Source: Actinomycetota bacterium
GTDB lineage: Bacteria > Actinomycetota > Acidimicrobiia > Acidimicrobiales > Poriferisodaliceae
Assembly (NCBI GenBank): GCA_002731665.1
Contig: PCCJ01000033.1
Location: 1-64,000 of the forward strand
Direction: 5' to 3'
DNA length: 64,000 bases
A model generated the notes under the pieces. That model was not told the origin of the DNA. It worked only from the letters and a program-made list of their open reading frames with translations, and searched no databases. Made by a program: the position numbers and the translations under genes. The first letter of the stretch is position 1, and the number at the start of each line of letters is the position of its first letter. Below are positions 1 through 64,000 of the stretch, piece after piece.

Positions 1-269
1 AAAGCATTGTTGGTGGCGGCTCGCTCTACACACTGGTACACAACATTTTATTAGGTTGTACTAATGAGGGGCTCGGTTCTTCTTTAACGACCTTACTTGC
101 AGCTGAACAGGAGTCCTGTGATCAGCTATTTCATACCCCTGACGGATTTGCGCTCGGCGCCCTAATTGCTATTGGCTGGCCAGTTGTAGAGAAGCAATAC
201 ACCAAACTCACTCGTAAACCGGTCGAAGAAATAGCTTTCAGGAACACTTGGGATGTCCCTTTTCCTTAG
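1..269 (+). CDS. Nitroreductase family protein, C-terminal part (5' end outside window)
   Basis: The reading frame is open from base 3 to a TAG at 267-269 and has no start inside the window, so this is the last 88 residues of a longer gene. The translation has features I associate with the C-terminal half of FMN-dependent nitroreductases: a glycine-rich stretch (VGGGSLYTLVHN), a GLGSSLTTL helix, a LGALIAIGWPV segment and a closing LTRKPVEEIAF. In this family those segments form part of the flavin and dimer interface. The substrate cannot be told from this fragment. It converges on the alpha/beta hydrolase gene, with 29 bases between the two stops. The family call rests on recalled motif similarity only. 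Confidence 0.72.
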   Translation, partial: SIVGGGSLYTLVHNILLGCTNEGLGSSLTTLLAAEQESCDQLFHTPDGFALGALIAIGWPVVEKQYTKLTRKPVEEIAFRNTWDVPFP

Positions 270-298
270 TCAATTTGTAGTTTCGAAAAACTTCTTAA

Positions 299-1168
299 TC
301 AATCAAGTTCGGACAGAAAGTCTAAGACCGACGAAACAAAGATATCGTTTCTATCTCCCGCTACCATGTGAGCTGCTTGTCCAACATTCGTATATTTCGA
401 ATGCGGCACTAGATCAAGATACGCCTGAGCGCCTTCCTCGGAAAGCACATCGCTAAGCCCGCCTCGTACTAGCAGCGATGGGCATTTCACATTTCTTGCA
501 GCAGCCTCTTGTCGAGGAATTCGATCAGCGAGCACTCGTTTTCGCGCCATGAATTGCGGATCCCAATGCCAACGATAACGACCATCCGGCCAGAGCCGAA
601 CGTTTTTGGCGAGACCATCCAGATTTCTTGGTCGATCTCGGTGAGGTTGATAATTTCCGATCGCCGCTGCGACATCTTCGAGCGACTCAAACCCTTCGGG
701 CGCCTGAGCCATAAAATCTCTTATTTTTCGCACGCCACTAACTTCAATTCTAGGTGCTGTGTCTACTAGAACTAAGGCTGTGGCCTCAATAGCACCTTCG
801 CCAACAGCCTGCAATGAGGTTCCTCCGCCCATTGATGCCCCTACCAAAATTGGTTTTTGGTCAAAGTGCTCTACAACTGCTACGAGGTCTGCCACCAACG
901 CGTCATTTGAGTAATCCCCATCATGAGCCCAGTCACTGTCGCCATGTCCTCTGGCATCGAGGCTCACTGCTCGATATCCAGCTGCTGCAAGCTGGCTCCC
1001 AGCGCTCTTCCAAGCATGACGGGTTTGGCCTCCGCCATGCTGCAGGAGAACTAACGGACCTGTTTCTCCGTAGATATCAGCGGCTATATTTAAACCTTCG
1101 GCAACCGGAATATATGCGTCAGGGTTTGGCGTTGCTGCCAACCTTTCGCCTTTCTCTGCATCACGCAC
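299..1168 (-). CDS. Alpha/beta hydrolase fold protein
   Basis: This 289-residue protein has the complete signature of an alpha/beta hydrolase: an oxyanion-hole HGGG near the N-terminus, the nucleophile elbow GASMGGG (serine), an acid in GGLSDVLSEE and the catalytic histidine in QAAHMVAGD. The family hydrolyses esters, lactones, epoxides or C-C bonds, and the substrate is not evident here. I chose the GTG at 1168. It lies one base after the TAA of the GrdB-like gene and follows an AGGTAGGGA ribosome-binding sequence. An ATG at 1225 would give a lysine-rich extension overlapping that gene. The one-base gap implies translational coupling with the selenoprotein upstream. No signal peptide is visible, so it is probably cytoplasmic. 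Confidence 0.85.
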   Translation of the reverse strand: MRDAEKGERLAATPNPDAYIPVAEGLNIAADIYGETGPLVLLQHGGGQTRHAWKSAGSQLAAAGYRAVSLDARGHGDSDWAHDGDYSNDALVADLVAVVEHFDQKPILVGASMGGGTSLQAVGEGAIEATALVLVDTAPRIEVSGVRKIRDFMAQAPEGFESLEDVAAAIGNYQPHRDRPRNLDGLAKNVRLWPDGRYRWHWDPQFMARKRVLADRIPRQEAAARNVKCPSLLVRGGLSDVLSEEGAQAYLDLVPHSKYTNVGQAAHMVAGDRNDIFVSSVLDFLSELD

Positions 1169-1169
1169 T

Positions 1170-2072
1170 TTATTCCCTACCTTTACCTTTTGCCTTTGCC
1201 GCTTTTTGGGCATTTCGCCGGTCATCCCCGGCCTGAGCTAAGGTCCCTCTGTTGCTTTCATCCACCAGCATAAATTGAGCTCGCCATGAATCGTTATTGT
1301 CGTCATCCCATACAAACGGCGTCTGGATCGTAGTCCTCGGTTCCCAAGCACGCTCTAAGGTCTCAAGACACGTCGAAACAATTGCCTGCTGCATTTCAAC
1401 GTCGTATGGCTTTCCCGTGGGGTTACCGAGGGGGAAATCTGTAAATACAAAACGAGGAACGCCACTTTCTTCGACTATGTCTCGCGCGCTACCTGCAATC
1501 ACCGTAGGTATTCCAGCGTCTTCGAGATGTCGAGCTACCAGACTCACGGTCTGGTGACACACCGGTCAGAGGGGAACGAGCAATGCTACGTCAACCTCAT
1601 CTTCAATCATCCACTTTAGAATTTGCGGTGCGTCTTTTTTCTGAGTTCGACGGTGACTGTAATCAGTAGGTACACCATAAAAACGTTTTGAGAGAGATCC
1701 TATAGTCCCTCTGCTCTCAAGTTCGCGTAGCCTATTTATCGGCAGGTAGCTGTCCAAATCTTCGGTGTGCGTGGTGTCTTTAGCCCAAAAAAGATCCTTG
1801 TTGTACAGGCCTCCAAGCGCATCATCGCACTGAGCTGCATACGGCTCTTTATCTGTCGACCCTGCCACGGCATGTCGATCAAAAGAGCGGTCAAAGAAGG
1901 AAGTCGTTACCAGACCAACGCGACATTCAGACATAGGTTTAGCCGGAACAGTAAACGGAACGTCGCAGTTGTACGACCATTGATAAGCCTGTGGATACCC
2001 TTGCGCTCCATAGTATTCTCGCGACTTGTCTATGTAGCTAACATATGAACGGTGAGTTCGTCGATCTTTCAC
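1170..2072 (-). CDS. GrdB-like reductase-family selenoprotein (in-frame TGA read as Sec)
   Basis: Read straight through one TGA (1568-1566), this frame gives 300 residues. It resembles the glycine/sarcosine/betaine/D-proline reductase selenoprotein B family. Residue 169 would be selenocysteine in the motif LVPL-U-PVCHQTV, a UxxC redox pair. The sequence on both sides is conserved-looking and in the same frame: before it IEDEVDVALLVPL, after it SLVARHLEDAGIPTV and then GVPRFVFTDFPLGNP. A hairpin matching bacterial SECIS rules starts 10 nt after the TGA. The start is GTG with AGGGG 11 nt upstream. True GrdB proteins reduce small amines using glycine-reductase partners. None are nearby, so the substrate here is unknown. 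If TGA were a stop, both halves would lack function. The coupled downstream gene is an alpha/beta hydrolase. Confidence 0.8.
1537..1555 (-). promoter_or_regulatory. Candidate bacterial SECIS hairpin of the GrdB-like gene
   Basis: On the minus strand, ACCAGAC (1555-1549) pairs perfectly with GTCTGGT (1543-1537) around a 5-base loop CGTGA. The loop begins 17 nt after the TGA. The commonly used bacterial SECIS rules ask for a short apical loop with a G among its first two bases, an upper stem of at least 4 bp and 16-37 nt from UGA to loop; all are met. The element lies inside the coding sequence, as expected for bacteria. I folded it by eye only. Confidence 0.6.
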
Positions 2073-2182
2073 TAATTCGTTACCCCTATGATCTGCACTA
2101 TGGTCAAGGATACGTGTGCTTGACTATGTTTGCCCAAAACCTCAGATAATGTCGCTATACCGATCTAGCTTGAGGAGATAAT

Positions 2183-2662
2183 ATGTCTATTAGCCTTCCG
2201 CCGCGGCCTCACCGAGGGTGGACCTTTGATGAGCTACCTATCGGAAGACGTTGGAGTACGTCTCGTCGAACTATTAGCGAAACCGATTTAGTCGTTTATG
2301 CCACACAGTTCGGATTTGTAGAGGGGTTATTTCTAGATGCAACCGGAGCCGAGCGAGCTGGATACAGCGGTCGTCTTGTCCCAGGGAGTCTGGTGATGTC
2401 GATCGCAGAAGGATTAATTATCAGTGGCGGGGCCATCGCAGGAACGGGTATGGCTTATCTTGGAGCTGAAATCAAAGTGTTAGGACCGACTTATGTCGGA
2501 GATACTCTTCAGGTGGTCGCCGAAGTCACTGAGGCAAGACTAACTTCTGCTCAGGATCGCGGAATCGTTACGACTCGAAACGAAGTTTTTAATCAGAAAG
2601 ATGATGCGGTGATGGTCTACACGCCAACTCGAATGATTCGTTCCTCACACGTCGATGACTAG
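2183..2662 (+). CDS. MaoC-like hotdog-fold protein with atypical catalytic motif
   Basis: This 159-residue single-domain protein has the MaoC/R-hydratase outline: an acidic ETDLVVYATQFG helix, the GRLVPGSLVMSIAEGL stretch that lines the acyl-CoA pocket, and the beta-strand LGAEIKVLGPTYVGDTLQV. In active (R)-enoyl-CoA hydratases the motif near the helix contains G-D-x-N-P-x-H. Here the same place reads VEGLFLDA, so the catalytic Asp-His pair is not recognisable. It may bind an acyl thioester or act on a different substrate. A strong GAGGAG ribosome-binding site precedes the ATG. It is convergent with the amidase gene, with only 5 bases between them. Confidence 0.75.
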   Translation: MSISLPPRPHRGWTFDELPIGRRWSTSRRTISETDLVVYATQFGFVEGLFLDATGAERAGYSGRLVPGSLVMSIAEGLIISGGAIAGTGMAYLGAEIKVLGPTYVGDTLQVVAEVTEARLTSAQDRGIVTTRNEVFNQKDDAVMVYTPTRMIRSSHVDD

Positions 2663-2667
2663 GACTC

Positions 2668-4131
2668 TTATTTGATCTTCGCTAGCGGAGGTACCTTGTA
2701 ACCACCGAGTAATTGTTCCATGTATTTTGCGAATTCGATCGTCGTTCGGTCACCTAGGTAAGGGCCAACAACCTGTATTCCTACTGGAAGGCCTTCTTTC
2801 GTGTTTCCGACAGGCACTACGGTTGAGGGCAAATACACATAGCCAAACTGCGAGGTCCATACAATTAGATCAGCGTAAGGTCGCTCTCCCCCATCAACAT
2901 CCAACGTTCTAGTGTAAAGATTTCCTTCAGTTTGGTGAGGGAATGCAGCTGTAATTGCGACTGGTGCGAGCAGCACATCCCAGCTTTTGAAAAAATTCCA
3001 CCACTTGCGACGGTTCTTATCTCTCGTCTCAGCTAGCAACAACCAATCACGATGTGCCACGGTCGAGGCACTGGCACGCATCACAAGAGTTGGATCTTCG
3101 CTGCTCTTATTTTTTATGACCTCCTGTAGCGCTTCGAACTCTTCATCAGTTCGACCAGGCGACGTAGCAGCTGATATTAACGGCAATCCGACAGTATGCA
3201 CATCTTCAAATTTCACGTCTGGCCGAGCAGTTTCATCGACACTTATTCCGTCTGCTCGTATTGCCGAGAGAGCCGCTTCCAACACTCCAGTTACGCCGGT
3301 GCTGATTGGGCAATTTTTGTCACTGATCCAAGATGCGACTCTCATTTTTCGAGCATCGTTCCTGGGCACAGGAAGTGTTAATCTCAACGGCTGATCAGGT
3401 CGTGTACTTGGTTCGACGAGAACATCAAATAGTAGTTCAAGATCATCAACACAACGAGCTAACGGGCCCACAACGTTAACATCCGCATCGCCGTGGCCGT
3501 ACGAAACATGATCTATGTAGCCGCGTTGTGACACGACCCCATAGCTTGGTTTATGGCCACACACTCCAGCAAAATGAGCGGGTAGTCGAATAGATCCGCC
3601 TATGTCAGTTCCGATTTCCAACGTAGTTAAGCCAGCTGCAAGAGCAGCTGAAGCGCCACCTGATGATCCCCCAGGGCCACGACTTAAATCCCAGGGGTTA
3701 TTAGTAGTTCCAAAAATTTCATTAGTGGCCTGAATATCTCCGGACCATCGGGGCAAATTAGTTTTACCAAACACAACAGCTCCCGCATTTCGAACATTTG
3801 ACACAACATCGGCGTCCTTATTCGGCACATGGTTCTTTAGTTCGACCGCTCCCCCCGTTGATCTGACCCCTTTCACCGCTAACGCATCTTTAACGGTCAT
3901 AGGCAGTCCAGCTAACTTCCCAAGCGATTCCCCATTCGCCCGAGCATTGTCTATTGCACGGGCAGTTGCTAACGCATTATCAACATCAAAGGTGATAATT
4001 GCGTTTAATTGCGAACCAAGAGCATCATTACGTTCTAACAAATGCTCTAGCAGTTCAACACTACTTATAGTTTTACTTGCCAACAGCGTTAATAATTCAT
4101 TGGCAGGAAGTAAACCCAGTTCCTCACTCAT
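2668..4131 (-). CDS. Amidase signature family amidohydrolase
   Basis: At 487 residues this is a typical amidase-signature enzyme. The Ser-cisSer-Lys triad is visible: the lysine in MTVKDALAVKG, and the two serines in GGSSGGASAALAAG, followed by the family block EIGTDIGGSIRLPAHFAGVCGHKP. Such enzymes hydrolyse amides or aryl ureas to acids and ammonia in the cytoplasm. The GatA role in tRNA amidation is unlikely, because GatB and GatC are not beside it. The N-terminus (ELGLLPANELLTLLASKTISSVEL) fits the family start well. The ATG is only 22 bases from the divergent acyl-CoA dehydrogenase start, which suggests very short or leaderless transcripts. Confidence 0.9.
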   Translation of the reverse strand: MSEELGLLPANELLTLLASKTISSVELLEHLLERNDALGSQLNAIITFDVDNALATARAIDNARANGESLGKLAGLPMTVKDALAVKGVRSTGGAVELKNHVPNKDADVVSNVRNAGAVVFGKTNLPRWSGDIQATNEIFGTTNNPWDLSRGPGGSSGGASAALAAGLTTLEIGTDIGGSIRLPAHFAGVCGHKPSYGVVSQRGYIDHVSYGHGDADVNVVGPLARCVDDLELLFDVLVEPSTRPDQPLRLTLPVPRNDARKMRVASWISDKNCPISTGVTGVLEAALSAIRADGISVDETARPDVKFEDVHTVGLPLISAATSPGRTDEEFEALQEVIKNKSSEDPTLVMRASASTVAHRDWLLLAETRDKNRRKWWNFFKSWDVLLAPVAITAAFPHQTEGNLYTRTLDVDGGERPYADLIVWTSQFGYVYLPSTVVPVGNTKEGLPVGIQVVGPYLGDRTTIEFAKYMEQLLGGYKVPPLAKIK

Positions 4132-4153
4132 ACTTTGAAGATACTCTTAGTTC

Positions 4154-5305
4154 GTGAACTTTACTGAAGAAACTTTAAGCAGAACACCCGGTGAACAACG
4201 AATTCTCGAAGCTAAAGATTGGGCTATCACAGAACTGGCACCAACCGCCGAGACTTGGGAGCGAGAACGCAGGTTTGCTCGAGAAGCATTTGACAGCGCA
4301 GCCTCAAATGGTTTAACCGGCTTGCTCGTCCCCGAAGAATATGGGGGGAAGCAAATAGATTCGATCGAACTAGCAAAAATTTTGGAGCATATTGCAGCAG
4401 TTGATTTCTCCGTTGCCTTCTCACTGGTCTGTCACAATAACTTGGCTGGCGCCATTGCACGGAAAGGGAGTACCGAACTCAAAAGTCGTTTTCTACCAGG
4501 GCTAGTTAATGGAAAGGTTCTTGGTGCTTTTTTGTTGACAGAACCTAAAGTCGGTTCAGATGCTGCGGCTATCGAGCTTCAGGCCCATAGAGATGGTGGG
4601 GAATGGATTCTGAATGGTGAGAAGGCCTGGGTTACCAACGGGACCGAAGCAAACCTTCTATCTGTTTACGCTCAAACTGACCCCTCGGAAGGCCACCGAG
4701 GAATAGCCACATTTCTAGTGGAAGCTGACTCCGAGGGAGTTCAACGCCTTCCTGGCTACCAATTATTTGGCGGTCACGGTATGGGCACCAACGGGATTCG
4801 GTTCGAAAATTGCAGGGTTCCCGACGCGAACTTATTCCTCCCACCGTCGCAAGGCTTTGGCGCTGCGATGGAAGGAATAGACCTTGCGAGGGTCCTCGTG
4901 AGCGCCATGTCCTGCGGGATGCTTCGGTCAGGTCTGGAAACCGCCGTAAACTACGTCCTAAACAGACAAGCGTTCGGCGGAAAACTTTCAGATCTACAAG
5001 GTATTAGATTCATGCTCGGAGATGTCGCTACGGATCTTGAAGCAGCCACACTTTTGACCTACGAAGCGGCGAACATTATTGCTGCAGACGGCAACGCTGG
5101 CGTAGCCGCCGCTCACGCTAAGAAGTTCTCAACTCGTGTTACTGAGAAGGGCTTAGCACAGTGCATGCAGGTAATGGGAGCAAACGGTTCGCTTAGAGAA
5201 CACTCGCTCTCTCGCCATTTGGCAGCTTCGAGGCTGACTCACTATTTAGACGGGGCGACCGAAATTCAGAATGTCGTCATTACAAGAGATCTATTTTCAG
5301 AATAA
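4154..5305 (+). CDS. Acyl-CoA dehydrogenase
   Basis: This 383-residue protein has the three acyl-CoA dehydrogenase domains in order: an N-terminal helical domain ending in GLLVPEEYGG, a middle beta domain with GAFLLTEPKVGSDA and GEKAWVTNG, and a C-terminal helical domain with a QAFGGKLSDLQGIRFMLGD block. It would oxidise an acyl-CoA to an enoyl-CoA using FAD. At the place where many members have the catalytic Glu (YEGT) the sequence reads YLDGATEIQ, so Asp may be the base. The start is a GTG at 4154 without an obvious ribosome-binding site. The gene stands alone on its strand, convergent with the CMD gene. Confidence 0.9.
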   Translation: MNFTEETLSRTPGEQRILEAKDWAITELAPTAETWERERRFAREAFDSAASNGLTGLLVPEEYGGKQIDSIELAKILEHIAAVDFSVAFSLVCHNNLAGAIARKGSTELKSRFLPGLVNGKVLGAFLLTEPKVGSDAAAIELQAHRDGGEWILNGEKAWVTNGTEANLLSVYAQTDPSEGHRGIATFLVEADSEGVQRLPGYQLFGGHGMGTNGIRFENCRVPDANLFLPPSQGFGAAMEGIDLARVLVSAMSCGMLRSGLETAVNYVLNRQAFGGKLSDLQGIRFMLGDVATDLEAATLLTYEAANIIAADGNAGVAAAHAKKFSTRVTEKGLAQCMQVMGANGSLREHSLSRHLAASRLTHYLDGATEIQNVVITRDLFSE

Positions 5306-5324
5306 ATATTCCGATCAACGTGTT

Positions 5325-5894
5325 TTAGATAGTTGGGTCTTCAGGAAAATCAGGTACCCCTTCATCAAGTTCGATACCTGCGGAGTTCAAGAATCCAGAA
5401 ACCATCCGATAGAAACCTACGGTCAATACAAGTTCAATTATTTCCGCATCATTCCAAGAATCTTTTAATGTCACCCATGTTTTGTCACTGACACAGTCAT
5501 CTAGGCATAGATCATCGACCATGTTGATGAGCGCCCCGTCAGCTTTATCCCAAACGTTTGAGCCAATCGGGCGCAGTAGAGCCACAATTTCTTCTTCGCT
5601 GAGTCCACATTTTCGTCCAATTAGGGTGTGCTGACCAAACTCGTATCTAGATCTACAGTGAGCTCCAACTCGTAAAATAACTATTTCGCGTTCACGTTCA
5701 GGAATCATTCCTTTGTTTAAAATAAATCCACCTAACAGATTAAATCTTTTTAAAAGCGCCGGGTGTTTAGCTAACACACCAAAAATATTTGCCGGCTTTC
5801 CGTCTATCAGCAAAGTCTTTTCTAAAAGTGCGCTTAATTCTTCGTCTGTCTCAGTGATCGGCGTAATTCTGAATGAACTTGGGCGATAGGTCAT
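5325..5894 (-). CDS. Carboxymuconolactone decarboxylase (CMD/AhpD-like) family protein
   Basis: This 189-residue protein carries the CMD core: PEREREIVILRVGAHCRSRYEF, then GQHTLIGRKCGLSEEEI and a helix containing LLRPIG. The order Glu-Arg-Cys-Tyr-Glu-His resembles the family pattern in which a Cys and a His act in thiol or proton-relay chemistry. Only a single Cys occurs where AhpD has CxxC, so peroxidase-partner activity is doubtful. Members range from gamma-carboxymuconolactone decarboxylase to uncharacterised oxidoreductases, and the substrate is not determined here. It lies between an acyl-CoA dehydrogenase and a CoA-transferase-family gene but is on the opposite strand to both. Confidence 0.82.
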   Translation of the reverse strand: MTYRPSSFRITPITETDEELSALLEKTLLIDGKPANIFGVLAKHPALLKRFNLLGGFILNKGMIPEREREIVILRVGAHCRSRYEFGQHTLIGRKCGLSEEEIVALLRPIGSNVWDKADGALINMVDDLCLDDCVSDKTWVTLKDSWNDAEIIELVLTVGFYRMVSGFLNSAGIELDEGVPDFPEDPTI

Positions 5895-5953
5895 GAATCA
5901 GTATCGCGCGAACCTCACTGAATTTCAGAGATTTGCGCTCTATCGTAATCTGT

Positions 5954-7219
5954 ATGTCTGAGATCAGAGCCGGCAAAAGCGTCACAATCGAATCCGCTAT
6001 AAGCTCAATTCCTGATGGTGCGAGAATTTATCTGGCCCAAGGTTCAGGAACTCCTTTCAAGTTCCTGGAAGAACTTGATGCCCGACGAGAGAACTTCAAA
6101 AGTCTAGAATTTGTAAGTGCATTTTTACTAGATACACCGGCACCGATGAAACATTTAGGACAGCCTTTTAGCTGGCGATCGCTTCAACCTTCAGCTGCAT
6201 GTCGACACGTTCTTGATAGCCCGCACTTTGGCATAGTCCCGGGGAGATACTCTGACCTAACTGGCCTCTTCGAACCTAATGCTGCCCTAGCTGCAGATGT
6301 GATGATTTGTCAGGTTAGCTCGCCTAAAGCTAACGGGAACATGAGCCTTGGAACTGGAGTTGGAGGTCACGTCTCACTTCTAAAAAAGGCGCCACTAGTC
6401 ATCGGCCAGATCAACCCGCTTATGCCATATGTGCATGGTGACGGGGAGTGTCACCGTTCAGATTTTGACTTATTGATTCAGATCGAAGAACCATTGAAAG
6501 AGCTCATCCCTGCGAAAAGTGACCCAATATCTATTGCTATCGCAGGTCATGTTGGGCAATTTATTGAAAATAGTTCAACTCTTCAATTCGGCATCGGTGC
6601 TATCCCCGATGCGGTTCTGTCAACTCTCGGACAGCGGGTCGGGCTTGGGCTGCACGGGGGAATGGTCAATGATGCTTGCATCGGACTAATCGAGTCTGGA
6701 GTAGTTGATAATCTCAACAAAGGTTGCGATGTGGGCGTTTCCGTCGCAGCAGAAATCATGGGAACTCGAGATTTGTATGACTGGGTAGACAACAACCCAC
6801 GAATCAGAATGGCCAATGGTGCTTGGACCCATGGACTTAAAGGAATGGCTTCCATAAACAATTTCGTCGCTCTCCAATCAACAGTTGAGATTGCTTTAGA
6901 CGGTTCATGCAATAGCGAATTCGCTTCGGGACGCTACATCTCAGGGCCCGGTGGAGCACCAGATTTCGCGTTTGGAGCATCAGTTGCTACTGGAGGCCGC
7001 GCAATCGTTGCTATGCCCGCCACTGCAGCCAGAGGTACGGTTTCAAAGATCGTCGCTCGCCTGTCGCCAGGCGCTCCAACTACTCTGCCTTCCTACACTG
7101 CAGATATTGTGGTCACAGAATTCGGAGCAGTTGAACTAAGAGGAAAAACGTTGAGCGAAAGAGCAGAATTACTCGCATCAATAGCTCATCCTAATTTCCA
7201 AAATGCTCTGAACATATAA
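5954..7219 (+). CDS. Acetyl-CoA hydrolase / 4-hydroxybutyrate CoA-transferase family protein, catalytic Glu missing
   Basis: The 421-residue product matches the two-domain acetyl-CoA hydrolase/4-hydroxybutyrate CoA-transferase family. It has a DGARIYLAQGSGTP start, the LQFGIGAIPDAVL helix and a C-terminal block IVVTEFGAVELRGKTLSERA that closes the active site. Family enzymes move CoA through a glutamyl-CoA thioester on a Glu in the motif H-(S/T)-E-M. Here the motif is LHGGMVND, with Gly at residue 236 in place of Glu. It may therefore not be an ordinary transferase. I chose the ATG at 5954; an upstream TTG at 5933 would add seven residues. It ends 17 bases before the convergent SDR gene. Confidence 0.82.
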   Translation: MSEIRAGKSVTIESAISSIPDGARIYLAQGSGTPFKFLEELDARRENFKSLEFVSAFLLDTPAPMKHLGQPFSWRSLQPSAACRHVLDSPHFGIVPGRYSDLTGLFEPNAALAADVMICQVSSPKANGNMSLGTGVGGHVSLLKKAPLVIGQINPLMPYVHGDGECHRSDFDLLIQIEEPLKELIPAKSDPISIAIAGHVGQFIENSSTLQFGIGAIPDAVLSTLGQRVGLGLHGGMVNDACIGLIESGVVDNLNKGCDVGVSVAAEIMGTRDLYDWVDNNPRIRMANGAWTHGLKGMASINNFVALQSTVEIALDGSCNSEFASGRYISGPGGAPDFAFGASVATGGRAIVAMPATAARGTVSKIVARLSPGAPTTLPSYTADIVVTEFGAVELRGKTLSERAELLASIAHPNFQNALNI

Positions 7220-7235
7220 CTACACGACCAAGAAA

Positions 7236-8102
7236 TCAGAGACGACGCGCTGAGGCGGTTTGCCCAGTCGAGCCGTAAGCCATTCCTACTGTACGGTGTA
7301 AATTACGAGAGTTATGCAGGCGCCCTTGGACACGAGGGCCTGCCGCTAACAGTCCGCCATCAACAATATGTTCCTGACCGCTAACGAAAAGGGAGTCATC
7401 GCTAGCCAAAAAAGCTGCCATAGCAGCTATATCGCTGCCTTCCCCCCTCTTTTTCAAGGGTTGAAGTTCAGATACAACTTCTTCAGCTTGTTCCTCATTA
7501 CCACTGTGCATTAGCGGAGTAAAAATCAGTCCCGGACAAATGGCATTCACCCGAATACTGTTCTCAGCTAGCTCAACCGCCGTAGTTTTCGATAGGTTCA
7601 CGACTGCTGCCTTCGCTGCTGAATACGCTTGAGGGCCAGCGCCACCTCCCATTCCTGCTATCGATGCAGTGTTAATTATGGAGCCGCCTTCACCTTGTGG
7701 AATCATCACTCGAGCAGCATGTTTCGTTCCCAAAAACACTGACCTTACAAGCACATTAAATGTGATATCCCAGTCATCTACTTCGATCTCAGTAATTGGT
7801 CCGAAAGCCCCTCCTATCCCTGCATTATTGAAGACAATGTCGAGGCGACCAAAAGCTTCGACCGCTAGGTCTGTCATGGCTGCGACATCATCTTCCACCG
7901 AAACATCTGTTCGCGTGAAGCGGATATTTTCAGCATTCCCAGTTTTTTTCATTGCTTCCATAAGTGTTCGACCATTCTCAGCGTTGAGGTCTCCGACTAC
8001 GACAGAAGCGCCTTCTTCTAGAAAACGTTCTACCGTAGCGAGCCCCATGCCACTAGCGCCACCAGTGATAATCGCAACTTTGCCACTAAGTCGATTACTC
8101 AT
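7236..8102 (-). CDS. SDR family oxidoreductase
   Basis: This is a classical short-chain dehydrogenase/reductase of 288 residues. It has the nucleotide-binding TGGASGMG, the NNAGIGG motif, the active-site serine in INTASIAG and the YSAAK tyrosine-lysine pair, then ICPGLIFTPL. The acidic residue after the second strand (VVGDLNAENG) favours NAD over NADP. A GAGGG ribosome-binding site lies 8 bases before the ATG. The last 35 or so residues after VDGGLLAAGP extend beyond the usual SDR end and are rich in Arg and Ser; their role is unknown. The substrate is not predictable from sequence. It is one of four SDRs in the window. Confidence 0.9.
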   Translation of the reverse strand: MSNRLSGKVAIITGGASGMGLATVERFLEEGASVVVGDLNAENGRTLMEAMKKTGNAENIRFTRTDVSVEDDVAAMTDLAVEAFGRLDIVFNNAGIGGAFGPITEIEVDDWDITFNVLVRSVFLGTKHAARVMIPQGEGGSIINTASIAGMGGGAGPQAYSAAKAAVVNLSKTTAVELAENSIRVNAICPGLIFTPLMHSGNEEQAEEVVSELQPLKKRGEGSDIAAMAAFLASDDSLFVSGQEHIVDGGLLAAGPRVQGRLHNSRNLHRTVGMAYGSTGQTASARRL

Positions 8103-8197
8103 ATTTTTACCCTCAGTCTTTTCTGTTTAGTTACTTAACCTCTTATTCTCGCCCATCTTGACGGCATCGTGCTTGCATTTAGAAGTACGGTCAATAA

Positions 8198-8965
8198 ATG
8201 GACCTTCAGCTAGCAGGGAAAAAAGTAGTCATCACTGGTGCTTCGAAAGGAATCGGTTTCGGATGCGCTGTCGCTTTAGCCCAAGAAGGATGCGACCTTC
8301 ACTTAGTTGCTCGGAATGCGGATCTTCTCAATAAAAGCGCAGATGGAATTCGAAGAGATAATCCTGGTGTGAATGTTAAAGTTCACAGTTTTGATCTCTC
8401 CGCCAGCGAGAGCCAAGCTGCTCTTGTCGAAGCAACCGGCATACCTGACATATGGATTAATAATGCCGGAGCTATCCCAGGCGGAAATATCGCAGACATC
8501 GATGAGCAAACCTGGAGAAATGCCTGGGATCTTAAGGTATTTGGGTATATAAACATTTGCCGACATGTAGTTCCAGCTATGGAGCTGCGAGGCTCCGGAG
8601 TTCTCCTGAATGTAATTGGTGCAGCTGCCGTTCGGCCTCAGCCTAGTTACATTGCGGGCGCAGTTGGCAACAGCGGACTTGTCGGCCTAACTACCGCTCT
8701 TGGTAGCCGAAGTATTCAACATGGGGTGCGGGTCCTAGCCGTAAATCCTGGGCTGATAGTTACTGACCGCATGGGAGATTTACTTCGCCAAACAGCAGAA
8801 GCTGAACTAGGTGACCCAGGTCGATGGGAAGAACTCATTCCGAGCGATCCCGCTCCGGGGACAATAGAACAATGTGCGGATGTGATTACTTTTCTTGTAT
8901 CCCCTCGAGCAAGTCACGTGAGTGGAACCACATTAAGCATTGACGGTGGTGCTTCCGCACGTTAA
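8198..8965 (+). CDS. SDR family protein lacking the catalytic lysine
   Basis: The 255-residue protein keeps the SDR cofactor motifs (ITGASKGIGFG, INNAGAIPGG) and the C-terminal VSGTTLSIDGG. The active-site segment reads PSYIAGAVGNSGL, so the usual YxxxK lysine is Ala. The serine position (VIGAAAV) also lacks a clear Ser. I recall SDR subfamilies with a similar YIAGSxGN segment, so this is probably a subfamily trait rather than a recent mutation. It could be a reductase with altered proton relay or a non-redox binding protein. It starts at ATG 8198, divergent from the neighbouring SDR, and probably runs into the amidohydrolase gene after 62 bases. Confidence 0.8.
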   Translation: MDLQLAGKKVVITGASKGIGFGCAVALAQEGCDLHLVARNADLLNKSADGIRRDNPGVNVKVHSFDLSASESQAALVEATGIPDIWINNAGAIPGGNIADIDEQTWRNAWDLKVFGYINICRHVVPAMELRGSGVLLNVIGAAAVRPQPSYIAGAVGNSGLVGLTTALGSRSIQHGVRVLAVNPGLIVTDRMGDLLRQTAEAELGDPGRWEELIPSDPAPGTIEQCADVITFLVSPRASHVSGTTLSIDGGASAR

Positions 8966-9027
8966 TTACGCCATCAGACCTTTCAAAGTGCAAGAATACA
9001 TTATCAGTGTCAATCCGGGGAGATTAA

Positions 9028-10230
9028 ATGTCAACGCCGATGCAGCAAAATGAGCTACCCAACCAGCCGATGCATGATGTGCATCGAATAGAAAACAGTG
9101 GCGCAGTTGATGCAGATGGTCACATTCTTGAGCCACCTGATCTTTGGGAAGAGTATTTAGAACAAAAATACAAAAAGACCGCACTCAAAATCTGCCTTGA
9201 TGAAAAAGGGCTTGAAGAGCTTGAGATCGGTGGTGAAAGAAGCAAGATGAGTCGACGCGGGTTTCCTGCGACTCTGGGAGCCATGGGCGCGCCTGATCTA
9301 GCAGACATTCAGAACAACCCCGACCGCAAGTACATGAATGAATCTCCCTATGGATCAATGGATCCATCGCAACGTCTAGAAGTGCTTGATGCTGAGAACT
9401 TAGATGCTGCTATTTTGTACACAACAGTCGGCCTTTTGTGGGAAGCCGAATTAACTGATCCAGAGCTTAGCCAGGCCTATACCAGGGCATACAACCGTTG
9501 GATCGTTGACTTCTGTAAAGATGGGAAAGGGCGACTTATCCCGACCGCACACTTATCTCTATCAGATCCGGAAGCTGCAGCTCGCGAATTGAGACGCTCG
9601 GTCAATGAGGGAGCCAAGGGCTGTTACGTTGCCCCATTCACGCATTCAGCAAAACCATTAGGCCATCCTGACAATCACATTGTTTTTGAAACTGCTCAAG
9701 AGCTCGGTGTTCCTTTTGCGATTCACCCAACTTTTGAGCCGCAGTGGACTAAAGGGGGCCGAATGGGAACTTGGGAAAACGTCAAGCAACTCCGCTTGAC
9801 TGCATCAGTTACTGCCTCTGATGGCGTCAGACACCAATTCACTACGCTTTTTGATTATGGGGTGTTCGACCTGTATCCCGAACTAAAAGTTCTGGTTTTG
9901 GAATCGGGGGGCGGTTGGATCGGATACTGGCTAGATCGGATAGACGCTGTTTACAGCCACACGTTTATTGGCGGCCGAGTCCCACTCGAAATGAAACCAA
10001 GTGAATACTTCATGCGTCAAATTTGGATTAGCTGTGACCCAGATGAGAGAACTATTCCCGCTCTAGCTGAGCGTTATGGATACGAAAGATTCATCTGGGC
10101 TTCAGATTTCCCACATGCCGACCACACGCCTGAGTACGTGCATGATTTAAATGAACTGGTTTCAATGTTTCCCAAAGAACACCGCCGTGGGTTCGTAGGC
10201 GATAACGCGCGTAAACTTTTCGACTTCTAA
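9028..10230 (+). CDS. Amidohydrolase family 2 metal-dependent hydrolase/decarboxylase
   Basis: This 400-residue TIM-barrel protein belongs to the ACMSD-like amidohydrolases. It shows the N-terminal metal site VDADGHILEP, the barrel histidine in FAIHPTFEP and the C-terminal WASDFPHADHTPEY with the conserved Asp. Known members decarboxylate or hydrolyse aromatic and cyclic acids using Zn or Mn. The first 25 residues look disordered and precede the catalytic motif. A GGGGAG site precedes the ATG. It follows the atypical SDR on the same strand and is ended by a strong convergent hairpin. A similar gene occurs at 19218-20390. The substrate is unknown. Confidence 0.87.
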   Translation: MSTPMQQNELPNQPMHDVHRIENSGAVDADGHILEPPDLWEEYLEQKYKKTALKICLDEKGLEELEIGGERSKMSRRGFPATLGAMGAPDLADIQNNPDRKYMNESPYGSMDPSQRLEVLDAENLDAAILYTTVGLLWEAELTDPELSQAYTRAYNRWIVDFCKDGKGRLIPTAHLSLSDPEAAARELRRSVNEGAKGCYVAPFTHSAKPLGHPDNHIVFETAQELGVPFAIHPTFEPQWTKGGRMGTWENVKQLRLTASVTASDGVRHQFTTLFDYGVFDLYPELKVLVLESGGGWIGYWLDRIDAVYSHTFIGGRVPLEMKPSEYFMRQIWISCDPDERTIPALAERYGYERFIWASDFPHADHTPEYVHDLNELVSMFPKEHRRGFVGDNARKLFDF

Positions 10231-10281
10231 CAAAAAATCATGAATCAACTTAAAATTTAATGTGCTCAGCCAAGGTGGTTC

Positions 10282-10314
10282 AAACGCAAGAGACCCGTTC
10301 GAGTCTTTGCGTTT
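10282..10314. terminator. Convergent hairpin terminator candidate
   Basis: AAACGCAA (10282-10289) pairs with TTGCGTTT (10307-10314), and AGAC (10291-10294) pairs with GTCT (10303-10306). This makes a 12-bp stem with one bulged G and an 8-base loop. The arms end in A/T-rich bases on both sides. It sits between the ends of two convergent genes and overlaps the stop codon of the minus-strand SDR, so it could serve both directions. Confidence 0.55.
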
Positions 10315-11107
10315 AACGCTTGTGGACCGGTCGCGGATCAGCTAGGTGACCTAGTGGAGATCGGGCTCGCAGTCCTCCGTCTACAACTATTGATTCACCA
10401 GTAACGAAAGAAGATTCATCACTAGCAAGCCAAACGGCTGCGTTTGCTATCTCTTCCGGTTGCCCGAGACGCCCGATCGCGTGTGCCTTGAGCTGAACTT
10501 CAAGAACACCGGGATTTTGCATCATTCTACTAACTGGCGGGGTCTCTATCGTTCCAGGACAAATAGCGTTAACTCTGATGCCCTGAGATGCGTGATCAGT
10601 GCTCATTGCTCTCGTCAGATTGATAACCGCCGCTTTACTGGCTGCATAAGAGACGCTGCTTCCATCACCGTGCATGCCTGAGATAGAAGCAGTATTAATT
10701 ACTGAACCACCACCTCTTTTTAGCATTTCAGGAATAGCAAACTTTCCGCCAAGAAAAACTGATCTCACATTGACTGCCATAACCAGATCCCAGTCTGCGA
10801 CTTCCAGGTCGACAACATTACCAGGAAGCAGAGTTCCGGCATTATTGTACATAACGTCCAGTCCACCGTATTCCTGCACGCATGTCCTGATCAGAGAACT
10901 CACTGAATCCGAGTCAGATACATCAACTTCAATGGCTATGGCATGGCCACCGTTTTCATTAATGAAGCTGGCTACTTCCTCTGCTTTTCGTTTACGGATG
11001 TCCGCTACAACTACAGCAGCACCCTCATCAGCGAATCGCTTTGAGCTAGCGGCTCCAATGCCGGAGCCGCCTCCAGTGACTATCGATACTTTATCTTTCA
11101 GTAACAT
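10313..11107 (-). CDS. SDR family oxidoreductase
   Basis: A classical SDR of 264 residues: VTGGGSGIG for cofactor binding, VVVADIRKRK (acidic residue suggesting NAD), MYNNAGTLLPG, NTASISGMHG with the active-site serine, VSYAASK with the Tyr/Lys pair, and ICPGTIETPP. I chose the ATG at 11107 because AGGGG lies 6 bases before it. The ATG at 11113 is directly against that AGGGG and has no spacer. The protein resembles the SDR at 7236-8102, and the two could be old paralogues. It is divergent from the esterase gene. The substrate is unknown. Confidence 0.9.
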   Translation of the reverse strand: MLLKDKVSIVTGGGSGIGAASSKRFADEGAAVVVADIRKRKAEEVASFINENGGHAIAIEVDVSDSDSVSSLIRTCVQEYGGLDVMYNNAGTLLPGNVVDLEVADWDLVMAVNVRSVFLGGKFAIPEMLKRGGGSVINTASISGMHGDGSSVSYAASKAAVINLTRAMSTDHASQGIRVNAICPGTIETPPVSRMMQNPGVLEVQLKAHAIGRLGQPEEIANAAVWLASDESSFVTGESIVVDGGLRARSPLGHLADPRPVHKR

Positions 11108-11191
11108 ACTCATCCCCTAGTTCTTTACATAGAACAACCTACTGGGGCTATCGTGCTTATGAGAGCGTCATGAAAACGGAGATAAAAAAAT

Positions 11192-12076
11192 ATGGCAAGT
11201 GAAGCCTTCCACAAAATTCGAGATCTCGTTGCTAGCAAACCCATTCCTACCGAAATAAAAGCTAATCGAGCTTTTCTTGATGCAGGAGCTCGCCCGCTTG
11301 TAAAGGGAGTTAAGGGCACCTTAATTAATGCCAGCGGAGTGACGGCAGAGATGCAAATTCCTGAAGGAGCAGCATCCGATGCGGTCATCCTCTATTTTCA
11401 TGGAGGGGGGTATGTGGGTGGATCAATTGCTTCACACCGGAATCTAACCGGAAACTTAGCCCTAGCTTCCAAATGTCAACTTCTTTCAGTTGAGTACCGG
11501 TTAGCTCCTGAGAACCCCCATCCGGCAGCCGTAGAAGATGCCCTCAATTCGTACAAATGGCTACTCAGCGAAGGCTACGATCCAAAGAAAATTGCTATTA
11601 GTGGTGACTCTGCAGGAGGGGGCTTAGCTATCGCAGTTCAACTCAAAATCCGCGATGAAGGTCTTCCGTTGCCTGTCGCATCAGCTCCGATCTCTCCTTG
11701 GATTGATATGGGCTTATCAGGAGACACCATGTCATCGCGCCAATCCAGAGACCCTCTAATTCGGCTTGACTTGATACGTGAGTTCAAAAGCCAATTTCTT
11801 GGCCCAATTAACAACTCCAACGATCCATATGCGTCGCCTCTTCAAGCTGACCTGTCTGGACTACCGCCAATGCTTATTCATGTTGGAGATGACGAGATGC
11901 TTCTTTCCGACAGCGAAAGATTAGCTGAGAAAGCATCGGCGGCAGGAGTCTCCGTGACACTTGAGATATGGCCCGAGATGATTCATGTATGGCACACATT
12001 CGTCGGTTTGTTTCCGGAGGCTCAGGATGGAATCAACCGAATCGCAGAGTTTTTTTCTATTCACCTAGAGATCTGA
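11192..12076 (+). CDS. Alpha/beta hydrolase, hormone-sensitive-lipase-type esterase
   Basis: The 294-residue protein has the HSL-family oxyanion motif FHGGGYVGGS, the nucleophile GDSAGGG, an acid in DEMLLSDSERL and the catalytic histidine in MIHVWHTF. Such carboxylesterases act on short acyl esters and often on detoxified or environmental esters. It starts at an ATG with GGAG nine bases upstream. The gene is convergent with the fused CoA-transferase, only 4 bases apart. No signal peptide is seen, so it is probably cytoplasmic. Confidence 0.9.
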   Translation: MASEAFHKIRDLVASKPIPTEIKANRAFLDAGARPLVKGVKGTLINASGVTAEMQIPEGAASDAVILYFHGGGYVGGSIASHRNLTGNLALASKCQLLSVEYRLAPENPHPAAVEDALNSYKWLLSEGYDPKKIAISGDSAGGGLAIAVQLKIRDEGLPLPVASAPISPWIDMGLSGDTMSSRQSRDPLIRLDLIREFKSQFLGPINNSNDPYASPLQADLSGLPPMLIHVGDDEMLLSDSERLAEKASAAGVSVTLEIWPEMIHVWHTFVGLFPEAQDGINRIAEFFSIHLEI

Positions 12077-12080
12077 ATAA

Positions 12081-14375
12081 TTACTCCGGGGGCTTCGTGC
12101 GGAGGATTTTTAGGATAACCAACTCTTCGTACTCGGTATCGCTTAACCTAGCTAGATCACAAGCCGCATAGCGGTTATGTTGGCCCATGCTAGGGGCAGC
12201 TGCACGCATAGTGGCCGGAGTTAACGACAATCGGCAAGCAAATCGAGGCCAAAGGTGGCTTCCAGCTTGTGGATGGTCTAATTTACTGAAAAATTTGTTG
12301 AACTCTAAATTCGGGTCTTCCATTACATTTGAGGCGTCATTCACGGCTCCGGCAGGCACACCTATCTCCTGCAGCTGGAACATCAGCTCTTGATCGTTGT
12401 GTCTGCTAGCGAGAACTGAGATTTTCTTATCAAGTTCATCGTGTCGATCCCAACGCTCAGCCATGACAAGATCTTCTAAGTCGTGCCAAGAGGCATAGTT
12501 GCAAAGCGCTCGCCAAGAGTAATCGTCTACGATCGAGATAGCTATCCACCTGTCGTCGCCTATACATTTGTAAACACCTTGTGGAGCTCTTCCAGGACGT
12601 CGATTACCCCACCTTTTTTGTTCACCAAAAAACTGAGACGCTACTAGATGATGTCCGATCATGTTAATAGCAGTTTCCATTTGAGCAACTTCTATGGTCT
12701 GACCTTGTATATCCGTTTGTGCTTTTCGGTCTAAAAGGGCAATGATTGCGGCAGCAGCAGCATGCATCCCCGCAATCGGGTCTGGCCATGCGATACCATT
12801 TTTCCAGGGCCCCTCGTCTAAATATCCGGTTAACGCAGTATGTCCAACGTGGCCTGCGATAGTAGGACCGTACGCAAGCCAATCTCGATTTGGTCCATCT
12901 CGGCCGTAGCCCGGCATCGTTACATAAACAAGATCTGGATTTAGGGTGTGAAGGAAATTTTCATCAAGTCCAAAAGCTGGCATAACTCGCGGTGCATAAT
13001 TTTCAATTACAACGTCTGATTTGGCAATGAGTTTCGCGAATAAGTCACGGCCCTTTTCTTTGTCTATCTCTATAACGGCGGACAACTTATTATTAGCGTA
13101 TTTGTTATGAAACCCACTTCGATTCCAAGGTTCATCGCCGGCTTCATCATCGGGAAAAAAGTGGGTATTTTTGACGTAGGATTCTGGAACATTCAGAGGT
13201 GTCCTAGTCCATGGGACCTCAGTCATCAGAACTTCTGCCCCTAAGTCCGCTAAAATCCGGGTGGCAAGAGGACCGGCCCAAACGCGCGTCATATCTAAAA
13301 CTCGTATGCCTGTTAACGGCCCATCGGCCAAGCCTTCCAAAGGCTCACGGTCATCCTTAGATTTACCGGAAACCCTCTTGGGGCCTAACTCCCATTGATG
13401 CTTACTCATCCGAAATGGCGGTCCAGGTAATCTTAACCCTTCTCTTGTTTCAGTTCGCCAAAAGTCCCGCTCAGCAAGATGTTCGTCAGTTAAAAGATCT
13501 TCCATTTCTGACACAGGTGCGATTGGAATACGCAATGCTTGGAAAAGTTCAACTAGCTCATGTCTCTTCTGGGCTCGAAGGTAAGGCCTTAAAGAACTGT
13601 CTACTAGTTCCTGGTCAGACATCAAATCAACTATCGATGTAATACCTGGTTTATCAAGCAATCCTGTCAGACCTGTGACTTCAAGCATTCTTTCCATCTG
13701 GTCAGTTTGCGAAACAGCTAGACCAATCCAACCATCAGAACACTCATAGGCACCTATTGGAGTTCCAGGGCCAGCGTATCTATTTCCTAAACGGCTGAGA
13801 ATACTTCCATTATGGGTATGCCTCAACAATGTGAACTGATGGAGTGCAGCTAAAACTTCTTGATGCGACGTCTCAACTACTTGACCACGCCCGGTGCGAG
13901 ACCGAACGTACAAGGCAGACAGCGCACCTATAAACCCTGTGATGCCTGAAGCTAAATGAACTAGGTCAGGAACTCCGTTTAGAGGCTCTCTTTTAGGATC
14001 ACCAGTTAATCGAAGATGTCCACTGATCGCAGCGTCTACCAGATCAGTCGAGCGCCAATTTTTATACGGACCGTCTATTCCGAATGGCGAAATTCTAAGA
14101 ACAATTTGCCCGGAATGGCGAGGCTGGAATGGAACTTCAATACCGTCAACAGAAGAGGATTGAATTATGACGTCAGCGTCTACTAAATGCTCCTCGTAAT
14201 TACTTTCTGAATGTTTAGAAATATCAAAGAAAGCCGCAGCGGCAGCTTGATTGTTACCATCAAGCAGTATCACTTGGCTTCCATAATCTGCAAAAAGCTT
14301 TGCAGCGTAGGATCCAGCTAGTGAACCTCCTAGTTCCGCTACCTTAACCTCAGATAGGGCCCCAGCGACACTCAA
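12081..14375 (-). CDS. Fused double-domain class III CoA-transferase (CaiB/BaiF family)
   Basis: At 764 residues this is two CaiB/BaiF domains in one chain. The first opens with VAELGGSLAGSYAAKLFADYG and the second with VLDMTRVWAGPLATRILADLG around residue 360. In this family an Asp forms acyl-CoA anhydride intermediates. Candidate residues are visible in both halves, in GVPDLVHLASG and WPDPIAGMHA. Class III CoA-transferases normally act as interlocked dimers, and a fused protein would be a pre-built pair. The start is a TTG overlapping the stop of the upstream CoA-transferase (TTGA). It is the last gene of a four-gene minus-strand operon with acyl-CoA ligase and amidohydrolase. The acyl substrate is unknown. 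Confidence 0.88.
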   Translation of the reverse strand: MSVAGALSEVKVAELGGSLAGSYAAKLFADYGSQVILLDGNNQAAAAAFFDISKHSESNYEEHLVDADVIIQSSSVDGIEVPFQPRHSGQIVLRISPFGIDGPYKNWRSTDLVDAAISGHLRLTGDPKREPLNGVPDLVHLASGITGFIGALSALYVRSRTGRGQVVETSHQEVLAALHQFTLLRHTHNGSILSRLGNRYAGPGTPIGAYECSDGWIGLAVSQTDQMERMLEVTGLTGLLDKPGITSIVDLMSDQELVDSSLRPYLRAQKRHELVELFQALRIPIAPVSEMEDLLTDEHLAERDFWRTETREGLRLPGPPFRMSKHQWELGPKRVSGKSKDDREPLEGLADGPLTGIRVLDMTRVWAGPLATRILADLGAEVLMTEVPWTRTPLNVPESYVKNTHFFPDDEAGDEPWNRSGFHNKYANNKLSAVIEIDKEKGRDLFAKLIAKSDVVIENYAPRVMPAFGLDENFLHTLNPDLVYVTMPGYGRDGPNRDWLAYGPTIAGHVGHTALTGYLDEGPWKNGIAWPDPIAGMHAAAAAIIALLDRKAQTDIQGQTIEVAQMETAINMIGHHLVASQFFGEQKRWGNRRPGRAPQGVYKCIGDDRWIAISIVDDYSWRALCNYASWHDLEDLVMAERWDRHDELDKKISVLASRHNDQELMFQLQEIGVPAGAVNDASNVMEDPNLEFNKFFSKLDHPQAGSHLWPRFACRLSLTPATMRAAAPSMGQHNRYAACDLARLSDTEYEELVILKILRTKPPE

Positions 14376-15568
14376 GGAATTACCCCCAAAGATTTAAGTT
14401 CTTCTATCTGATTCCATCCAATTCCTAGTTCCATTAGGACAAGTTCTGTATCTTGCCCTAACTCAGGTGAAGCCGAAGACACAGTCCATTTGGTCTCCGA
14501 AAAGTCAATCGGTGTGGCTACCATCTCAACCGTTTGACCATCAGGGGTTGGGACTTCCACGAAACAGCCCGCTGCTCGGGCCTGAGGGTCATTCAAGACT
14601 TCAAGCGTTGATTGCACCGGAGCCCACCAAACATCATTCTGATCAAATATTTGTCCCCATTCCGACCTAGTTTTACCGGACATGACTTCATCAATCTTAG
14701 TAGTCAAAAATTCTGCGTTTTCTAGTCTATTTTCAATAGTCGAAAACTTCGGTTCGTTGTACCAACCTTCTTCATCAAGTGCCTTCACGACTTGTGGCCA
14801 ATGGCGGTCGCCTTCGAGTCCAAGCATCCAAAGCCATTCCCCATCAGAACAGCGATAACAATTTATAAGTGGATTCGGTTGATGTAATCTACTTCTTGCC
14901 TCAGTATCAGCACCCGTGACTGCTGTAACGTTATGATCCCAACCCAACATATATGTCCCTAATCGGATTAAGGAGGCTTCTACTAACTGACCTGACCCAC
15001 TTTTTTCCCTATGAAATAAAGCTGCCGATACACCCGCAGCTGCCGACATCCCAGTCATATGGTCGCCCATACCGCCTCGCTGAACCGGTGGTTCCGAACT
15101 ACCTGAACTCAAAGCACTTGCAATTCCGGCGCGTGCCCAGAAAGCTCCTATGTCATATGACTGCCTATCAGTTTCAGACCCTCGCAATGAGAGTCCAGTC
15201 ACGCTCGCATAAACTAGGGTTGGATACTTACTAGCAAGAGTTGGATAATCAAGTCCAAGACGTTCTAAGCCACCAGGTCGAAAATTCGTAACGAATACAT
15301 CCGCAGAGCCAAGGAGCGAATGCATAAGCTCCATGCCTCGAGGAGTTTGCAGATCTATGACAACGCTTTTCTTTCCACGATTATCGAGATCAAATGGTGG
15401 GTTACCTTGATCTCCGTAGAGCCATTCCATCGAACGGAATGGGTCACCTGCATGAGGTTCGACTTTAAATACTTCCGCTCCCCAATCAGCTAGAATGCCT
15501 CCGCACGCTGGTCCTGCTACCCATAATCCCAACTCGACGACACGCACCCCACTCATTGGCCCAGGCAT
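14372..15568 (-). CDS. Class III CoA-transferase (CaiB/BaiF family)
   Basis: This 398-residue single-domain CoA-transferase has the family opening VVELGLWVAGPACGGILADWGAE, the NRGKKSVVIDL and TNFRPGGLERLGLDYPTL blocks, and the catalytic Asp in GGMGDHMTGMSAA. It would exchange CoA between two carboxylic acids. A GGGAG ribosome-binding site lies 8 bases before the ATG. Its stop overlaps the TTG of the fused CoA-transferase, so the two are probably made together and might associate. The gene follows the amidohydrolase at 15582-16934 after 13 bases. Confidence 0.9.
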   Translation of the reverse strand: MPGPMSGVRVVELGLWVAGPACGGILADWGAEVFKVEPHAGDPFRSMEWLYGDQGNPPFDLDNRGKKSVVIDLQTPRGMELMHSLLGSADVFVTNFRPGGLERLGLDYPTLASKYPTLVYASVTGLSLRGSETDRQSYDIGAFWARAGIASALSSGSSEPPVQRGGMGDHMTGMSAAAGVSAALFHREKSGSGQLVEASLIRLGTYMLGWDHNVTAVTGADTEARSRLHQPNPLINCYRCSDGEWLWMLGLEGDRHWPQVVKALDEEGWYNEPKFSTIENRLENAEFLTTKIDEVMSGKTRSEWGQIFDQNDVWWAPVQSTLEVLNDPQARAAGCFVEVPTPDGQTVEMVATPIDFSETKWTVSSASPELGQDTELVLMELGIGWNQIEELKSLGVIP

Positions 15569-15581
15569 TACACTATCTCCC

Positions 15582-16934
15582 TTAACATTTACCAGATCGT
15601 ACTAACAACGCTTGGTCGAGGCGATGATATTTATCCTCATCCTTCAAATTTGATCCCACGATAAGAGACTCTGCTGAAAGGCCGAGAATACTTTCTTGGA
15701 CTAATGAATGCCTTCTGGCTGTGTTCTCACTTACCGATTCGTCACCATTAAGGCTTCTTTCTGACGCTGCCTTAATCCACTCCTCGGGTTTACATGGAAC
15801 AACTGGAGAATCCGATGAGAAGGTCACTTCCACATCACGCTCTATCAAACTACGGACCGGCCACAGCCACTTCTGTTCTAAGCTGGTTAGCTGCTCTAAG
15901 TATTTTTGCTCTCGATAAACCAAAAAAGAAGGCTGTGTCGAAACGGCAATATTTAGTTCGCTCAATGAATCAAGTTGTTCCGGCAATGCTAGCGAACAGT
16001 GTTCAATTCTGTCTTTCACTAACTCTGGGGCGGGGCTATCCATAAATGCTAAAAGGGCATCGTTTAAGGTATCTATATCCATTGAGTGCACGGCTGTTGG
16101 GAACCCACGGATATGGGCTTGTTCGATTAGGTGACTTATTGAAGCTTTTCCCATGATGTCAGGCATTACTTTTGCATGCCCCACAGACAAGTTTCTAAAT
16201 CGCTTACCATAAAAGAGGTCGCCGAGATTTTCTGCGCCGACCATAGCCACAAGGTTTGGGCTGATAGCTGAATTGAAAAGACTATCTAGTAGCTCCAGCG
16301 AATCAATATTATTTGTGTGCGTAGCATCAGTTAACGAAACAAGGCCATCCTCTTCACACTGCTGAAACATTTTGCTCGCTGCGCTTTGAATCTTGCTTAG
16401 CGAAAGCCGCGGGACCTTAGCAAGTAGGTCATGCCTTTCCACTAAGATTTCACTCGATGTATTCGGCACTCCCAAAGCTAAGAGAGCAGCCGAGTTAGCC
16501 ACAGCCACATGACCAGTACGGTGATGAAGAATGGTCGGTATGTCGCCAGTTGCTCGGTCTAATTCTTTCCGAGTGGGATGGCGTCGTTCGCGAAGTAATG
16601 CATCGTCATAGCCCCAGACTCTTAACCACTCGCCATCATTACTTTTCGCGTCAGCTAGCGTTTGTATCAACTCTGGTATCGTTTCGCAAAAAGATACGTT
16701 TAGTGAACAGAGGCTTGCCAGCACTGACATCACATGAATATGGTCGTCTCTATACCCAGGTTGTAGCCATTCATTTTCTTTCAGTCTGATGATAGGAATG
16801 TCAGCAGAAACTGTCACGTCCAGAGCCGTAGCTACATCATCAATCAAAAGAATATTTGATGCTTCAGAATTTTGGTCACCAAACCTAGTTATCCGACCTT
16901 TGATTAGGCACGGGCCTTTCAAATCAGATGCCAA
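15582..16934 (-). CDS. Amidohydrolase family 3 (YtcJ/AepA-like) protein
   Basis: The 450-residue protein resembles amidohydrolase family 3. It has a metal-binding DDHIH (usually DxHxH) after a beta-rich N-terminal segment, a GYDDALL region, the histidine of HHRTGHVAVANSAAL, then RIEHCSL and the late SDSPVVP motif with the final metal-ligand Asp. Such enzymes hydrolyse amide or cyclic amide bonds. It is shorter than many YtcJ-like proteins (usually over 500 residues). Its start overlaps the end of the acyl-CoA ligase by 11 bases, so the two are in one operon. The substrate is unknown. Confidence 0.8.
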   Translation of the reverse strand: MASDLKGPCLIKGRITRFGDQNSEASNILLIDDVATALDVTVSADIPIIRLKENEWLQPGYRDDHIHVMSVLASLCSLNVSFCETIPELIQTLADAKSNDGEWLRVWGYDDALLRERRHPTRKELDRATGDIPTILHHRTGHVAVANSAALLALGVPNTSSEILVERHDLLAKVPRLSLSKIQSAASKMFQQCEEDGLVSLTDATHTNNIDSLELLDSLFNSAISPNLVAMVGAENLGDLFYGKRFRNLSVGHAKVMPDIMGKASISHLIEQAHIRGFPTAVHSMDIDTLNDALLAFMDSPAPELVKDRIEHCSLALPEQLDSLSELNIAVSTQPSFLVYREQKYLEQLTSLEQKWLWPVRSLIERDVEVTFSSDSPVVPCKPEEWIKAASERSLNGDESVSENTARRHSLVQESILGLSAESLIVGSNLKDEDKYHRLDQALLVRSGKC

Positions 16935-18495
16935 GTTCTTCCAAGAGAGGTATTAAGTCCTTACGTAAAAGCTTGCCTGTAGAAGTTCGGGGTAATTCGT
17001 CCATTAAATGAATTGCTTCTGGCCTTTTAAATGGAGCTAGCTTGTCTTTCGCGTAAGCAACAAGTTCCTCTGCTGTTGTTCCGCTGCCAGGCCGAACAAC
17101 CGCAGCAGCTACCACCCGCTCGCCCCATTCCTCGCTAGCAACACCTACGACAGCGCACTCTAAAACCGTAGCGTTTTCATATAGAACAGCTTCTACTTCA
17201 TCGGGCGAAACGTTTTCACCGCCTCTGATAATCATGTCTCCAGTTCGACCACCTAGAAAGAGGTAGTCATCAATATCTAGATATCCAAGGTCACCAGTAT
17301 GAACCCAGCCCTCATTATCAACTGTAATTCGCGTTTTTTCGTCATTGCCCCAGTATCCATCCATGGCTCTAAACGTGCGTAGCTGAACTTCTCCTAGCAC
17401 CTCTAATTCTACGGGGAGACCCGCCTCATCAACTATTCTGACTTCGACGTCATCGAGCACCTTGCCTACTGAGCTTAATCGCTTAAGCTTTAGAGCTTTT
17501 TCTGCTTCGTTTCCCTCAACTCGATGATCATCTGGATCCAGAACCGCTACTGTCGAAGTAGTTTCGGTTTGGCCATAGGCTCCGGCAAATGAAACATTTT
17601 CTGGGAAGACACTAATAGCTCGACGAATAACCGATGGTGGCATCGGAGCAGCACCATAGGTTATTCCATCCATTCCTTCGAAAGCGGTCTTACTAAAGTT
17701 GTCAGCTTCCATAACCCTAGCGAGCATCGTTGGAACTAGAAATGCATGAGTTACAGAATGCTTCTGAACCGTTTCAATCCATGCTGCTGCTTCAAACTGA
17801 GGGAGCAAAACGACAACTCGCCCGCTGTAGAGAGCGTTGAGCATAGAGGTGACTCCTGCTATGTGGTACAGCGGCGCGGCTAGCGCCATGCGGCCCATAT
17901 CTTCACCTGATGCTGCATCATTTGAGCCCATTACGTATCCGGTGATAGCACCATTCGTTAATTTGACGCCTTTCGGCATCGACGTTGTTCCACTCGTATA
18001 CAGCAGGGCACACAGGCCATCGAAATCAACATCTTCAGGAACTGGCAGTTCAAAAGCACCATCTCGAGCTGCCACATAAGATTCTGCGACGTCAAGCATA
18101 AATACGTGCTCGACGGTCGCTGGTCGATTATCGGCGACAAGCTGTGCATAGCGACTTTCAGTAAACAAGACTTTGACACCACTGTCGGCCATCAAATGAG
18201 CCGCTTCCTCAGCTCCCGCTCGGAAATTCATCGGGACGACAGTTGCTCCAACAAACGCCGCACCGAAGATAGCTTCAACGCAAGCAACACTGTTTGTTGC
18301 AAAGATTCCCACTCTGTCGCCAACCTCCACGCCGAGGGACGACAACATTCCAGCTACTTTGCTTGTGTTCTCTAGTAACTCTGCGTATGTAACTTCTCGA
18401 GCAACACCGCCGTCTATCTCCGTAGAAGTGTCGATAAGAATTACTTGATCTCCAGCTATAGACGCCGGCATAAATAAGAGCATTCCTAAATTCAC
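16924..18495 (-). CDS. Acyl-CoA synthetase (AMP-forming, ANL superfamily)
   Basis: The product is a 523-residue adenylate-forming ligase. It contains the phosphate-binding LLYTSGTTSMPKGV, the GAYGQTETTS motif, the adenine-site HTGDLGYLDIDDY, the hinge GGRTGDMIIRGGENVSPDE and the C-terminal catalytic lysine in RTSTGKLLRKDL. It activates a carboxylic acid to its CoA thioester using ATP. I chose the GTG at 18495 because a textbook AGGGGAG lies 5 bases before it. An upstream ATG at 18711 would add 72 poorly conserved residues that overlap the divergent selenoprotein gene. It heads the operon with amidohydrolase and two CoA-transferases, suggesting that the pathway starts from a free acid. Confidence 0.92.
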   Translation of the reverse strand: MNLGMLLFMPASIAGDQVILIDTSTEIDGGVAREVTYAELLENTSKVAGMLSSLGVEVGDRVGIFATNSVACVEAIFGAAFVGATVVPMNFRAGAEEAAHLMADSGVKVLFTESRYAQLVADNRPATVEHVFMLDVAESYVAARDGAFELPVPEDVDFDGLCALLYTSGTTSMPKGVKLTNGAITGYVMGSNDAASGEDMGRMALAAPLYHIAGVTSMLNALYSGRVVVLLPQFEAAAWIETVQKHSVTHAFLVPTMLARVMEADNFSKTAFEGMDGITYGAAPMPPSVIRRAISVFPENVSFAGAYGQTETTSTVAVLDPDDHRVEGNEAEKALKLKRLSSVGKVLDDVEVRIVDEAGLPVELEVLGEVQLRTFRAMDGYWGNDEKTRITVDNEGWVHTGDLGYLDIDDYLFLGGRTGDMIIRGGENVSPDEVEAVLYENATVLECAVVGVASEEWGERVVAAAVVRPGSGTTAEELVAYAKDKLAPFKRPEAIHLMDELPRTSTGKLLRKDLIPLLEELGI

Positions 18496-18597
18496 GTTAA
18501 CTCCCCTGTACGGAATCCGAGATGATCCCAATAGCACACTAGGTGCCTTAAACAAATTATCCGACTCTCTTGGCGAATAGAAAGCTAGTCTGCCATT

Positions 18598-19221
18598 ATG
18601 TCGAAGAATATTGAATTTTGGATAGACCCTCTCTGACCTTGGTGTTGGGTGACAGCCCGTTGGGTTGTCGAAGAAATAGCTGAAAAGAGAGACCTGGATA
18701 TCACATGGCAACCAATAAGTTTATTATTCAAAAATAATCCGCCTGAGGACAGTTCCTACTATCAAAAATCAATAGCAACTCACAAGATGCTTCGAGTAAT
18801 GGAATCAGTGCGTTCTGTTGACGGAGATCAGGCTCTATCTAGCCTGTACTGGGAATTTGCTTCTCGAATCCATCATGATAAAGACTTAAATTTCGACATT
18901 GCAGATGCGCTCAATGCAACTAAATTAGACCAATCTCACGCCAGAGCAGCAGATGAAGAGCGGTGGGATTCCATTATTAGACAGCGCATGGATGCAGGCC
19001 TCGAGCTCGTTGGAGATGATGTCGGCACACCCATAATTGCATGGAACCGGTCCGATAATAAACGAATAGGTATCTTTGGGCCGGTAATAACTAGAGTTCC
19101 AAAAGGACCTGATGCTTTAAAGCTTTGGGATGGAATGCTTATGCTGGGTGATGTTGATGGTTTCTGGGAGTTGAAGAAGACTCGTAATCAGAGTCCCGAG
19201 TTCGGAGAGCGACCAAATTGA
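18598..19221 (+). CDS. DsbA-family (Rv2466c-like) oxidoreductase selenoprotein, UPWC active site
   Basis: From the ATG at 18598 the frame gives 207 residues if TGA at 18634-18636 is read as selenocysteine (residue 13). The N-terminus then reads MSKNIEFWIDPL-U-PWCWVTARW, a thioredoxin-fold strand followed by the active-site U-P-W-C. The rest matches DsbA-like proteins related to the mycothiol-dependent nitroreductase Rv2466c: ARWVVEEIAEKRDLDITW, a helical insert, then GTPIIAWN before the cis-Pro region and IGIFGPVITRVP. Starting at GTG 18649 would remove the catalytic strand. A SECIS-like hairpin follows. The ribosome-binding site is weak. Its stop overlaps the TTG of the amidohydrolase. It is divergent from the acyl-CoA ligase operon. 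Confidence 0.85.
18651..18669 (+). promoter_or_regulatory. Candidate bacterial SECIS hairpin of the DsbA-like selenoprotein gene
   Basis: GACAGCCC (18651-18658) pairs with GGGTTGTC (18662-18669) in an 8-bp stem with one G-U pair and a GUU loop. The loop starts 22 nt after the TGA and its first base is G, as bacterial SECIS rules require. A competing hairpin (TGGGT/GCCCG with loop GACA) overlaps it but has a shorter spacing of 14 nt. Pairing was judged by eye. Confidence 0.6.
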
Positions 19222-20390
19222 GACTTGATATTTTCAACGAACTAAAAGTGATAGACACCGACAGCCACTGGTCCGAGCCATATGACCTATGGACTAGCCG
19301 GGCTCCCGCTAAGTGGAAAGATCGAGTTCCTCAGATGGGCGAACGAGGGGGAAAAAAAAGATGGTGGTTCGACAAAGATATCCCTATCGGATTGCCGATT
19401 GCTTCTTCTGTTGTTGATACTGAAGGGCGAAAGATTACTGGTACCGCTTTCTTTGATATGGACAATGAGATGGTTCATAGAGCAAGCTTCGAATCGGAAG
19501 CTAGAACCGAGATGCTTGACGTTTTAGGTATCCACGCGCAAATAATGTATCCAAATGTTGCAGGCTTCGGGAATCAGAATTTCCTTAAATCCGCCGACAA
19601 TGAGCTGCGCCTTCTTAGTGTCTCAATATATAACGATGCCCTAGCTGAATTCCAAGAAGATACAGGTCAACGCGTTTTCGGAATGGCGCTACTCCCATGG
19701 TGGGACCTAGAAGCTTCAGTAGCAGAAGTCAAGCGAGCTCATAGTAACGGCCTACGAGGAATAGTCACCTGCGCCAATCCAGAAGAAGCGGGTATGCCTG
19801 ATATGGCCACCTCTGACTGGAACCCAGTTTGGGAAGTATGTTCAGAATTAAATATGCCTATAAATTTCCATATCGGTTCATCTAAGGGAAATCTTGATTT
19901 CTTTGGGAATGCTCCATGGCCTTCGTTTGGAGCCGAAAGAAAACTAGCGGTTGGATCTGCCAATTTATTTATGGGAAACGCACGAACAGTAGGTAATTTA
20001 ATATATTCGGGCGTTCCCGAAAGATTTCCTGAACTTAAATTTGTTTCAGTTGAAAGCGGCATCGGGTGGTTGCCATTTTTCTTAGAAGTTTTAGATCATC
20101 AAATGTATGAAACGGCTCCACACGAATTATCAGAACTTTCAATTCTGCCGTCTGAGTATTTCAAACGACAGTTTTACGGTTGCTTTTGGTTCGAAAAATC
20201 AACTATCAAACCAACAATAGATTTCCTGGGAAATCAGAGCGTAATGTTTGAAACTGACTTCCCTCATCCAACGTGTCTGTATCCCAGGGATGATGACTCT
20301 CTTCATGCAGCTCTGGCGGGGTTAAGCAATGACGACATACAGGCTATTTTTCAGGACAATGCTGCGAGTCTCTATAACATAGCCATTTAA
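19218..20390 (+). CDS. Amidohydrolase family 2 metal-dependent hydrolase/decarboxylase
   Basis: The 390-residue protein is of the same family as the one at 9028-10230. It starts with VIDTDSHWSEPYDLW (metal site), has the barrel histidine in INFHIGSSKGN, an ESGIGWLPF block and the C-terminal FETDFPHPTCLYP with the conserved Asp. Known relatives decarboxylate or hydrolyse aromatic and carbonyl acids. The TTG start overlaps the stop of the selenoprotein DsbA gene, so translation is coupled. This makes a redox partner or shared detoxification role worth considering. A long hairpin follows immediately after the stop. Confidence 0.87.
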   Translation: MRLDIFNELKVIDTDSHWSEPYDLWTSRAPAKWKDRVPQMGERGGKKRWWFDKDIPIGLPIASSVVDTEGRKITGTAFFDMDNEMVHRASFESEARTEMLDVLGIHAQIMYPNVAGFGNQNFLKSADNELRLLSVSIYNDALAEFQEDTGQRVFGMALLPWWDLEASVAEVKRAHSNGLRGIVTCANPEEAGMPDMATSDWNPVWEVCSELNMPINFHIGSSKGNLDFFGNAPWPSFGAERKLAVGSANLFMGNARTVGNLIYSGVPERFPELKFVSVESGIGWLPFFLEVLDHQMYETAPHELSELSILPSEYFKRQFYGCFWFEKSTIKPTIDFLGNQSVMFETDFPHPTCLYPRDDDSLHAALAGLSNDDIQAIFQDNAASLYNIAI

Positions 20391-20425
20391 TCTCACAATA
20401 TTCTCTAACGAATATTGTGAGATTA
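20388..20425. terminator. Perfect 16-bp hairpin between convergent genes
   Basis: Bases 20388-20403 and 20410-20425 are exact reverse complements around a 6-base loop TCTAAC. The first arm contains the stop codon of the amidohydrolase. The stem is A/T-rich and there is no long T run after it. It could still act as a bidirectional terminator or 3' stabiliser between the plus-strand amidohydrolase and the minus-strand crotonase. An operator is less likely because no start codon is nearby. Confidence 0.6.
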
Positions 20426-20497
20426 CTGCCCTTGTTTGACCGTGATCCCGGTAGAAAATTGCACTCTTTTGGAGAATTCAGACACAAGTTGGCTTTC

Positions 20498-21205
20498 CTA
20501 TCCGATCTGAAGTGCTAGACGTCTTTCCAACTCAAGTCCTTGAGCTAAGGGCAAGTCTCCTGAACCATTTATACATCGTTTCAAACGGCTTGAGAGTGCC
20601 AAATCTATGAGCGCTATTCTTTCGGCACAATCAATTCCATGTTTTTCGAGATTGTCCGGCTCTACCACTTCAGAAACCATTCCCAAAGATAATGCTTCAT
20701 TAGCATCTATATTCCTTGCAGTCAGAATCAGAGGCAGGGCCTTGTTTGCTCCGATAACTCGCGTGAGACTTTGGGTACCTCCAGCAGCGGGCAGCATTCC
20801 TAGCTTAGTTTCGGGTAAACCAAGGATGGTGTCAGATGACGCAATCCGGATATCGCATAATAACGCCATCTCTAAGCTAGAACCCATAGTAAATCCATGG
20901 AGTAGAGCAATACTTGGGACTTCTATACTCAGCAACAAATTCCATGGATCTCGTTCCCACCGAATTCGCCTAGCTTCAGAGATTGAATCGGCACTGCCGA
21001 ACTCCGATAAATCAGCTCCTACACCGAAGTGTTTACCTTCGCTGCGAAGCACAAAGCATCGAACGTCTGGGATATCTCTAACCGCTTCAAAAATTTCTAT
21101 TAAGGAATCGCGCATTTCTAGATCAAAGATATTTAGTGGTGCGTGACTAATAGTTGCTACTGCTATGCCATTCTCATCGATAGATAACCCCACCCGCTCC
21201 TTCAT
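20498..21205 (-). CDS. Enoyl-CoA hydratase/isomerase (crotonase) family protein
   Basis: The 235-residue protein has the crotonase outline: GVGADLSEF for CoA binding, an oxyanion-hole stretch GFTMGSSLEMALLCDIRIAS, and LPETKLGMLPAAGGTQSL with the first catalytic Glu. By eye the second hydratase Glu is replaced by Pro (NKALPLIL), so it may be an isomerase, lyase or thioesterase rather than a hydratase. Its ATG overlaps the stop of the CoA-transferase at 21202-22167 (ATGA). It is the last gene of a three-gene operon. Confidence 0.85.
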   Translation of the reverse strand: MKERVGLSIDENGIAVATISHAPLNIFDLEMRDSLIEIFEAVRDIPDVRCFVLRSEGKHFGVGADLSEFGSADSISEARRIRWERDPWNLLLSIEVPSIALLHGFTMGSSLEMALLCDIRIASSDTILGLPETKLGMLPAAGGTQSLTRVIGANKALPLILTARNIDANEALSLGMVSEVVEPDNLEKHGIDCAERIALIDLALSSRLKRCINGSGDLPLAQGLELERRLALQIG

Positions 21206-22167
21206 TTGTTAACCAACGGAAAAATAGATTCTTCCAGAGATACTTCTCTATGCTGATCCGCCTCATCTGCTAGTTGAGCAACAGCAATCAAACATGCCGA
21301 TAACCCTGCTATGGGATCGGGGTATGAATACGCAGGGGAGGTAGGAACCGTTGATGTCCAGCCTAAGCCCGACGCTGCATGAACTCCTGTTCCATAAGCG
21401 ACCCAACTCTCTTCTGGCCCACCCGCAGCAAAAGCGTTAATAGAGAGCGATCGAACATTTTTGTTAATGAGTACCAAGTGATCAGCCGTCAACCCTAGAT
21501 TGAAAAGCGCCCGCCGAGACATCGAGGAAATTACAAGGTCAGATGACTTTACCAACTGTTCAAAGGCTGCTGATGCAACGCATTTCCTGAGATCTAAATT
21601 CAAAATTTCTTTAGACTTGTTAAGTTCTAGGAACATCGGAGCCTGACCGGTTCCATTATCGCCATCGCCGAACCTGAGTCCATCAGGGCGCACATCAGAC
21701 TCAATTTTTATTACGCGAGCGCCAGCTCTACCAAGGAGTTCAGAGCAAAGAGGCCCAGCCCACATAGACGTTAAATCAAGTACTTGTTTTCCCCTCAAAT
21801 CGACTTTGCCAGAAATATTTCCTATATCTAATGGTCGCACTTTGCGAGCATTCTGACGAAACGGAACGATCGGCAGCCGCCAAATTTGTGCTCGTTTCGC
21901 CAAAGATTCAGGTTCGGGGTCTGATCCAGCGACGCCGAGGAAAGATGTCCACGTTTCTAAGTCATCTGGTCCAAGGTCTACACATAGATACCCGTTAGTC
22001 CATTTAACCGGCTGTTCTGGCCGAGAAGGATTTTCTACTAGAAGTTCTGGAAGATCAAGCCAAAATTCAGTATCTCCAACCACCGGAATTCTGAGACGCG
22101 ACTCTATAGCCCGCCCAAGCTCTGCGCCTAAGCTATGAAGACCTTCCGGGAGCCAACGTTGAGTCAT
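21202..22167 (-). CDS. Class III CoA-transferase-like protein, short and atypical
   Basis: This 321-residue protein has a CaiB/BaiF N-terminal domain only from about residue 125 on (QVLDLTSMWAGPLCSELLGRAGA), and a catalytic-type Asp in YPDPIAGLSAC. The first 120 residues are not a recognisable second CoA-transferase Rossmann domain, although the WTNGYLCVDLG segment is a faint match. The C-terminal small domain of CaiB enzymes is missing, because the chain ends 20 residues after the GL helix. It may be a shortened CoA-transferase or a CoA-binding protein that needs a partner. It is coupled by ATGA overlaps to crotonase genes on both sides. Confidence 0.75.
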   Translation of the reverse strand: MTQRWLPEGLHSLGAELGRAIESRLRIPVVGDTEFWLDLPELLVENPSRPEQPVKWTNGYLCVDLGPDDLETWTSFLGVAGSDPEPESLAKRAQIWRLPIVPFRQNARKVRPLDIGNISGKVDLRGKQVLDLTSMWAGPLCSELLGRAGARVIKIESDVRPDGLRFGDGDNGTGQAPMFLELNKSKEILNLDLRKCVASAAFEQLVKSSDLVISSMSRRALFNLGLTADHLVLINKNVRSLSINAFAAGGPEESWVAYGTGVHAASGLGWTSTVPTSPAYSYPDPIAGLSACLIAVAQLADEADQHREVSLEESIFPLVNK

Positions 22168-22901
22168 CTCCCGGAAAAGTCAGGGGGTCGTTTAGCAAAA
22201 AAAGAACGCAGGCCTTCATCTCGATCTTCGGTAGCAGCTAACTGATGATTAAGGTCACCTTCCAGGCGCAGCGCGTCGCGCAGCGGGAGTTCAGTTCCTC
22301 TATGTACACACTCTTTAGCCATAGCCAACGCTATTGGACCACTACCTGCAAGGAGTGCTAACTGTTCCTGCAAAGCTTCTTCCGGTGTATCTGTCAGTTC
22401 ATGCAAGATTCCCCACGAAACAGCAACATCACTAGAAATGCTTTTGCCAAGCAGAAGCATCGTAGTTGCGCGACCAGTTCCAATGGCCCGAGGGAGTCGT
22501 TGAGTACCACCCCACATCGGCAGGGTGCCCGACATTGGATCAGACAACTCAAACGTAGAATTTCTAAGACCAATACGGATGTCACAACACAGGGCGATTT
22601 CTAAACCGACTGAGTGGCATTTGCCGCTAAATAGCCCAACAACAGGAACCGACACAGCAGCTAAAGCTGAAGCCGGATCAGGCACTATTTGAGCTCGATC
22701 TAAATCTTTTGCAGCACCAACACAGAAGTCGGTCGCCAGTGAACTCACAACAACAATTTTAACATCTCTATCTTGAGCTATTTCAGAACAACGAGCGGAA
22801 AATTGAGACGCCGCAGAACCGGATAGTTCACCGCCTGGAAGGTCTAACCGAATTATGGCTCTGTCTTCCAAACGCGTTACTCTTAAGTCATCAGAAGTCA
22901 A
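22164..22901 (-). CDS. Enoyl-CoA hydratase/isomerase (crotonase) family protein
   Basis: The 245-residue crotonase has FCVGAAKDLDRA at the CoA/oxyanion region, GKCHSVGLEIALCCDIRIG, and the active-site block FELSDPMSGTLPMWGGTQRL. By eye, the first catalytic Glu is Asp and the second is Thr (GRATTMLLLG), so hydratase activity is doubtful. The start is a TTG at 22901 with no clear ribosome-binding site. It is the first gene of the crotonase/CoA-transferase/crotonase operon and lies 23 bases after the end of the small duplicated gene. Confidence 0.83.
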   Translation of the reverse strand: MTSDDLRVTRLEDRAIIRLDLPGGELSGSAASQFSARCSEIAQDRDVKIVVVSSLATDFCVGAAKDLDRAQIVPDPASALAAVSVPVVGLFSGKCHSVGLEIALCCDIRIGLRNSTFELSDPMSGTLPMWGGTQRLPRAIGTGRATTMLLLGKSISSDVAVSWGILHELTDTPEEALQEQLALLAGSGPIALAMAKECVHRGTELPLRDALRLEGDLNHQLAATEDRDEGLRSFFAKRPPDFSGR

Positions 22902-22924
22902 AATCTGTTCTTACGTAAACGTTA

Positions 22925-23203
22925 TCAATCCGCAGACTTTGTTTTCTTTGGCTCCTGCAGCGCCATGTCTTTTCCATTGCATTGCAGAGTTACAGCTCCA
23001 GGTTTGGTAACTAATACTTCGATACCTGTTTCTTCATCCTGATAACGCTTACCGACTTTCAGTCCTTCGCCACCCTCGGCATGGGTGATATCACCTTCGC
23101 CACCTTTGGTAACGATTACCTGAATGCCACCGTCGAAATCAAGACGATCTCCCGCTTTTGTCGCCACTGCGATTACCCCCTGGGTATCTAGTTCTTCAAT
23201 CAC
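22925..23203 (-). CDS. Small hypothetical protein with two copies of a beta-rich repeat
   Basis: This 92-residue acidic protein contains two similar segments. The first is GDRLDFDGGIQVIVTKGGEGDI (split here: GDRLDFDGG then IQVIVTKGGEGDI), near residues 18-39. The second is GKRYQDEETG then IEVLVTKPGAVTL, near residues 51-73. The repeat resembles a small actinobacterial domain in which two cysteines sit in the first turn and one in the second. Here only one Cys (LQCNGKDM) is left, so metal binding as in rubredoxin-like proteins is unlikely. I do not know its function. The GTG start has no strong ribosome-binding site. It lies upstream of, and on the same strand as, the crotonase operon. Confidence 0.7.
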   Translation of the reverse strand: MIEELDTQGVIAVATKAGDRLDFDGGIQVIVTKGGEGDITHAEGGEGLKVGKRYQDEETGIEVLVTKPGAVTLQCNGKDMALQEPKKTKSAD

Positions 23204-23252
23204 GTTATCGGACTAAACTAAAAAAAATCTTCTGACACACGAGAAGTCATAG

Positions 23253-24380
23253 ATGAGTAACAATAACTGTATGGAAACAGCTCTCGTAATCGGCGGAACA
23301 GGTCCGACCGGCCCTCTTATCGTAAACGGCCTTACTCGCCGTGGCTACAAAGTCACTATTTTGCACACGGGGCGACACGAAACTGATCTAATCAGCGATG
23401 AAGTAGAACATATTCATACAAACCCGTTTGATCGAAATGCCTCAGCTGAAGCAATCGGTACAAGAACATTTGATCTTGGTGTCGTAATGTATGGCCGTCT
23501 ACGAGACTTAGTCGAACTACTTGCCGGCAAAATTGGCCACTTGGTAACGATTGGTGGAGTTGGGGTCTACCACGGGTTTGCCAATCCAGATGACTTGTTC
23601 CCGGAAGGATTACCGGTCCCTAATCCATCCTCAGCTGAGCTGGTAGGCGATAATGAGTATTTTCGCAAATTACGAAAGATTCGCGAGACGGAAGAGGCTG
23701 TCTTCGATCTCCATCCAGAGGCAATTCATCTTCGATATCCACAAATATACGGTCCACGACAGATACTGCCGAGAGAATGGCCAATCGTTCGCCGAGCAAT
23801 CGACAGACGGCCTACCCTCATAGTTCCCGATGGCGGGTTAACTCTTAAAAGCCAAATGTGGATAGAGAATGCAGCGCATGCAACGTTGCTCGCATGCGCT
23901 CGTCCTATCTCTGCGATCGGAAATATTTACAATGTTTCGGATCAACAGCTATTATCTATAGCTCAAATCGCTGAAATCGTTGCCGACGAGGTTGGGCATG
24001 AATGGGAACTAATTTCTATTCCTCACTATCTTGCGCCTTCCACGCGCCCAATGCTCACTAGTTGGTCCAACACGCATAGAGTCCTCGATATTGCGCCAGC
24101 TGTTACAGACTTAGGCTATTCCGATGTGAAGTCACCGGTTCAGGCGTGGCGGGAAGCTACTCGTTATCTCCTCCAAAACCGTCCCGAAAACGGAGGCAGG
24201 GTTGAGCAACAATTGAACGACCCATTTGAATACAAAAGTGAAGATATCCAGATCGCTATTTTCAAAAAATATGCTGCAGCTCTTCGAAAGGTCGACTGGG
24301 TAGCCGAACCGGGATATAGCTCCGCATACGTTGGAAAGCATGAGAACCCAGCGACCCGTGCACCTCTATCTGAGCTCTAG
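23253..24380 (+). CDS. NAD(P)-dependent epimerase/dehydratase-like protein (atypical extended SDR)
   Basis: A 375-residue Rossmann-fold protein starting with ALVIGGTGPTGPLIVNGLTRRG, an atypical glycine motif of the NmrA/epimerase type. Later come HLVTIGGVGVYHG, HLRYPQIYGPRQ and QMWIENAAHATL, which match extended SDR proteins that bind a nucleotide cofactor. The usual YxxxK is not clear (EYFRKLRKI). About 60 C-terminal residues follow the domain. It starts at an ATG at 23253; an alternative ATG lies 18 bases downstream. It overlaps the last 4 bases of the convergent D-aminoacylase gene. The substrate is unknown. Confidence 0.82.
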   Translation: MSNNNCMETALVIGGTGPTGPLIVNGLTRRGYKVTILHTGRHETDLISDEVEHIHTNPFDRNASAEAIGTRTFDLGVVMYGRLRDLVELLAGKIGHLVTIGGVGVYHGFANPDDLFPEGLPVPNPSSAELVGDNEYFRKLRKIRETEEAVFDLHPEAIHLRYPQIYGPRQILPREWPIVRRAIDRRPTLIVPDGGLTLKSQMWIENAAHATLLACARPISAIGNIYNVSDQQLLSIAQIAEIVADEVGHEWELISIPHYLAPSTRPMLTSWSNTHRVLDIAPAVTDLGYSDVKSPVQAWREATRYLLQNRPENGGRVEQQLNDPFEYKSEDIQIAIFKKYAAALRKVDWVAEPGYSSAYVGKHENPATRAPLSEL

Positions 24381-26083
24381 CTTGCCAGCGGCCCGCGTAG
24401 CAACATTCCCGGAGTCGCTCCCGTAGTTTCGCCATCTTCAACAAGAATTTCACCATTCACAATAGTTGCTTTTATCCCAACCGAAGTCTGCCGTAACCGT
24501 GCTGCGCCTGATGGCAAGTCATGGAGCAACTCAGGCAAGTTGGGACTAACGCTTTCTGAGTCAAAAATATTAATATCTGAAGCTTTTCCTTCGGCCAATA
24601 CCCCACGATCGTCAAAGCCCCAAGCTCGAGCTGGCACCAATGTCATGCGATGAATCGCCTCCTCTAACGAAAACGCTTTTTCATTCCGAACCCAATGTCC
24701 GAGTAAATGAGTCTGAATCGAAGAGTCCATAATTTGCGTAACATGCGCACCGCTATCACTAAACGTTGGGATAGCAAAGGGGTGTTTCATTAGATCAAGG
24801 ACTACCGATTGGTCCTGATTGGCAGCAGCCTGTATAAAGAAAATGTCTAGGTTGTTAGCCACTGCAACATCAAAAAAAACATCAATTGGTTTCTTATTTT
24901 CGGCTGCAGCAATTTCCGCTATCGATCGGTATGGAGGAAGCGCCGACTCCATCGGATATACGAATTCCCATTCCGGTTTACGAGCCTCTGCGCCAATCGA
25001 TCGTCCATAGTCTCCATGTTCAGCTTCATGCATCAAGCTGGAGCGCATCTCAGGATTTCTCAGCGCCAATAACTGATCTTCTAGAGTGGCTTTCCTGAGT
25101 TCTTTCCATATTGGAAGCGAGTCAAAGGGAAGCTGCGTTGAAAAGGATAGCAGTACTCCAAATTGGCGAGTATGCACCTGAGCCCAAGACCTTCCTCCTG
25201 CAGAATTTATTCTGTCTAAAAGTTCAACGACAGGTTTCCACCCTAAGTCACCTTTACCGGCAGCAAGCATTCCATAAGTGAATGGCACCCCGGTTCGTAC
25301 AGCAAGTTCTACCAAACGACTGATATACAATTCGCGTTTCTCCAGGTCTCGAGAACGAAGATCATGGTGGTGAGCTAGTTCAAAAATCCCAGCACCTAAT
25401 TTCCCCATCTCGGAAACCAATAGCTCTACTTCTGACCAATCGGCCATTCGACTTGCAACTGGTCGGTCATCAGAAGTCGCATGATTTACAGAAACCGAGG
25501 TTGTAAAACCCATGGCACCAGACTTCATTGCCGAACGAAGCTGCCCTACCATCAGGGCAAGATCATCCTCGTTGGCAGAGTCTTCAAAAGCTCTTTCACC
25601 CATAGCCCACGTTCGTAATGCTGAATGACCGATATAGCCTGCATAATTAATTCCTTTAGGCGTTCTATCAACAAAATTTAAATATTCTGGAAAAGTTTCC
25701 CAAGACCAGTCGATACCAGCTGCCATGGCTTCTGCAGATATATCTTCAGCCCTTTCAAGATTACGAACTACAAGATGTCGTTCATCTGAGCGAACTGGTG
25801 CGAGAGTAAATCCGCAATTTCCCATTACGGCAGTCGTTACTCCATGAAAGCATGAACTCTCACCCATTGGGTCCCAGGCAATTTGTGCATCCATATGGGT
25901 ATGAACATCCACAAACCCTGGGCTAACTATCTGACCTTCAGCCTCAACTATGCGCTTAGCTTTACGGCCCCCTAACAAACCTATCTCAGTGATTACGCCG
26001 CCATCAACCATCACATCAGCGCGACGTCTGGCGCGTCCGGTGCCATCGATAAGTGTGCCCCCACGAATTAATAATTCGCTCAC
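24377..26083 (-). CDS. N-acyl-D-amino-acid deacylase-like amidohydrolase
   Basis: The 568-residue protein resembles D-aminoacylases/N-acyl-D-glutamate deacylases. It has an N-terminal beta sandwich with GGTLIDGTGRARR, the metal motif GFVDVHTHMDAQ, the characteristic GNCGFTLAPVR (conserved Cys), an SGAHVTQIMD block with Asp, and a late DINIFD strand. Such zinc enzymes remove acyl groups from D-amino acids and related amides. The GTG start has GGGGGA about 6 bases upstream. It is downstream of, and 85 bases from, the fused CoA-transferase, so the pair may share a pathway. Confidence 0.87.
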   Translation of the reverse strand: MSELLIRGGTLIDGTGRARRRADVMVDGGVITEIGLLGGRKAKRIVEAEGQIVSPGFVDVHTHMDAQIAWDPMGESSCFHGVTTAVMGNCGFTLAPVRSDERHLVVRNLERAEDISAEAMAAGIDWSWETFPEYLNFVDRTPKGINYAGYIGHSALRTWAMGERAFEDSANEDDLALMVGQLRSAMKSGAMGFTTSVSVNHATSDDRPVASRMADWSEVELLVSEMGKLGAGIFELAHHHDLRSRDLEKRELYISRLVELAVRTGVPFTYGMLAAGKGDLGWKPVVELLDRINSAGGRSWAQVHTRQFGVLLSFSTQLPFDSLPIWKELRKATLEDQLLALRNPEMRSSLMHEAEHGDYGRSIGAEARKPEWEFVYPMESALPPYRSIAEIAAAENKKPIDVFFDVAVANNLDIFFIQAAANQDQSVVLDLMKHPFAIPTFSDSGAHVTQIMDSSIQTHLLGHWVRNEKAFSLEEAIHRMTLVPARAWGFDDRGVLAEGKASDINIFDSESVSPNLPELLHDLPSGAARLRQTSVGIKATIVNGEILVEDGETTGATPGMLLRGPLAS

Positions 26084-26167
26084 TTCACTTCCCCCAACTT
26101 GTCAAACGATCCCACACGCTTTAGCAATAAATTTATCTAGCCTTATCTTACCGCTATTAACCAGACA

Positions 26168-28555
26168 CTATTTCAAGATCCCTTCTTCAGTTAGAGCGGA
26201 AATATCTGCTTCAGACATTTCCAGCACTGTCGTGAGCACTTCAATGGTGTGTTCGCCTAATAGCGGCGCCGAACGCAGCACTCCGTTTGTGGCAGTATCC
26301 AACAGCCACGGCACACCGACGTGACTTTTTTTTCCAACCGCAGAGTGAGGGAGCCGTTCGATAACCCCACGTTCATTAAGGTGAGGGTTTTGTTCCAAAG
26401 ACTTGGCATTGAGCGACGGCATCGCAGGGATACCAACTGCTTGCAGAAGCTCAGTAACATGCCATTGATCTTGACTTTGTGTCCATTCATTTATCAGATC
26501 ATCAATAGTTGTCTCATTTTCTTTACGCTTTGAAGCAGTCGAAAACATACTTTCGTCCCTACCGAAATCAATAATATCAGACAGCTTCTCCCACTCTTTA
26601 TCAGTACGGCATGCTATGGCTACCCAGCTATCTTCACCTAGGCATCGATATAGGTTATGGGGTGACATTAATGGATCATGGTTGCCAATTCTTTTCGGTT
26701 CGTTTCCTGTAAGGAGCCATTCCATCCATCCTTCGTTTACACAAACTGTCGTTGCTTCCCACAAAGAGGTGTCGATGTTCTGTCCCTCTCCAGTTCGACG
26801 TCGCGCTGCAAGCGCAGCGACTATAGCGAACGCTGTTGCGATACCTGAAGCCGGGTCCCCAAGAGCTACTCCCACTTCTTCCGGGTCTCCTCCTTCGTAT
26901 CCAGTAAGCGATGACAAGCCTGACAACGGTGCCGTAGTAGGTCCGTATCCTATATATTTGCTGTAAGGGCCTTCTTGCCCATAACCACTAATCGTCGCGA
27001 CAATAACGTCACTTCGTTCGGCTACCAAGTCGTTATACCCCATGCCAAACCGGTCCATTACTCCAGTCCCAAAGTTTGACAGAACAACATCGCATTTAAG
27101 CGCTATCTCTTTCGCTATCGATTTGCCTTTGTCAGTAGAAAGATCAATTCTTATGCTCTTTTTTCCCTGTCCCCATTGGTTAAAGTACCCGTTCGTATCC
27201 GGCCCCTCTTCACAATCAGTTGCGTGTAAGGGTAATCGTCGCCCTAAATCAGGGGCTTCAGCAGATTCGATTTTTATAACTTCGGCTCCTAAATGGGCTA
27301 GATGAAGTCCACAGAATGGGCCAGCCCAGACCCATGAAAAGTCTGCTACTCTTATCCCTTCAAGCGGTCGCGCTTTAATAGCTTTAAGATCAATCTGATT
27401 AGCCGGTCGGCTTGTTTCGAAACCAGCTGTCTGGTCATTCCCTAACGCCGGAGCAGGGCAACGAACCGACCACCAAGGATTCTTATACCTACTTGGAGGT
27501 CCGGGAATTCTGAGAACTCCCATACCTGGTTGATCTAAGTTAACAATAAACTCACGATCATCAAGGTGCGGATCGGAAGCCATCTGAGCGATAGTGTTCA
27601 CGGGCGCGAAAGCGACTCTATTAGCTTGGCCAAGATGAAACAGATCTGCAGTTTTTTGAGGAGCTATCCATTCCGCTAGCCAAAGATGTAAAAGATCGGC
27701 TGCATCTGATCTTCCTTGCTGAGTATCAAATATTTCCATCTCAGCCCACTCTGGGTGTCCCATTATCTCTTTAAGTCGGCGCCATTGATCATCTTCAACA
27801 CATACAACAAAGATACGCCCATCTTTAGTCGGCAGTATTTTCCACGGATTTAGAACTCTTGTCCCAATACGTCCAGGTATCTGGCCAGTGTAGGTATAGG
27901 TAATGAAGCCTGCTTCTAACATGCTCGCTATATAGGACATCCCAGCAAAATCTATGTGTTCACCAGTTCCAGTTCGTTGCGCTTTATCAACCGCTGCGAG
28001 TGCGACCGTCGCCGCCGCAAACCCAATCTGAAACCCAGCTTGTTGCCCATGAGGCTTTAAAGGCGGCAGCTCGGGGCGATCAGAACCTCCAGGTGTAAGC
28101 CATCCCCAGCCCCCACCATGCATTACCTGAAGGTCTTCTGCTTCATAGCCAGAGTATGGCCCAGAACGCCCAAAGGGTGTAACAGAACAGGTGACCATTG
28201 ATGGGTACCGAGTGCGAAGTGAGAGTTCTTCTAAACCAAGAGAGTCTGCCAAATTCGGCGCCAAATCATGAATCAAAAGATCAGCGTCACCTAGCAGGCT
28301 ATGTAATCGGTCCATTCCTGAATCAGTACTTAAATCGATCGAAACACTGCGTTTATTGAAATTTAAACTGACGAATAGGCCGCTCGCATTGATATCAAAT
28401 TCACCGCCATAAGGACCTCTATAGCGAGATTGATCTCCCTCAGGCGGCTCAAGCTTTATTATATCTGCTCCTAGATCAGCCATAATTCTGGCTGCCCACG
28501 GGACAGCAACCATTTGACCGATCTCAACTACTTGGATTCCTTCTAAACCCCTCAT
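26168..28555 (-). CDS. Fused double-domain class III CoA-transferase (CaiB/BaiF family)
   Basis: This 795-residue protein has two CaiB/BaiF domains. The first opens with VVEIGQMVAVPWAARIMADLG, and the second near residue 400 with VADFSWVWAGPFCGLHLAHLG. In the second domain the catalytic Asp is visible (GVALGDPASGIATA). In the first the matching place reads LKPHGQQAGFQIG, so the Asp seems to be lost. That suggests one active site per fused pair, with the first half structural or regulatory. The ATG follows AAGGGG closely. The gene ends 84 bases before the D-aminoacylase-like gene and is divergent from the tandem CMD gene. Confidence 0.88.
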   Translation of the reverse strand: MRGLEGIQVVEIGQMVAVPWAARIMADLGADIIKLEPPEGDQSRYRGPYGGEFDINASGLFVSLNFNKRSVSIDLSTDSGMDRLHSLLGDADLLIHDLAPNLADSLGLEELSLRTRYPSMVTCSVTPFGRSGPYSGYEAEDLQVMHGGGWGWLTPGGSDRPELPPLKPHGQQAGFQIGFAAATVALAAVDKAQRTGTGEHIDFAGMSYIASMLEAGFITYTYTGQIPGRIGTRVLNPWKILPTKDGRIFVVCVEDDQWRRLKEIMGHPEWAEMEIFDTQQGRSDAADLLHLWLAEWIAPQKTADLFHLGQANRVAFAPVNTIAQMASDPHLDDREFIVNLDQPGMGVLRIPGPPSRYKNPWWSVRCPAPALGNDQTAGFETSRPANQIDLKAIKARPLEGIRVADFSWVWAGPFCGLHLAHLGAEVIKIESAEAPDLGRRLPLHATDCEEGPDTNGYFNQWGQGKKSIRIDLSTDKGKSIAKEIALKCDVVLSNFGTGVMDRFGMGYNDLVAERSDVIVATISGYGQEGPYSKYIGYGPTTAPLSGLSSLTGYEGGDPEEVGVALGDPASGIATAFAIVAALAARRRTGEGQNIDTSLWEATTVCVNEGWMEWLLTGNEPKRIGNHDPLMSPHNLYRCLGEDSWVAIACRTDKEWEKLSDIIDFGRDESMFSTASKRKENETTIDDLINEWTQSQDQWHVTELLQAVGIPAMPSLNAKSLEQNPHLNERGVIERLPHSAVGKKSHVGVPWLLDTATNGVLRSAPLLGEHTIEVLTTVLEMSEADISALTEEGILK

Positions 28556-28583
28556 TTGCCCCTTAGCTCAGTCGCTTAGCTCC

Positions 28584-28615
28584 AGATCAGTTAAATTTTC
28601 ATCCTTAGCTGATCT
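28584..28615. promoter_or_regulatory. Inverted repeat in a divergent promoter region
   Basis: AGATCAG at 28584-28590 and CTGATCT at 28609-28615 are exact reverse complements separated by 18 A/T-rich bases. They lie in the 251-base gap between the divergent fused CoA-transferase and the tandem CMD gene, close to the CoA-transferase start. This is a plausible operator or leader hairpin. No regulator gene is adjacent. Confidence 0.35.
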
Positions 28616-28806
28616 GCTATTGAGAGTACTTCTCAGTTACTCAAATACATCGACATTATCCACAGTCATAGCACTAAATTTTCCACATATTTCCAAGGGC
28701 CAGTATTTACGTTACCTAAATTAGCGAACGAAGAAGAAGGAGCGCGCCTATATCGCATTGCACTAGGTTCTGATCAAGAGTTCTGACTCATCTAGGAGGA
28801 ATAACA

Positions 28807-29631
28807 ATGAAGTCTCGCAGCTACGAAGAAAGACACAGTGATGCCCTAGAGGTTTTCGATGGTTTTATGGCTGGCTCTGTCGATGATCCTGAGAGAGGGG
28901 CTCGAGCAATGCGCCGCCAACACGGAGCTTTGGGTAGTTTTGCTTTCGATGTAGTTATGGGTGATGTTTGGGCTCGCCCCCAACTAAGCCGGCGAGATCG
29001 CAGCCTTATCGTGATTAGTGTTTTAGCCACGATTGGGAGCACCGAAGAGCTCTCAGTTCACACAATGATTGGCTTAAACCATGGTGCACAACGAAGTGAA
29101 ATTGAAGAAGTTTTACTTCATGTTGCAGCGTACGCGGGCTTTCCAATGGCTATGCAGGCAACCCGAATAGTCGAAGAACGTTTCCGAATCATAGATGGCG
29201 TTGAGCGTCTGCCCGAACGGAAGCCGAGCGCGCTGTTAGATGATCAGGAACGACGTCTACGAGCCCATAGTGTGCGTAAAACACTTACCGACGGACGCTG
29301 CTCAGAAAATTTAGATGAGGACTACAAAAATTTTATAGATCATCTGGGAGAAGTCGGAGCTATTGCATACAACTGGGCTTTCGGCGACGTCTGGTCACGC
29401 GATGAACTTTCTAGACGAGATCGTAGTCTCGTGGTTGTTTCGATTCTGACAGCTCTGAGCCGGATCGATGAACTTGCATTTCATATCCCAGCTGCTTTGA
29501 ATCACGGGCTCTCACGAAAAGAAGTTGAGGAGATAATGGTTCAAATGACTATCTACGGTGGTATCCCAAAAGCAGTCGAAGGGGTTCTAGCAATGAAAAA
29601 GGCGTACTCCAAAATTGATGCTCGGAATTGA
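28807..29631 (+). CDS. Tandem carboxymuconolactone decarboxylase (CMD) domain protein
   Basis: The 274-residue protein holds two CMD-family domains. Each has the segment GDVW-(AS)-R-x-x-LSRRDRSL followed by a helix pair (ELSVHTMIGLNHG in the first, ELAFHIPAALNHG in the second). This fits the two-domain 4-carboxymuconolactone decarboxylase relatives. The conserved His and Glu/Arg are present and there is no CxxC, so thiol peroxidase activity is not expected. An ideal AGGAGG lies 7 bases before the ATG, among the best ribosome-binding sites in the window. It is alone on its strand between the fused CoA-transferase and a crotonase. Confidence 0.88.
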   Translation: MKSRSYEERHSDALEVFDGFMAGSVDDPERGARAMRRQHGALGSFAFDVVMGDVWARPQLSRRDRSLIVISVLATIGSTEELSVHTMIGLNHGAQRSEIEEVLLHVAAYAGFPMAMQATRIVEERFRIIDGVERLPERKPSALLDDQERRLRAHSVRKTLTDGRCSENLDEDYKNFIDHLGEVGAIAYNWAFGDVWSRDELSRRDRSLVVVSILTALSRIDELAFHIPAALNHGLSRKEVEEIMVQMTIYGGIPKAVEGVLAMKKAYSKIDARN

Positions 29632-29641
29632 CTAGGCTCTT

Positions 29642-30424
29642 CTAGCCACTACCGAAACTGCCAAATCGAGCTTTCGCCTCATCACTTCTCATTGCTAGAG
29701 CAGAGGCATCTCCATCGAACTCTGATATGTCTCCGAGCCGACTAACTTGCGCGTAACCGCGCATCTGATACTTGGCCATATGAACGGAAAGCGGAGGCAA
29801 CGCTAGGCATCGCTCTACCCATTCGCTCACTAATTCGTCAAGTAGATCTTCGTCCACAGCAACTTCATGAATTAACCCCCATTGCTTGGCCAAATCTCCA
29901 TCTATACGTTCGGCTAACATGACCATCTGCCTAGCCCTAGATGCACCGACTTCGCTGATCAACCGAGGAGTAGCTCCCCACGGTAACGGAACTCCCAGCT
30001 CCACCTCAGGAACATAGAAAGCGGTGTTAGCCGTCGCTAATCTGAAATCACAAGAAGTAGAAAAGCAACAACCGCCGCCAACTGCGTGCCCATGAACTCG
30101 CGCGATCGTCACCACTTCGCAATCTTCGATAGCTCTTACAGCTCGCCGTCCAAGCTGACCTCTGTAACGAGCTTCAACATCGTTAGATGTTGCTTTTAAA
30201 GTTTCTTTTCTGTCTGCGCCCGCACAAAATGACTTCCCGCGCCCTCCAAGGACAGCTACCCGAAACTCTGTTTGAGCATTAAGAGCCAGGAAGATATCTC
30301 CTACCTCTTTAATCATTTGCTGATTATGTGCGTTCCTTGACTCTGGACGGTTGAGCCAGATTCGAAGGACTTCACCGTTAGGTTCGATTTCTAAGGTTTC
30401 ATAATCTGTCAGGCGTAAGGACAT
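29642..30424 (-). CDS. Enoyl-CoA hydratase/isomerase (crotonase) family protein
   Basis: The 260-residue crotonase shows WLNRPESRNAHN, FCAGADRKETL at the CoA site, GHAVGGGCCFSTSCDFRLA and FYVPEVELGVPLPWGATPRL with the first catalytic Glu. By eye the second catalytic Glu is Gln (SRARQMVML), so the reaction may be isomerisation rather than hydration. It converges on the tandem CMD gene, with 10 bases between. The start lacks an obvious ribosome-binding site. Confidence 0.87.
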   Translation of the reverse strand: MSLRLTDYETLEIEPNGEVLRIWLNRPESRNAHNQQMIKEVGDIFLALNAQTEFRVAVLGGRGKSFCAGADRKETLKATSNDVEARYRGQLGRRAVRAIEDCEVVTIARVHGHAVGGGCCFSTSCDFRLATANTAFYVPEVELGVPLPWGATPRLISEVGASRARQMVMLAERIDGDLAKQWGLIHEVAVDEDLLDELVSEWVERCLALPPLSVHMAKYQMRGYAQVSRLGDISEFDGDASALAMRSDEAKARFGSFGSG

Positions 30425-30472
30425 GGACCATATTCTGCCCGAAAAATTTTCTCATCGCAGAAATAAACTACT

Positions 30473-31918
30473 CTAACTTCGGCGACGTCCTGTGAATATA
30501 GGAGCTATATAGCCTAATGCTGCTATTGAGGCACCAAAGATAAACGTTGCACGAAGACGTTCAGTAGATGGGTCGCTGCCAGCTATAGCGAGCATTGATT
30601 GAATTCCCAAAATCATTCCAATAAACATAACCGTCTGGTTCATTCCATTGGCAATTCCCAAATCCTGATCCTCTACAGAGTTCGCCACAAGCGTTTGATA
30701 GGCAGGTGTCCCGATCCCAGCAGAAACACCGGAGAGCATAAGTCCAATCATTAATATTGCTAAGCCAACACCTCCTGGCTCGCTACCTAACGCGAAAGCC
30801 ACCATTGATCCGATCATGGCTGTGGTTCCAAAATACATTGGCTTCTGTGCCCCAACACGCGTGACCAGGTAACCGCCCATTGGAGAAGCCAGTGCGAAGA
30901 TACCTGGACGCGGAACCATCAGCATTGCGGCGGCTCCAACGGAATAACCATACGGACCCTGCAGCACACCAGGAATTACTATGAACGCACCCATATAGGC
31001 AAACTGGTTGCAGGCCGCCGAAAGAAGCGGAAGAGAAAAGCTTCGTTTCTGAAACAAGCGCATGTCGAGCAACGGGCTTGCTATCCGCTTTTCCCAATGT
31101 ACGAACACCCAGAACAGCAAAAAACTTCCAACTAGCATCGCTAGCAAAGTAGGGTCGCTGGCGACTTGACGGTCGTTCCCGAGAAGCACGGGTACACGAG
31201 TGATTGCTAGCAAAACCAATAGCGTTGCGATAGCCAGAAGGAAAGTTCCAAGCCAATCGATCTTCGCTCGTAACCCCTTCGGGATCGGTTTCACCACTAA
31301 CAAGGCTGCAAGCGCAGCGGCGGTGCTGATTGCCCCGAAAACCAAAAAAACTGCTCTCCACCCAAACAGATTTAAGAGCGGCCCTCCAGCGACGACTCCG
31401 ATCGTCGGAGCTCCAGTCATGGCGAACTGAAACCAGCCAACTGCTTTTGCCCGTTCAGCAGAACCGAAAGCGTGCATCAACAGAGCTATTCCAGTTGGCA
31501 TCATGAGCGCTCCGCTTAGCCCAAAAAGAACGCGTATAAAAATAAACGCCCCGATACTCCAAACCCAGTAAGTAGCTACCATTGTGATTGTCATTCCAAT
31601 CACGCCAATAAGGAATATGCGGCGGTGCCCATAGATATCTCCGAGTTTTCCGCCTGCCGGAGTAGCAATTGCCATTGCCAACATGAGCCCAGTTAGGATC
31701 CACCCAGCATTTGTGACCGTAGTATCGAGGTCCTCAGCGATTGTCGGCAAAGCAGCGGTAACCAGCGTCATCAGCGAGCCGAAACCCAAGACAGCAAAGG
31801 CTATTACCCAGAGAAGTTTCCGTCGATAAGTTAGTGACTGAGGAACAATACTCGGAGCACTATTAGCCGGATAAACCTGCCATACCGTTGGATCACGAAT
31901 ACCACTAGTGACAGTCAC
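30473..31918 (-). CDS. MFS transporter (DHA2-like)
   Basis: A 481-residue membrane protein with many hydrophobic helices. A 30-residue cytoplasmic N-terminus is followed by a first helix (LLWVIAFAVLGFGSLMTLVTAALP). The MFS motif GKLGDIYGHRR after the second helix marks it as a drug:H+ antiporter-type transporter. A second half begins near residue 270 after VHWEKRIASPLLD, and the number of segments suggests 12-14. The likely role is proton-driven export or import of a small organic compound. The start is GTG. It is the last gene of a minus-strand run with an SDR and an alcohol dehydrogenase upstream. Confidence 0.88.
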   Translation of the reverse strand: MTVTSGIRDPTVWQVYPANSAPSIVPQSLTYRRKLLWVIAFAVLGFGSLMTLVTAALPTIAEDLDTTVTNAGWILTGLMLAMAIATPAGGKLGDIYGHRRIFLIGVIGMTITMVATYWVWSIGAFIFIRVLFGLSGALMMPTGIALLMHAFGSAERAKAVGWFQFAMTGAPTIGVVAGGPLLNLFGWRAVFLVFGAISTAAALAALLVVKPIPKGLRAKIDWLGTFLLAIATLLVLLAITRVPVLLGNDRQVASDPTLLAMLVGSFLLFWVFVHWEKRIASPLLDMRLFQKRSFSLPLLSAACNQFAYMGAFIVIPGVLQGPYGYSVGAAAMLMVPRPGIFALASPMGGYLVTRVGAQKPMYFGTTAMIGSMVAFALGSEPGGVGLAILMIGLMLSGVSAGIGTPAYQTLVANSVEDQDLGIANGMNQTVMFIGMILGIQSMLAIAGSDPSTERLRATFIFGASIAALGYIAPIFTGRRRS

Positions 31919-32005
31919 TGATTATGTAGCCTACTGTTTTTTCTAGCCTATTTTAGATTTTCGAACAATACGAGAATTTTAATTACCGATATTCTTGCGA
32001 AAAAA

Positions 32006-32830
32006 TTATCGCGTCAATTTTTGAGTATCAACCATGCTTTGGTGTTGGCGCATGGTTACGGCAGCCATTTCTGGATGAGTTAGTATCCAAAATTTATCGT
32101 TAAGCACGGCGTCTAGAACCATGGGCCCTACTTCAGCCGGGTCCATACCCCCAGCTAAAGTCTTAGTAAGGAAGTTCCAAAACTTGTCGCCCTGTTCAGA
32201 AGCAACATGGTTTGCGGCGTCCTCTTGTTCTCTGTTTCGCTCACTATCAACAATGTTTGTGTTGATTGGGCCCGGGCAGAGCACTGAGGCATGAACGTTT
32301 GAGTTCTGCCAGCGTAAATCCCGTTCTAGCGAAGTCATTAACGCGACGACTCCATGTTTAGCTACGTTGTATGCCCCGAGAGACGCTCCCGCATATAGTC
32401 CAGCCATAGAGGCAGTCGAATTTATGTGGCCTTCGCCTTGTTTTTCCATAATTGGCAAAAAGGTTTCGACTCCATATATCGGCCCCCATAGATCGATATC
32501 TAAGGTCCATTTCCAGTCCGCCATGGAAGTTCCACCGACTGGCGCTCCAAGTCCCACTCCTGCGTTATTGCATAGAACGTGCGCTGCGCCGAAATGGCTA
32601 AGTGTTGTATCGGCAAGTTTTTCAACTTCTTCTAACTTCGAAACGTCGGTTAATACTCCTACCGCCTCATGGCCGTTGCTGACGAGGTCCCTAACCACCT
32701 CATCAAGGGGTTCAGCTTCAATATCGGCAAGAACAATTTTCATGCCTGCTAGGGCAAAAGTATTTGCCATAGCCAGTCCCATTCCACTTGCCGCTCCTGT
32801 CACCACAGCGACCTTGCCCGCAACGTCCAT
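32006..32830 (-). CDS. SDR family oxidoreductase
   Basis: A classical SDR of 274 residues with VTGAASGMG, LADIEAEPLDE (acidic, NAD-favouring), LCNNAGVGLG, NSTASMAGLY, GAYNVAKHG (YxxxK) and VLCPGPINTN. The C-terminal third is longer than usual and lacks the common DGG ending, as in many actinobacterial SDRs. I chose the ATG at 32830, because GAGAGGG lies 6 bases upstream and the TTG just before it is less suited. It follows the zinc alcohol dehydrogenase by 25 bases, so the two are likely cotranscribed. Confidence 0.9.
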   Translation of the reverse strand: MDVAGKVAVVTGAASGMGLAMANTFALAGMKIVLADIEAEPLDEVVRDLVSNGHEAVGVLTDVSKLEEVEKLADTTLSHFGAAHVLCNNAGVGLGAPVGGTSMADWKWTLDIDLWGPIYGVETFLPIMEKQGEGHINSTASMAGLYAGASLGAYNVAKHGVVALMTSLERDLRWQNSNVHASVLCPGPINTNIVDSERNREQEDAANHVASEQGDKFWNFLTKTLAGGMDPAEVGPMVLDAVLNDKFWILTHPEMAAVTMRQHQSMVDTQKLTR

Positions 32831-32855
32831 CAATTGCCCTCTCCCAGAAATTTTT

Positions 32856-33947
32856 CTAGCTGAAATCTACGACTGTTCGGGCTCCAACTCGCTGTCGCAT
32901 TTGCTCATATCCTTCATTGATTTGGTCAAGCTTAATGTGGCTGGAAATCATTTCGTCCAGCATTAAACGACCATCTAGATACATATCGACGTATCTAGGC
33001 ATATCCACTCGGAAAGAGTTTGATCCCATCATGGAGCCTTGTAGTCGCTTTTCCATCATGAAGACTTCGTGTCCTGGAATTTCAATTTTTTCGCCAAGCG
33101 GCATCATTCCAACAATAACTGTTGTCCCGCCAACCTTCGATGCCGACCATGCTTGTTCACATGTAGCTTTCAGACCTATGCACTCGAATGCATAGTCCAC
33201 TCCGCCGCCAGTCATTTCGTGGATAGTCATTACTGCATCAGTCTCGGAGCCGTTTACGGTATCTGTAGCTCCGACTGCTCGAGCTGTCTCAAGCTTGTCA
33301 TCGGTAACATCCACTGAAATTATTCTTCCGGCACCCGCAATTCTCGCACCTTGAACAGCAGATAGCCCAATGCCGCCGGCACCAAACACGGCCACCGTTG
33401 ACCCAGGCTCAATTCGTGCTGTCTTAAATACGGCGCCGACACCAGTCGTCACGCCACAACCGATTAATGCTGCACGATCTAACGGCATATCTGAACGAAT
33501 TTTAACTACAGCGTTTTGATGAATTAGCATTTCTTCAGCGAATCCGCCTAAACGGGCAAATTGATCCACAGGTGTGCCATCTGACTTACTCAACCTTGGC
33601 GCAGCTCCCTTAGGGCGAGACACAGCACTATTGTTTCGGCAAAGGTTCGGTCGGCCGGTGAGACAAAGATTGCAATTTCCACAGAACACGGAAAGACAAG
33701 TAATTACATGGTCCCCGGGTTTTACGTAGGAAACATCTTTACCAACAGCTTGGACTATTCCAGCGCTTTCATGTCCCATGACTGAGGGCACCGCCCCTGG
33801 CCAAGATGCATCCATAAAATGAAGGTCGCTATGACACAAGCCAGCGTTCACTACCTGCACTAGAACTTCATTGGCTTCGGGCTTATCAATTGAAATATCT
33901 TCGATTATTAGATCGCCCGGTATTTGGTTAAGAACTGCAGCCTTCAT
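32856..33947 (-). CDS. Zinc-dependent alcohol dehydrogenase (class III-like MDR)
   Basis: The 363-residue protein is a zinc MDR dehydrogenase. The catalytic zinc Cys is in NAGLCHSDLHF with the His in MGHESAG. Four Cys of the structural zinc lobe are visible in CGNCNLCLTGRPNLC. The cofactor site is GAGGIGLSAVQGARIAGA. Such enzymes oxidise primary alcohols or aldehyde-thiol adducts; in actinobacteria some use mycothiol adducts or NDMA. The GAGAGGG ribosome-binding site lies 10 bases before the ATG. Together with the following SDR and MFS transporter it forms a probable minus-strand unit for alcohol oxidation. The substrate is unknown. Confidence 0.92.
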   Translation of the reverse strand: MKAAVLNQIPGDLIIEDISIDKPEANEVLVQVVNAGLCHSDLHFMDASWPGAVPSVMGHESAGIVQAVGKDVSYVKPGDHVITCLSVFCGNCNLCLTGRPNLCRNNSAVSRPKGAAPRLSKSDGTPVDQFARLGGFAEEMLIHQNAVVKIRSDMPLDRAALIGCGVTTGVGAVFKTARIEPGSTVAVFGAGGIGLSAVQGARIAGAGRIISVDVTDDKLETARAVGATDTVNGSETDAVMTIHEMTGGGVDYAFECIGLKATCEQAWSASKVGGTTVIVGMMPLGEKIEIPGHEVFMMEKRLQGSMMGSNSFRVDMPRYVDMYLDGRLMLDEMISSHIKLDQINEGYEQMRQRVGARTVVDFS

Positions 33948-34208
33948 TGTTGGTATGCCCTCTCAAAAGTCTTCTTCTAAAACCCAAAGCGTAGTCATTC
34001 CAGCCTGTCCTCGCAGCCTGTCTGCCATCTTTCTTCCGAACAGAGCGACACCTGTTTCGGCTTACTCGTCGTTTACCTTTCAAAAAAATGCGGCCACTTA
34101 GGTTTGGTTTCGATGCACATATCTATCTCCTAGCCAAGAATTGAGTCGGGTTATCTCTCTCGTCTGCATCCTCTGACCTTATGAATATTCAGAATGTACG
34201 TAACTTGT

Positions 34209-35438
34209 CTAGACGCTGCGTCTCATTCTTAAGACTTCCGGATGACTGATTAGCCAAAGGGTCATAAGGCAAAGACCGGTCATTGACATTACAGCTACGC
34301 CGGAACGGATACCTACCTGCTCCGAGATCTCACCCAGGGCATATGCCCCGATAGGCAATGCTCCTATACCCGTGCTTAGGAGACCCATTGCTCGACCTCT
34401 CATTTTTTCGTCGACGGCCATCAGGACAAGCGTTGATTGTGTTGCACCGAAGAAACCACTTCCGCAGGTTGCCAAAAAGAGAGCACCAGCAACCATGAGC
34501 AAAGAATTTCCTAAGGCAAACGGTATTAGCAGGACCATACCGAACATTGACCCACAGACATAAGAAAGCCCTCGACGTTCAGGCGACAACCACCCAAGAA
34601 TTGCCGAGCCGACCATCATCCCGAACCCAGACATCGACGCTATTAAGCCAATCTCAGTTGGCGAAGCATTTAAATCTGCCCCGATTCTTTGCACAGCCGG
34701 AAAGTAAGCAAAGAAAAAAAAATTCGTTAAGACAGTAACGCCAATGATGCTTCTCAAGCCTCTGTTACTTTTAGCAAGCCCCACTGCTTCACGTAATTCA
34801 GCTACTGGAGATGGTCTATCGCTTTTCGAAACTATTGGTCGTAACTCTACCTCAGGCATACAGCCTAGAGATATAAGGCCTAGCAAGAGGAAGAACGCAA
34901 CCACCAGAAAAGCGGCACCGACGCCGAAGTTCTGAGCGACTACACCTCCAATTAAATTTCCAACTGCAGCACCAGAAGCCAAGGCAATACTTTCAAAGGC
35001 CATAGCGCTGTCTATTTTATTCGGGCCTACAATATCCATCACTAAAGACCGGCGACTGGTCATATCTCCAACCCATCCAACTCCAGCAATTATTAAGAAT
35101 GGATACATCACCCAGAGGTGTAATTCACCTAGAATTTCGAGTCCACCGACTAGGATCACCGAAGGGATTAAAGCAAGCAGTTGCATACGGATGGTCGTAA
35201 GCCGATTAAATCTATCCGCAATTACCCCACCTACTACTCCACCTAGAAGCAGTGGCGCCCACATTGCTGTGCCAGTCAGCTGAACCATTCTTGGAGAGTC
35301 AGTCAGGTCATTAACATGGTATGCAGCCAAAAAGGCTATGGCCCAACGACCCCAATGCCAACAGACACCAGTTATCCAAAGCGGCAGAAACCCCGGAACG
35401 CCAAACACAGTGCTTTTCTCGCGGAATTTAGACATCAT
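34209..35438 (-). CDS. MFS transporter
   Basis: A membrane protein of about 409 residues with roughly 12 hydrophobic helices, including GGVVGGVIADRFNRL, an MFS motif after the second helix. Its family resembles enterobactin exporter/MFS_3 proteins that export small molecules. I placed the start at an ATG at 35438; a GTG at 35459 and an ATG at 35435 are also possible, and no ribosome-binding site separates them. A 261-base gap without a credible gene lies between its end and the alcohol dehydrogenase start at 33947. It is divergent from the isopropylmalate-dehydrogenase-like gene. Confidence 0.87.
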   Translation of the reverse strand: MMSKFREKSTVFGVPGFLPLWITGVCWHWGRWAIAFLAAYHVNDLTDSPRMVQLTGTAMWAPLLLGGVVGGVIADRFNRLTTIRMQLLALIPSVILVGGLEILGELHLWVMYPFLIIAGVGWVGDMTSRRSLVMDIVGPNKIDSAMAFESIALASGAAVGNLIGGVVAQNFGVGAAFLVVAFFLLLGLISLGCMPEVELRPIVSKSDRPSPVAELREAVGLAKSNRGLRSIIGVTVLTNFFFFAYFPAVQRIGADLNASPTEIGLIASMSGFGMMVGSAILGWLSPERRGLSYVCGSMFGMVLLIPFALGNSLLMVAGALFLATCGSGFFGATQSTLVLMAVDEKMRGRAMGLLSTGIGALPIGAYALGEISEQVGIRSGVAVMSMTGLCLMTLWLISHPEVLRMRRSV

Positions 35439-35616
35439 CAATATTCTAGAACCGACCACCAGATAGGGATCTTAGTTTCTGGTGTGATTTGCCTCAACGC
35501 CCGTGTGATCCCACAGGTAAGCAAAATAGTGTTTGATTCTGATCACAAACGGCGGCGATACGTTACTTGAATGTGGATTTGGTTATATCTTTCAGCAACT
35601 AACCAGTTGGAAACAA

Positions 35617-36672
35617 ATGACCTTAAAAGATTCATTAACCGTTTGCGTCATCCCAGGAGACGATGCTGCGCCTGAGGCGATGGCTGCAACTCTTCGAGTT
35701 CTCAAGTCTCTCGATGCCGCTATTAGCTGGGATTGTCTGCCGGAAGGTAGAGAATTATTAGAACTTGATTCAAATGACCGTGAGAAGTTTGTTACTGAAC
35801 GAATAGATGCCGCGTCAACGGTCTTGTTTGGTGCTACGAACGGAGTGACTCCCGGAGCTCGCTACATGCGTTGGGGCAAATCAACATATGCAAATGTTCG
35901 TCCGATCAAATGGTTTCCGGGCTTCAATAGTCCACTTCACTCACCAGCAGGGATTGACTATGTTATTGTCCGAGAAAATTTAGAGGACATGTATGTTGGC
36001 ATCATGGGGCCTGCCTCAAAATTGTTGGAGGCCAATCTAACAGACCCTAGGTCACACGTTCCGGAAGATGCCGCCGATGGTCGCTTTGCCACCAAAATTA
36101 TTACCCGTTCTGGCACAGAGCGAGTAACTCGTTTCGCCTGTGAGTTAGCTACGCAAAGACAAAACAAAATTACAGTATCTGCTAAAACTAATATGCTGCC
36201 AGCAACTGATAAATGGTTCTGCGAGATAGCAAAAGAGATAGTCCAGGAGTATCCGCATTTGCATTACGAAGAATTCATTATCGATGATTTAGCGCATCGT
36301 CTCGTTATGCGACCACATGAACTTGACGTAGTTCTTTTGCCGAATTTGTACGGCGATATCCTGTCGGATCTAGGAGCCGGGACTATCGGTGGTTTAGGTC
36401 TCGCTCCATCTGGTTGCTACGGAGCTGATTTCGCATATTTTGAGCCCGCTCATGGGACAGCTCCAGATATTTCTGGGCTCGGCGTAATAAACCCAACTGC
36501 AACTTTATTGTCCGCTACATTAATGTTCCGGCATTTAGGGCTTTTTTCAGCAGCCAATCGATTAGACAATGCAATCAGACAGGTTTATACAATTGGCAAA
36601 GAACTTACCCAAGATCAAGGTGGAACTAGCACCACCGAAGAGTTCGCGGATGCCGTGATAGGAGAACTGTGA
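35617..36672 (+). CDS. Isocitrate/isopropylmalate dehydrogenase family (tartrate-dehydrogenase-like) protein
   Basis: The 351-residue product matches beta-decarboxylating dehydrogenases: CVIPGDDAAPEAM, a substrate-binding YANVRPIKWFPG, VRENLEDMYVG, AKTNMLPATDKWF with the catalytic Lys, and DVVLLPNLYGDILSDLGAG. The C-terminal EPAHGTAPDISGLGVINP binds NAD. The substrate may be tartrate, malate or an isopropylmalate-type acid. The ATG at 35617 is preferred over the TTG at 35533 because the family starts near the PGDD motif. Its stop overlaps the GTG of the next dehydrogenase, so two hydroxy-acid dehydrogenases are coupled. Confidence 0.9.
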   Translation: MTLKDSLTVCVIPGDDAAPEAMAATLRVLKSLDAAISWDCLPEGRELLELDSNDREKFVTERIDAASTVLFGATNGVTPGARYMRWGKSTYANVRPIKWFPGFNSPLHSPAGIDYVIVRENLEDMYVGIMGPASKLLEANLTDPRSHVPEDAADGRFATKIITRSGTERVTRFACELATQRQNKITVSAKTNMLPATDKWFCEIAKEIVQEYPHLHYEEFIIDDLAHRLVMRPHELDVVLLPNLYGDILSDLGAGTIGGLGLAPSGCYGADFAYFEPAHGTAPDISGLGVINPTATLLSATLMFRHLGLFSAANRLDNAIRQVYTIGKELTQDQGGTSTTEEFADAVIGEL

Positions 36673-37784
36673 GTAACGAGAGCCATTCACCTCGAGGTAT
36701 ACCCGATGATCGCCCATCTGCTGGGCAATCCGAGAAGCCTATGTCATTCAAACTCAAAGAATTAAGACCATGGGGTATCGCTGCTTATATAGCGGCGGGT
36801 ATGAGTTCGAGAGATGCGGAAACCGTCGTCGATAACCAGCTTTGGTCTGACACTCGCGGCGTCGACACTCATGGATTTCAGAGACTCAGTTGGTACGTCG
36901 ATTGGTTTCGCGATGGCTCTACAGATCCTAAAGCCCAGATGGAAATAATCCAGGAAACTCCTGCAGTAGTTGTAGCGGATGGCCATCATGGTTTAGGTCA
37001 ACTAGTCATCAGTAGATTCATGGAACACCTGATTGAAGTAGCTAAAACTAGCGGGCTTGTAGCCGGTGTAATTCGTAACTCCAACGACTGGGGTTGCGGA
37101 GCTAACTATCCATACAGTGCCGCTGAGGCAGGCTTTGTTTGTTATGGGACCACTACGAGTGTCCCGAATTTAGCTCCCTTCGGAAGTCGCAGAAAACTTT
37201 TTGGCAATAACCCAATTGTTTGGACTTTTCCTCGAAGAGATGATGCTCCAATCGTTCTTGATATGGCGATGACCCCAGTTGCCCTAGGTAAGGTTCTCCG
37301 AGCTCGTGCAGAAGGAACTGAAATCCCGGAAGCCTGGGGATTTTTAGACAGAGATGGAAACCCTACAGTTAACCCAGACGTGGCGATGAAGGGTATAGTT
37401 CCGGCCATCGGCGGCTACAAAGGCATAGGAATGATAACTGCCTCGAATATCTTGGCCGGTATCTTGGCGGGTTCAAGCCACAGTGGAGATGTAGCCGTTG
37501 GTCATCGCGGTCAATTTTTCCTACTCATGGATCCAGCTATGTTCCGTGACAAAGATAGCTACTTTGATGATATTGAAAATATGGTGACCCAGATTCGAGC
37601 AGCTGGTGAAGAAGACAGTCTTCCTGGTCAACAAGTCTTCCTTCCAGGTGAGATAGAACAACAAACGATGGAGAGACATCGTGTCGGGGGTATTGTCTCT
37701 TATCCCGGATCAGTCGTGTCTTCGTTGAATAAGGTTGGCATTGAACTGGGCGTGCCATTCGATTGCGAGCCTATTTCTTCTTAG
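36669..37784 (+). CDS. Malate/L-lactate dehydrogenase (Ldh2) family protein
   Basis: The 371-residue protein belongs to the Ldh2/sulfolactate/ureidoglycolate dehydrogenase family, NAD(P)-dependent 2-hydroxy- or 2-imino-acid oxidoreductases. The first catalytic His is present in RGVDTHGFQRL. The usual second His motif NSNHFG is NSNDWG here, so Asp replaces His. Other family blocks are VPNLAPFGSRRKLFGNNP and VLDMAMTPVALGKV. The N-terminal 25 residues are extra and polar, and MSFKLKELR may be an alternative start. It is translationally coupled to the upstream dehydrogenase by a GTGA overlap. Confidence 0.88.
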   Translation: MSNESHSPRGIPDDRPSAGQSEKPMSFKLKELRPWGIAAYIAAGMSSRDAETVVDNQLWSDTRGVDTHGFQRLSWYVDWFRDGSTDPKAQMEIIQETPAVVVADGHHGLGQLVISRFMEHLIEVAKTSGLVAGVIRNSNDWGCGANYPYSAAEAGFVCYGTTTSVPNLAPFGSRRKLFGNNPIVWTFPRRDDAPIVLDMAMTPVALGKVLRARAEGTEIPEAWGFLDRDGNPTVNPDVAMKGIVPAIGGYKGIGMITASNILAGILAGSSHSGDVAVGHRGQFFLLMDPAMFRDKDSYFDDIENMVTQIRAAGEEDSLPGQQVFLPGEIEQQTMERHRVGGIVSYPGSVVSSLNKVGIELGVPFDCEPISS

Positions 37785-37802
37785 ATCAATTTGGTTTTAT
37801 GC

Positions 37803-39455
37803 TTATAAATGCTCATCCGATTTTTTTCTCTGGTGCGCTGGCAGCGGAAATGTGATCGGCGCTAAGTAACTCATATCAATATCCAAAAGAGTTGGCCCAG
37901 GATTTAACATAGCCCGAGCAAAAGCTTTCTCGAATTCATCTATTCCCCGAACGTGCTCGGCCTCCACCCCCATACCTTCAGCTATTTTCACGAAATCATT
38001 TTTTGGTAAATCAGTCCCATGCCGATGCCCATAAACAGAGTCCTGAATAATTCTCAGCACCCCGTAACCAGAGTCATTAAAGACGCAAATGATTACTGGT
38101 ATCTGATGCTCAGCACAAGCAGCTAACTCGCCGATCGAGAGCATTAATCCACCGTCGCCTTGAATTACGACCGTTGGAGCACCTGAACCAAGCGCTGCAC
38201 CGATTCCTAAGGGCAGACCCGGACCAATAGCCGAGCTTGCGGAACGCATAGACGTGCGACTTTCAAGAATTGGCAGAAGACGGTTGCCCCACGTGTAGTT
38301 TGGTACCGTTGAATCACGAGCAATTCTTCCGTCACGAGGAAGAATTGTTCGAATTATCGAGACAATGGCTGCATGGTCGGGGCCAATCTCATTAAGGAGC
38401 TCTGCCTGATCAGCTCCTTTCCACTTTTTGAGACGTTCCACGAACTGGTTATCTACGCTCGAGCTCGTCAATCGTTCCAGAATTCCTTCAAGGCTTAAAC
38501 GTGCATCTCCCACAATTGGTAACGAAGATTGATAATTACGGTTGATAACGCCAGCATCGGCATCTATATGAATTAAATGATCTGGTAGCGGAAGCGTCCA
38601 CACTTTTGTCGCATAGTTTTGGAAACGAGTTCCGACAGCTAACACTAGATCTGCTTCTTCAAAGGCTTCTGCCATAGCAGGTCGGTCTGAGCAGAACCCC
38701 AGGGACAAATCATGATCTTCAGCTATTGAACCCCTTCCCTCTATAGTCGTCATGACTGGAGCACCGAGCCTCTCGGCTAAAGCCGTCAGAGCCTCGGCCC
38801 CGTCCGAAATATTCACTCCACCACCAGCCCAAATGATTGGGCGCTCTGCTTTCGAAAGTTGCAGAGCAGCTTTCTCAAGTAGAGATTCGTCGGGTACTAG
38901 CAAGGGGACTTCTCGAGTTCCTACGATTTCAGAATCAACTATCTTGTATTGCAAGTCGATTGGAATTTCGACTGCTCCAGGCTGCGGACGGCCGAAGCGG
39001 ATATCGTCGGCAACTCTCGCTATTTCTTTACTTATTTCCTCTCCATGACGGATAGATGAAACCTGCCGACAGATTGTCCTCAACATTTCGGCTTGCGTCT
39101 CGTGTTCATGTAAAAAGCCTTTTCCCTTACCTCTAAATCGAGATTCGATTTGGCCTGTAATCATTAAAACTTTAGATGAAACAAATGCAGCTTCATAAAG
39201 GCCCGCCACGGCGTTTACAGCGCCGGGACCGGTTGAAGTTAAAACGACGCACAATTCCCCACTTGCTCGCGAATACGCGTCGGCCGCGTGGGCTGCAGCC
39301 TGTTCATGCCGCACGTTGACTATCTCGATATCCTCTCGTAAGGACAAAGCATCATAGATCGGCAAGTTATGAACACTCACGATGCCAAATACGTGTCGTA
39401 CGCCAATTCTTGCGAGGGTTGCTGCAACGACTTCGCCGCCAGTCATTTGTGTCAT
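37803..39455 (-). CDS. Thiamine-diphosphate-dependent enzyme (acetolactate synthase/benzoylformate decarboxylase-like)
   Basis: At 550 residues this has the three ThDP domains in order: the N-terminal Pyr domain with the conserved Glu in VRHEQAAAHAADAYSR and TSTGPGAVNAVAGL, a central nucleotide-type domain (ERPIIWAGGG), and the C-terminal PP domain with GDGGLMLSIGELAACAE and VCVFNDSGYGVLR binding Mg-ThDP. No regulatory ilvN subunit gene is adjacent. The alternatives are acetolactate synthase, glyoxylate carboligase, or a decarboxylase of an aromatic 2-oxo acid, and the sequence does not decide. It lies between the two coupled hydroxy-acid dehydrogenases and a GltB-like gene. Confidence 0.9.
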   Translation of the reverse strand: MTQMTGGEVVAATLARIGVRHVFGIVSVHNLPIYDALSLREDIEIVNVRHEQAAAHAADAYSRASGELCVVLTSTGPGAVNAVAGLYEAAFVSSKVLMITGQIESRFRGKGKGFLHEHETQAEMLRTICRQVSSIRHGEEISKEIARVADDIRFGRPQPGAVEIPIDLQYKIVDSEIVGTREVPLLVPDESLLEKAALQLSKAERPIIWAGGGVNISDGAEALTALAERLGAPVMTTIEGRGSIAEDHDLSLGFCSDRPAMAEAFEEADLVLAVGTRFQNYATKVWTLPLPDHLIHIDADAGVINRNYQSSLPIVGDARLSLEGILERLTSSSVDNQFVERLKKWKGADQAELLNEIGPDHAAIVSIIRTILPRDGRIARDSTVPNYTWGNRLLPILESRTSMRSASSAIGPGLPLGIGAALGSGAPTVVIQGDGGLMLSIGELAACAEHQIPVIICVFNDSGYGVLRIIQDSVYGHRHGTDLPKNDFVKIAEGMGVEAEHVRGIDEFEKAFARAMLNPGPTLLDIDMSYLAPITFPLPAHQRKKSDEHL

Positions 39456-39472
39456 GCAGAGAACTTAGCTCT

Positions 39473-40975
39473 TCACTGCTCCTTGAGCGCGGAGGCAATC
39501 CCAGCCACTCGTTGTTTTGATTGAGTAATTTCGGGAGCTACTCCATACCAAGAGTGCGCAGTTACCAAAGCTCGGCCATCTCCCATAACCGCTAATTTTT
39601 CTTCACTTAGCAAGGCCGGGTGTTCGACTCCACATGCATAGGAGAGTCGAAGTATCTCATATCGCAGTCCAGTCACATAATTCGCTAGTCTGACTCCCTT
39701 ATCCTGGGGATTTAAACCTCTTTCCAACCATCGTGACTGAGTTGCGACACCAGTTGGGCAGTGACCGGTGTGGCATTTTTGTGCTTGCACACAACCAATC
39801 GCCAACATTGCTTCGCGACCCACATTTACAATGTCCACTCCAAGAGCTAGCGCCTCAGCTGCTTCTGCAGGTAATCCCAATTTTCCCGAACCAATAAAAA
39901 CTATATGGTCGTTCAAACCAACTTTTGCAAACGCATTGAGAACAAGCGGAAATGCATGCCAAAATGGAAGCGAAACGTGATCCGAAAAAACTAATGGAGC
40001 TGCCCCAGTTCCACCTTCGCTGCCATCTACCGTTACAAAATCTGGACCTCTTTCAGTCTCTGCCATATAGGAAGCAAGATCATTCCAAAATTTTTCACTT
40101 CCTACCGCTGATTTGATGCCAACGGGCAGCCCTGTGTTCTCAGCAATTAGCTCTACAAATTCTACAAGCCCTTCGACATCAGAAAAAACTGTGTGGGCGC
40201 TTGGGCTGGCCACATCCCTGTTAACAGGCACACCTCTTGCCTTGGCGATTTCTTTAGTCACTTTTGCCGCAGGAAGAAGTCCACCGATACCGGGTTTCGC
40301 TCCCTGACTTAATTTAATTTCAATGGCTCTAACCGGTGCTTTCGCTATGGTTTCCATTAGTGCATCAATCGAAAAATTCCCATCTAAATCCCGGCTCCCG
40401 AAATACCCGGTACCTAATTGATATACAAGATCTCCACCATGCATGTGATGTTCCGAAATTCCACCTTCTCCAGTATTGTGAAGGCAGTTGCTAAGCTTCG
40501 CCCCTTTATTTAATGCACTGATTGCCGCACCTGACAATGAGCCAAAACTCATTGCCGAAATATTTACAACCGACGCAGGTCGGAAAGATTGAGAACGGTT
40601 TCGCCAGCCACCAAGAATCTTCCCGCAAGGCACTGATGCATCATCCGACGATTTCCTATTAAGTGGGAAGGGTGCGTTCCGAAAAATTATGCGGCCGGAT
40701 TTATCCAAATCATCATCGGTTCCAAATCCAAAGTAAGAATTTTCTTTTTTGGCGGTCGCATAGACCCAACGTCGCTGGTCCCGACTAAATGGCCGTTCTT
40801 CATCATTGTCAGCAACAATATATTGACGTAACTCTGGACCAATTTTTTCGATTAGAAATCTAAAATGTCCGATCACAGGGAAATTTCTGAGAATTGCGTG
40901 ACGACGCTGAATTAAGTCATACAAACCAAGCATGACAATGAGGGCGACTACTACCGCTAAAACTACTCCCACCAT
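39473..40975 (-). CDS. FMN-binding glutamate synthase family protein
   Basis: The 500-residue protein starts with a single membrane helix (VVLAVVVALIVMLGL) and then has the glutamate synthase FMN barrel: ISAMSFGSLSGAAISALNKGA, GEGGISEHH, QLSQGAKPG-like ELKLSQGAKPGIGG, DFVTVDGSEGGTGAAP and a Cys-rich CVQAQKCHTGHCPTG resembling the iron-sulfur region. Glutaminase and adenylate-binding domains of full-size GltB are missing. Its true role is not known; archaeal-type GltB-like proteins of this length are common and need a separate amidotransferase. An AGAGGAG site precedes the ATG. It is 17 bases from the ThDP enzyme gene. Confidence 0.87.
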   Translation of the reverse strand: MVGVVLAVVVALIVMLGLYDLIQRRHAILRNFPVIGHFRFLIEKIGPELRQYIVADNDEERPFSRDQRRWVYATAKKENSYFGFGTDDDLDKSGRIIFRNAPFPLNRKSSDDASVPCGKILGGWRNRSQSFRPASVVNISAMSFGSLSGAAISALNKGAKLSNCLHNTGEGGISEHHMHGGDLVYQLGTGYFGSRDLDGNFSIDALMETIAKAPVRAIEIKLSQGAKPGIGGLLPAAKVTKEIAKARGVPVNRDVASPSAHTVFSDVEGLVEFVELIAENTGLPVGIKSAVGSEKFWNDLASYMAETERGPDFVTVDGSEGGTGAAPLVFSDHVSLPFWHAFPLVLNAFAKVGLNDHIVFIGSGKLGLPAEAAEALALGVDIVNVGREAMLAIGCVQAQKCHTGHCPTGVATQSRWLERGLNPQDKGVRLANYVTGLRYEILRLSYACGVEHPALLSEEKLAVMGDGRALVTAHSWYGVAPEITQSKQRVAGIASALKEQ

Positions 40976-41006
40976 GATCTAACGCTCCTCTTTCTCGAAC
41001 GGCGCT

Positions 41007-41930
41007 TCAAGTTGAGTTTGCTCCACAAATTACTAGTGCAACGTTTTCTCGCTCAGTTATTCGGACATTACCAGAGCGCAATGCTGCAATGCCCACTGCT
41101 GCTGCGGGTTCTACTTCTATACCATGAGCTTTTCTCAGAACTGCCTGAGCGTTAATTACATCATCGTCGCGGATTAGAACACTCTCGGCATCCACGGAAG
41201 TTAGCGCTTCCCACCCACGGGTACCTATACGGCGAGCTCCCAAGGCGTCTGCTGCTATCCCAGAGACATCTATGTCTGTAGGTCTTGATAGTTTTTTCGC
41301 GGCAGCGTAAGTACCAGTGCCTTCCGTTTCGACGACAATCAGCCTTTTTGATTTCCCCCACCATGAAGCCAGACCACCAGATAGCCCTCCTCCTCCACAA
41401 GCAACTACAATAGTGGTCACTTCCGGGCATTGATCATCTAACTCTAAACCAATTGTTCCGGCGCCTTCTAAGACCTCAACTTGGTCATAGGCATGAACAG
41501 TAGTCATTGCTCGCCTGGCTCCAAAAGTCGCTGAAGCTTCGAAGGCTTCAGCATAACTTTCACCCGTTTGATGGATTATCGCTCCATGCTGTTCTAATTT
41601 TTTTATTTTCGATTCAGAGGTAATATTCGGAACAAAAATGTTTGCGGCATGCCCCAGTTCCTTAGCAGCCCATGCCACTGCAATTCCATGGTTGCCTCCT
41701 GAAGCTGCAAGAACTCCATCGACGCCCACATCTAATTTCATCAGTGAATGCAGCGCGCCACGTGCTTTGAAAGAGCCACTATGTTGAAGATACTCAAGCT
41801 TGAGAACGACTGGTTGGCCGATTCCAATGTCATCTTTAGCGATTTTCAAAATCGGTGTGCGGAGGATTCGGGCAGAAATTAATTTATTTGCTGACTTGAT
41901 TCTTTCTTGAGCATTTACTGAAGGCTCCAT
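41007..41930 (-). CDS. Threonine/serine dehydratase-like PLP enzyme
   Basis: The 307-residue protein is a fold-type II PLP enzyme: the PLP-lysine in HSGSFKARGAL, ASGGNHGIAVAWAA, and the phosphate-binding loop CGGGGLSGG. The C-terminal ACT domain of biosynthetic threonine deaminase is absent, so it is a catabolic-type dehydratase or racemase-like enzyme. Its ATG at 41930 overlaps the stop of the HpaB-type hydroxylase (TGATG), which I take as the real start. A TTG 15 bases upstream is less likely. Coupling to an aromatic hydroxylase is unusual and hints at an amino-acid or amino-alcohol substrate. Confidence 0.88.
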   Translation of the reverse strand: MEPSVNAQERIKSANKLISARILRTPILKIAKDDIGIGQPVVLKLEYLQHSGSFKARGALHSLMKLDVGVDGVLAASGGNHGIAVAWAAKELGHAANIFVPNITSESKIKKLEQHGAIIHQTGESYAEAFEASATFGARRAMTTVHAYDQVEVLEGAGTIGLELDDQCPEVTTIVVACGGGGLSGGLASWWGKSKRLIVVETEGTGTYAAAKKLSRPTDIDVSGIAADALGARRIGTRGWEALTSVDAESVLIRDDDVINAQAVLRKAHGIEVEPAAAVGIAALRSGNVRITERENVALVICGANST

Positions 41931-43390
41931 CAAGTGTTCGGCCAACCATCATCGGCTATAAAGGCATTTACCCTGTCTACGTATGGCTGACGGTCATATA
42001 TGCCATAAAGTGCTTGTTTCATTCGAACAGGGTCACCAAAGAAAAATTGCTCATAAAGACCTTGCCTTCCCCCGAAACTGGAAAGGCTCATATCCCATGC
42101 CAAACGAAACAATTTGAGTCGTTCGTCTGAATCTCCATTTTTACCTTGCAAAAACTTTTTTATATCAGCGCTGCCCTCACCCAGGCGATCTGCCTCAGTC
42201 GGAATCATAATCAATCCGCTAGATGAACAAAGTTGGAGAATTTCAATCAGCCTTCGGTGTACTGCGGGGTAATAGTTACGAGCGGCATCCAGCGGGCCGC
42301 GTCCAGGCGTCATGACTCCATAGCGATTTAATGAAGCAGTTTCTTCCGAGGCTATTTTCAATGCTTTCATAATTTCGAGAGTGACAATTACTTCAGCAAC
42401 CATTTCTTGCACATGCTGGTAATCACCTGTGCCGATCATATTTATGACAGATTGCAAAGTTCCCAGGATTGCTTCAGTTTTCGCAATTTTGAGATTCACG
42501 ACTTGGTGAGCCATGTGCAAAACAGCGCCCGTTTGGCCATACGCCTGATTTGCTAAATCGACATCGTCGATTAAGAACACTCTCTCCCAAGGGACCAATA
42601 CATCATCAAAAATGACTAGTGCATCCATCTCATCAAATCGGGAACCAAGTGGGTGGTCTGAATGACTCCGACCTAAATCTAAAGGCTCCCGACACTGGAA
42701 TCGCAAACCTTCAGCAGTGTTTGGAACAGAGAACCCTAACGCGTATGGCTTTAGGTTCGAGCCTCCCTTCAGTACTGTAGAAGGGAAAATGAGTATTTCG
42801 TCTGAAAGCGGAAGAGTGGCTAACATCCGGGCGCCGCGCACCATTATTCCTGACGAGGTTTCTTTCACTACGCCAAGAGCGATGTAGGGGTCGTCAAACT
42901 CATTTACTTGCTTAGATTTATCAATCTGAGGACTCGTTAATGCGTGAGTGAGAGTTAAATCATTTTCTCTCACGTACTCAAAGTAGTTCGCTATATTCTC
43001 GCCAAATCTGGGTTGTATTTGGGCGAAGTACTCACCGGCGGTTCCAGCGGCCATAACGTTAACGTTCATATAATCTGGAGTTCTGCCCATGTGGCCCAAC
43101 GATGCATCTGCCCAAATCTTGTGCATCTCAGATCGCCTACACAGATCTTCTTTGCTTCTTGGTATTACAAAACTACGTCCTACTAAATCTCCTGACGTCG
43201 GACTGGTCACTGTCATTTTTTCCACAAGTTCAGGGGAATGCTGCATGTCGTACAAAGCAGCGAGGCTATTAACAGCATTTCGAGTGCTTGGGTGAGTTGT
43301 CGGGTCGGTAACGCGCTCTCCATTGATCCAGAGATTCGGCGGCTCTTCACGAAACCGCTGCAGTACTTGCTTTCCGGTTCGTGCTGCCAT
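41930..43390 (-). CDS. 4-Hydroxyphenylacetate 3-hydroxylase family flavoprotein (HpaB-like)
   Basis: A 486-residue protein of the HpaB/4-hydroxybutyryl-CoA dehydratase flavin family. Features: the N-terminal [11 protein letters not shown], the [13 protein letters not shown] block, [34 protein letters not shown] and a C-terminal helical domain. HpaB uses FADH2 supplied by a reductase (HpaC) to add a hydroxyl ortho to a phenolic OH. No reductase gene is found in the window, so electrons must come from elsewhere. It starts with an ATG after GGAAG. Upstream lies a striking dyad repeat that may control it. The downstream gene, a threonine dehydratase-like enzyme, is coupled. Confidence 0.87.
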
Positions 43391-43425
43391 CTACAACTTC
43401 CATTCTAGGAAAATCTCACATACTG

Positions 43426-43460
43426 TTAACCGATAATCGGACTATCGGAACGTTAATCGG
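43426..43460. promoter_or_regulatory. Nested dyad-symmetry repeat upstream of the HpaB-like gene
   Basis: TTAAC-CGATA (43426-43435) and TATCG...GTTAA (43443-43456) are reverse complements around ATCGGAC. Inside is CCGATAATCGG, an 11-base palindrome, and ATCGG occurs three times at 43436, 43444 and 43456. It lies 36 bases or more before the HpaB-like start and some 180 bases before the divergent sucrase/ferredoxin-like gene. This is a likely regulator-binding site, but no regulator gene is in the window. Confidence 0.45.
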
Positions 43461-43637
43461 ATATGTCTAATTCTAATCGATCCCAGCCGCTAGATAGAGA
43501 CTTAAGAGCGTTGTCTTTACTCGCCCAGTTCCAAAGCTCGCCATGTTTGCTGCAACTCATTTGTTTATACGATCTAATTTTTAGTAACGGTTCAACAATA
43601 TTGGCTATGACGAACTAAATAAACCTAAACTTGGCCT

Positions 43638-44594
43638 ATGCCGACCGGGTCAGTTTCCAAAACTTTCATCGAGCTACCGGACGCAGAAGAATCCCCAAAG
43701 TGCTCTGAATTCAGCAAGTCGATTTGTGAAGATCCAGGAGGAACTGCATTCGCTGCTGCAGCAGTAATCCTTATAGAGATTCCGCTTCCATGGCCTAAAC
43801 CTATTTTCGAACACAGTCTTCTCACTAACTGGAGTTCTGAATCGGACTTTTGGATTGGCAAATGCAGGGTGTTAGCAACCGTGCCTAAAGATAATTCTGA
43901 GAACATTCACGTTACTATTTTCGAACGGACTCTTACTGGGGCTAACACATTTAAGCTCAGTTTTACTTCTAGCGATGAACTAAATGACTTTCAGCACTAC
44001 TTGATAAGTCATCCTCCTGGCGAGATGCCCGGCATCCAGAAAGTTGAAGATAACTCTCTCCGTTCTCTTCTAGTATGCACCCAAGGTAGTCACGATATTT
44101 GTTGTGGTAGCTACGGGACTCGCTTTGCAGAAGAGGTCGAACAAACTGTCAACGGAGTAGACGTCTATCGGGTAAGCCATACAGGAGGCCACCGGTTCGC
44201 TCCAACTGCCATGACCTTGCCTGACGGACGGATGTGGGCGGGTTTGCATATTGGTGTTCTGGAATCGATTATGGAATCATCGGGCAACGCACTCGATTTT
44301 GACGCTCATTGCAGAGGATGGTGGGGCGCATCTCCTGGGCCAGAACAAATTGCAGAGCGCGCGGTTCTCACTCGAGTTGGTTGGGCTCTAAACGATTTAC
44401 CTAGAAATATTGTGGTGAGAGAAGTGCCCGGTGGTTGGGTTGCAGAAGTTGCTGTCACCGGTAAAACTTGGGAAGTGAAAATTAAAAAAAGAAGAGTGGT
44501 GCCTAGTATTTCGTGTCGATCAGGTGGGGGCCTACCCACTAAACTTCACACAGAATATTTAGTAACTTCAGTTGATGAAAAATCTACTAAGTAA
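43638..44594 (+). CDS. Sucrase/ferredoxin-like family protein
   Basis: The 318-residue protein has the signature of the Suc/Fer-like family: DPGGTAFAAAAVILIEIPLPW in the N-terminal part, CTQGSHDICCGSYG with adjacent cysteines, and SHTGGHRFAPTAMTLPDGRMWAGL. The fold is thought to be thioredoxin-like and some relatives hold a [2Fe-2S] cluster. Its role in electron transfer is not established. It is divergent from the HpaB-like gene with a 247-base gap. Since HpaB needs a reductant and no HpaC is present, an electron-transfer role for this protein would be an attractive but untested idea. It overlaps the last 8 bases of the convergent HpaH gene. Confidence 0.82.
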   Translation: MPTGSVSKTFIELPDAEESPKCSEFSKSICEDPGGTAFAAAAVILIEIPLPWPKPIFEHSLLTNWSSESDFWIGKCRVLATVPKDNSENIHVTIFERTLTGANTFKLSFTSSDELNDFQHYLISHPPGEMPGIQKVEDNSLRSLLVCTQGSHDICCGSYGTRFAEEVEQTVNGVDVYRVSHTGGHRFAPTAMTLPDGRMWAGLHIGVLESIMESSGNALDFDAHCRGWWGASPGPEQIAERAVLTRVGWALNDLPRNIVVREVPGGWVAEVAVTGKTWEVKIKKRRVVPSISCRSGGGLPTKLHTEYLVTSVDEKSTK

Positions 44595-45399
44595 ATGAAA
44601 AATCGATTGTTCCTAATTCATTGTAATCAACTGAAAACTCGTCATTTGGCCGACAATCTACAGGCCTAGTAAAAGAACCACTAAGAATAATCTCGCCAGG
44701 TTCGAGTGCGATGCCGTATTTAAAATATTGACGAGCTAACCATGCCACGCCATTCGCAGGGTGGCCCAGAACAGCAGCAGCTACCCCGGACTCTTCAATC
44801 ACTCCATTACGGCTGCAAAGTGCTGCGGCCCATCGAAGATCAATATCGTAAGGCGAGACTCTCACATCGCCAAGAATCACACCTGCATCTGCAGCGTTAT
44901 CAGAAATCGTGTCTTTCACGGTTCTAGTAGCTCCTGTAACAGGATGCCGTCTGTACGAACGCGCATCTATCAGCTCGATAGCTGGCACCAACCACTCTGT
45001 TGCGGCCATCACATCATCAGTTGTTACGTGCTCTCCAGTCAGACGATCACCGATGATAAAAGCTAGTTCAACTTCTATCTTCGGGTCACAGTAGGTACTC
45101 GCAACTAATTGACAACCTGACTCGTGAAACATGTAATCAAGTAGATACCCAAAATCCGGTTCATCAATATTCATTGACATTTGCATAGCTCTTGATGTCA
45201 GACCAATTTTGTGGCCTACGAGCTTAGCTCCTTGCGATAGCTCAAGATTCATCCATGCTTTTTGAATCGCATACGCGTCTTCAATGGTCATTTTTGGATG
45301 TTCTGTAGTGACAGGTTCAATTTGTCGAGCTGACTTGCGAGCTATCTCGTGTCGTTGTGCTTGCATCTCAATCTCAAAATCGCTCAAGGTACGATTCAC
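44587..45399 (-). CDS. hpaH: 2-Oxo-hept-4-ene-1,7-dioate hydratase (HpaH-like)
   Basis: The 270-residue protein matches the hydratase branch of the fumarylacetoacetate hydrolase superfamily: [21 protein letters not shown], then [25 protein letters not shown] (shown in part), [12 protein letters not shown] with metal-ligand Glu residues, and [14 protein letters not shown]. HpaH adds water to 2-oxohept-4-ene-1,7-dioate in 4-hydroxyphenylacetate meta-cleavage; 2-keto-4-pentenoate hydratase is the close alternative. The placement after HpaE and HpaF supports the Hpa assignment. The GTG start overlaps the stop of the aldehyde dehydrogenase gene (GTGA). Confidence 0.87.
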
Positions 45400-46922
45400 C
45401 TTTGATCACCTAGCGTCGCAATAGTATGAGTGTCATAGGCAACCGCAATATTTTTTGTTTCCATATAAAAGTCAAAGCTATAGTCGCCTCCATCTCGTCC
45501 AACACCGGACTTCTTTGAGCCTCCAAATGGCGTCGGAAGATGTCGAACGTTCTGGGAGTTCACCCACACCATTCCAACTTCTAAGTCACGCGCTAAACGG
45601 TGAGCTCTGCCAGTGTCGCCTGTCCAAATGTAACCCGCTAAGCCGAACTCGACATTGTTAGCAATCTCGATGGCTTGTTTTTCGGTTTCGAAGGGTATCA
45701 CTGTCAGAACTGGACCAAAAATCTCTTCTTTCGAGATACGCATCGTTTCGTCTGCCCCAACAAAGAGAGCTGGATTCACATAGTTAGATGAAGAACTGAA
45801 CTCAGAGGCCGCTTGGATCACTGTGGCACCTTCGCTAACCGCTGTTGCCAAATATGACCGAACTTTCTCACAATGAAGTGGGTGAATCAGCGGACCGATT
45901 TCGACATCGGGATCTAACGGGTTACCGACCCGAAGAGCACGAACTCGCTCTTCTAAACGCGCAACAAATTCATCATGGATACTGCTTTGCACGAGAAGGC
46001 GACTGCTGGAGGTACATCGTTCTCCGTTTAGGCTAAAAATCATAAATATTACAGCATCCAGAGCTCTCTCAAGGTTTGCGTCATCGAACACGAGCACAGG
46101 ATTTTTCCCACCGAGTTCGAAGTGGACCCGCTTCAGAGTTGGTGCCCCTTGTGCCTGGATGAGCGACCCAGTTCTTGATTCTCCTACGAAAGCTACCGCC
46201 TTAATGCCTTCGCTTTCCGTTAACGCTCTACCAGTCTGCTCCCCAACTCCATTTACTAAGTTAAACACGCCAGATGGAACACCTGCCTCGAAAGCTATTT
46301 CAGTTAAGATCGCTGCCGAACACGGGCTCCACTCCGCCGGTTTATGAACGACCGTGCATCCTGCTGCCAGAGCCGGAGCAATTTTCCAAGTAGATAACAT
46401 AAACGGAGTATTCCAAGGTGTGATTACTCCAACTGGCCCGATTGGCTGACGGATCGAATAGTTGAGATGATCTTTCGTAGGCATGGACTTTCCATCGGCA
46501 GATCCGGGTGCCGCATCAGCAAAAAATCTAAAGTTTTCTGCGCCTCTCATAGCTGCAGAACTCATAAATCGGATGGGTTGACCGGTATCTGCTGTCTCTA
46601 CAGCAGCTATTTCACTTGCTCGCTCAACAATAAGGTCAGCGACTTTATGAAGAATTTTTTTGCGTTCTTGCCCCGGCATGTTTGCCCATTCAGGAAAAGC
46701 CGCTGATGAAGACTTGACTGCCGCTTCAATATCTTGTTCATCACCAGACGCAACGACGCCTATCAATGAACCATCGATGGGAGAAACATTTTCTAGAACG
46801 CTCTGCGATATGCTTTTCACCCACTCACCACCGATGAAGTGAGGTAGAGGTTCTTCACTAAATCGCCGCAGTGCTCGGTTAGCCGTGGCCTTAACTTCTT
46901 CATATGTCTGTGTCGTAGTCAT
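45396..46922 (-). CDS. hpaE: 5-Carboxymethyl-2-hydroxymuconate semialdehyde dehydrogenase (HpaE-like)
   Basis: A 508-residue NAD(P)-dependent aldehyde dehydrogenase. It has PWNTPFMLSTWKIAPALAAG, the Glu base in FELGGKNPVLVF, and the catalytic Cys in NGERCTSSSRL, followed by the C-terminal KEEIFGPVLTVIPF and PFGGSKKSGVGRDGG. Its position between the HpaF isomerase and the HpaH hydratase, with ATGA and GTGA overlaps on both sides, indicates oxidation of the ring-cleavage semialdehyde. Other hydroxymuconate semialdehydes are possible substrates. The N-terminal ATTANRALRRFSEEPLPHFIGGE is typical of this group. Confidence 0.88.
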   Translation of the reverse strand: MTTTQTYEEVKATANRALRRFSEEPLPHFIGGEWVKSISQSVLENVSPIDGSLIGVVASGDEQDIEAAVKSSSAAFPEWANMPGQERKKILHKVADLIVERASEIAAVETADTGQPIRFMSSAAMRGAENFRFFADAAPGSADGKSMPTKDHLNYSIRQPIGPVGVITPWNTPFMLSTWKIAPALAAGCTVVHKPAEWSPCSAAILTEIAFEAGVPSGVFNLVNGVGEQTGRALTESEGIKAVAFVGESRTGSLIQAQGAPTLKRVHFELGGKNPVLVFDDANLERALDAVIFMIFSLNGERCTSSSRLLVQSSIHDEFVARLEERVRALRVGNPLDPDVEIGPLIHPLHCEKVRSYLATAVSEGATVIQAASEFSSSSNYVNPALFVGADETMRISKEEIFGPVLTVIPFETEKQAIEIANNVEFGLAGYIWTGDTGRAHRLARDLEVGMVWVNSQNVRHLPTPFGGSKKSGVGRDGGDYSFDFYMETKNIAVAYDTHTIATLGDQR

Positions 46923-47305
46923 AGCTTCTCCATATAAGAACGAACCCCGTTCTCATTTATTCTGAGTTTTGAGTTAATGCCTTGCACCTCAACGCTCAAG
47001 GCGATAGGGATTTGAGTTTCCAAATCGCTTAGAACGCCTCGGCAGGCGTCAGTCACTATGTCACGGACCTCGATCATCGGTCCATCTCCTCGATCCGCAT
47101 TCAGACGAACCAGAATCGCGATGAAAGTGTGACGAGAGTCTCCATCTGCTATTAAATAATTCTCTCTGCGCTCTGCTCGCGTTCTCAATCCCGCTAGCGG
47201 AATAGTCGGATGTGTCAGAGCGGCCTCATGGATAGACCTAAGTAACTGATCAATGGCTAAGCAATCTTCCAAGTTCGACGAATATTCAACAATTATGTGT
47301 GGCAT
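46919..47305 (-). CDS. hpaF: 5-Carboxymethyl-2-hydroxymuconate delta-isomerase (HpaF-like tautomerase)
   Basis: The 128-residue protein starts MPHIIVEYSSNLED, the signature of CHMI, in which the proline after the removed Met is the catalytic base. The following regions LRTRAERRENYLIADGD and VRLNADRGDGP match the family. I chose the ATG at 47305 because AGGAG lies about 6 bases before it. A longer frame up to 47476 would overlap the divergent FAH gene and place Pro in the middle of the chain. It isomerises 5-carboxymethyl-2-hydroxymuconate in the 4-hydroxyphenylacetate pathway. It is the first gene of the hpaF-E-H operon. Confidence 0.88.
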   Translation of the reverse strand: MPHIIVEYSSNLEDCLAIDQLLRSIHEAALTHPTIPLAGLRTRAERRENYLIADGDSRHTFIAILVRLNADRGDGPMIEVRDIVTDACRGVLSDLETQIPIALSVEVQGINSKLRINENGVRSYMEKL

Positions 47306-47372
47306 ACCAGCTCCTGGTTTAATCAGAGTGTAGAACGTGTTATCGGGATAAGAACATGGGGGAAATCTATAT

Positions 47373-48230
47373 ATGCGCCTTCTCAGCTTCTCACACGAAG
47401 GTCGTGAATCATTTGGTGTCTTGTCTAACGATGGCAACGGGATAATCGATCTAAGGCAAATCTTCCCCGACGTCAAAGATATAAGCGACTTACTTGCTCA
47501 GGAGCGACTAAGCGAGGTTGAAAAATTCGCGTCAGCTAAAGTTGAGTACCTCGATATTACAGAAGTACGATTTCTCCGAACTATCCCAAACCCCGGGAAA
47601 ATAATTTGCATTGGTGTTAATTATGGAGGACGTAACAACGAGTATGCGGATACAAATGAATCAAAGAATCCGAGCGTCTTTGTAAGATTCCCGGCCTCGC
47701 TGACAGGACATTTACAGCCTCTTATAAGGCCTCCAGAGAGCAACCAGCTTGACTACGAAGGGGAGATCGTAGTCGTGATGGGAAAGGGGGGTCGTCGGAT
47801 TTCACGAGATAGTGCTCGACAGCACATTGCGGGTCTGACGTTAGGGAATGAGGGCACTATTCGAGATTGGGTTCGCCATGCTAAGTTCAATGTGACCCAA
47901 GGCAAAAACTGGGAGAATTCTGGATCCATGGGGCCTTACCTCGTCACTCTTGATGAAATTCCAGATTTCGACGAGTTGGTGCTTACGACCCGAGTCAATG
48001 GAAAGATCCGGCAATCGGACACCCACGCAAATATGGCCTATCCCATTGATTTTCTAATCTCGTACCTATCAACGTTTATAACCCTAGAGCCCGGGGATGT
48101 CATCTACACTGGCACGCCAACTGGGGCAGGAGCGCGTTTCGATCCACCTATATGGTTAGAACCAGGAGACATAATAGAGGTAGAGGCAAATGGAATTGGA
48201 CTACTTATCAATAGCGTCGAAGATGAATAG
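47373..48230 (+). CDS. Fumarylacetoacetate hydrolase family protein (HpaG-like or FAH)
   Basis: The 285-residue protein has the FAH fold: KIICIGVNYGGRNNEYAD, LDYEGEIVVVMGKGG, QGKNWENSGSMGPYLV and PGDVIYTGTPTGAGARF, with Glu and Asp residues that bind Mg or Ca. A family N-terminal domain of about 55 residues precedes the core. It could be the HpaG decarboxylase/isomerase, fitting the divergent hpaF, or fumarylacetoacetase-like, fitting the nearby homogentisate dioxygenase. Sequence alone does not choose between them. A GGGGGA ribosome-binding site is 9 bases before the ATG. It shares a 67-base divergent promoter region with hpaF. Confidence 0.86.
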   Translation: MRLLSFSHEGRESFGVLSNDGNGIIDLRQIFPDVKDISDLLAQERLSEVEKFASAKVEYLDITEVRFLRTIPNPGKIICIGVNYGGRNNEYADTNESKNPSVFVRFPASLTGHLQPLIRPPESNQLDYEGEIVVVMGKGGRRISRDSARQHIAGLTLGNEGTIRDWVRHAKFNVTQGKNWENSGSMGPYLVTLDEIPDFDELVLTTRVNGKIRQSDTHANMAYPIDFLISYLSTFITLEPGDVIYTGTPTGAGARFDPPIWLEPGDIIEVEANGIGLLINSVEDE

Positions 48231-48478
48231 TGCTACCTACGTCAAGTGAGAAATACCTGCACAACTCAAAAGAAGTGTTTGAACAAAGTCCTAGTTCCAA
48301 GTCGTTATTATTTGATTCGTTAGCTCCATCTAATAGTCATCTAAAAGCTGGTCTTACCGAAAACCCCTTCAATGATTCGATATTAGTCATTTTCCATCAA
48401 TTCATTGACTCTTCAAATCTCGCAGCACCCAACAAATAAAACAACTATCTTTTTACCGTCACTACTAGGAGATAAACA

Positions 48479-49714
48479 ATGGTCGCACCACTAGACGGAA
48501 TTCGAGTTATCGAGTTCGCTAACTTCGCCGCAGCACCATCAGCAACTGCAATTATGGCAGACCTTGGAGCAGAGGTGATCAAGGTTGAAACAATCGGAGG
48601 AGACCCAATTCGTGGTCTGATGAAGCAGGCAAAGGTCGCTGAAGGCGAACACAACCCGGACTACCCCTTTCAATTCATTAACAGAGGCAAAAAGGGGATC
48701 GAGCTCAACCTGGCGACTGATAAAGGCGCCGAAATTGCTAGGGACTTAATAGCAAAATCAGATGTAGTGGTGATGAACCTGCTACCAGAACGTCGAGAAC
48801 GATTTGGATTAGGTACTAAAGATTTATTAGATATAAAGCCTGACCTGGTGATTGGTCTACTTTCTGGTTACGGAGAAGTAGGTGAGGAGATTAATCGTCC
48901 CGGATATGACGTAACCGCTTTTTTCTCTCGTTCGGGTGTCTTTGGCGGCGGAACTGCTCCGGGCGGTCCACCTCCTCACGCCAGGCCTGGGTCAGGTGAT
49001 CACACGACCTCTATGGCCTTATTCGGTGCTGTTATGGCTGGCCTTCGCTCTAGAGACATGACTGGAGAGGGCCAAATCGTCGAGGCATCACTTTTGAGAA
49101 CAGCCACATGGACGATCAGCCTTGACCTTGTCACATCTCTTATTGACGAGCAACCTGCATACGACCGGCCACGAGACAATGCTTTATCTGCCATGCTTGA
49201 AGCCTTTGAGGCGGCAGATGGTAGGTGGCTTCAATTCGCGATGCCTGATACAGGTGATGCTTGGGTCAGATTTTGTAAGGCCTTAGACCGAGAAGATTTA
49301 CTTTCTGACCAAGATTTCTCGACTGGTCGTTTGAGATATAGAAACATGACTAGCCTCCTCAGCGCAGTTGATGAAACAATTGGTGCGATGCCTTCCACTT
49401 ACTGGATGCCGAGGCTTGACAAATATAGGTGTATCTGGGCACCTATAAATGACTCCGTTTCAGCTACAAAAGACCCTCAGGTTCGAGCAACTGGAGCATT
49501 CGAAGTTATCGACCACCCACGAGTAGGATCATTTGAAACCGTAGCTGCACCATTCAGGATCCATAACGCGCCTGATGTTGGGGTTCGCGGACCTGCTCCC
49601 GAAAAAGGAGAACATACTAACTCAGTCTTGAATAAGTTACTGGACTTGACTGATGAGCACTTGGCTGACTTAGAATCTGACGGAATTATCGGTCGAGGCC
49701 AGCCCACCGACTAA
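48479..49714 (+). CDS. Class III CoA-transferase (CaiB/BaiF family)
   Basis: The 411-residue protein opens with DGIRVIEFANFAAAPSATAI, has NRGKKGIELNLATDKG and MNLLPERRERFGLG, and the catalytic Asp in ARPGSGDHTTSMAL. It transfers CoA between carboxylic acids. A TAGGAGAT ribosome-binding site lies 5 bases before the ATG. It follows a 248-base gap that holds no credible gene and runs directly into homogentisate dioxygenase (9 bases between), so it may activate a product of homogentisate or phenylacetate breakdown. Confidence 0.9.
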   Translation: MVAPLDGIRVIEFANFAAAPSATAIMADLGAEVIKVETIGGDPIRGLMKQAKVAEGEHNPDYPFQFINRGKKGIELNLATDKGAEIARDLIAKSDVVVMNLLPERRERFGLGTKDLLDIKPDLVIGLLSGYGEVGEEINRPGYDVTAFFSRSGVFGGGTAPGGPPPHARPGSGDHTTSMALFGAVMAGLRSRDMTGEGQIVEASLLRTATWTISLDLVTSLIDEQPAYDRPRDNALSAMLEAFEAADGRWLQFAMPDTGDAWVRFCKALDREDLLSDQDFSTGRLRYRNMTSLLSAVDETIGAMPSTYWMPRLDKYRCIWAPINDSVSATKDPQVRATGAFEVIDHPRVGSFETVAAPFRIHNAPDVGVRGPAPEKGEHTNSVLNKLLDLTDEHLADLESDGIIGRGQPTD

Positions 49715-49723
49715 TATAAAAAT

Positions 49724-51013
49724 GTGACCGAGCTCCTCTATCAATCCGGATTCGGAAACCATTTCCAGACAGAGGCTCTAGCAGGATCACTACCAAGAGG
49801 CCAAAATTCTCCTCAAAAAGGGAACCACGGCCTGTACACAGAACAGTTAAGTGGTTCGGCTTTCACGGCTCCTCGAGAGGAGCAGCGTCGCTCTTGGCTG
49901 TACCGTATAAGACCATCTGTTCAACATCTAAAAAATCTCGTTGAAACAAATTTGGACCTAATTAAAACTGGCCCGGACATTTCTAATGTTTCAATAGCGT
50001 CACCATTGCGCTGGGACCCATTCCCCCAAAGTTCAGATCGTTCTGATTGGCTCTCGGGCCTATCTACCATCGCCACTAATGGGAATGCCGCACTCCAACT
50101 AGGAGGCGCAGTGCATCATTACGTTGCAGCGCTGTCTATGGTCGACACCGTTTTCGTTAACACTGATGGTGAACTTATGTTTGTTCCTTATGAGGGGGCG
50201 CTACTACTAAAAAGCGAAATGGGAGATCTTGAGGTTTCTCCTGGGGACCTAGCGGTCATACCACGTGGAGTAAAATTTTCTGTGGACTTGGCCAATTCAT
50301 ATGCTCGAGGCTACGTATGTGAAAACTACGGAGAAGCTTTTCGTTTACCGGAATCCGGTCTCATGGGTATTAACACGAATGCCTCAGCAAGGGACTTTCA
50401 ATTTCCAGTAGCTTCTTTCGATAATACAGAGCGTTCGACTCGAATCGTCACCAAAATGAATGGGAAATTTTTCGAAACCGAAATTCCTTATTCGCCTCTT
50501 GATGTAGTCGCTTGGCACGGCAACTTGGCTCCATACAGATACAAGTTGCGAAACTTTTCGGCAATAGGACCGACGGTTTTTGATCACCCTGATCCTTCTA
50601 TTTGGACACTCTTGTCCTCACCTTCGGAAAAGATCGGAACCGCCAACATCGACTTTATTTTATTTCGCGAGCAGTGGAGAGTCGCTGAAAATACTTTCCG
50701 GCCTCCATGGTTTCATTCCAATGTGATGAGTGAACTAATGGGACTCATAGAAGGTATCTATGATGCTAAGGCTCAAGGTTTTCGTCCTGGAGGGGTCTCT
50801 CTCCACAATTCCTTTGTCCCTCATGGGCCAGACAGCGAAGCGTTCCAGAAAGCTTCTAACTCCGAGCTAAAACCTGAAAAGGGACACAATTCATTAGCAG
50901 TAATGTGGGAGTCTCGTTACCGTTGGCAGCCAACTACCTGGGCAATGGGGCTCACGGAATTGCAATCTGACTATTCGGAACGTTGGAGTGGGCTACCTAA
51001 GAAATTTATTTAA
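49724..51013 (+). CDS. hmgA: Homogentisate 1,2-dioxygenase
   Basis: The 429-residue protein begins LLYQSGFGNHFQTEALAGSLP, a hallmark of homogentisate dioxygenase. The iron site is seen as RPPWFHSNVMSELMG (His and Glu ligands), with HNSFVPHGPDSEAF and a late GHNSLAVMWESRYRW supplying further active-site residues. It opens the ring of homogentisate to maleylacetoacetate in tyrosine and phenylalanine breakdown. The GTG start has no strong ribosome-binding site, which suits coupling with the CoA-transferase upstream. Maleylacetoacetate isomerase is not in the window. Confidence 0.95.
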   Translation: MTELLYQSGFGNHFQTEALAGSLPRGQNSPQKGNHGLYTEQLSGSAFTAPREEQRRSWLYRIRPSVQHLKNLVETNLDLIKTGPDISNVSIASPLRWDPFPQSSDRSDWLSGLSTIATNGNAALQLGGAVHHYVAALSMVDTVFVNTDGELMFVPYEGALLLKSEMGDLEVSPGDLAVIPRGVKFSVDLANSYARGYVCENYGEAFRLPESGLMGINTNASARDFQFPVASFDNTERSTRIVTKMNGKFFETEIPYSPLDVVAWHGNLAPYRYKLRNFSAIGPTVFDHPDPSIWTLLSSPSEKIGTANIDFILFREQWRVAENTFRPPWFHSNVMSELMGLIEGIYDAKAQGFRPGGVSLHNSFVPHGPDSEAFQKASNSELKPEKGHNSLAVMWESRYRWQPTTWAMGLTELQSDYSERWSGLPKKFI

Positions 51014-51221
51014 GCTAAGAACCTGACTGAGCGCTGATGGGCCAATCACTATAGAAAGATTCTGCATTTTCTCTATCGGAGCTACAGGCATCTGATATGT
51101 CAGTTAACGACCCTGCACCTCGGGCAGGTATCTTGGGCAAAATAAAATCGTCTGCCGTCACGTCTTTTACTGCGCTCAATGGTTAATTCAACTTCGATTC
51201 CCAAGAATTTTTTGATAGGAC

Positions 51222-51767
51222 CTAGTTTGTAGCAAGTTGAGCTATCACAACATCGGCTACCTCTCGGGGAGATAAATGGTCAGTAGGAACGTCGCGGTAA
51301 CGACCATAACCTTTGCTTCTTGATTGAAGTAAAAGTTTTATTTGCAGCGCTGCGTCGTCTCCCGCTAAGAGTGGTCGAGCACCTGCTTGTCCATTTTCAT
51401 TAACTCGTTTCAAGATTTCCGAAGCACTTGCGCTTAAACAAAATATTTCCGAAACCGGTTCAAGAAATGCGACACAGTCAGCATCTAACATCAACCCACC
51501 GCCGGTAGATATCACAAGTCGCGACCGCTTACTAAGAACACCCGAAATTTCCCGTTCAAGTTTTCGAAAAGCTGACTCACCATTTTCCTCAAAAAATTTT
51601 GAAATTGGCCCATGGACTAACGTTATTGCTTCATCCGTGTCTATGAACTCGTACCCGAGGTCTTCGGCAATAATCTGACCAACGGTACTTTTACCTGTTC
51701 CCATAAAACCAGTCAAAACAATATTAGACCGTCTTTTAATCACTTCTTTAGAATATGGGAACTGCAT
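51222..51767 (-). CDS. aroK: Shikimate kinase
   Basis: The 181-residue kinase has the P-loop GFMGTGKSTVG, the shikimate-binding DTDEAI, the Arg in GESAFRKLERE, the STGGGLMLD motif, the lid Arg in ARPLLAG and a YGRYRDVPTDHLSP adenine-binding end. It phosphorylates shikimate for chorismate synthesis. The first 15 residues are a short polar extension before the P-loop strand. No other shikimate-pathway gene is beside it; chorismate mutase is 11 kb away. It stands divergent from the TauE-like gene. Confidence 0.93.
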   Translation of the reverse strand: MQFPYSKEVIKRRSNIVLTGFMGTGKSTVGQIIAEDLGYEFIDTDEAITLVHGPISKFFEENGESAFRKLEREISGVLSKRSRLVISTGGGLMLDADCVAFLEPVSEIFCLSASASEILKRVNENGQAGARPLLAGDDAALQIKLLLQSRSKGYGRYRDVPTDHLSPREVADVVIAQLATN

Positions 51768-51829
51768 CGCTCTTAGGACTTATATGTCAACTAAACATGC
51801 TCTAAGCGGATCTCATTAGGGAATAACCA

Positions 51830-52546
51830 ATGACCTTTATAGAATATTGGATTGCACTTCTGCTTCTCATCATCGGTTGCACAGTCCAAGCTTGCCTTGG
51901 AATAGGTGCAGGTTTGATAGCGGGGCCAGTTCTAGTTGCAATCGAACCTGAATTACTTCCAGGGCCGATGCTTTGCATGTCAATGGTAGTAAGTATTCGA
52001 AACACGATCGGTGACTGGCATGAAACTGATTCAGTTGGTTGGAGACGAGCGGTTATTGGTGCACCGGCAGGAATCGCATTCGGTTTGATTCTGTTATCGA
52101 AACTTAGCGAATCTGCTCTTACGATCGCAATAAGCCTTTTTGTAATAGGCGCCGTCGTAATTCAACTAATTGGGATTCGTCTGCCGAAAGGAAGAGGAAT
52201 TCAATACTTAGCTGGCGCCGCTACTGCTTTTTCAGCAACTGTTGCGGCCATCCCTGGACCTGTTTTCGCCATCTTCTATGGGCATCGAAAACCTGGCACT
52301 ATGAGAGGTACTGTCGCACGGTTGATGCTGCTACTAGCTCCTATGATTATCACTCCACTGATTATTTCTGGCGCTTTCGGGTGGTACCATACGCGCCTTA
52401 GTTTATTTCTTCTCCCAAGCGCCTTCTTGGGTTTGGCTTTTGGCGCCAAACTTCGCCCTCATTTAAATGGTAAGTGGTTCAAAACAGCAATTCTTGGCGT
52501 AGCCTCGGCGAGCGCCCTAGGGATGATCTTCAGAGAGCTTGTTTGA
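51830..52546 (+). CDS. Sulfite exporter TauE/SafE family membrane protein
   Basis: The 238-residue protein is almost wholly hydrophobic with about 7-8 predicted helices. It includes the family's early CLGIGAGLIAGPVL and a repeated C-terminal half beginning near residue 125. TauE/SafE permeases export sulfite, sulfoacetate and related organosulfonates. An AGGGA site lies 9 bases before the ATG. There are no sulfonate catabolism genes beside it. The cargo could equally be an aromatic or carboxylic acid made by the neighbouring pathway. Confidence 0.85.
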   Translation: MTFIEYWIALLLLIIGCTVQACLGIGAGLIAGPVLVAIEPELLPGPMLCMSMVVSIRNTIGDWHETDSVGWRRAVIGAPAGIAFGLILLSKLSESALTIAISLFVIGAVVIQLIGIRLPKGRGIQYLAGAATAFSATVAAIPGPVFAIFYGHRKPGTMRGTVARLMLLLAPMIITPLIISGAFGWYHTRLSLFLLPSAFLGLAFGAKLRPHLNGKWFKTAILGVASASALGMIFRELV

Positions 52547-52927
52547 AGTTCTAATGCTAGAGCGTGCCTTGCAGTCTTTCTTCTAGCTCTTCCTCACCCC
52601 AATATCCAATCAGAACTCCTTGGCGCGCTACTAAACCCGGGATAGAGGTCCTCTATAAAATACGTTATTAATCAGCGGAGTCATGATGCCTACGACTAAG
52701 CCACTCAAAGAGTTCTTCGTAAAGATCCGCATACAGCAACTTGAGCAAAGGCGCCCTTAAATCTGACTTCCCTACCTGCCTGTGCATCATTGTGCGGTGT
52801 CTCAAATGAAGGATGCCCAAAGCAACTCATGGCATCCCATCGATGCTAATCACACATAATGAATAGAATATTTTCTACTACTTTGTTGTGCTCTCTGGAA
52901 GTTTCAGCATCACAATTAGTGTCCATT
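52547..52927. other. 381-base gap with coding-like fragments but no intact gene
   Basis: I see no full-length gene. On the minus strand two open pieces in the same frame stand out. A 40-residue one ends ELFEWLSRRHHDSAD at two TAA codons. After a further TAG, a 31-residue piece contains GVLIGYWGEEELEERL and ends at 52557-52559. The second resembles the C-terminus of glutaredoxin-like proteins. Together they may be a decayed gene, but chance cannot be excluded. On the plus strand a 25-codon ATG frame from 52683 is too short to support. Confidence 0.4.
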
Positions 52928-54145
52928 TCAGCCACGATAAACAACTAAGTCCGGCGTAAGTTCTTTGACCGAACCGATCCCATTTAAGACCATTGTCCTT
53001 CGAACTCCTTCGGCTAAGAAATTCAAGACCCAGTCCACACCTGGCTCACCAGCAGCACCAAGAGCATAAAAATAAGCTCGCCCTGCCATGCAAGCGTTGG
53101 CTCCCAAAGCAACTGCTTTGACTATGTCACTTCCTCTTCTAATTCCTCCATCACACACGATTTCAGTTTTACCCGCTATCGCCTGAGCAACCGGAGCAAC
53201 AAGCTCAATTGGCGGAGGTGAACCGTCTAGCTGCCTACCTCCATGGTTTGAGAGAATCAAAGCGTCAATATTTAAGTCAGCAGCGATAACCGCATCTTCG
53301 ACAGTTTGAATCCCTTTTACCATTACCTTTCCTGACCAATTTTCTCTAAACCACTCGACGTCTTTCCATGAAAGCGCTGGGTCAAATTGGCTATTTATGT
53401 AGTCAGACAAAGTTACTGGACTTGAACCATCTCCAACACTCTTGCCGGTCACATTCGCAAATTGAATCGGTTCAGCTCGAATAAAATCCCAAGTCCAAGA
53501 AGGGTTTCGAATTCCATCTAAAATGGTATCTAGGCCAATCTTCGGGGGAAGACTAAAACCGCGCCGCACATCACGTTCCCGTCTTCCTAGTTCTGCTGTG
53601 TCTACGGTAATCATGATGCCTTCGTAACCCACTGCCTCAGCACGCTCAAGCATCTCTTTCAGTAACGTTTTATCTCTCCAAACATATACTTGGAAAAATT
53701 TTGTGCCTGAATTAACGTCCGCTATTTCTTCGATAGAGCGAGTACCCATCGTTGATAATGAATAGGGTAATCCTGCCTTTTCGGCTGCGCGCGCCACTGC
53801 AAGTTCCCCTTGTGAATGAGCGATTCGCCCAAAACCGGTCGGAGCAAGAATGAGAGGTATTGGCAGATGCTTACCTAAGAACGTAGTTGATGTGTCAATA
53901 GTCGCTACGTCACGTAACACTCTTGGGCGAAAACCATAATTGCTGAAAGAGGAAACATTTAATCCCGCAGTGACTTCGTCTTCAGCAGCACCATCGATGT
54001 AGTCGAACACTCCTCCAGGTAAGCGTCGTTGAGCCATCCGCCGAAGATCAGAGACGTCTGCAACTCTGTTCAGTCGCCTTTTTATTGTATTTTTTTCAAA
54101 CTTTCTAAACCGTATTACTGAGCGAAGTGTCGAATAAATACCCAA
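52928..54145 (-). CDS. FMN-dependent 2-hydroxy-acid dehydrogenase (LldD/mandelate dehydrogenase family)
   Basis: The 405-residue protein follows the family closely: FDYIDGAAEDE, LAPTGFGRIAHSQGELAVARAAE, FFQVYVWRDK, VDTAELGRRERDVRRG, VKGIQTVEDA with the flavin-binding Lys, the catalytic His in LSNHGGRQLDGS and CDGGIRRGSDIVKA. It oxidises L-2-hydroxy acids such as lactate, glycolate or mandelate. The TTG start has AAAGGTGA upstream. It is divergent from the LigA/LigB genes by 52 bases, so a substrate such as mandelate or a hydroxy-acid made from aromatic compounds is attractive but unproved. Confidence 0.9.
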   Translation of the reverse strand: MGIYSTLRSVIRFRKFEKNTIKRRLNRVADVSDLRRMAQRRLPGGVFDYIDGAAEDEVTAGLNVSSFSNYGFRPRVLRDVATIDTSTTFLGKHLPIPLILAPTGFGRIAHSQGELAVARAAEKAGLPYSLSTMGTRSIEEIADVNSGTKFFQVYVWRDKTLLKEMLERAEAVGYEGIMITVDTAELGRRERDVRRGFSLPPKIGLDTILDGIRNPSWTWDFIRAEPIQFANVTGKSVGDGSSPVTLSDYINSQFDPALSWKDVEWFRENWSGKVMVKGIQTVEDAVIAADLNIDALILSNHGGRQLDGSPPPIELVAPVAQAIAGKTEIVCDGGIRRGSDIVKAVALGANACMAGRAYFYALGAAGEPGVDWVLNFLAEGVRRTMVLNGIGSVKELTPDLVVYRG

Positions 54146-54197
54146 TAGATCACCTTTCGGTTCGTGTATCTCATTTACGACTCTAGAATCTGGTGGA

Positions 54198-54542
54198 GTG
54201 AGCCTCTACCAAGTACAAAAGTTTCTTTTCGAATTAAATCGAGATTCGGCTAATCAGCAAAGTTATCGCGAAGATCCGCGCTCAGCTTTATCTGCATTCG
54301 ATCTGACACCAGAAGAAATAAACGCATTGATCAAGCCGGATATTGGGCTTCTTTTTCATTTTGGCGTTAATGGCCAAATACTGATGCATTTCGCAGCTTT
54401 TCATAAGATTGAGTGGCAAGACTATTTACAGAGAATGCGCGATGGCATTAAGACACACGGCCCCGTGCGCGAAGGTGTATATGCGGTCACCGGGTATGAG
54501 GGAGTACCTGCACATGAGCAGTGCCTTAGTCGATCAGAATAA
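54198..54542 (+). CDS. LigA-type extradiol dioxygenase small subunit (alpha)
   Basis: The 114-residue helical protein matches the alpha subunit of protocatechuate 4,5-dioxygenase: YQVQKFLFELNRD, a DPRSALSAFDLTPEEINAL helix and the loop FHFGVNGQILMHFAAF. In LigAB the alpha subunit packs over the active site of the beta subunit and helps bind the catechol. The GTG start has GGTGGA directly upstream. It is 20 bases before the LigB gene and the two are surely cotranscribed. Confidence 0.87.
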   Translation: MSLYQVQKFLFELNRDSANQQSYREDPRSALSAFDLTPEEINALIKPDIGLLFHFGVNGQILMHFAAFHKIEWQDYLQRMRDGIKTHGPVREGVYAVTGYEGVPAHEQCLSRSE

Positions 54543-54562
54543 GCCCTAGGAAGGCAAGAAAC

Positions 54563-55396
54563 GTGACATTAGTATTTGCGGGAGTCTGCAGCCATGCTCC
54601 GGGGATAGTAGGCAGAGCACATCTAGCTGACGAGGTTGCCAAAAAGCATCTTTACGAGGCGTTCGACAGCATGAGAGAAAGACTCGAAGAGTCTCGACCT
54701 GATGTGCTCATCGTTGTCGCTGCCGAACATTTCGCTAATTTTTTTATGAATAATATGCCCTCTTTCGCCATCGGGATGGCCGAAAGCTATGAAGGGCCAA
54801 TTGAGGATCCTGAATGGCTTGGGATTCCCCATACTCGAATTCCCGGTGCACGTTCTGTTTCAGAATCGTTGATTAACGAGGTTATGCAAGGCGCAGATAT
54901 TAGTTACGCAGAAGAATGGAAATTTGATCACGGGATTATGGTCCCGCTTCATTTCCTCACACCCAATTTTAATCTCCCTGTTATTCCTGTAAATATTAAC
55001 TGTCAAGGACCGCCTCTAGCTCCCCTGCATAGAGTATGGGCTTTTGGAGAAGCTCTCGGAGCAGCGATAGAAAAAATACCAGAACGTGTAGCGCTGATTG
55101 GTACCGGTGGAATAAGCCACTGGCCAGCAACTCCTGATAGCGGTAAAATTAATGAGAAGTGGGACCGCAATTTCCTTGATCAGTGGAGCCGGTGCGACAA
55201 AGAAGCGATGCTGACATACACCGACAAAGACTCGTATTTAGATGCTGGACAAGGGGCTTTTGAGATTCGAACTTTCATGACAATTTCGGCTGCCACGACT
55301 GGTTTGCCTGGCACTATCCATTTTTATGAACCGATACCGATTTTCGCTGTCGGGTGCACAATCGCAACAATTGACCTACCAATCGTTAACACTTAA
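54563..55396 (+). CDS. LigB-type class III extradiol ring-cleavage dioxygenase (beta)
   Basis: The 277-residue protein is a class III extradiol dioxygenase. Metal and acid/base residues are placed as in LigB: His11 in CSHAPGI, His56 in AAEHFANF and His123 in KFDHGIMVPL; then GTGGISHWP and INEKWDRNFLDQW. It cleaves catecholic substrates with Fe(II) and O2. In LigB the FAIG and PVNxxPPP segments also occur, which favours a protocatechuate 4,5-type enzyme over the HpaD type, though homoprotocatechuate is possible given the Hpa genes nearby. The GTG start follows AGGAAGG. Confidence 0.87.
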   Translation: MTLVFAGVCSHAPGIVGRAHLADEVAKKHLYEAFDSMRERLEESRPDVLIVVAAEHFANFFMNNMPSFAIGMAESYEGPIEDPEWLGIPHTRIPGARSVSESLINEVMQGADISYAEEWKFDHGIMVPLHFLTPNFNLPVIPVNINCQGPPLAPLHRVWAFGEALGAAIEKIPERVALIGTGGISHWPATPDSGKINEKWDRNFLDQWSRCDKEAMLTYTDKDSYLDAGQGAFEIRTFMTISAATTGLPGTIHFYEPIPIFAVGCTIATIDLPIVNT

Positions 55397-55448
55397 CAGA
55401 TTACGCTGGAATGTGAAACGTTAAAATGAAAGCACAACCACATTAATT

Positions 55449-56741
55449 ATGACTACAACCGAAGAGCTTCTCGAACGTTACTACGCTGTTATGCCATCTT
55501 TCGTACGTCCATTGTACGAGAACCCAATTTCAATTGAGCGGGGGGAAGGTAGCTACGTCTGGGATTTAGAAGACAACCGATACCTCGATTTCTTCGGCGG
55601 GATTCTTACCACAATGATTGGACACAGCACAGATGAAGTAGTTGCTGCAGTTCAGAAGCAAGCTGCCAAAGTTATGCACACCTCAACGCTGTACCTAAAC
55701 GAGGAGATGATCGCCTTCGCCGAAGAAATTGCTTCGGTCTCAGGAATTCCTGATGCAAGAGTTCTCTTCACTACTTCAGGAACGGAAGCAAACGACACAG
55801 CTATTCTTCTAGCCACCAACTATCGAAAAACTAATCAGCTTCTAGCGATGCGCAATAGTTACCACGGGCGCTCTCTTACTTCGCAGGCGGTGACATCACA
55901 TAAAAGTTGGCTGACCAGTAGTTTTAGCGGGCTCGATGTTCACTTTGTTCAAGGCCCGTACAAGCTAAGGAGCCCATTTCGAAACCTAGATGACGAGGGC
56001 TACACACAGGCATGTGTGTCAGATCTGATACAACTCATTGACATGACTGATGCTTCAGGATTCGCTGCACTCATAGCGGAACCTATTCAAGGTGTAGGGG
56101 GGTTTGCCACGCCTCCTGATGGATTTTTCGGTGCAATGCACAAGGTTTTGGATGCCAACGGCATTCTGTTCATCAGTGATGAAGTTCAAACAGGATGGGG
56201 GCGCACTGGAGATCATTTCTGGGGTTACCAAGCTCACGGAATTGTTCCAGATATTTTAACTTTTGCTAAGGGAGTCGGGAACGGGATAACTCTCGCAGGA
56301 TGCGTCGCACGTGCTGACGTCATGAATGCTATCGACCGCACTTCTTTTACAACATTTGGAGGGAATCCTTTATCTGTAGCTGCTGGACGCGCCACACTTA
56401 AATACGTTTTAGATCATGACCTTCAAAGCAACGCTGCTGCCCGGGGTCTTCAAATGGCTCAACGGCTCCAAAAAATTATTGATGACACTGAATGGATTGC
56501 TGAATTAAGAGGCAAAGGCCTCATGCTAGGGATTGAATGCGTGCATCCTGGTGGCATAGAGCCGAATCCTAATGCAGCTAGCGCTTTAATCGAGGGTTGT
56601 AAATCTCGTGGGCTGTTAGTTGGCAAAGGTGGCTTGTATGGAAACGTAATTCGTTTAACTCCAATGCTCAATGTCAGCGAGGAAGAAGTAGATGAGGGCT
56701 GCGCTGCAATTACAGAAACAATTCGGTCGATTACCGGCTAA
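55449..56741 (+). CDS. Class III PLP aminotransferase
   Basis: At 430 residues this is a class III transaminase: FGGILTTMIGHS, TSGTEANDTAILLA, YHGRSLTSQAV, DEVQTGWGRTGDHFWG and the PLP-lysine in LTFAKGVGNG. It resembles the alanine-glyoxylate AGXT2 or 4-aminobutyrate branch. The last 60 residues contain GKGLMLGIECVH and GLYGNVIRLTPML, typical for the small domain. It is 52 bases downstream of the LigB gene on the same strand and overlaps the last 11 bases of the convergent epimerase. The substrate is uncertain. Confidence 0.9.
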   Translation: MTTTEELLERYYAVMPSFVRPLYENPISIERGEGSYVWDLEDNRYLDFFGGILTTMIGHSTDEVVAAVQKQAAKVMHTSTLYLNEEMIAFAEEIASVSGIPDARVLFTTSGTEANDTAILLATNYRKTNQLLAMRNSYHGRSLTSQAVTSHKSWLTSSFSGLDVHFVQGPYKLRSPFRNLDDEGYTQACVSDLIQLIDMTDASGFAALIAEPIQGVGGFATPPDGFFGAMHKVLDANGILFISDEVQTGWGRTGDHFWGYQAHGIVPDILTFAKGVGNGITLAGCVARADVMNAIDRTSFTTFGGNPLSVAAGRATLKYVLDHDLQSNAAARGLQMAQRLQKIIDDTEWIAELRGKGLMLGIECVHPGGIEPNPNAASALIEGCKSRGLLVGKGGLYGNVIRLTPMLNVSEEEVDEGCAAITETIRSITG

Positions 56742-57663
56742 GTCCTTCAAGATAAGTTTCGATAATCGTTACGAGGCTCTCGTCGCTATCGAAACCTAAA
56801 GCTCGTGATCTCAAGTCATTCCACAAGGATGGCCAACTAGCGACTACTTTTTCTATTCGAGAGTCAGCTAATTGGGTGACTAATGATGAGACCTCTGTTC
56901 CACACAAGCTCTCCAACGTCGACAACATCTCTCGAACCGTCACCTTCAACCCGGGCAAATTTACCGTCCTATCTGTACCTAATAACGCTCCTGGGAGTTC
57001 AGCCAGGTGACACAAACCTGCTACAGCGATTTCTGGTGAAATGACCACGAGCTCAGTTGACATTTCCACGGGAATGACACTTTTTTTCCCAGCTAATGGT
57101 TCGCGGAACATACCCGATGCAAAACTTGAAGCAGCGGCATTAGCAACTCCAGGGCGAATGATAACTGTCGGCAAACGTGCAGTTCGACCGTCAATATGTC
57201 CCTTCCTTGTCGCATCATTAACGAGTAACTCCCCGACTGCTTTAGTCATACCGTAGGTAGAACTTGGGGCATGTTTTGTTAGGTCACCAACCTCTGACCT
57301 CGCTAGTTCTCCTCCGAAAACTGCGACGCTGCTACAAAAGATTAGTCGATGCGTAAAATTACTCTCGCGACACGATTTTAATAGGTTCATTAATCCCAGC
57401 ACATTTTGCTCGACTGCATCCTCCCAATTTTCCTCAGCTGCGGCGCTAACAACTGAAGCAAGATGGTAAATAAGACAAGGTCCTTCTCTAAGAAGACCGA
57501 CATCGAAACCATCTGTTGCTATGTCACATTTAATAGATTGACATTTATCTAGATGCAACTCTTGGAGATCAATTACTATTATCTCTGCGTTGTCTTTTCT
57601 CTTATATACCTCGACGAGGCGGCTGCCTAGAAAACCACCACCACCAGTAATAATTACCCGCAC
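56731..57663 (-). CDS. NAD-dependent epimerase, D-erythronate-dehydrogenase-like
   Basis: The 310-residue extended SDR opens with RVIITGGGGFLGSRLVEVY, then IDLQELH, FCSSVAVFGG and the YGMTKAVGELL Tyr-Lys pair. LPTVIIRPGVANAAASSF and REPLAGKKSVIPV resemble D-erythronate dehydrogenase (DenD) and related sugar-acid oxidoreductases. The GTG start has AGGGAAA 6 bases upstream. Together with the MDR dehydrogenase it could serve sugar-acid catabolism. No other Den-pathway genes are close. Confidence 0.83.
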   Translation of the reverse strand: MRVIITGGGGFLGSRLVEVYKRKDNAEIIVIDLQELHLDKCQSIKCDIATDGFDVGLLREGPCLIYHLASVVSAAAEENWEDAVEQNVLGLMNLLKSCRESNFTHRLIFCSSVAVFGGELARSEVGDLTKHAPSSTYGMTKAVGELLVNDATRKGHIDGRTARLPTVIIRPGVANAAASSFASGMFREPLAGKKSVIPVEMSTELVVISPEIAVAGLCHLAELPGALLGTDRTVNLPGLKVTVREMLSTLESLCGTEVSSLVTQLADSRIEKVVASWPSLWNDLRSRALGFDSDESLVTIIETYLEGLSR

Positions 57664-57723
57664 TTTGTTTCCCTAACTATGAGTTACGTACCGTTCATCG
57701 ATTTAGGCGCAATCTGATCGGAC

Positions 57724-58716
57724 TCAATCAAATTTTATAGAAACCTTTAGCGCTTCATCTTCGTGAGGATCATGCGCTAGAGCAAAAGCTTCTCCTATCT
57801 CCGCAATATCAAAAACGTGACTTAACAAGCTCTCTACATCAATATGACCCTTAGAAATCAGATCTAAAGCCATACGAAATGAAGTTGCTTGTGGTTCGTC
57901 TTGGGCGCCATAAATACTTGAAGCTCGTAACCGTTTACGAAAAAATTTGTGAAATCGCATATCGATATCGTGGTCTACGCTTGGTAAACCGAACCAAATT
58001 ATCTCACCATCAGCCCTGACCAAGTCAACAGATTCTCGAAAAGTTTCGGCTCGACCAACAGCTTCGACGACATAGTCAGCACCTTTTCCTTTTGTAGAGT
58101 CTTTAACCGCTTCGTGTAAATTTCCGTTTCGTATATCAATACACATGTCGGCGCCATAGCTGGCTGCAACTTTTAAGCGCGCCGGAGACATATCTGAAAC
58201 AATTACGTTTTTTGCACCTGCACTTTTCAATAGATGCGTCCAAAACAAACCAGCTGAGCCTTGTCCCATAACTACAACGGTTTCGCCGGCTACATCTCGT
58301 TGGCACTTTCGCATAGCGTAAATAACAGTCCCAAGCTGTTGCGCCATCAACAAATGTGATCTAGGTAGCTCGGTATCGGGTAACGGAACACAGTATTGAG
58401 CTTCTACTCGTTGATACTCATTGAAACACTCCCCTACAGGTGGATTAGGGAAAGTAAGAACTTGTTCTCCTTCAAGGAGCCCTGAAACTTTGCTTTCAAC
58501 TATTTCACCTATTCCTTCATGCCCGGGATAACCGTGTGGGCAGGGAAGCGAATGAGTGACTCCTGCACCCATCATGACGACATGCAAGTCGCTACCACAT
58601 ATTGAAGCCATCTCACTTCGAATCAATACCTGTCCATCTCTGATCGACGGAATCTCAATTTCTTCGCATTCCATTCTTCCTATTTCAATCATTCTCCCAG
58701 CGCGCATCGTGTCCAT
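57724..58716 (-). CDS. Zinc-type MDR dehydrogenase without structural zinc lobe
   Basis: The 330-residue protein has the catalytic zinc Cys in SICGSDLHVVM and the His in YPGHEGIGE, plus the cofactor site VMGQGSAGLFWTHLLKSAGA and VSDMSPARL. The four-Cys structural zinc loop is missing; only one Cys (PVGECFNEYQ) is seen there. It resembles threonine or sorbitol dehydrogenase relatives. It lies 60 bases after the end of the upstream minus-strand gap and 60 bases before the epimerase start, so the two may form an operon. The substrate is unknown. Confidence 0.87.
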   Translation of the reverse strand: MDTMRAGRMIEIGRMECEEIEIPSIRDGQVLIRSEMASICGSDLHVVMMGAGVTHSLPCPHGYPGHEGIGEIVESKVSGLLEGEQVLTFPNPPVGECFNEYQRVEAQYCVPLPDTELPRSHLLMAQQLGTVIYAMRKCQRDVAGETVVVMGQGSAGLFWTHLLKSAGAKNVIVSDMSPARLKVAASYGADMCIDIRNGNLHEAVKDSTKGKGADYVVEAVGRAETFRESVDLVRADGEIIWFGLPSVDHDIDMRFHKFFRKRLRASSIYGAQDEPQATSFRMALDLISKGHIDVESLLSHVFDIAEIGEAFALAHDPHEDEALKVSIKFD

Positions 58717-58862
58717 AAGGCAAACCTTAGATCTTGTTCGCTTATTCTTGCTCGAAGAAAGAGATAACCCACTGAAATCTTCGAGGCTTCTGTTGGGATT
58801 TATGGCGCTCTGAACTCATACAATTAAGAAGGTTCTAAAAAGCAACCGGTACCCTGACTGAT

Positions 58863-60209
58863 ATGCCCAGCCCAAAGTCAGCGCGAATCTTTCGTGGCTG
58901 GATTGTCTTAGCAGGTCTTTTTATTCTCCTGACTGTGAGCGCCGGATTTGCTTTTTATGCTCAAGGAATTTTTCTTGATGCCCTTGTTCGAGAGCAAGGA
59001 TTTAGCGTTGGCATGGCAGGAGCGGGAACAGGAACTTTCTTTGTTTCGTCCGGAATAGCCGGATATTTCGCTGGTGGGCTAATCAGCAAATATGACGCTA
59101 GGTCGGTAATGACCGTGGGCGCTTTTATCGGTGCGGGAGGGCTCGCACTAATAGCCCAAATTAGTACTGAGTGGCAGATGTTTCCCGTTATGGCAATATT
59201 CGGGACAGGTTTTGCTCTAACGAGCCTGGTACCAACCTCCAGCATTGTCACACGATGGTTTCACCGGCAGCGTTCCGTAGCCCTTTCCATAGCGTCCAGC
59301 GGACTTTCTCTTGGAGGTATACTTATAAGCCCTCTGATCGCCAGTGCCATTGACGAAGGCGGTCTCATCACCTGGGCACCTCGTCTAGGTTTCTATTTTC
59401 TGATTAGTTTAATCCCTGCGATTTGGCTATTAGTAAAACCATCTCCGGAGGCAATGGGGCTTTATCCAGATGGAGACGAGCCGGCGAACAACAAGACATC
59501 TGCGAGCCAAGGATTGCCCGGCGTAGATTTTGCGACAGCTACACGGTCCCGGTATTTTATTCTGATTTCGCTTTCTTTTATTCTTATAATGTCGGCACAA
59601 GTAGGAGCCATTCAACACATTTTTAAGCTTACGAAAGATCGATTTGACATAGAAACTGCTCAATTGACTCTCATGGTTCTAAGCGGTACTAGCGTTGTCG
59701 CTCGAATTCTTGGTGGCATTGCTGCAATGCGAATCTCGCTGAGTCGGTTAACGGGCTGTCTCGTTGGCGTTCAAACTATTGGGATCTCTCTTATTGCTAT
59801 AGACGCAAATTCATCAGTACTTTCACTGACGGGCGTTGTAGTTCTCGGTAGCGCCATGGGCAATCTACTAATGCTTCATCCATTACTCCTGGCTGATGTT
59901 TTTGGAATTCGCGATTATCCAAGAATCTACGGTTTGGGATCTCTTCTGATGGTTTTTGGAGTCGGAAGTGGGCCCTTTTTGGTTGGTGTAATGCGTGATG
60001 CGTGGGATTACCAAACGGCGTTTTTAGTAATGGCAGTCTTCGCTTTTTTGGGTTTACTAATCTTTCTGATGGCCAAACCACCAACCGACCTTACGTCTTT
60101 ACCTTCCTTCTCGAGTAGTTCTTTCGACGTTCCAAGTACTACTCACAGACCTTTTATCTTCCTAGTTGAACCCTTGAAGGGCAGTAACGCCAAATTCAAA
60201 ACTTACTGA
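58863..60209 (+). CDS. MFS transporter, oxalate/formate-monocarboxylate-type
   Basis: A 448-residue transporter with about 12 hydrophobic helices. It opens with ARIFRGWIVLAGLFILLTVS and has FYAQGIFLDALVREQGFSVG, as in monocarboxylate and oxalate/formate antiporter relatives. LVPTSSIVTRWFHRQRSVALSIA (shown in part) is the family's loop before helix 5. Likely substrates are carboxylic acids. A cytoplasmic tail of about 35 residues ends the chain. No ribosome-binding site is clear. It is divergent from the MDR dehydrogenase gene. Confidence 0.88.
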   Translation: MPSPKSARIFRGWIVLAGLFILLTVSAGFAFYAQGIFLDALVREQGFSVGMAGAGTGTFFVSSGIAGYFAGGLISKYDARSVMTVGAFIGAGGLALIAQISTEWQMFPVMAIFGTGFALTSLVPTSSIVTRWFHRQRSVALSIASSGLSLGGILISPLIASAIDEGGLITWAPRLGFYFLISLIPAIWLLVKPSPEAMGLYPDGDEPANNKTSASQGLPGVDFATATRSRYFILISLSFILIMSAQVGAIQHIFKLTKDRFDIETAQLTLMVLSGTSVVARILGGIAAMRISLSRLTGCLVGVQTIGISLIAIDANSSVLSLTGVVVLGSAMGNLLMLHPLLLADVFGIRDYPRIYGLGSLLMVFGVGSGPFLVGVMRDAWDYQTAFLVMAVFAFLGLLIFLMAKPPTDLTSLPSFSSSSFDVPSTTHRPFIFLVEPLKGSNAKFKTY

Positions 60210-60422
60210 CCTTCAGGCAACTAATTGAGAAACCGGCCCACGCTAATTGGGATTCTGCTTTTTCCCAGAGGTCGGATAAGCCCGGCTTTGAATAAGATCA
60301 GTCATCGACGATGAGGTACAGGGGATACGGATTACTTAACTCAACGAACTATTAAAGCGTCTAAAGTTGAGGTCCGGTACGCGCCGTTGCGAGAGATTTG
60401 CCTATTTAAATTAGAATGCTAG

Positions 60423-61604
60423 TTAGAGTCGCGAACCAATTAATTGCGCTGCCACAGCCACTCCAGATGAACCGATTGGCGCACCCATTGATCCAAGGCA
60501 TGCTTCTATTGTGCCAATAGTGCCGAGTATCATGTGAGGATTCAAGTGGCCCATGTGTCCAATTCGAATCGAACGGTCCGCAAACTCTCCTAGGCCCAGA
60601 CCTAACGTCACTCCTGCTTTTTCTTCACTTAAACGACGTAATTCTTTGGGATTCACGCTGCCTGTAAGAACCGTCGTTACTGCATTAGACCGAGCGCTCT
60701 GCTGCTTAACGTTTAACTCCATACCTTCTGACACAGCCCAAGCATCTACTGCCAGACGAACAGATTCTGCAAGTACTTCATGCCGACCCCACGCATTCTC
60801 CAAACCCTCTTCGAAGATCATGTCTAATGCTTCTCGCAAAGCCCAAATATGTTGGATTGGGGGCGTTCCACAATATATTTTGTAATGCTCGACAGGGTTC
60901 ATTCGAGAAGTCCAATCAAAATAACCAGTTCTCAAATTTGCATTTGCATGCGCCGTCAGAGCTTTTGCGCTAGCAAACACAAACCCTAACCCAGGCGGCA
61001 CCATTAACCCTTTCTGAGTAGCCGCAACAGTTATATCCACTCCCCATTCATCCATTTCAAACTTTTCGCAACCAAGAGAAGCAATACAATCAACCATGAA
61101 TAGAGCTGGGTGTCCTGCAGAATCAATAGCTTTTCTAAGTTCCTGAATATCGTTCCGTACAGAGCTAGCAGTATCTACTTGCACTACCAGAATAGCTGCT
61201 ATCTCATGCTTCGTGTCTCCTTTCAATCTTTCCTCCAACGCCGCTGGGTCTACCGGATCTGAATCATTCCCGCGTAAATGTTCGCAAACCACGCCGCTAA
61301 CAGACGCCATTTCTCCCCAGTTGATAGCAAATCTTCCTGATTCCAAGATCAAGACACGATCTCCGCGCGAGAGAGTGTTGCTTATGGCCATTTCCCAGGC
61401 TCCATGGCCATTTGAAACTGAGATGAATACAGAATTGGAGGTGCGAGCGATCTTAGGTAAATCCTCCAACAAGCTATTAGAAATGTCTATTAAGGACCCT
61501 TCGTATATATTTGGCATCGTTTGATGCATCGCTGCGAGGACTCGGTCAGGAATAACAGACGGTCCAGGGATCGAAACCATCGGGCGACCGTGGTTGAGGG
61601 ACAT
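60423..61604 (-). CDS. Class V aminotransferase (alanine/serine-glyoxylate aminotransferase-like)
   Basis: The 393-residue protein has SIPGPSVIPDRVLAAM, an SVSNGHGAWEMAI loop, FMVDCIASLGCEKFEMDEWGVD and the PLP-Lys in VAATQKGLMVPPG, matching alanine-glyoxylate and serine-glyoxylate transaminases. I chose the ATG at 61604 because GGGAG lies 5 bases upstream; longer frames overlap the divergent gene. It shares a 136-base divergent region with the class III aminotransferase. Relatives include pyridoxamine-pyruvate aminotransferase, so the amine donor remains open. A 213-base gap without features follows it. Confidence 0.88.
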   Translation of the reverse strand: MSLNHGRPMVSIPGPSVIPDRVLAAMHQTMPNIYEGSLIDISNSLLEDLPKIARTSNSVFISVSNGHGAWEMAISNTLSRGDRVLILESGRFAINWGEMASVSGVVCEHLRGNDSDPVDPAALEERLKGDTKHEIAAILVVQVDTASSVRNDIQELRKAIDSAGHPALFMVDCIASLGCEKFEMDEWGVDITVAATQKGLMVPPGLGFVFASAKALTAHANANLRTGYFDWTSRMNPVEHYKIYCGTPPIQHIWALREALDMIFEEGLENAWGRHEVLAESVRLAVDAWAVSEGMELNVKQQSARSNAVTTVLTGSVNPKELRRLSEEKAGVTLGLGLGEFADRSIRIGHMGHLNPHMILGTIGTIEACLGSMGAPIGSSGVAVAAQLIGSRL

Positions 61605-61740
61605 GAAGACTCCCATTCTTAATGACTGAAAATTTAGCCGTACAGGAAATGCTAGAGGAGACTCCTCCATAACGCTCTGGGCTTTTACAGTGGATAGAAT
61701 GATATTTATACTTCGGGTCTGATCTTTGGGGGAATTGGCC

Positions 61741-62958
61741 ATGAATACTGATGCGCTACTTCACTCTTTCAGCTTTCCTTCAAAGGCTGAAAGAGATTTT
61801 ATAAAACTAGTGTCCGCTAAAGATTGCACTCTCGTTGATGTGAATGGGAAGAAGTATTTAGACGCACTAGCTAGCCTGTGGCTCTGCCAAATTGGGCATG
61901 GAAATGAAGTCGTGATTAGCGCTATTAAAGGACAGCTAGACCTTCTTCAGACTTACAATATCTTTGATCCATTTACTAATGGTCCTGCTGCTGAAGCTGC
62001 CGAGAAAATTAGGAGCCTCTCACCGCACCCTGATGGGCGGGTATTCTTGGGTTGCTCGGGTTCTGAAGCGATCGATACTGTAATAAAATTTGCCCGCCTC
62101 TTTCAACAACGGCGAGGTGAAAGCGATCGGCAAATTATTGTTCGTCGAGCTTCTGGGTACCACGGCGTCAATATCGGCGGTACCAGTGTCCAAGGCATCG
62201 AAGGCAACCGGGTCGGATGGGGCGATTTACTTCCACACGTAATTGAAATACCAAACGATGATATTGAGCCCGCGGCTCGACTTTTTGCTGAACACGGAGA
62301 CAAAATAGCTGCGGTTATTAGCGAACCGGTTCAGGGAGCAGGTGGCGTAATTCCCCCACCTGATGGTTACTTGGATGGATTGCGTCGCTTGTGCACAGAC
62401 AACGGAGCCCTCTTGATTTTCGATGAAGTGATCTCCGGTTTTGGAAGAACTGGCGAATGGTTTGCAGCTCAAACGTACAAAGTTACTCCTGATCTCATAA
62501 CTTTCGCAAAGGGAGTCACTTCAGGATATTTACCATTATCTGGCGTCATTATTTCTCGCGAGCTAGCCGACGAACTTGAAAATGATGACTACGGCAAATT
62601 AATGCATGGATACACCTACTCAGGTCACCCAACCGCTGCAGCTGCCGCACTTGCAAATATTGGTGTTATCGAATCTGGTGGGCTACTGCAAGAAGCACAC
62701 CGCATCGGCGAAAAAATGGAGGCCGGGCTTAAAGCCCTCGCTGGAGACGGAATGATTAAGAGTTACCGCGGAATTGGTGGCATATGGGCCTGCGAGCTTG
62801 GCTGGAGCGGGTTAGAAGCATCTCATGCCATGGTAGATAAAGGCGTAGTTTGCAGAGGCATTGGCGAGGCTCTAGCTTTTTGTCCACCATTGATAATTAC
62901 CGATAGCGAAATTGGAACGATATTTGACAGATTAGATGAAGTGCTACGCGAGCACTAG
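61741..62958 (+). CDS. Class III PLP aminotransferase
   Basis: The 405-residue transaminase has YLDALASLWLCQIGHGN, GCSGSEAIDTVIKFAR, ASGYHGVNIGGTSVQG, DEVISGFGRTGEWF and the PLP-Lys in LITFAKGVTSGYLPLSG. It resembles omega-amino acid/beta-alanine-pyruvate or taurine-type aminotransferases. The ATG at 61741 follows GGGGGAATTGGCC; a TTG at 61726 is less likely. It differs clearly in sequence from the class III enzyme at 55449. It ends one base before the stop of the convergent chorismate mutase gene. Confidence 0.9.
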   Translation: MNTDALLHSFSFPSKAERDFIKLVSAKDCTLVDVNGKKYLDALASLWLCQIGHGNEVVISAIKGQLDLLQTYNIFDPFTNGPAAEAAEKIRSLSPHPDGRVFLGCSGSEAIDTVIKFARLFQQRRGESDRQIIVRRASGYHGVNIGGTSVQGIEGNRVGWGDLLPHVIEIPNDDIEPAARLFAEHGDKIAAVISEPVQGAGGVIPPPDGYLDGLRRLCTDNGALLIFDEVISGFGRTGEWFAAQTYKVTPDLITFAKGVTSGYLPLSGVIISRELADELENDDYGKLMHGYTYSGHPTAAAAALANIGVIESGGLLQEAHRIGEKMEAGLKALAGDGMIKSYRGIGGIWACELGWSGLEASHAMVDKGVVCRGIGEALAFCPPLIITDSEIGTIFDRLDEVLREH

Positions 62959-62959
62959 C

Positions 62960-63256
62960 TCAATCTTGACCGTGCGGCTTTTCAGCAATCCGTTCATGGT
63001 GGTGAATAACTTCGTCTATCACAAAACGAAGAAACTTTTCGGAAAATTCAGGATCTAACCCTGCTTCTTCGGCTAACCCACGCAAGCGCTTAATCTGACT
63101 GCTCTCCCGACTAACATCAGCAGGGGCAAGACCTTTAGCTGCTTTATATTGACCTACTGCTTGAGTTATTCGGAATCGCTCAGCAAGAATGTGTATTAAG
63201 GCCGCATCGATATTGTCTATACTTCTCCGGTACTCCACTAGTTTTTCGTCGCTCAT
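62960..63256 (-). CDS. Chorismate mutase, AroQ class
   Basis: The 98-residue all-helical protein matches AroQ-type chorismate mutase: LVEYRRSIDNIDAALIHIL with the first Arg, ERFRITQAVGQYKAAKGL with the catalytic Lys, and a C-terminal helix FLRFVIDEVIHHHE. It converts chorismate to prephenate. I chose the ATG at 63256 with GGAAG 5 bases upstream. It is monofunctional with no dehydratase fused. Prephenate would lead to phenylalanine or tyrosine, whose breakdown is encoded nearby. Confidence 0.9.
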   Translation of the reverse strand: MSDEKLVEYRRSIDNIDAALIHILAERFRITQAVGQYKAAKGLAPADVSRESSQIKRLRGLAEEAGLDPEFSEKFLRFVIDEVIHHHERIAEKPHGQD

Positions 63257-63356
63257 CAAGACTTCCGCTCATCTAAAGATTCATCGTGGACAAGATTATC
63301 TTCAGAAACCTATACTCATCCTATTTTTAGGATAATCGAGTGATAGCAATGGGCTC

Positions 63357-63860
63357 GTGACAAAATCTACTATTAGGTTTGCCGGACCAAAAGACGCAAA
63401 ACAGATTCACAACTTTATCTGTCAACTAGCTAGTTTCGAACGTGAACCTGATGCAGTTCTGGTTACTCCAGCAACACTTGCCAAGCAGCTTTCCTCCGAT
63501 TCTCCGCCTTTTGAATGTCTTTTCATCGAATCGGATGAAGAGGTACTGGGTTTCGCACTTTTTTTCCACAACTATTCGACTTGGCGCGGTGCTAAAGGCA
63601 TTCATCTAGAAGATCTTTTTGTTTCAGAAAAAAATCGAGGTAGAGGACTCGGTAAACAACTCCTGGGAGCTCTTGCAAGGATCGCACAGGAACGCCACTG
63701 CCCAAGACTCGAATGGCAGGTCCTTGATTGGAATGAATCTGCCATAATTTTTTATGAATCGATTGGCGCTGAAATATTGCGTGAATGGTTGCCTTGCAGA
63801 CTTGAAGGTGATTCTCTCAACCTCATTGCCTCATTAGGGGATACTGTAAAAGAATTATGA
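63357..63860 (+). CDS. GNAT family N-acetyltransferase
   Basis: The 167-residue protein has a GNAT fold: EDLFVSEKNRGRGLGKQLL binds the acetyl-CoA pyrophosphate, and LEWQVLDWNESAIIFYESIGAEIL is the C-terminal part. It resembles diamine acetyltransferases, so a polyamine or another amine may be its acceptor. The start is GTG at 63357. Its stop overlaps the ATG of the following thiolase-like gene (ATGA), which implies cotranscription. Confidence 0.87.
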   Translation: MTKSTIRFAGPKDAKQIHNFICQLASFEREPDAVLVTPATLAKQLSSDSPPFECLFIESDEEVLGFALFFHNYSTWRGAKGIHLEDLFVSEKNRGRGLGKQLLGALARIAQERHCPRLEWQVLDWNESAIIFYESIGAEILREWLPCRLEGDSLNLIASLGDTVKEL

Positions 63861-64000
63861 GCGACACATACAACCTCAGAGGCAAGGTGGCGATCGCCGG
63901 AGTTGGCGAAACCACCTATTACAAACACGGTCAATCTCCAGACCCGGAATTCAAATTAGTTTTAAAGGCTATTCTTGCAGCTTGCCATGACGCCGGTATT
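63857..64000 (+). CDS. Thiolase/SCP-2-like acetyl-CoA acetyltransferase, N-terminal part (runs off window)
   Basis: Only the first 48 codons are in the window. The sequence GKVAIAGVGETTYYKHG and the following helix (KLVLKAILAACHDAGI) are typical of the lipid-transfer/SCP-2 thiolase-like group that opens with an IxGxGxT strand. The catalytic Cys, if present, lies outside the window. The start overlaps the GNAT stop (ATGA). Confidence 0.75.
   Translation, partial: MSDTYNLRGKVAIAGVGETTYYKHGQSPDPEFKLVLKAILAACHDAGI

Follow-up and report, generated by a model that had tools for sequence, protein, structure and literature searches.

Rv2466c (Mrx2), a mycothiol-dependent nitroreductase of the DsbA–Mrx1 cluster, works with a nucleophilic cysteine, Cys19, and a resolving cysteine, Cys22 (PMC8280269, PMC11841060). 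Its cluster also holds NCgl2478 and NCgl2339 of Corynebacterium glutamicum, both with a CPFC site, the former preferring MSH/Mtr/NADPH (PMC8280269). DsbA-like selenoproteins with a UxxC site (U, selenocysteine; Sec) have been described from marine metagenomes, in the Sargasso Sea in 2005 (COG2761; PMC1088965) and in GOS in 2008 (DsbA 1 and 2; PMC2398784), and a 2026 review gives DsbA-like protein form 1 under PF01323 (PMC13188914). Our literature search found no publication joining Rv2466c and selenocysteine, and the titles and abstract openings covered (PMC9437257 among them) do not describe the protein reported here.

The window analysed here is a stretch of 64,000 nucleotides, whose forward strand carries an Rv2466c-like gene at 18598..19221. 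From its sequence we consider this gene likely to encode a selenoprotein counterpart of Rv2466c, a cytosolic DsbA-like reductase that depends on mycothiol, with a product that would use Sec and mycothiol jointly; that Sec is inserted at the TGA at 18634–18636 appears near certain. The protein resembles Rv2466c in family (PF22234), in fold and in an xPWC site with a resolving cysteine, but differs from it in having Sec for the nucleophilic cysteine and in overall sequence (32–35% identity to the structures matched).

With the Sargasso and GOS DsbA selenoproteins it shares the DsbA superfamily, the UxxC site and a marine setting; the published descriptions of those groups compared here name no Rv2466c, mycothiol or actinobacterial host. 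Since our protein also exceeds the PF01323 cut-off (28.6 versus 25.6 bits), some of the Sargasso and GOS reads may belong to its gene family. The published group may instead be of the type of L289, a DsbA-type UPWC protein with an in-frame TGA (G042, contig C11, 80–724, reverse strand; one example), because this fits PF01323 much better (80.7 versus 28.6 bits). L289 comes from the same taxonomic family, has no PF22234 match and is distinct from the PF22234 family of the gene at 18598..19221.

An Rv2466c-like gene with an in-frame TGA

The frame opens with ATG at 18598–18600, continues through MSKNIEFWIDPL to the TGA at 18634–18636, reads on as PWCWVTARW and stays open up to the stop TGA at 19219–19221, just as the earlier note on this DNA had it. 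The product has 207 residues with Sec as residue 13, aligned to the nucleophilic Cys19 of Rv2466c; the codon of the resolving cysteine (Cys16, second of the UPWC pair, homologous to Cys22 of Rv2466c) lies at 18643–18645. Matching to PF22234 (Rv2466c-like) is strong and complete (142.8 bits against a Pfam gathering cut-off of 27, E 1.7e-41, profile positions 1–180 of 180), and a sequence search of the PDB matches Rv2466c at E 2.7e-38, all four matched sequences being Rv2466c or close kin. A search of NCBIfam profiles with the protein gave no match. An AlphaFold2 model of the protein (pLDDT 94.5, 32 sequences) finds in Foldseek, as its best ten hits, Rv2466c or the Mycobacterium leprae structure 4wkw (best E 1.6e-16, TMq 0.78–0.83), so that the predicted structure has the Rv2466c fold.

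The Sec codon among relatives

Within the nearest family the gene is present in 34 of 39 genomes and has TGA at the Sec codon in all 34; an in-frame TGA kept in this way among orthologues and aligned to cysteine in homologues is the pattern by which a selenoprotein is recognized. The nearest genome compared, G001, has 23% of sampled words in common with the window. The five family genomes from which the gene is absent (G023, G028, G044, G045 and G046; 74–92% complete) count against our reading. Across the order Acidimicrobiales the Sec form occurs in at least 59 of 298 genomes and at least 11 families, a count that takes in a divergent copy in G320 (L256) and leaves out G272 with a more distant UPWT copy (L288); in G205 the retrieved part covers residues 74–206, with the Sec codon outside it. 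Because the TGA recurs in every family orthologue and so widely in the order, it is not there by chance. In a draw of 396 genomes from the phylum, 72 match at E ≤ 1e-30; among these the Sec form turned up in G001, G019 and G073, all three from the same order as the window. The four rows with a listed TGA that come from beyond this order each have TGC in the Sec position.

We assembled 167 de-duplicated loci, picked by similarity and including paralogues, after removing duplicates and loci with too little sequence around the codon. At the Sec position 100 have TGA and 67 have TGC or TGT, with no other codon and never TAA or TAG. The proposal that the TGA occupies the place of the first cysteine of a CPWC site is thus borne out by U-P-W-C at this point and by cysteine in 67 of 67 non-TGA loci, the alignment check that had been suggested for it. 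The resolving cysteine is kept in all 100 Sec loci. Two Sec copies (L243 and L247) have UPFC instead of UPWC, recalling the CPFC of NCgl2478 and NCgl2339; these are cysteine enzymes, unlike the Sec form, and are likened to it by description. Sec and Cys forms occur together in two genomes, G188 and G303. A plasmid search matched 33 records, every one below 60% identity.

Fourteen loci read later (13 with TGC or TGT, one with TGA) and L289 stand outside the codon and hairpin counts. Low-identity homologues listed with a TGA were considered as further Sec forms and set aside: 21 of the 22 fetched have a Cys codon, TGC or TGT, where Sec would be, their TGA elsewhere probably being a run-on stop, and the one exception, with TGA at the Sec position, is L288.

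A covarying SECIS-like hairpin

Within the coding sequence, on the same strand, a SECIS-like hairpin occupies 18651..18669; its 8-bp stem, GUU loop (18659–18661) and start 14 nt after the TGA are as first noted. It folds with a minimum free energy (MFE) of −15.7 kcal/mol over 42 nt (z −2.69 relative to 200 dinucleotide-shuffled versions; 4 of these fold at least as well). The published bacterial SECIS model asks for a loop of 3–9 nt, a stem of 4–16 bp, G in the first two loop positions, a spacing of 16–37 nt and an MFE of at most −7.5 (PMC13188914), and the hairpin fits it with a loop of 3, a stem of 8, G first and a spacing of 22 nt. A read-through scan of the window returns seven TGA candidates, two of which have a hairpin passing the script's stem, loop and spacing rules: the TGA at 18634 (9 bp as counted there) and one at 1568 (7 bp). 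An Rfam search of the window gave no match.

The stem is better kept than its codons require. A set of 72 Sec loci forms 7.81 of 8 pairs on average, and synonymous recodings of them average 6.30 (sd 0.11; maximum of 2,000 draws 6.62); for 36 Cys loci the corresponding means are 4.25 and 4.13. Among the 100 Sec loci, 77 have 8 pairs, 20 have 7 and 3 have 6; among the 67 Cys loci, 57 have 2 to 5 pairs, and only L083 and L165 have 8. A low-stringency test (stem of at least 6 bp, MFE at most −7.5) is passed by 98 of 100 Sec and 17 of 67 Cys loci. The hairpin covaries, most visibly at pair 20–32, which joins two third-codon positions and in the 100 Sec loci is GC in 82, AT in 7, TA in 4, GT in 3, CG in 2, TG in 1 and a GG mismatch in one. 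In 27 hand-picked sequences two pairs change on both sides; slid registers give none and 17 of 500 shuffles equal that, the sequences being related, so that such changes are not independent events. In Sec forms the peptide encoded by the hairpin, T-A-R-W-V-V, hardly varies (T 100, A 99, R 100, W 100, V 97 and V 100 of 100 loci); Cys forms vary more here, the pattern that selection on the RNA would produce.

The start codon and the meaning of the TGA

Gene-calling places the start elsewhere. Open-reading-frame callers use the GTG at 18649..18651 (forward strand), probably not the true start, and were the TGA a true stop, the product made from this GTG would be 190 residues long and lack the first strand together with the initial residue of the active site, the loss of the catalytic strand that the earlier note had argued. 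Such a start looks plausible in so far as 52 of the 120 public homologues listed (of 2,806) begin just past the Sec codon, and are thus annotated without their catalytic residue, and in so far as ATG or GTG stands at this place in 90 of 100 Sec loci. The remaining 10 Sec loci, however, have GTT, GTA, GCA, CAG or ATA there, with no ATG, GTG or TTG, and the codons 5′ of the TGA encode a conserved first strand in the 100 Sec loci (F 97, W 98, D 100, P 100); the other 68 listed public homologues are full-length, with CPxC in each. The covarying hairpin, the restriction of the codon to TGA, TGC or TGT in 167 loci and the missing catalytic residue of the shorter product also speak against it. On the conserved 5′ strand, the hairpin and the non-start codons we reject the GTG as start and hold translation from it to be highly improbable. 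Close relatives that start at the GTG and lack the N-terminal strand had been named as the case against Sec: the start is indeed what gene callers predict for many public homologues, but in the 100 Sec loci compared here the strand is encoded all the same. A nonsense mutation or sequencing error at 18634 could make a single TGA in one step, but every one of the 34 family orthologues has the same TGA, which recurs in at least 11 families of the order; already contradicted by these comparative data, it is rejected with next to no probability left to it.

Selenocysteine machinery and other selenoprotein genes

The sel genes, which the earlier note had proposed looking for, are present in relatives: SelA, SelB, SelD and tRNA-Sec (SelC) all occur in G001, where SelA adjoins SelB and ARAGORN also calls the tRNA-Sec; on the window itself ARAGORN finds no tRNA. 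SelB is above its cut-off in G001 and in 12 other family genomes sampled. Across the order it is found at E 1e-62 in 171 of 298 genomes (163 above the curated cut-off), namely in 58 of the 59 listed Sec-form genomes, the exception being G251 (76% complete), against 113 of the 239 others (Fisher p 2.9e-15, uncorrected for kinship). The tRNA-Sec search scores 64–69 bits in 32 of 39 family genomes; lower-scoring matches are no evidence, because the search also responds in all 14 control genomes. SelD matches occur in 36 of the 39 genomes of the family, and every one of these 36 has a TGA somewhere within a match. SelA and SelB have been noted in most bins of sponge symbionts (PMC5649159).

The other scan candidate belongs to a second selenoprotein gene at 1170–2072 (reverse strand; TGA at 1568 followed by the 7-bp hairpin), PrdB/GrdB-like with a UPVC site and scoring 98.2 bits against TIGR04483 (cut-off 300). 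PrdB/GrdB-like matches occur in 39 of 39 family genomes, up to five in each, with a TGA inside every row listed, and PrdB selenoproteins with UxxC are known from GOS (PMC2398784).

Mycothiol-type genes and the proposed reductant

The best MshC match scores 382–432 bits in 35 of 39 family genomes and 274–335 bits in the other four (G024, G045, G046 and G047), and in these four may reflect CysRS or a copy that is weak or broken. MshA-like genes occur in 36 of 39 at E 1e-80, a level also reached in two control genomes out of 14, those of C. glutamicum and Deinobacterium. A different thiol pathway has a homologue of MshA, namely BshA. A mycothione-reductase-like gene (Mtr) is full-length at 574–620 bits in 26 of 39 genomes and in pieces in 11 more, other full-length matches in that search reaching at most 279 bits; G025 and G038 have no such match above the level of other flavoproteins. 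In most family genomes the best MshC- and Mtr-like matches stand well above paralogues, yet below the equivalog cut-offs: those of NCBIfam for MshA, MshC and Mtr are passed by 0 of 39 family genomes each. The search for mycothiol genes that had been proposed is therefore answered in part, with MshA-, MshC- and mycothione-reductase-like genes found in the family but none over an equivalog cut-off, and we read them, short of proof, as the probable mycothiol pathway of a deep lineage. The distance between SelD and the mycothione-reductase-like gene is 1.3 kb in G001 (L191) and 2.3 kb in G013 (L193), hinting at a linked selenium–mycothiol redox system.

Beside the CysRS-like match, 16 of 39 family genomes have a second MshC-like match of 354–422 bits (L093 in G030, L094 in G002 and others). 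A TGA inside this second gene in several genomes was considered as marking a selenoprotein and rejected; in L093, the one example read, it stands just ahead of the likely ATG.

We infer decoding, reductant and substrates as follows. The hairpin just after the UGA at 18634 would recruit SelB carrying Sec-tRNA(Sec), so that Sec is inserted where Rv2466c has its nucleophilic cysteine. The selenolate would then attack a disulfide, a mycothiolated protein or another electrophile, as in Rv2466c; the adduct would be resolved by Cys16 or mycothiol; and mycothiol, mycothione reductase and NADPH would reset the enzyme.

An enzyme with Sec but independent of mycothiol, either reduced by thioredoxin or acting in a catabolic step with an amidohydrolase and CoA-linked enzymes, draws on the neighbourhood, which looks catabolic rather than redox and counts against our preferred reading. 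An amidohydrolase gene (PF04909) at 19218..20390 on the same strand, a possible operon partner, has a TTG start overlapping the stop codon of the selenoprotein gene, and in 28 of the 81 loci compared a relative of it is the gene's neighbour; every one of these loci is Sec-form, and in 27 the neighbour has the same strand and spacing. Upstream and divergent is an AMP-binding acyl-CoA synthetase-like gene (16924..18519, reverse strand; PF00501, PF13193), whose start is not fixed (ORF call to 18711). Shadow ORFs in high-GC loci confuse the clustering of neighbours, and we rely on the amidohydrolase alone. The low standing of the Msh and Mtr matches against equivalog cut-offs leans the same way. 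Yet 53 of the 81 loci, some being cut short, show no such neighbour; the closest solved relatives are Rv2466c, reported as mycothiol-dependent (PMC8280269, PMC11841060); and the full-length mycothione-reductase-like matches score more than twice any other full-length match of that search. Independence from mycothiol thus seems to us doubtful, if still deserving some weight, and a Sec enzyme coupled to mycothiol is the reading we prefer.

Probable gain and loss of selenocysteine

A quick tree with many weak forks holds 167 proteins, 101 Sec and 66 Cys (the short L175 and L176 were left out). The Sec label changes nine times on it, at least five by starred branches, against a mean of 52 for shuffled labels, and one group unites 100 Sec with 14 Cys forms (support 93, not starred). 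The Cys gene L083, from the 4.8 Mb one-contig genome G170, has a hairpin identical to those of Sec genes and falls into a group (support 98, starred) together with another Cys gene, L084, and two Sec copies, L243 and L247. From its Sec-type hairpin and its grouping with these Sec copies, L083 is most simply, and likely, a Sec gene that reverted to cysteine and retained its hairpin as a fossil SECIS. The 8 pairs of L165, a distant Cys gene, probably arose by chance. Two copies are more divergent: L256 (G320), a long-branched UPWC Sec copy whose SECIS-like hairpin has changed on both sides at some pairs, and L288 (G272), whose UPWT site is without the resolving cysteine and whose similar hairpin makes 7 of 8 pairs by eye.

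Implications

We are evenly divided on the broadest claim, that this would be the first mycothiol-coupled selenoenzyme, Sec having entered the Rv2466c family in Acidimicrobiales, perhaps repeatedly (the main UPWC group, L256 and L288), and having sometimes reverted to cysteine, leaving a fossil SECIS. If true, it joins selenocysteine and mycothiol, two redox systems linked in no paper that we found. The natural Sec/Cys pairs within G188 and G303 may tell what Sec buys within one fold, and L083 offers a likely Sec-to-Cys reversal with the hairpin still in place. This marine actinobacterial gene occurs in many related bacteria, and automatic annotation tends to trim its front end, including the reactive site.
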